Below are positions 1 to 12,326 of a DNA stretch of 12,326 nt, piece after piece. The position numbers and the translations under genes are program-made. Where the stretch lies: contig JAHEOA010000202.1 in the NCBI GenBank assembly GCA_018609825.1, forward strand, positions 1 through 12,326, read 5' to 3'. The notes under the pieces are model-generated. The model was not told the origin of the DNA, did no database searches, and saw only the letters and a program-made list of their open reading frames with translations. Numbering within the stretch: the stretch's first letter is position 1; each line of letters opens with the position of its first letter. The stretch comes from Candidatus Bipolaricaulota bacterium. GTDB taxonomy: Bacteria > Bipolaricaulota > Bipolaricaulia > RBG-16-55-9.

Positions 1-30
1 AAGCTCTGGACCGCCAAGACCGCCGAGCAT
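1..30 (-). CDS. tatA: Probable TatA/TatE-family Sec-independent translocase subunit, N-terminus only
   Basis: Only the first ten codons lie in the window, reading MLGGLGGPEL leftward off the edge. The start is supported by a strong Shine-Dalgarno AAAGGAGG (complement of 38-45) seven bases upstream of the ATG. A second ATG six bases further upstream sits only one base from the Shine-Dalgarno and is less likely. A short Gly-rich N-terminus ending in PEL is typical of TatA/TatB proteins, where it leads into the single transmembrane helix; TatA forms the pore that exports folded twin-arginine proteins. That identity is inference from ten residues. The gene diverges from the sigma-factor operon across about 216 bases. 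Any short protein with a Gly-rich start is the alternative. Confidence 0.5.
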   Translation of the reverse strand, partial: MLGGLGGPEL

Positions 31-153
31 ATGCATTCCTCCTTTCCCTAACCCTATCGGGAAATCGACGTTGTCGCCAGTGACACGCGGATCGACGTGG
101 CGAGCGATCATCACTGGCCACGCTTGATGCCGCTTGAACGTTCGCGTAGGTTT

Positions 154-162
154 GGGAACCTT
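154..162 (+). promoter_or_regulatory. Possible ECF-type -35 element upstream of the sigma gene
   Basis: The sequence GGGAACCTT lies about 85 bases upstream of the sigma factor GTG. ECF sigma factors commonly recognise -35 elements with a GGAAC core and often activate their own operon. No convincing partner -10 (for example CGTC or GTT at 16-18 bases) was found, so this is a weak candidate. The rest of 31-246 shows no other clear element apart from the tatA ribosome-binding site. Confidence 0.22.
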
Positions 163-246
163 GATGGCCGCGCTGCCGGACAACGCCGGGGATGCCATGA
201 ACCGATCCGCGGCGTTCGACATACACCTGAGCGAGGAGGCCAGACG

Positions 247-849
247 GTGGACCGGGACGCCGAACTGATTGCAGGGGTCGATGCAGGGGACGAGAACGCG
301 TTCGCCGAGCTCTACGAGCGCTATCACCGGCGTCTGTTTTCGTTCTTTGTGCGCAAGACCCGAGATCGAGACGCCGCGGAGGAGCTGATCCAAGACACCA
401 TGACCCTCGTCTGGGAAAAGGCCGGCCAGTTCAACGGCACCTCGCACGTCTCCACGTGGATCTTCGGCATCGGCTATCGCAAGATGCTCGAATGGAACCG
501 TGCCAAGAACCGCCAACAGGCGGTCTTTGAGTCCGGCGACCGTGGGGACGATGAGCCCGTGCAGGAGACGACCAGCCGGCCGGAGCACGGCGTCGAGCAC
601 GCCGTGGGGCACGACACGCTCGTGCGCCATGTCCAGAGCGCGCTCGGCGATCTGTCCGAGGAGCACCGCGACGTCGTGAGGATGACGTTTCAAGAGGGGA
701 TGAGCTACCCCGAGATCGCCGAGGCATTGGGCATCCAGCCCGGCACCGTCAAGAGCCGTATGTACTACGCCAAACGACAGCTCAAGGACGGTCTCACCCG
801 ACGGGGACTGAAAGGAGATGAGCTATGGCAGATCGCGAAGGGCCTTTGA
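247..849 (+). CDS. ECF-family RNA polymerase sigma factor
   Basis: A 200-aa sigma-70 family factor of ECF size that directs RNA polymerase to a small regulon. Sigma region 2 spans about residues 18-86 (FAELYERYHRRLFSFF, then AAEELIQDTMTLVWEKA and a STWIFGIGYRKM recognition segment). Region 4 spans about 131-182, with the helix-turn-helix YPEIAEALGIQPGTVKSRMY. An acidic linker of about 45 residues joins them. The frame is open further upstream to 97, but I choose GTG at 247: it has GAGGAGG just upstream, and the extra 50 residues are Arg/Gly-rich and unlike a sigma factor. The 3' end overlaps the anti-sigma gene by 25 bases, so the two are probably translationally coupled and made in fixed ratio. 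The regulon is unknown; the operon suggests envelope functions. Confidence 0.93.
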   Translation: MDRDAELIAGVDAGDENAFAELYERYHRRLFSFFVRKTRDRDAAEELIQDTMTLVWEKAGQFNGTSHVSTWIFGIGYRKMLEWNRAKNRQQAVFESGDRGDDEPVQETTSRPEHGVEHAVGHDTLVRHVQSALGDLSEEHRDVVRMTFQEGMSYPEIAEALGIQPGTVKSRMYYAKRQLKDGLTRRGLKGDELWQIAKGL

Positions 850-2087
850 CGCCTGAGGAAGGCCGCGATCGCCACGAGGCGATCCAGGAGCTTCTGCCGT
901 GGTATCTCAACGACACCCTGGAGGCCGACGAACACGAGCGTGTTGAGCGCCACCTCCAGAGCTGCGCGGAGTGCCGCGACGAGCTCGAGGACCTGAAAGG
1001 GCTCCAGTTTGCCGCGCTTCTGCAACCGGCGTCGTCCCGGGCGTCGCTCGACGAGCAGGCGCCGGAGCGCGTCCCCAATCGCCCATCGAGCGAGCCACGG
1101 CCGTCAGGCACATCCCGACGCCCCGCAAGTTCGCCCTCGGAGCCAGCCCGCCCCGGCTTCTTGGAGTGGCTCAGTGGCCTCATGACGCCGCGTCGACTGG
1201 TCACCGTGCCGGCGTTTGCGGTGCTCTTCATCGCGATCGGCGTCGCCCTTGGCACGCAGCTCGGGCTCGACCAGACGATCATCGGCGACTTCACCGACTC
1301 GGAGGAGCGGGCCTATCAGACCACCGACCGCTACTTCGCCTTCGCCCGCGAGATCCTCTTGGATGGCGAATTCACCATGCGGATCGGCAACCAGGTGAAG
1401 GAGACCGAGTCGTTCACGCTGGAGCGCTCCGCCGAGACCGAGAATCAGCTGCTGTTGACCTCCAACATCCAGGCGGAGGAGCTGTCGGCGCGCCAGCGCA
1501 TGCAGCTGACGCCGGACTTCCGCCCGATCTCCTACAACCTCCAGGGGCCGCTGGTCTATCAGGGCAGCCGCGCGGAGGTGGAGTTCCGGGACAGCCAAGC
1601 CATCATGCGGGTCTGCTGTCGCCCGACGCCGGAGGGCCAGCAGCTCAATCGGCGCATCGTGGAGATCGGCGACGCGACGCCCGTGCTCTACGACTTCAGC
1701 GTCATGAGCCACTTCGCGCTCATGCACCAGCTCATGTCCAATCAACTGTCGGCGGACGGGGTTGAGCCGTCCGAACTGAAACTGACCGCGCTGACGCCCC
1801 AGGCCCTGCGCATGGAAACGATGACCATTCAGGGCGTGAAGCCCGTGACGCTCGTGAGCGAGGATCAGCGGGTTCCGACCACGCGCTATCACCTGACCAG
1901 CGGCAACGACGACCGCAACCTGTCGATCTATCTCTACGAGATGACGGACGAGAACATTCTGCTGGCCGCCTACATGCCGACGCAGCCGCGACTGGCCTCG
2001 TCGTCGGCGATCGTCATCTATCGCAGCGACCTCTACCCCGACGGGCTTGAGCTTCCCGCCGCCCGATCCTCAAGGAGTTCCCCATGA
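825..2087 (+). CDS. Membrane anti-sigma factor: zinc-finger domain plus large extracytoplasmic sensor domain
   Basis: A 420-aa single-pass protein predicted to sequester the upstream sigma factor at the membrane. The cytoplasmic part carries a ZAS zinc-finger motif HX3CX2C (H43, C47, C50) with an additional upstream His (H17). A Pro/Ser-rich linker (about 67-110) follows, then a transmembrane helix (about 125-146, VTVPAFAVLFIAIGVALGTQ). Residues 147-420 lie outside the membrane. I do not recognise them firmly: the pattern of beta strands after YFAFAREILLDGEFTMRI is reminiscent of LolA/RseB- or DUF3108-like folds, but this is a guess. Vicinal cysteines (264-265) in that domain are unusual and could be redox- or metal-responsive. 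The start has AAAGGAG seven bases upstream, inside the sigma gene. Anti-sigma factors are often only 100-250 aa, so this one is large. Confidence 0.88.
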   Translation: MADREGPLTPEEGRDRHEAIQELLPWYLNDTLEADEHERVERHLQSCAECRDELEDLKGLQFAALLQPASSRASLDEQAPERVPNRPSSEPRPSGTSRRPASSPSEPARPGFLEWLSGLMTPRRLVTVPAFAVLFIAIGVALGTQLGLDQTIIGDFTDSEERAYQTTDRYFAFAREILLDGEFTMRIGNQVKETESFTLERSAETENQLLLTSNIQAEELSARQRMQLTPDFRPISYNLQGPLVYQGSRAEVEFRDSQAIMRVCCRPTPEGQQLNRRIVEIGDATPVLYDFSVMSHFALMHQLMSNQLSADGVEPSELKLTALTPQALRMETMTIQGVKPVTLVSEDQRVPTTRYHLTSGNDDRNLSIYLYEMTDENILLAAYMPTQPRLASSSAIVIYRSDLYPDGLELPAARSSRSSP

Positions 2088-3217
2088 CGCTTCCCATGGC
2101 CTCGCGTCAACTGATGACCGTTCTGCTCAGCCTGGCGGTCGTTGGGGTGGCCGCCGGTTGCGAGCTGGAGGAGCTCGCGCTCGACCGGCTCAACGTCAGC
2201 GCGTCCGCCAACGTCGACCTGTCCGACCCCGACGCGAGCGAGACGGTGACCTCCGACATTCCGTTCTCCGGCCAGCGGATCGTCCTCGACAACCCGCTCG
2301 GCCGGATCGAGATCGAGACCGTGGAGGACCCGGGCTACGTCGCCGTCCGGCCCACGATCCACCTCGAGGCCACCAAGAACGTCAAGGGCATGAAGCTGGA
2401 CGACCTTCGGATCGCCACCGACGCCACCTCGGACGAGATTCGGGTCCGAGTGACCACGACGATCGAGTCGGCCCGCAACGCCACGGACGACCGATCGCGG
2501 GAAGCCGGCGAGCCGGTCGGCTGGGTGGATGTCAAGGTTCGGCTCCCGGAGGAAGCGGTCGTGACGCTGCGCCAGAACCTGGGGTCGATCACCGTGAACG
2601 GCTTCCGCGGCGAACTGAGCGCCACGACCGACCTCGGCCAGATCGAGGTGCGCAACGCCGACACGACGGCCATAAGCCTGCGGACCGAGCTCGGCTCGCT
2701 GTCGGTGGCCGACTCGACGGTCGACGGCGATCTGAGGCTGGAAACGTCGGCGGGCGAGGCCCAACTGCTCAACGTCCGCTTCGGCCAGGCCAAGATCGAC
2801 ACGCAGGCCGGCGAGGTCGACGTCAAGGACGCCCGCGGGCGGCGCCTGGCGATAGCCACGCAAGTCGGCGAGATCGACGTGGCCAACGCAGACGTCGAGC
2901 AGCTGGATCTGTCCTCGCAGATGGGCGAGATCAGCCTGCAAGCCACGCGCGTGACTCGGGGCAGCGTCCGGACGCAATGGGGCGAGATCGACGTGCGGCT
3001 GCCCTCGGGCGAGGTCCCGCGCATTCGGGCCTCCACTCAGGCCGGCGGTGTCGACGTCTATCGGCTGCCGACGTCCCTGCGCGCGGCCCTGCAACAGCGC
3101 GGCTCCTGGCTCGGCGAGGGCATCGAGTTCGATCCCGCCAACGCCCGGGGCACGCTCGAGCTGACGGCGCAACTGGGCGACATTCAGATCGTCTTTCCGA
3201 AGACGACGTCGCCGTAA
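2084..3217 (+). CDS. Predicted lipoprotein with DUF4097-like beta-solenoid repeats
   Basis: A 377-aa exported protein of the DUF4097/putative-adhesin type. The N-terminus has a hydrophobic segment (about 10-25) ending in a lipobox-like AAGC with Cys26 as probable lipid attachment site. Residues 66-160 form a beta-rich lead-in. From about 167 to 326 a G-[hydrophobic] turn recurs at residues 168, 186, 205, 225, 244, 263, 282, 301 and 322, a period near 19, as in a right-handed beta-solenoid. The ATG overlaps the anti-sigma stop (ATGA), with AAGGAG six bases upstream; an in-frame ATG at 2096 is an alternative. DUF4097 proteins often neighbour ECF sigma/anti-sigma genes, but their biochemical role is unknown. 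A structural or ligand-sensing partner of the anti-sigma outer domain is a reasonable inference. Confidence 0.85.
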   Translation: MTLPMASRQLMTVLLSLAVVGVAAGCELEELALDRLNVSASANVDLSDPDASETVTSDIPFSGQRIVLDNPLGRIEIETVEDPGYVAVRPTIHLEATKNVKGMKLDDLRIATDATSDEIRVRVTTTIESARNATDDRSREAGEPVGWVDVKVRLPEEAVVTLRQNLGSITVNGFRGELSATTDLGQIEVRNADTTAISLRTELGSLSVADSTVDGDLRLETSAGEAQLLNVRFGQAKIDTQAGEVDVKDARGRRLAIATQVGEIDVANADVEQLDLSSQMGEISLQATRVTRGSVRTQWGEIDVRLPSGEVPRIRASTQAGGVDVYRLPTSLRAALQQRGSWLGEGIEFDPANARGTLELTAQLGDIQIVFPKTTSP

Positions 3218-3300
3218 CGACTCGAGACTGACCGCGCCAGTCGATCCATGATCGGAGCGGAGCGACGATGACGACTCCCTGTAAGGAGGGCAAGGTCCCC

Positions 3301-4107
3301 ATGAACCGACAACATATCCGTACCATGACGCTTATCACGGCCTTCGTGGTCGCGTTCGCCGCGACGCCCACGCTCGCCCGAGCGGACGCCCAACAGGCCC
3401 CGGACGTCCGCCTCGTGGCTCAGCAGGCCCAAGGGGGCATCCAGACGGAGAGTTTCCAGGTGGACATCCCGGAGATCGACACGAACGGCCGGACGTTTGT
3501 CGGCGGCGGCGGCCCGAGCTTCTGGGCCGCGTTCTTCCAGCTGGACGCTCTGGAATCCCAGTTGACCGACATCGCCGCGTTCGACGGCGATCTCCAGGTC
3601 GGCGACCGGGCGGTCTATCTGCTCAAGGGCGGCGGCGGCTTCGGCGGTCGCCGGGTCCGCACGGGCGGGGCCGGCGCAGGCGGCCGTTGGACGTCCCCGG
3701 CCGGCGAGGCCTCCGCCTTCGATCAGGCCCGGCTCGACTTCGGCATGGGCGGATTCCAGATCGAGCGCCTCGTCGCCGAGGACGATGGCTTCGGCCTCAG
3801 CCTGGGCGCGCTGCTCGGGCGCGGCAACTGGTCGCTGACGCTCTCGCGCACGGCCAGCGGCTCCTTCGACGAGGTCGTCACCGAACCGTCCACGCTGTCG
3901 ATGAGCCGCTCGTTCTGGCTGGCCATGCCGTTCGTGAGCGTGGAGTACAAGCTCGTCGAGTTTGCCGGGATCAAGCTGGCCGGAGGCATGGGCGCGACCC
4001 TCAGCTTCGGCGATTGGCAGACCAGCGGCGGCACGGTCGCCCCCGGCGGTCCGCTGAAGAACGCGCTCTTCCCCGTGATCCAGGTCATGTTCGTCTTCGG
4101 CGGCTGA
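3301..4107 (+). CDS. Exported Gly-rich protein of unknown function, last gene of the sigma operon
   Basis: A 268-aa protein I cannot assign to a characterised family. A signal peptide is clear: short basic n-region, hydrophobic LITAFVVAFAATPTLA, probable cleavage after ARADA (about residue 30). The mature part has a short GGGG-PSFWAAFF segment (68-79), a Gly-rich stretch (about 110-128, GGGGFGG then GGAGAGG), and a C-terminal half with alternating hydrophobic strands ending in VIQVMFVFGG, compatible with a beta-structured envelope protein. The start is set at the ATG with AAGGAGG (3283-3289) 11 bases upstream and a normal signal-peptide n-region. An in-frame ATG at 3268 would add 11 residues. 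It lies 83 bases after the solenoid gene on the same strand, so probably the same transcript. Confidence 0.78.
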   Translation: MNRQHIRTMTLITAFVVAFAATPTLARADAQQAPDVRLVAQQAQGGIQTESFQVDIPEIDTNGRTFVGGGGPSFWAAFFQLDALESQLTDIAAFDGDLQVGDRAVYLLKGGGGFGGRRVRTGGAGAGGRWTSPAGEASAFDQARLDFGMGGFQIERLVAEDDGFGLSLGALLGRGNWSLTLSRTASGSFDEVVTEPSTLSMSRSFWLAMPFVSVEYKLVEFAGIKLAGGMGATLSFGDWQTSGGTVAPGGPLKNALFPVIQVMFVFGG

Positions 4108-4121
4108 TCTCACGCCCAACC

Positions 4122-4133
4122 GGGATCGATCCC
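4122..4133. other. 12-bp perfect palindrome between convergent genes
   Basis: GGGATCGATCCC sits in the 55-base gap between the rightward sigma operon and the leftward DUF2007 gene. It could be a protein-binding site or a small part of a bidirectional stop signal, but there is no T-tract on either side. Palindromes of this size occur by chance in GC-rich DNA. Confidence 0.3.
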
Positions 4134-4162
4134 CAGGCAAACCGCCGGAACGGCCGCCGGAT

Positions 4163-4507
4163 TCATGCGGGGGACGATCCGTCGTCGTCCGATGGGCCCG
4201 TGCTGTTGAGCAACGCCCGAGCGGCCTCGGCTTCGGTCTCGGGCACTTGGATTTGGGCCGCAAGCGGCGGGTATGAGGGATCGTTGCCGCCGATCAGCTT
4301 CAGGTGGAAACCGTTCGACTCGAGCAAGCCCTTGGCCATGCGATAGTCCATCGCGTCGCCCTGGCTCTCGAAAACGGTGACGAAGTCTTGATCGTCGGGG
4401 TGGCCGGACGCCTCGGATGCGAGGTCCTCCGCCAGGGGGACTCGGCAGTCCGGGCACTGTGTCGTTCCAGGCGCGTATTCCACGCGGCATTCCGGGCAGA
4501 CGGGCAT
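4163..4507 (-). CDS. Zinc-ribbon plus DUF2007 (putative signal-transducing) protein
   Basis: A 114-aa cytoplasmic protein. Residues 1-25 are a treble-clef/zinc-ribbon with two CXXC pairs (C4, C7 and C18, C21; CPEC and CPDC). Residues about 42-103 match the DUF2007 pattern: FVTVFESQGDAMDYRMAKGLLESNG, then a beta segment and QIQVPETEAEAARALL. DUF2007 has a ferredoxin-like fold that some databases call 'putative signal transducing protein', but no activity is established. The C-terminus is a short acidic/Ser tail. A good Shine-Dalgarno (AAGGGAGG on the coding strand) precedes the ATG. It stands downstream of a GC-rich hairpin, so it is probably transcribed on its own; no clear promoter could be picked out in 4508-4622. 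Confidence 0.85.
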   Translation of the reverse strand: MPVCPECRVEYAPGTTQCPDCRVPLAEDLASEASGHPDDQDFVTVFESQGDAMDYRMAKGLLESNGFHLKLIGGNDPSYPPLAAQIQVPETEAEAARALLNSTGPSDDDGSSPA

Positions 4508-4622
4508 GTCATCGCCTCCCTTCGTTTGTGATAGGGTAACGACGTGTCAGTGCGTCTGCATGAGGAGCCGACCCACAGGGGCCCATCTCTGCGCATGCGG
4601 GAATGGCGATCGGAAATGACGA

Positions 4623-4651
4623 CGGGCCGGCCCCCTTGGGGAGCCGGCCCG
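4623..4651 (-). terminator. GC-rich hairpin, probable terminator of the 57-aa gene
   Basis: A perfect 9-bp stem (CGGGCCGGC / GCCGGCCCG) continues, across one bulged A, into three more C-G pairs with a CTTG loop. It lies about 40 bases past the stop of the leftward 57-aa gene and before the DUF2007 gene. On that strand the downstream side has only a weak T-run (GTCATTTCC), so it may stop transcription inefficiently or act with Rho. Confidence 0.55.
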
Positions 4652-4691
4652 CAGCCCAACCGATTCACAGAGGCTCGGTAAGGAGGTGTGC

Positions 4692-4865
4692 TTAGGGAAG
4701 GATCGACCTCACCACGCGCTGGACGCTGCGCATCCAGCGCCCCAATGCGCCGTCACGACGCTCACCCTGCACCAGCTTGCTCAGCCGATGCGTCCGGGCG
4801 TCCCGTTGCAAGTCCGTCATCTTGGCGCGAGCCACCATGCGATCAGCCGAATAATAGCCAAACAT
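4692..4865 (-). CDS. Small basic protein, 57 aa, unknown function
   Basis: A 57-residue, Arg-rich protein starting MFGYYSADRMVARAKMTDLQ. An upstream ATG would add 11 residues, but AAAGGAGA lies seven bases before the ATG at 4865, which fixes the shorter start. The central part (RDARTHRLSKLVQGERRDG) is highly charged. The C-terminal LGRWMRSVQRVVRSILP is a cationic amphipathic helix that could bind a membrane surface or nucleic acid. No transmembrane segment or known motif is present. The gene sits between two hairpins, so it may be its own transcript. A small inverted repeat (TCACC-TG-GGTGA, 4895-4906) lies just upstream. Function unknown. Confidence 0.68.
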   Translation of the reverse strand: MFGYYSADRMVARAKMTDLQRDARTHRLSKLVQGERRDGALGRWMRSVQRVVRSILP

Positions 4866-4926
4866 TGCCGAATCTCCTTTGCGTGCGTGGGGTGTCACCT
4901 GGGTGAATGACGAAACGCGCCGGGCG

Positions 4927-4947
4927 GTTCACGGAATGATCGGATGA
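4927..4947. repeat. 21-bp direct repeat, copy 1
   Basis: Contains ACGGAATGATCGGATGA preceded by GTTC. It matches the copy at 5045-5065 in 20 of 21 positions (C versus G at the fourth base). It lies about 60 bases upstream of the 57-aa gene. Chance matches of this length are not expected in 12 kb. Confidence 0.8.
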
Positions 4948-4996
4948 ATGCGTGGCTTTTCGACTGTGGACCCGGTTAGGCGTGGGGCGATGGAAA

Positions 4997-5052
4997 CCGA
5001 CAACGGACGAGGTGGCTCGAGGAGGTCCTCAAGCCACCAGGTCCGTTGACGG
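4997..5052. other. 56-nt imperfect hairpin between leftward genes
   Basis: Arms pair as CCG / CGG, CAACGGAC / GTCCGTTG, GGTGGCT / AGCCACC and GAGG / CCTC around an AGGT loop, giving 22 base pairs. They are interrupted only by an A-A mismatch, a tandem GA/AG internal loop and one C-A mismatch. It lies 59 bases past the stop of the leftward acidic-protein gene. On that strand it is followed by GGTTTCC, a weak T-run. It may be a terminator, an mRNA-stability element or part of a small RNA; its 3' arm on the plus strand runs into repeat copy 2. Confidence 0.65.
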
Positions 5053-5065
5053 AATGATCGGATGA
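5045..5065. repeat. 21-bp direct repeat, copy 2
   Basis: Second copy of the repeat at 4927-4947 (spacing 118 bases start to start). Its first eight bases form the plus-strand 3' arm of the large hairpin. Copy 1 shows no comparable hairpin, so the repeat is not simply a by-product of a duplicated stem. Confidence 0.8.
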
Positions 5066-5110
5066 GCGGACGGTTGTCAGTTGCGTCGGTCCGAGGGGCT
5101 AGCGGGCGCG

Positions 5111-5554
5111 TTAGGCCTCGTCCTCCTCGCTTCCGTTCTCGCCCTCGGCCGAGAGTTGGTAGGCGATCAGTTGGTCGCATTCGATCTCGTTCGCCTCGAG
5201 GATCTCGCGCGCGTTGTCGGCGAACTCCTCGGGGACGACGAGCAGGAAGGTGGAGTCCAGGGCGGCGTAGTCCTGCCACTGTTCGACGGCGTCCTCATGG
5301 ACGGTCGCCGGGGTCTCGACCTCGCAGATGGCGGTGACCTCTTCGCCTTCCACGGCGAAGAGGTCGGGACTCAGCTCCGTCTGCTCCTCGACCTCGATGA
5401 CGTTGGCCTGACTGTCGCCAGGGTTGGTTCGCACGTCCTCGAAGCCGTTGGACTCCAGCTGCTCCACGAGCACGTCGATGATGTGATCGTGGAGCTCCTG
5501 CTCCTGTTCCGATCGGATCGGATGGTTGGAATACCCGTTGTCGGATTCCGCCAC
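5111..5554 (-). CDS. Acidic protein with a PD-(D/E)XK-nuclease-like core, unknown function
   Basis: A 147-aa, strongly acidic protein. An N-terminal helix (QEQELHDHIIDVLVEQLESNGF) is followed by ELSPDLFAVEGEEVTAICEVETPATV and then WQDYAALDSTFLLVVPEEFADNAREIL. The order helix, Asp in a PD strand, then E-V-E in the next strand, then a W..YA helix and a hydrophobic strand ending in VP, resembles the PD-(D/E)XK fold. However, the catalytic Lys is replaced by Glu (EVE), so cleavage is doubtful, and the fold call is inference. The start is GTG with AAGGGAG seven bases upstream. It lies 52 bases after the cold-shock gene on the same strand with no strong hairpin between, so co-transcription is likely. 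The C-terminus ends in an acidic tail. Confidence 0.72.
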   Translation of the reverse strand: MAESDNGYSNHPIRSEQEQELHDHIIDVLVEQLESNGFEDVRTNPGDSQANVIEVEEQTELSPDLFAVEGEEVTAICEVETPATVHEDAVEQWQDYAALDSTFLLVVPEEFADNAREILEANEIECDQLIAYQLSAEGENGSEEDEA

Positions 5555-5606
5555 GGTATCGCTCCCTTAGGAAATTGCGGGATGGGTCCGAACTCTGCTG
5601 TTGGGC

Positions 5607-5810
5607 TTATCGCTTCTGGACGTTGGCCGCTCGCGGGCCCTTTTCGTCCTGCTCGACCTCGAACTCGACGCGCTGGCCTTCGGTCAGCGACTTGTAGCCT
5701 TCCTCGTCGATGGCCGAGAAGTGGACGAAGACGTCCTCGCCTCCGTCGTCCTGTTCGATGAAGCCGAACCCCTTGTCATCGTTGAACCACTTGACCGTGC
5801 CGGTCGCCAT
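5607..5810 (-). CDS. csp: Cold-shock domain protein (CspA family)
   Basis: A 67-aa single cold-shock domain, the usual length. RNP1 (KGFGFI, residues 13-18) and RNP2 (VFVHF, about 27-31) are intact, after the canonical [10 protein letters not shown] start. Members bind single-stranded RNA/DNA and act as RNA chaperones in the cytoplasm. This copy is more acidic than the Escherichia coli proteins (DDGGED, DEEG), which could fit a saline niche but is weak evidence. Upstream on the coding strand, AGGA lies 11 bases from the ATG, a loose ribosome-binding site. A good sigma-70-type promoter lies about 150 bases upstream, implying a long leader as in cspA. Confidence 0.96.
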
Positions 5811-5954
5811 GATCCAATACGTCCTGCCTTTCTGCTTGTGATTTGGCTACTCCGCGGAGTCTGTTTGGGCGGTTGCACATGGTAGGTGGTCAACGCTTGC
5901 CAACGATCCAGCTGGAACAGCCTTAAGCTTCGGTGGTGTTTGTTTACACCATCC
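5811..5954 (-). other. Predicted long 5' leader of the cold-shock gene
   Basis: If the promoter at 5961-5989 is used, transcription starts near 5954 and leaves about 144 untranslated bases. Cold-shock mRNAs often carry long leaders that refold with temperature. The leader contains a perfect palindrome ACTCCGCGGAGT (5849-5860) and an inverted repeat TGGTGT/ACACCA near its 5' end (5935-5952). The leader itself is inferred. Confidence 0.45.
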
Positions 5955-5960
5955 GACCTC

Positions 5961-5989
5961 AACATACCACATCAGCTGATGCCGGTCAA
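5961..5989 (-). promoter_or_regulatory. Sigma-70-type promoter for the cold-shock gene, with palindromic spacer
   Basis: On the minus strand TTGACC (5989-5984) and TATGTT (5966-5961) are separated by exactly 17 bases. The spacer contains a perfect 12-bp palindrome, CATCAGCTGATG (5970-5981), a good position for a repressor to block polymerase. Confidence 0.6.
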
Positions 5990-6218
5990 CGTTGCCCAAG
6001 GATCAACCATGCCCCGCGAGCGCACGCCGCACCGGCGCGGCGCGGCTCAGCCAGCACCCGCCCGCGCTCCGGATTAGCGACCGATCGTCCATCGGCACCG
6101 CATCCGGTCCGCGCCGCGTCCCCGGCGCCGAGCGCCGGGCGGTGTTCCCAGGCATCGCGTGCCCTCGGTCGGCTTGGGCGGCTCGGGCGGCCTGCCGTGA
6201 CGGGCCCGATGCGCGGGA
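5990..6218. other. GC-rich intergenic stretch with hairpin, no credible gene
   Basis: Lies between the gerW stop and the cold-shock promoter. The open frames here are Arg/Pro/Ala-rich with no ribosome-binding site and look like GC-driven artefacts. It contains an 8-bp perfect stem CCCGGCGC / GCGCCGGG with a CGA loop (6121-6139), about 80 bases downstream of the gerW stop. This may end the DUF2953-gerW transcript, though no T-tract follows. A smaller inverted repeat CCGAT/ATCGG is at 6081-6095. Confidence 0.5.
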
Positions 6219-6629
6219 TCAACCCATCTCGTCGTGGTTGTCGTGGCGCTCCTCGTCGGCGTCCGCGCCGTCGGACGTCTGCCCCTGCATCTTCTCGATG
6301 GTCTCGGGCAGCATCTCGAGGATCTTGGTCAGGCGCGACTCCTTGGTCTGGATGCCGACCACGGAGACCTCGCCGTCCTTGACGATCACCAGCGCGGCCG
6401 GGTCGAGCTTGACGGCGCCGCCGCCCCCGCCGCCGCTGCCCTTGCCGCCGGCCTTCTCGCCGCCTTCGCCCTCGCCTTCGCCGCCCCCGCCGCCGTAGCC
6501 GATGCCGAGCTTACAGACGGGGATGACCGTGTTGCCTTGGATCTCCATCGGCTCCCCGAAGATCGTCTCGCTCCGAGCGAACTCCTTGAGGTCCTGCGCC
6601 ACCTGCTGCAACAGATCCTGGACGACCAT
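6219..6629 (-). CDS. gerW: GerW/YtfJ-family protein with Gly/Glu-rich insert
   Basis: A 136-aa member of the family named for Bacillus YtfJ (GerW), a spore protein needed for normal germination; homologues also occur in bacteria that do not sporulate, where the role is unknown. Visible hallmarks are an N-terminal helix, FGEPMEIQGNTVIPVCKLGIGYG (residues 24-46), then, after a low-complexity Gly/Glu/Lys insert (about 46-71), the AVKLDPAALVIVKDGEVSVVGI strand pair and a short helix KILEMLPETIEKM. An acidic tail ends the protein. The start is ATG at 6629, overlapping the upstream stop as TGATG, with GGAGG ten bases before it. Together with the DUF2953 neighbour this matches the Bacillus ytfI-ytfJ arrangement. 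No other sporulation gene is in the window. Confidence 0.87.
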   Translation of the reverse strand: MVVQDLLQQVAQDLKEFARSETIFGEPMEIQGNTVIPVCKLGIGYGGGGGEGEGEGGEKAGGKGSGGGGGGAVKLDPAALVIVKDGEVSVVGIQTKESRLTKILEMLPETIEKMQGQTSDGADADEERHDNHDEMG

Positions 6630-7282
6630 CAGATACCGACCTCCGTTTCCCTCGCGTTCCGCGAGGACTCGTGATGATGACGTCGGCGGCGCTGCGCGCG
6701 CCACGTCCGCCATATTCTCCGCTTGGGCAGATGCCAGAGAACCACCAGCGGCATCCCGATCAACACGCCCAATCTTACCGAGACGCGACCCCGAAGGCGG
6801 ATCGCGTGGACCGCCCCGTCGAAATCCGGCGCAACCGTCAACTCGATCGGCCGACTCCACGGCTGCAGCGCGCCGTACACCGCGTAGATCGCCCCGATCA
6901 GCATCCCCGTATCCGCGGGATCGTCGGTCCCGACGGTCCCCCATATGCGCAACTCATCGATCCGCAGCCGACGCAACAGATAGACCAGGCCGCGCTTGAG
7001 CCCCTGCAGCCCATCAGGGAGCAGCTTGAGCCAATCCATGGCGCCGCCGCGCTTCGTCTTGGCCTTCTGCTTGCTCGGCCCGTCGCCAGCGTCCTCGGAC
7101 TTTCTCCGGGATTGCCTGGCGTCGGCTGGCTTGCCCGACGGCACCCGGAACGTGAAGCCGAGATACGCCACACGCACCTCGCGCCGTTCGGGCCCGAGCT
7201 CGCCGGTGACCGTGATCCACCGCGAGAGCGCAAAGGCCAGCCCGACCATCAGTAATCCGACGACAATGCCCAGTGTTATCAT
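6629..7282 (-). CDS. DUF2953-family membrane protein, partner of GerW
   Basis: A 217-aa protein of the YtfI/DUF2953 type. An N-terminal transmembrane helix (about 3-20) is followed by beta strands (TVTGELGPERREVRVAYLGFTFRV), a charged linker (51-80), and the family-like core LLRRLRIDELRIWGTVGTDDPADTGMLIGAIYAVYG (about 102-137). Next comes DUF2953-like IELTVAPDFDG and a second hydrophobic segment (about 169-184). The C-terminus is very basic and His/Arg-rich. Its function is unknown; in Bacillus the homologue is next to gerW. The stop overlaps the gerW start by one base, so the two are co-translated. The ribosome-binding site is imperfect: one AGGAG is only two bases from the ATG and a GGAG is 12 away. 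It diverges from ctaA. Confidence 0.82.
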   Translation of the reverse strand: MITLGIVVGLLMVGLAFALSRWITVTGELGPERREVRVAYLGFTFRVPSGKPADARQSRRKSEDAGDGPSKQKAKTKRGGAMDWLKLLPDGLQGLKRGLVYLLRRLRIDELRIWGTVGTDDPADTGMLIGAIYAVYGALQPWSRPIELTVAPDFDGAVHAIRLRGRVSVRLGVLIGMPLVVLWHLPKRRIWRTWRAQRRRRHHHESSRNARETEVGI

Positions 7283-7320
7283 GGCTCCTGCACGCTCCGC
7301 ATCGCCATGGTCATACCCGA

Positions 7321-7351
7321 TTTATCGGATATGTGCCATGTCCGGGATCAA
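7321..7351 (-). promoter_or_regulatory. Weak candidate promoter for DUF2953-gerW
   Basis: On the minus strand TTGATC (7351-7346) and GATAAA (7326-7321) are 19 bases apart, longer than ideal. A CCGAT-TT-ATCGG inverted repeat overlaps the -10 side. It is the best candidate seen in the divergent gap, and is weak. Confidence 0.28.
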
Positions 7352-7377
7352 CCCCCGCTCGCATCCACATGAATCGG

Positions 7378-7405
7378 TGGACGCACGCCCGCTGATCCCT
7401 ATAAT
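7378..7405 (+). promoter_or_regulatory. ctaA promoter with consensus -10, predicted leaderless start
   Basis: TATAAT at 7400-7405 is a perfect -10, with TGGACG (7378-7383) as a -35 at 16 bases. The -10 ends nine bases before the ctaA ATG, so transcription should begin about at the start codon. The -10 is the centre of an inverted repeat ATCCC-TATAATT-GGGAT (7395-7411), a possible operator. Confidence 0.62.
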
Positions 7406-7414
7406 TGGGATGCC

Positions 7415-8368
7415 ATGGCCTCGCGCGGATTCGTCCGATACGCCTGGGGGACGCTCGCCTACACCGTCGGGGTGATCCTCTGGGGCGCGTTCGTGCGCGC
7501 CACGGGCTCCGGGGCGGGCTGCGCCAACAACTGGCCGCTGTGCAACGGCGAGGTCCTTCCGCGCCCCGAGCGGGTCGAGACGCTGATCGAGTTCGCCCAC
7601 CGGGCCAGCAGCGGCCTCGCGTTCCTGCTCGTCGTCGGCCTCGCCATCTGGGCTTTTCGCACGTTCGCACGCGGTCACCGGGTGCGCTGGACGTCGGGAT
7701 TGGCCGTCGTCTTCATGATCACCGAGTCGCTCGTCGGAGCGGGATTGGTGCTGCTGGAACTCGTTGCCGAGGACGCCTCCATCGCGAGGGCCTACTGGAT
7801 GGCCGGGCACCTGCTCAATACGTTCCTGCTTCTGGCCACGCTAACGCTGACCGCCTGGTGGAGCACCCACCACGCCCCCCTGAAGATCCGCCAAGCCGGC
7901 GGAGGGGCGCTCGGCATCGGCGTCGCGCTGTTCGGATTGGTGCTCGTGAGCGTCAGCGGCGCCGTGACGGCGTTGGGCGACACGCTCTATCGGCTCGGCG
8001 GGACCGAGCCGTCCGCCACAGCCGAACTGCTGATCGGCCTGCGCTCGATCCATCCGATCCTGTCCATCGCCACCAGTCTGGTCGTGCTGTTGATCGTCCT
8101 GACGACCGCCACGGCCCGTCCGTCCGCTCAGACCACGGGCCTCAGCCGCTGGCTGGCGGGCGGCCTCATCGGCCAGTTGGGGGTCGGCGCGCTCAACGTG
8201 GCGCTGAGCGCCCCCGTCTGGATGCAGATCGTCCATCTGCTGGCCGCCGATCTCATCTGGATGGCCTTGATCGTCTTCGCGGCTACTGTCATGGCCGACG
8301 CCCCTGCCCCCAACGCCGCCAAAGCCCAACAGCCCAAAACCGCGCACACTACACCTAATCGACGCTAA
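7415..8368 (+). CDS. ctaA: Heme A synthase (COX15/CtaA family)
   Basis: A 317-aa, eight-helix membrane enzyme that oxidises the C8 methyl of heme O to the formyl group of heme A, the cofactor of aa3-type cytochrome oxidases. The N-terminal half has GAFVRATGSGAGC and NNWPLCNG with the Cys pair C36 and C43 (as in Bacillus CtaA), then E59 and H62 (EFAHR). Other conserved histidines are H132 (AGHLLNTFLLL), H213 (SIHPILS) and H274 (IVHLLAADLIWM). So the full heme-ligand set and catalytic Glu are present in an ordinary-length protein. There is no good Shine-Dalgarno, and the promoter suggests a leaderless mRNA. No ctaB or oxidase gene is adjacent here. The C-terminal tail follows a 10-bp tandem duplication at the stop. 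Confidence 0.95.
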   Translation: MASRGFVRYAWGTLAYTVGVILWGAFVRATGSGAGCANNWPLCNGEVLPRPERVETLIEFAHRASSGLAFLLVVGLAIWAFRTFARGHRVRWTSGLAVVFMITESLVGAGLVLLELVAEDASIARAYWMAGHLLNTFLLLATLTLTAWWSTHHAPLKIRQAGGGALGIGVALFGLVLVSVSGAVTALGDTLYRLGGTEPSATAELLIGLRSIHPILSIATSLVVLLIVLTTATARPSAQTTGLSRWLAGGLIGQLGVGALNVALSAPVWMQIVHLLAADLIWMALIVFAATVMADAPAPNAAKAQQPKTAHTTPNRR

Positions 8369-8374
8369 TCGACG
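8355..8374. repeat. 10-bp tandem duplication spanning the ctaA stop codon
   Basis: CTAATCGACG occurs twice in a row. The second copy supplies the TAA stop because ten bases shift the frame. With one copy the reading frame would continue ten more codons, to a TGA at 8397-8399 in present coordinates. Confidence 0.85.
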
Positions 8375-8419
8375 GTCGAGCCCATTTCCCGAATTCTGAG
8401 GCCGTTTGTCATGCTCGTA

Positions 8420-8449
8420 TTGACAGTCACGGCCATATCCGTCTATCGT
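8420..8449 (+). promoter_or_regulatory. Promoter for the PKD-protein gene
   Basis: Consensus TTGACA (8420-8425), an 18-base spacer and TATCGT (8444-8449) place a start near 8456, about 30 bases before the ATG and just upstream of its Shine-Dalgarno. Confidence 0.55.
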
Positions 8450-8485
8450 CCATCCGGAGGGCAACCACGTAAGGAGGTCCAGTCG

Positions 8486-10486
8486 ATGAGCCGTGCCGCC
8501 CGCGCGGTGGCTGCGGTGATCTTGATGGGCGGGCTGTTCGCCCTCGCCGTCGCCGCGCCGGGGCAGAGCCCACTGGGCGAGGCCGCCAAGGAGGAGCTGA
8601 GCGAGCAGGCCGGGATCCCGCTCGACATGCTGGCGACCATGGTCGTCACCGACGGAGCGGACCAGTTCATCCTGGCCTTCGTCGCCGCCGCCCCGTCCGT
8701 GCTGGAGAGCAACCTGAGCGAGGAGCTCAAGGACGGCGTTCGGCCGTTCGTCGGCACGCCGGCGCTTTTGGCGCTCGTCTATCCCACGCAGGCGTCCCGC
8801 TTCGATCCGCGCCGGATCTCGTTCGCCCAGGGCGACGCGCGCTTCCTCATCGACGCCAGCGACATCACGCCGCTGACGGAGAACTTCCGCGCGGGCCAGC
8901 TCTCCGCCGAAACGCTCAGCGCCGGGGTGATCGAGCTGCCCGAGCAACTGGACGAGTCGCAGGCCTTCGAGATCGTCTTCCGGGGCGCGTTTACGGCGTC
9001 GATCCAGCCGACCTTCGGCAACAACGCCCATCGATCCTCGAGCCAAATGACCGCCGTCGTCCGCCAAGACGGGCGAGCCTGGACGCTGGCGCCGCTGCAG
9101 ACCTCGGCGAGCCTGGGGGAGGTCTACCAATACGAGAACTTCAGCAGCCAGAGCCCGCTCGTCCGCGAGAACGCCAGCATCCTCTTGCTCCACCAGAACG
9201 CGGACGGGACGCTGTCGCTGGTGACCATCCATCAAGCGCGCCGGCCGGCCGAGGTCAAGCTGACGCTCTGGGGGCTGCCGCCGGACGCGACGTTCGCCAT
9301 CCAGGACGACCCCGACGACGCCTATTGGCTGGACCCGCCGTCGGCCAAGGCCACCTGGCGCTGGTCCAGCGGCAAGACCGACGGCGGCGCGATCAGCGGC
9401 CTGACCGACGGCACCTCGCTGTCCGTGCGCCCGGCGTTCAACGACAGCATTTCCACATGGTACCTGGTCCGCGGCAGCGTGAGCGATCCCGAATACGTGG
9501 AACTCCCCTCGACGTCGTCGCCGCTGCAGTTGGTGATCTCGCGGGTGGGTTCAAGCTCCGCGGAATCCGAGGAGGAAGACGAGAAACCCGAAGGAGCCCC
9601 GAATGAGCTGAGCGCGGAGATGGCGATTCGTCCGTCGCAACCCGAAGTGGGGCAGACCGTCACGTTCGATGCCGGCGCGTCGACCGCCCCGTCGGCGGAG
9701 ATCGTCGAGTACGCTTGGGACTTCGACGCCGACGGTCGCTTGGACGAGCGAGGCGAGCGCGCCTCGGCCACGCACGCGTACCGCTCGGCCGGCACCTATC
9801 GCGTCAAGTTGCAAATCACCGACGATCAAGGCCGCACGGCGACGGCGACGCGCACGGTCGACGTCGGACGGGCGTCACGCCCCGCCAGCGTGGACCGGAT
9901 CATCGGCGCCTATCTGCCCGAATCGCAGGCGTTGCCCGGCAGTTCCTTTCACGTCCGGCTCAAGGTCCAAGCCCATCGGCGGACCGTCGGCCTCGGGGTG
10001 CGCGAGCGCCCGCCCGAGGGCTGGCAACTTACGCCCGTGCAGAACGCCGGCGCGGAGTTCAACCGCGAGCTGGGCGAGTGGCTGTTTACCGATCCGCTCC
10101 GTGCCAGCCAGACGCGGACGATCCTCTATCGGGTCGACGTCCCCGAGCGCGCGAAGCCGGGCACGTTCCGCTTTGCCGGCCAGGCGTTCAGCGGCGTTCC
10201 GGCCATGCAGACCGAGCTGGGCGGCGACGCCATCGCAGAGGTCGTGCACGCGTTGCCCATCCGCGTCGCCGTCTCGCGGCTCAACGACGACGGGGGCCTC
10301 GATCTCCGCCGCTCCAACCGGATCACGTTCGGCCAGATGCTGCAAGCGACGGTGCTCTGGAAGGAGCAAGCCCGGGTACCCGGCACGGACGGGCGCACGA
10401 TCGACCTGCCGACGATGGTGACGCTGGTGGCCTACTGGCGCACCCGAACACCCGTCGATCGCCCCTTGCCCGCCGACGATCGCTGA
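8486..10486 (+). CDS. Secreted PKD-domain protein with duplicated C-terminal dockerin-like motif
   Basis: A 666-aa exported protein. The ATG at 8486 has TAAGGAGG just upstream and gives a proper signal peptide (hydrophobic about 8-23); the 25 extra codons upstream lie over the promoter. Residues about 30-350 are an unrecognised beta-rich region, followed by an acidic linker (ESEEEDEKPEG). A PKD domain covers about 377-461, with the hallmark YAWDFDADG (409-417), a Y..AGTYRVKL strand and ITDDQGRTAT. Residues about 465-600 look like another Ig-like/NEW3-type beta domain. The last 60 residues repeat a motif: NRITFGQMLQATVLW (from 611) and IDLPTMVTLVAYW (about 638-650), resembling paired dockerin/EF-hand-like helices lacking clear calcium loops. 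There is no membrane anchor. Likely an extracellular binding or surface-assembly protein; the ligand is unknown. Confidence 0.83.
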   Translation: MSRAARAVAAVILMGGLFALAVAAPGQSPLGEAAKEELSEQAGIPLDMLATMVVTDGADQFILAFVAAAPSVLESNLSEELKDGVRPFVGTPALLALVYPTQASRFDPRRISFAQGDARFLIDASDITPLTENFRAGQLSAETLSAGVIELPEQLDESQAFEIVFRGAFTASIQPTFGNNAHRSSSQMTAVVRQDGRAWTLAPLQTSASLGEVYQYENFSSQSPLVRENASILLLHQNADGTLSLVTIHQARRPAEVKLTLWGLPPDATFAIQDDPDDAYWLDPPSAKATWRWSSGKTDGGAISGLTDGTSLSVRPAFNDSISTWYLVRGSVSDPEYVELPSTSSPLQLVISRVGSSSAESEEEDEKPEGAPNELSAEMAIRPSQPEVGQTVTFDAGASTAPSAEIVEYAWDFDADGRLDERGERASATHAYRSAGTYRVKLQITDDQGRTATATRTVDVGRASRPASVDRIIGAYLPESQALPGSSFHVRLKVQAHRRTVGLGVRERPPEGWQLTPVQNAGAEFNRELGEWLFTDPLRASQTRTILYRVDVPERAKPGTFRFAGQAFSGVPAMQTELGGDAIAEVVHALPIRVAVSRLNDDGGLDLRRSNRITFGQMLQATVLWKEQARVPGTDGRTIDLPTMVTLVAYWRTRTPVDRPLPADDR

Positions 10487-10506
10487 CTGTGTCCGCCAAC
10501 ACAGTC
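10485..10506 (+). terminator. Hairpin at the end of the PKD-protein gene
   Basis: GACTGTGT and ACACAGTC form a perfect 8-bp stem with a CCGCCA loop, beginning inside the TGA stop codon. No T-tract follows, so it may protect the mRNA 3' end or help a factor-dependent stop rather than act as a classic intrinsic terminator. Confidence 0.5.
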
Positions 10507-10574
10507 CATAGGCCCTTCGCTCCGTTACGCTATCCGTTAAGGGCAGCAACACGCTCGACACGGAGAGGTCCGTC

Positions 10575-10664
10575 ATGGCCGAGTCGGACGCCGCATCCGC
10601 ACTGTTCTTTGCCATCTTTATGATCGTCTTTTCCCGGTTCCTCAGTGCCATCTTGGGCAACTGA
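10575..10664 (+). CDS. Possible 29-aa membrane microprotein
   Basis: A short frame, ATG to TGA, in an otherwise empty gap. GGAGAGG (10562-10568) lies six bases before the ATG, an ideal ribosome-binding site. The product starts MAESDAAS and then has one hydrophobic helix, ALFFAIFMIVFSRFLSAIL, ending GN. That is the layout of known single-pass microproteins. No family is recognised. The good ribosome-binding site and the hydrophobic helix argue for translation, but a frame this short could be accidental. Confidence 0.5.
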   Translation: MAESDAASALFFAIFMIVFSRFLSAILGN

Positions 10665-10713
10665 GGTCCAACCGAGGCACGCCAGCGCCAGGGCGTCTCC
10701 CCGGTCGGCTGGC

Positions 10714-10743
10714 TTGACGCGGCAATTTGCGCCGCGCTAAGCT
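10714..10743 (+). promoter_or_regulatory. Promoter for the GNAT-like gene
   Basis: TTGACG (10714-10719), an 18-base spacer and TAAGCT (10738-10743) predict a start near 10750, about 45 bases before the ATG. The spacer holds an inverted repeat CGCGGC/GCCGCG (10718-10736), a possible operator. Confidence 0.42.
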
Positions 10744-10794
10744 CGTCCATCCGCCCGAACGCGACGACGGGCAAGGGACGTGCGTCGAACGGCC

Positions 10795-11931
10795 ATGAGC
10801 GTGGACATCCATCCGGTCACGACCCAGTCGGACCTAAGCCGCTTCGTTGACCTTCCCTGGCGGATCTATCGGGACGACCCCTGCTGGGTCGCCCCGTTGC
10901 GCTCCGACGAGGCCAAGAAGTTCGACCGCCAGCGCAACCCGTTCTTCGACCATGCCGACGCCGCGTTCCTCTTGGCGCTCGACGGCGATCGCCCCGTCGG
11001 GCGTATCTCGGCCCACATCGACCGCCTCTACAACCAGTTCCACGACACCCAGACGGGGTTCTTCGGCTTCTTCGAGACGGCCGAACGCCCCGACGTCGCC
11101 GATGCGCTGTTCGGGGCCGCCATGGAGTGGCTGCGCGAGCAGGGCATGACGCACGTCATGGGCCCATTCGACTACAACACCAACGGCGAAAGCGGGCTCC
11201 TCGTCGACGGCTTCGGCAGCCCCCCCGCTTTGATGATGCCGTACAATCCCCCCTACTATGCCGAGCTCATCGAGCGCAACGGCTTCGCCAAGGCCAAGGA
11301 TCTGGTCGCCTATCTGGTGCAACTGGACGGGGAGACGTTCCTGACCGAGATGGCCTCGCTCGTCCCGCGCCTGGAGAAGGTCAGCCAGCGGGCGCTGGAC
11401 GACGGCTACACCGCGCGCCCGATCAACCTAAAGGATTTTCATGGCGAAGTCGCCCGCCTGCGCGAGATCTACAACGAGGCCTGGGAGGCCAACTGGGGCT
11501 TCGTGCCGCTGACCGAGCGGGAGTTCGAGGAAATGGCCCGCGAGCTGAAGCGGGTCGTCAATCCCGACCTCGGCGTCCTGATCGAGTTCGGCGATGAGCC
11601 CGTCGCGTTCGGGATGGCCCTGCCCGACTTCAATCAGGCACGCCAGCCCGTCAACGGCCGACTGTTCCCATTCGGCTTGTTGAAACTGCTCTGGCACCTG
11701 CGCCGCATCGACGGCATGCGGATGATGACGCTCGGCATCAAGGCCCAGCACCGCGTCCGCGGCGTGGACGCGCTCTTGTATCTGCACATGATCCGCTCGG
11801 CCATGGCCAGTCCCTACAAGTGGTGCGAATGTTCCTGGATCCTGGAGGACAATTCCAAGATGCGCCAGACCATGGAGCGCATCACCGGCCACCTCTACAA
11901 GCGCTATCGCGTCTACGAGCGCCCGCTGTAA
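10795..11931 (+). CDS. GNAT-like acetyltransferase-superfamily protein, uncharacterised
   Basis: A 378-aa cytoplasmic protein of a widespread uncharacterised family usually annotated as N-acetyltransferase. The N-terminal half shows the family pattern: PWRIYRDDPCWVAPLR (21-36), NPFFDHADAAFLLALDGDRPVGRISAHID (48-76), GFFGFFE (88-94), then MGPFDYNTNGESGLLVDGF and MMPYNPPYY (122-155). The C-terminal half has a second GNAT-like unit (VLIEFGDEPVAFGMALPDFNQ, then SWILEDN near 347-353 and the closing YKRYRVYERPL). The substrate is unknown. The ATG at 10795 is preferred because its product begins like the family. An in-frame GTG at 10780 adds five residues, and the AAGGGA nearby is poorly spaced for either, so the start is uncertain. 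The S9 peptidase gene follows after 55 bases, possibly in one operon. Confidence 0.8.
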   Translation: MSVDIHPVTTQSDLSRFVDLPWRIYRDDPCWVAPLRSDEAKKFDRQRNPFFDHADAAFLLALDGDRPVGRISAHIDRLYNQFHDTQTGFFGFFETAERPDVADALFGAAMEWLREQGMTHVMGPFDYNTNGESGLLVDGFGSPPALMMPYNPPYYAELIERNGFAKAKDLVAYLVQLDGETFLTEMASLVPRLEKVSQRALDDGYTARPINLKDFHGEVARLREIYNEAWEANWGFVPLTEREFEEMARELKRVVNPDLGVLIEFGDEPVAFGMALPDFNQARQPVNGRLFPFGLLKLLWHLRRIDGMRMMTLGIKAQHRVRGVDALLYLHMIRSAMASPYKWCECSWILEDNSKMRQTMERITGHLYKRYRVYERPL

Positions 11932-11986
11932 GCGCCGTGGCATCTCGGTCTCACGGCATCGAAACGGCCAACATGGAGGAGGAACC

Positions 11987-12326
11987 ATGCCCAAGCGCCC
12001 CCTGGAGAAGGAAGACCTGCTCGCGCTCACGTTCGCGGGCGATCCCCAGATGAGCCCGGACGGTCGTCACGTCGCGCTGACCGCCAAGACGATCGACGCC
12101 GAGAAGAACGCCTATCGCTCGCATCTCTGGCTCTACGACGTCGAGTCGGAAGGTCTAACCCAGTTCACGTTCGGCGAGGTGAGCGATGCGAGCCCGCGCT
12201 GGTCCCCCGACGGCGCTCGTCTGGCGTTTCTCCGGACGGTCGAGACAGCGACCCAGATCTGGACGATGCGCGTCGACGGCGGCGAAGCCCGGCAACTGAC
12301 GGAGCTGCCCGAAGGCGCCATCAGTC
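11987..12326 (+). CDS. S9-family (prolyl oligopeptidase-like) peptidase, N-terminal part
   Basis: The first 113 codons of a gene that runs off the window. GGAGGAGG four bases before the ATG is a strong but close ribosome-binding site. After MPKRPLEKEDLLALTFAGDP come two beta-propeller (PD40/TolB-like) blades: MSPDGRHVALTAKTID with HLWLYDVESEGLTQFTFG, and RWSPDGARLAFLRTVETATQIWTMRVDGGEARQLT. That opening is typical of acylaminoacyl-peptidase or dipeptidyl-peptidase-like S9 enzymes, which cleave oligopeptides with a C-terminal alpha/beta-hydrolase domain. The catalytic domain is outside the window, so activity cannot be checked. There is no signal peptide, so it is probably cytoplasmic. A TolB-like non-enzymatic propeller is the alternative. 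Confidence 0.85.
   Translation, partial: MPKRPLEKEDLLALTFAGDPQMSPDGRHVALTAKTIDAEKNAYRSHLWLYDVESEGLTQFTFGEVSDASPRWSPDGARLAFLRTVETATQIWTMRVDGGEARQLTELPEGAIS

Follow-up and report, generated by a model that had tools for sequence, protein, structure and literature searches.

Among described systems, the closest to the locus reported here are RpoE-RseA-RseB of E. coli and AlgU-MucA-MucB of P. aeruginosa, which share with it an ECF sigma factor gene adjoining that of a membrane anti-sigma factor and targets in the cell envelope; a small gene ahead of the sigma gene in four of our loci (L001-L004) further recalls rseD ahead of rpoE. According to the accessible text of PMC7400510, MucB uses a hydrophobic cavity to sense lipids. 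Fused domains are conserved within the groups of class I anti-sigma factors (PMC7406223, accessible part), and with these ZAS-type proteins the locus shares the HX3CX2C motif, a transmembrane (TM) helix, and a cognate ECF sigma gene next door. The accessible portion of PMC11237479 defines the Toastrack domain, assigns it to the cell interior, and notes an operon linkage with a sigma factor, and the PSP/Lia Toastrack neighbourhoods described there resemble our locus in setting a Toastrack protein beside a transcription regulator. Nearest in layout are two Bipolaricaulota sigma-ZAS operons (L024 and L029) with an ECF sigma factor, a ZAS anti-sigma factor, and a DUF4097-like gene downstream. In the literature searched, which included few subscription papers, we found no paper joining Bipolaricaulota to anti-sigma factors or Acetothermia to sigma factors, nor any joining Toastrack to anti-sigma factors or DUF4097 to ECF sigma and anti-sigma factors together.

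Here, we describe a cassette in the window (the whole stretch of DNA analysed, 12,326 nucleotides on a contig of a Candidatus Bipolaricaulota bacterium) that, from its sequence, reads as a real and conserved envelope-response unit with a predicted regulon, within the ECF/anti-sigma kind. It differs from RpoE-RseA-RseB and AlgU-MucA-MucB in having a ZAS zinc motif, a large outer domain, and a Toastrack lipoprotein and a further gene (g4) in the operon, while no relation to RseB was found in the cassette at the sequence level. The difference from other class I ZAS anti-sigma factors lies in the outer domain, which belongs to an uncatalogued family that also occurs solo and on PDZ and hydrolase proteins; and whereas the Toastrack of PMC11237479, in its accessible portion, is intracellular, the cassette's is predicted to be exported as a lipoprotein and is encoded next to a ZAS anti-sigma factor. 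The L024 and L029 operons, in contrast, encode an anti-sigma factor of 124 aa that lacks the outer domain; they also contain two genes that look bactofilin-like by eye, and their DUF4097-like protein shows no obvious signal peptide. Pfam searches of 12 window ORFs found no PspC, LiaI-LiaF, or PspA partner.

We put the probability at roughly two in three that the cassette encodes an autoregulated ECF sigma/zinc-finger anti-sigma envelope-response unit alongside the genes that form its core targets. What newly supports this is a predicted ECF-type promoter common to the cassette and to genes elsewhere. For a phylum that is uncultured and whose envelope is atypical, the unit would provide an envelope-response pathway open to testing, comprising a sigma factor, a likely promoter, and several likely targets. 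One predicted circuit would join the Toastrack lipoproteins and g4 to a solute-binding protein and to an uncatalogued family of sensor domains, with Toastrack outside the cytoplasm, against its usual reading; a laboratory reporter strain would suffice to probe its main links.

The four cassette genes are real and run in the order ECF sigma factor, membrane zinc-finger anti-sigma factor, DUF4097/Toastrack lipoprotein, and g4 (Table 1), as the preliminary description had proposed from the letters and as ORFs, Pfam families, and recurrence in 7/7 relatives now confirm. Sigma regions 2 and 4 are both present, as expected of an ECF sigma factor paired with a class I ZAS anti-sigma factor, and the protein matched SigL in the PDB at 1.1e-16. 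Matches to Sigma r2/r4, zf-HC2, and DUF4097 all exceeded the Pfam cut-offs, the lipoprotein scoring 56.9 bits against a curated DUF4097 cut-off of 22.9. Residues H43, C47, and C50 of the anti-sigma factor (HX3CX2C) are invariant in 28/28 aligned anti-sigmas, and its strongest hydrophobic stretch starts at residue 125. By eye, the lipoprotein carries a putative lipobox-like VAAGC with the Cys at residue 26. For g4, no Pfam family scored above cut-off and no PDB match was credible (best E 0.77); its start, at first placed at 3268, lies too early there and was moved to 3301 because 11 relatives begin at that second Met. The C-terminus of g4 is Gly-Gly with no aromatic residue (by eye), an observation that bears on the idea of an outer-membrane barrel.

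Table 1. Features of the cassette and its surroundings (positions in the window)
Feature	Position	Strand	Details
Predicted cassette ECF promoter	197..228	+	-35 TGAACC, 14-base spacer, -10 GACATACAC; 18 bases before sigma start
ECF sigma factor	247..849	+	200 aa, GTG start; Pfam Sigma70_r2 7.2e-11, r4_2 6.1e-13
Membrane anti-sigma factor	825..2087	+	420 aa; Pfam zf-HC2 4.1e-9
Anti-sigma ZAS domain	~873-986	+	zf-HC2
Anti-sigma TM	~1197-1265	+	hydrophobicity
Anti-sigma extracytoplasmic (outer) domain	~1290-2084	+	predicted; without Pfam or credible PDB relative
Exported DUF4097/Toastrack lipoprotein	2084..3217	+	377 aa; DUF4097 2.6e-15; export predicted
g4, Gly-rich exported protein	3301..4107	+	268 aa; export predicted
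57-aa ORF	4692..4865	-	ribosome-binding-like AAAGGAG; downstream of the 4901..4932 promoter
Second copy of predicted promoter	4901..4932	-	score 25.8, above 197-228; not in matrix training

A species-genome collection was scanned with the anti-sigma alignment and 80 of 83 loci were kept, among which seven (L001-L007) matched the anti-sigma factor over nearly its full length while in the other 73 the match was confined to roughly the first 145 residues. L001-L006 are labelled Bipolaricaulota, Acetothermia, or Fraserbacteria, and relatives in the protein database come from Candidatus Fraserbacteria and Candidatus Bipolaricaulia. All four genes lay in the fetched stretch of 7/7 relatives with a full-length anti-sigma factor (in L003 a contig end cuts g4, the remainder being on another contig), so the neighbourhood is not due to chance. 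This recurrence answers the search that the preliminary description had proposed, goes against the absence from close relatives that would have refuted it, and, with the uncatalogued outer domain, upholds its suggestion of a distinct conserved surface-signalling unit. The window's gene order is repeated in L002, L003, L004, and L006; in L001 the lipoprotein and g4 are separated by a gene for a family-5 solute-binding protein, L007 carries both a binding-protein gene and a further DUF4097 gene, and L005 has the lipoprotein-g4 pair ahead of sigma-anti-sigma.

Across 100 Bipolaricaulota genomes, 32 held a g4 relative and 57 an anti-sigma match (full-length in seven), and g4 matches at E<=1.7e-46 fell in exactly the seven genomes with a full-length anti-sigma factor, the next genome reaching 9.0e-37. 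Eight of 11 g4 relatives in the protein database pair with an anti-sigma relative, apparently from the same source; two of the remaining three lie on contigs shorter than 1.9 kb and one on a 37,748-base contig without a partner. This co-occurrence is partly explained by shared descent. Around g4 copies outside cassettes, no sigma, ZAS, or DUF4097 match was found in 20/20 fetched stretches plus L156, many of which stop at contig ends; 25 genomes bear g4 but no cassette, and these stretches represent 17 of them.

Gene overlaps were compared in eight cassette loci (the window and L001-L007). The sigma/anti-sigma overlap, measured from the start that aligns with relatives, is kept in all eight, at 25 bases in six, 22 in L003, and 31 in L004, and both it and the ATGA overlap of anti-sigma factor and lipoprotein stand in the window as first described. 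The ATGA overlap itself occurs in 2/8 loci, the window and L002; by first-start positions the two genes are ~15 (L001), ~22 (L003), ~41 (L004), and ~6 (L006) bases apart, while in L007 a small-protein gene directly follows the anti-sigma gene and in L005 the lipoprotein is placed elsewhere.

The outer domain is a member of an uncharacterised, uncatalogued family, as judged from sequence searches: no Pfam family scored above cut-off and no PDB match was credible (best E 1.1). Other Bipolaricaulota proteins that lack ZAS contain counterparts of residues ~160-412, either solo with a hydrophobic N-terminus, with a PDZ domain, or with a C-terminal alpha/beta-hydrolase (by Pfam in L147 and L150, by eye in L152 and L161). 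The suggestion that one polypeptide combines the functions of RseA and RseB finds no support in the sequence, as hhalign of the outer-domain profile A3 against E. coli RseB gave a probability of 0.4% and Pfam searches of the outer-domain proteins returned no MucB_RseB hit. Assignment to DUF6134 was also rejected, since weak hits (0.0025 in L153; 0.079 in 1/28) failed across seven genomes, where the best E of 0.216 was under cut-off. Likewise, the vicinal Cys pair (264-265), near-invariant in A1, was dropped as a general sensor, being absent from L005, L006, and L007.

A promoter-like consensus, TGAACC-N14/15-nYCAT-nY-Ac, precedes the cassette in 8/8 loci, so that adjacent sigma and anti-sigma genes with a predicted ECF-type promoter ahead are found in every one. 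The promoter matrix was built from 10 sites after these had been seen and was tested by leaving out one locus at a time, whereupon the cassette site or sites ranked first in 7/8 loci and second in the window, where the site at 197-228 scored 12.4 (both strands; next best 6.5) and was outranked by the window's own other copy. Scanning 46 loci (451,230 bases) gave 15 hits scoring >=17, the 10 training sites and five held out, against a mean of 0.485 and a maximum of 4 for 200 shuffled-column matrices in the same scan. In the window the held-out site precedes the 57-aa ORF, in L001 it precedes g4, and in L006 a gene for a small membrane protein; the remaining two precede an outer-domain-PDZ protein gene at 111 bases in L154, and a 108-aa tRNA_bind gene followed by an outer-domain gene in L155; L154 and L155 were fetched for their outer-domain genes, which favoured finding such neighbours.

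Pattern searches in the seven cassette genomes were less selective. TGAACCN{14,15}GTCAT gave 10 matches (five of them cassette sites) versus eight for a reversed-pattern control, and GAACCN{14,15}NYCATNYAC gave 18 versus 12, of which eight lie at cassettes (counting the L005 lipoprotein-g4 unit), five lie elsewhere, each no more than 45 bases from an ORF whose product has a hydrophobic N-terminus or a membrane segment, and five have no sensible target. As these raw counts barely exceed the reversed control, the promoter argument rests on position. Several of the sites used fall inside mechanical opposite-strand ORFs (352 aa in L211, 186 aa in L215, 149 aa in L213). The looser TGAACC-N14-RYCAT-NN-AC was rejected as a promoter pattern: it gave 66 matches in 41/100 genomes versus seven in the reversed control, many of them recurring near-identically and resembling coding sequence (by eye), and eight of the 66 have the tighter GTCAT-NY-AC form.

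The signalling unit extends beyond the four genes. A small membrane protein of 68-91 aa, with an ERLAxRRDQA-like motif followed by a hydrophobic stretch, is encoded between promoter and sigma gene in L001-L004. In L007 (held-out E=2.2e-8) its gene separates those of the anti-sigma factor and the lipoprotein, and no copy was detected in L005. Other likely targets include an exported PD40 propeller-repeat protein of 941 aa (L223, G006), a 131-aa protein (L215, G003), and a 280-aa outer-domain protein (L211, G004), whose site reaches a promoter score of only 17.1 and which matches the A3 profile at E=1.1e-10 while not itself in A3.

The lipoprotein and g4 are best read, from their predicted promoters, as mainly targets of the sigma factor more than as sensor parts, contrary to the role first proposed for them. 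We consider it unlikely that either or both act as co-sensors docking on the outer domain and setting anti-sigma stability as RseB does for RseA. The constant gene order in L002, L003, L004, and L006 would fit such docking, as would the ATGA overlap in the window and L002 and the single compartment that lipoprotein and outer domain would occupy, and the accessible part of PMC11237479 proposes Toastrack as a surface for signalling complexes. However, where the cassette is split, both genes have their own copy of the promoter: in L005 the lipoprotein-g4 pair stands apart from the sigma operon, behind a promoter-like site of its own, and g4 in L001 likewise has one, after the inserted binding-protein gene. 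Moreover, a second operon, encoding a small membrane protein and a DUF4097 lipoprotein away from the cassette in G006 (L222), also has such a site, which argues for the lipoprotein as a target, although target status still allows feedback.

It is considerably less probable that the unit is a nutrient-responsive surface-signalling system serving peptide uptake, with the ligand of the binding protein as signal. SBP_bac_5 genes do lie in or beside the cassette in 3/7 loci (L001, L006, and L007), in L006 in the order promoter-like site, small membrane protein, SBP_bac_5 (7343-9127, 1.9e-59), sigma operon, and one lies behind a site elsewhere (L224 in G005, 4.6e-57); yet a phmmer search that used two of these binding proteins as queries gave no match in the window or the fetched L002-L005 stretches, and Pfam searches of the four genes and eight other window ORFs returned no FecIR-type FecR-like anti-sigma domain or TonB-dependent receptor. 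Least probable of all is that another ECF sigma factor reads the common promoter and the cassette sigma factor is one of its targets: a second ZAS-type match in at least two cassette genomes (G006 and G007) means that other ECF pairs may exist, but ECF sigma factors are usually autoregulated, and seven of the eight tighter GTCAT-NY-AC matches fall in 5/7 cassette genomes, with one in the other 93, a form picked after the sites had been seen.

Under the preferred reading, an autoregulated envelope-response unit beside its core targets, the ZAS domain would hold the sigma factor at the membrane in uninduced cells, as its family suggests. An envelope signal acting on the ~260-residue outer domain would then free it, most simply through proteolysis in steps, the last of them by an M50 site-2 protease, or else through conformational change. 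M50 proteases occur in 7/7 cassette genomes and say little, because 14/14 controls have them as well. If it reads the sites described above, free sigma factor would transcribe TGAACC-N14/15-nYCAT-nY-Ac promoters, that of its own operon included, and so the Toastrack lipoproteins, g4, the small membrane protein, the oligopeptide-type binding protein, the propeller protein, and outer-domain proteins beside MacB-type transporters; the lipoprotein may also feed back on the anti-sigma factor. For an Acetothermia member, a possible simple diderm envelope is discussed in the accessible part of PMC6092417, where the mono/diderm question is held hard to settle, and the presence of Omp85 in 7/7 cassette genomes agrees with such an envelope.

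Known substrates of MacB/LolCDE-type transporters are lipids, lipoproteins, or peptides. The outer-domain family appears to work beside transporters of this type, because an ABC ATPase gene comes directly after its gene in L154, L155, and L164, and an FtsX/MacB_PCD permease gene comes next in the latter two (the L154 stretch ends within the ATPase); a promoter-like site lies ahead of two of these three operons (those in G004 and G006). Free outer-domain copies made from the common promoter could, speculatively, share a signal molecule with the anti-sigma factor and so damp the response. A tentative extension, which we rather doubt, would make the whole a self-limiting envelope sensor in which the outer domain serves both as the anti-sigma sensor and as a free or PDZ-linked MacB partner under a common promoter, sensing the cargo that its targets handle, filling the role of RseB in its absence, and with the exported Toastrack lipoprotein as scaffold.

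The 57-aa ORF behind the window's second promoter copy did not qualify as a member of the small-membrane-protein family by HMM (E=1.4, not significant), and a Pfam search of it, with one extra start codon in the query, gave no hit. It is, from local likeness, a possible relative of the cassette small membrane protein, which it resembles in RRDGALGRWM versus RRDRALMRWM.

The extracytoplasmic outer domain of the anti-sigma factor belongs to a family that also occurs on other Bipolaricaulota proteins, and the genes beside it suggest that this domain may act in the periplasm as a partner to transporters of the MacB/LolCDE type, because an ABC ATPase gene lies directly 3' of the outer-domain gene at three loci (L154, L155, and L164), and at two of them (L155 and L164) a MacB-type permease gene comes after it. 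Further, the family is found at the N-terminal side of alpha/beta-hydrolases at four loci of other Bipolaricaulota, assigned by Pfam for L147 and L150 and by eye for L152 and L161, a fusion that may hint at a shared ligand. Within the outer domain of the window anti-sigma, residues 264-265 are adjacent cysteines, which are near-invariant in the alignment that includes the anti-sigma (A1) and absent from the relatives' loci L005-L007 and from the solo copies in the outer-domain family alignment (A3).

In one relative (L003), g4, the gene for the Gly-rich exported protein, is split across two contigs (G003:C78 and C50, at the contig end), so both contigs are needed to make up the full cassette. 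In the window, the second copy of the cassette promoter is stronger than the first, and the ORF behind it, which lacks a clear TM stretch, is possibly this organism's version of a small membrane protein present in six relatives. No connection to the cassette was seen for the window genes in 6222-11928.

Coordinates of additional features in the window and in fetched loci
Feature	Location	Strand	Remark
Second cassette promoter copy and downstream 57-aa ORF	window 4692-4932	(-)	predicted promoter
Spore_YtfJ, DUF2953, COX15-CtaA, PKD-domain protein, GNAT acetyltransferase	window 6222-11928		other window genes
Sigma-ZAS operon distinct from cassette	L024 3476-9046; L029 6694-12241		other Bipolaricaulota
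Promoter-like site, score 28.2	L225 ~4916 (G005:C3:200886)	(-)	high matrix score
941-aa exported protein, PD40 propeller repeats	L223 4293-7115		under cassette-type promoter site

In the L024/L029 operon the anti-sigma is short, two genes resemble bactofilin genes by eye, and the DUF4097-like product looks cytosolic. No ORF of at least 45 aa starts within 200 bases of the L225 site, which perhaps drives a small RNA or a very short gene, or else matches by chance. The L223 protein has a membrane-barrel-like C-terminus (by eye) with Phe as its last residue.
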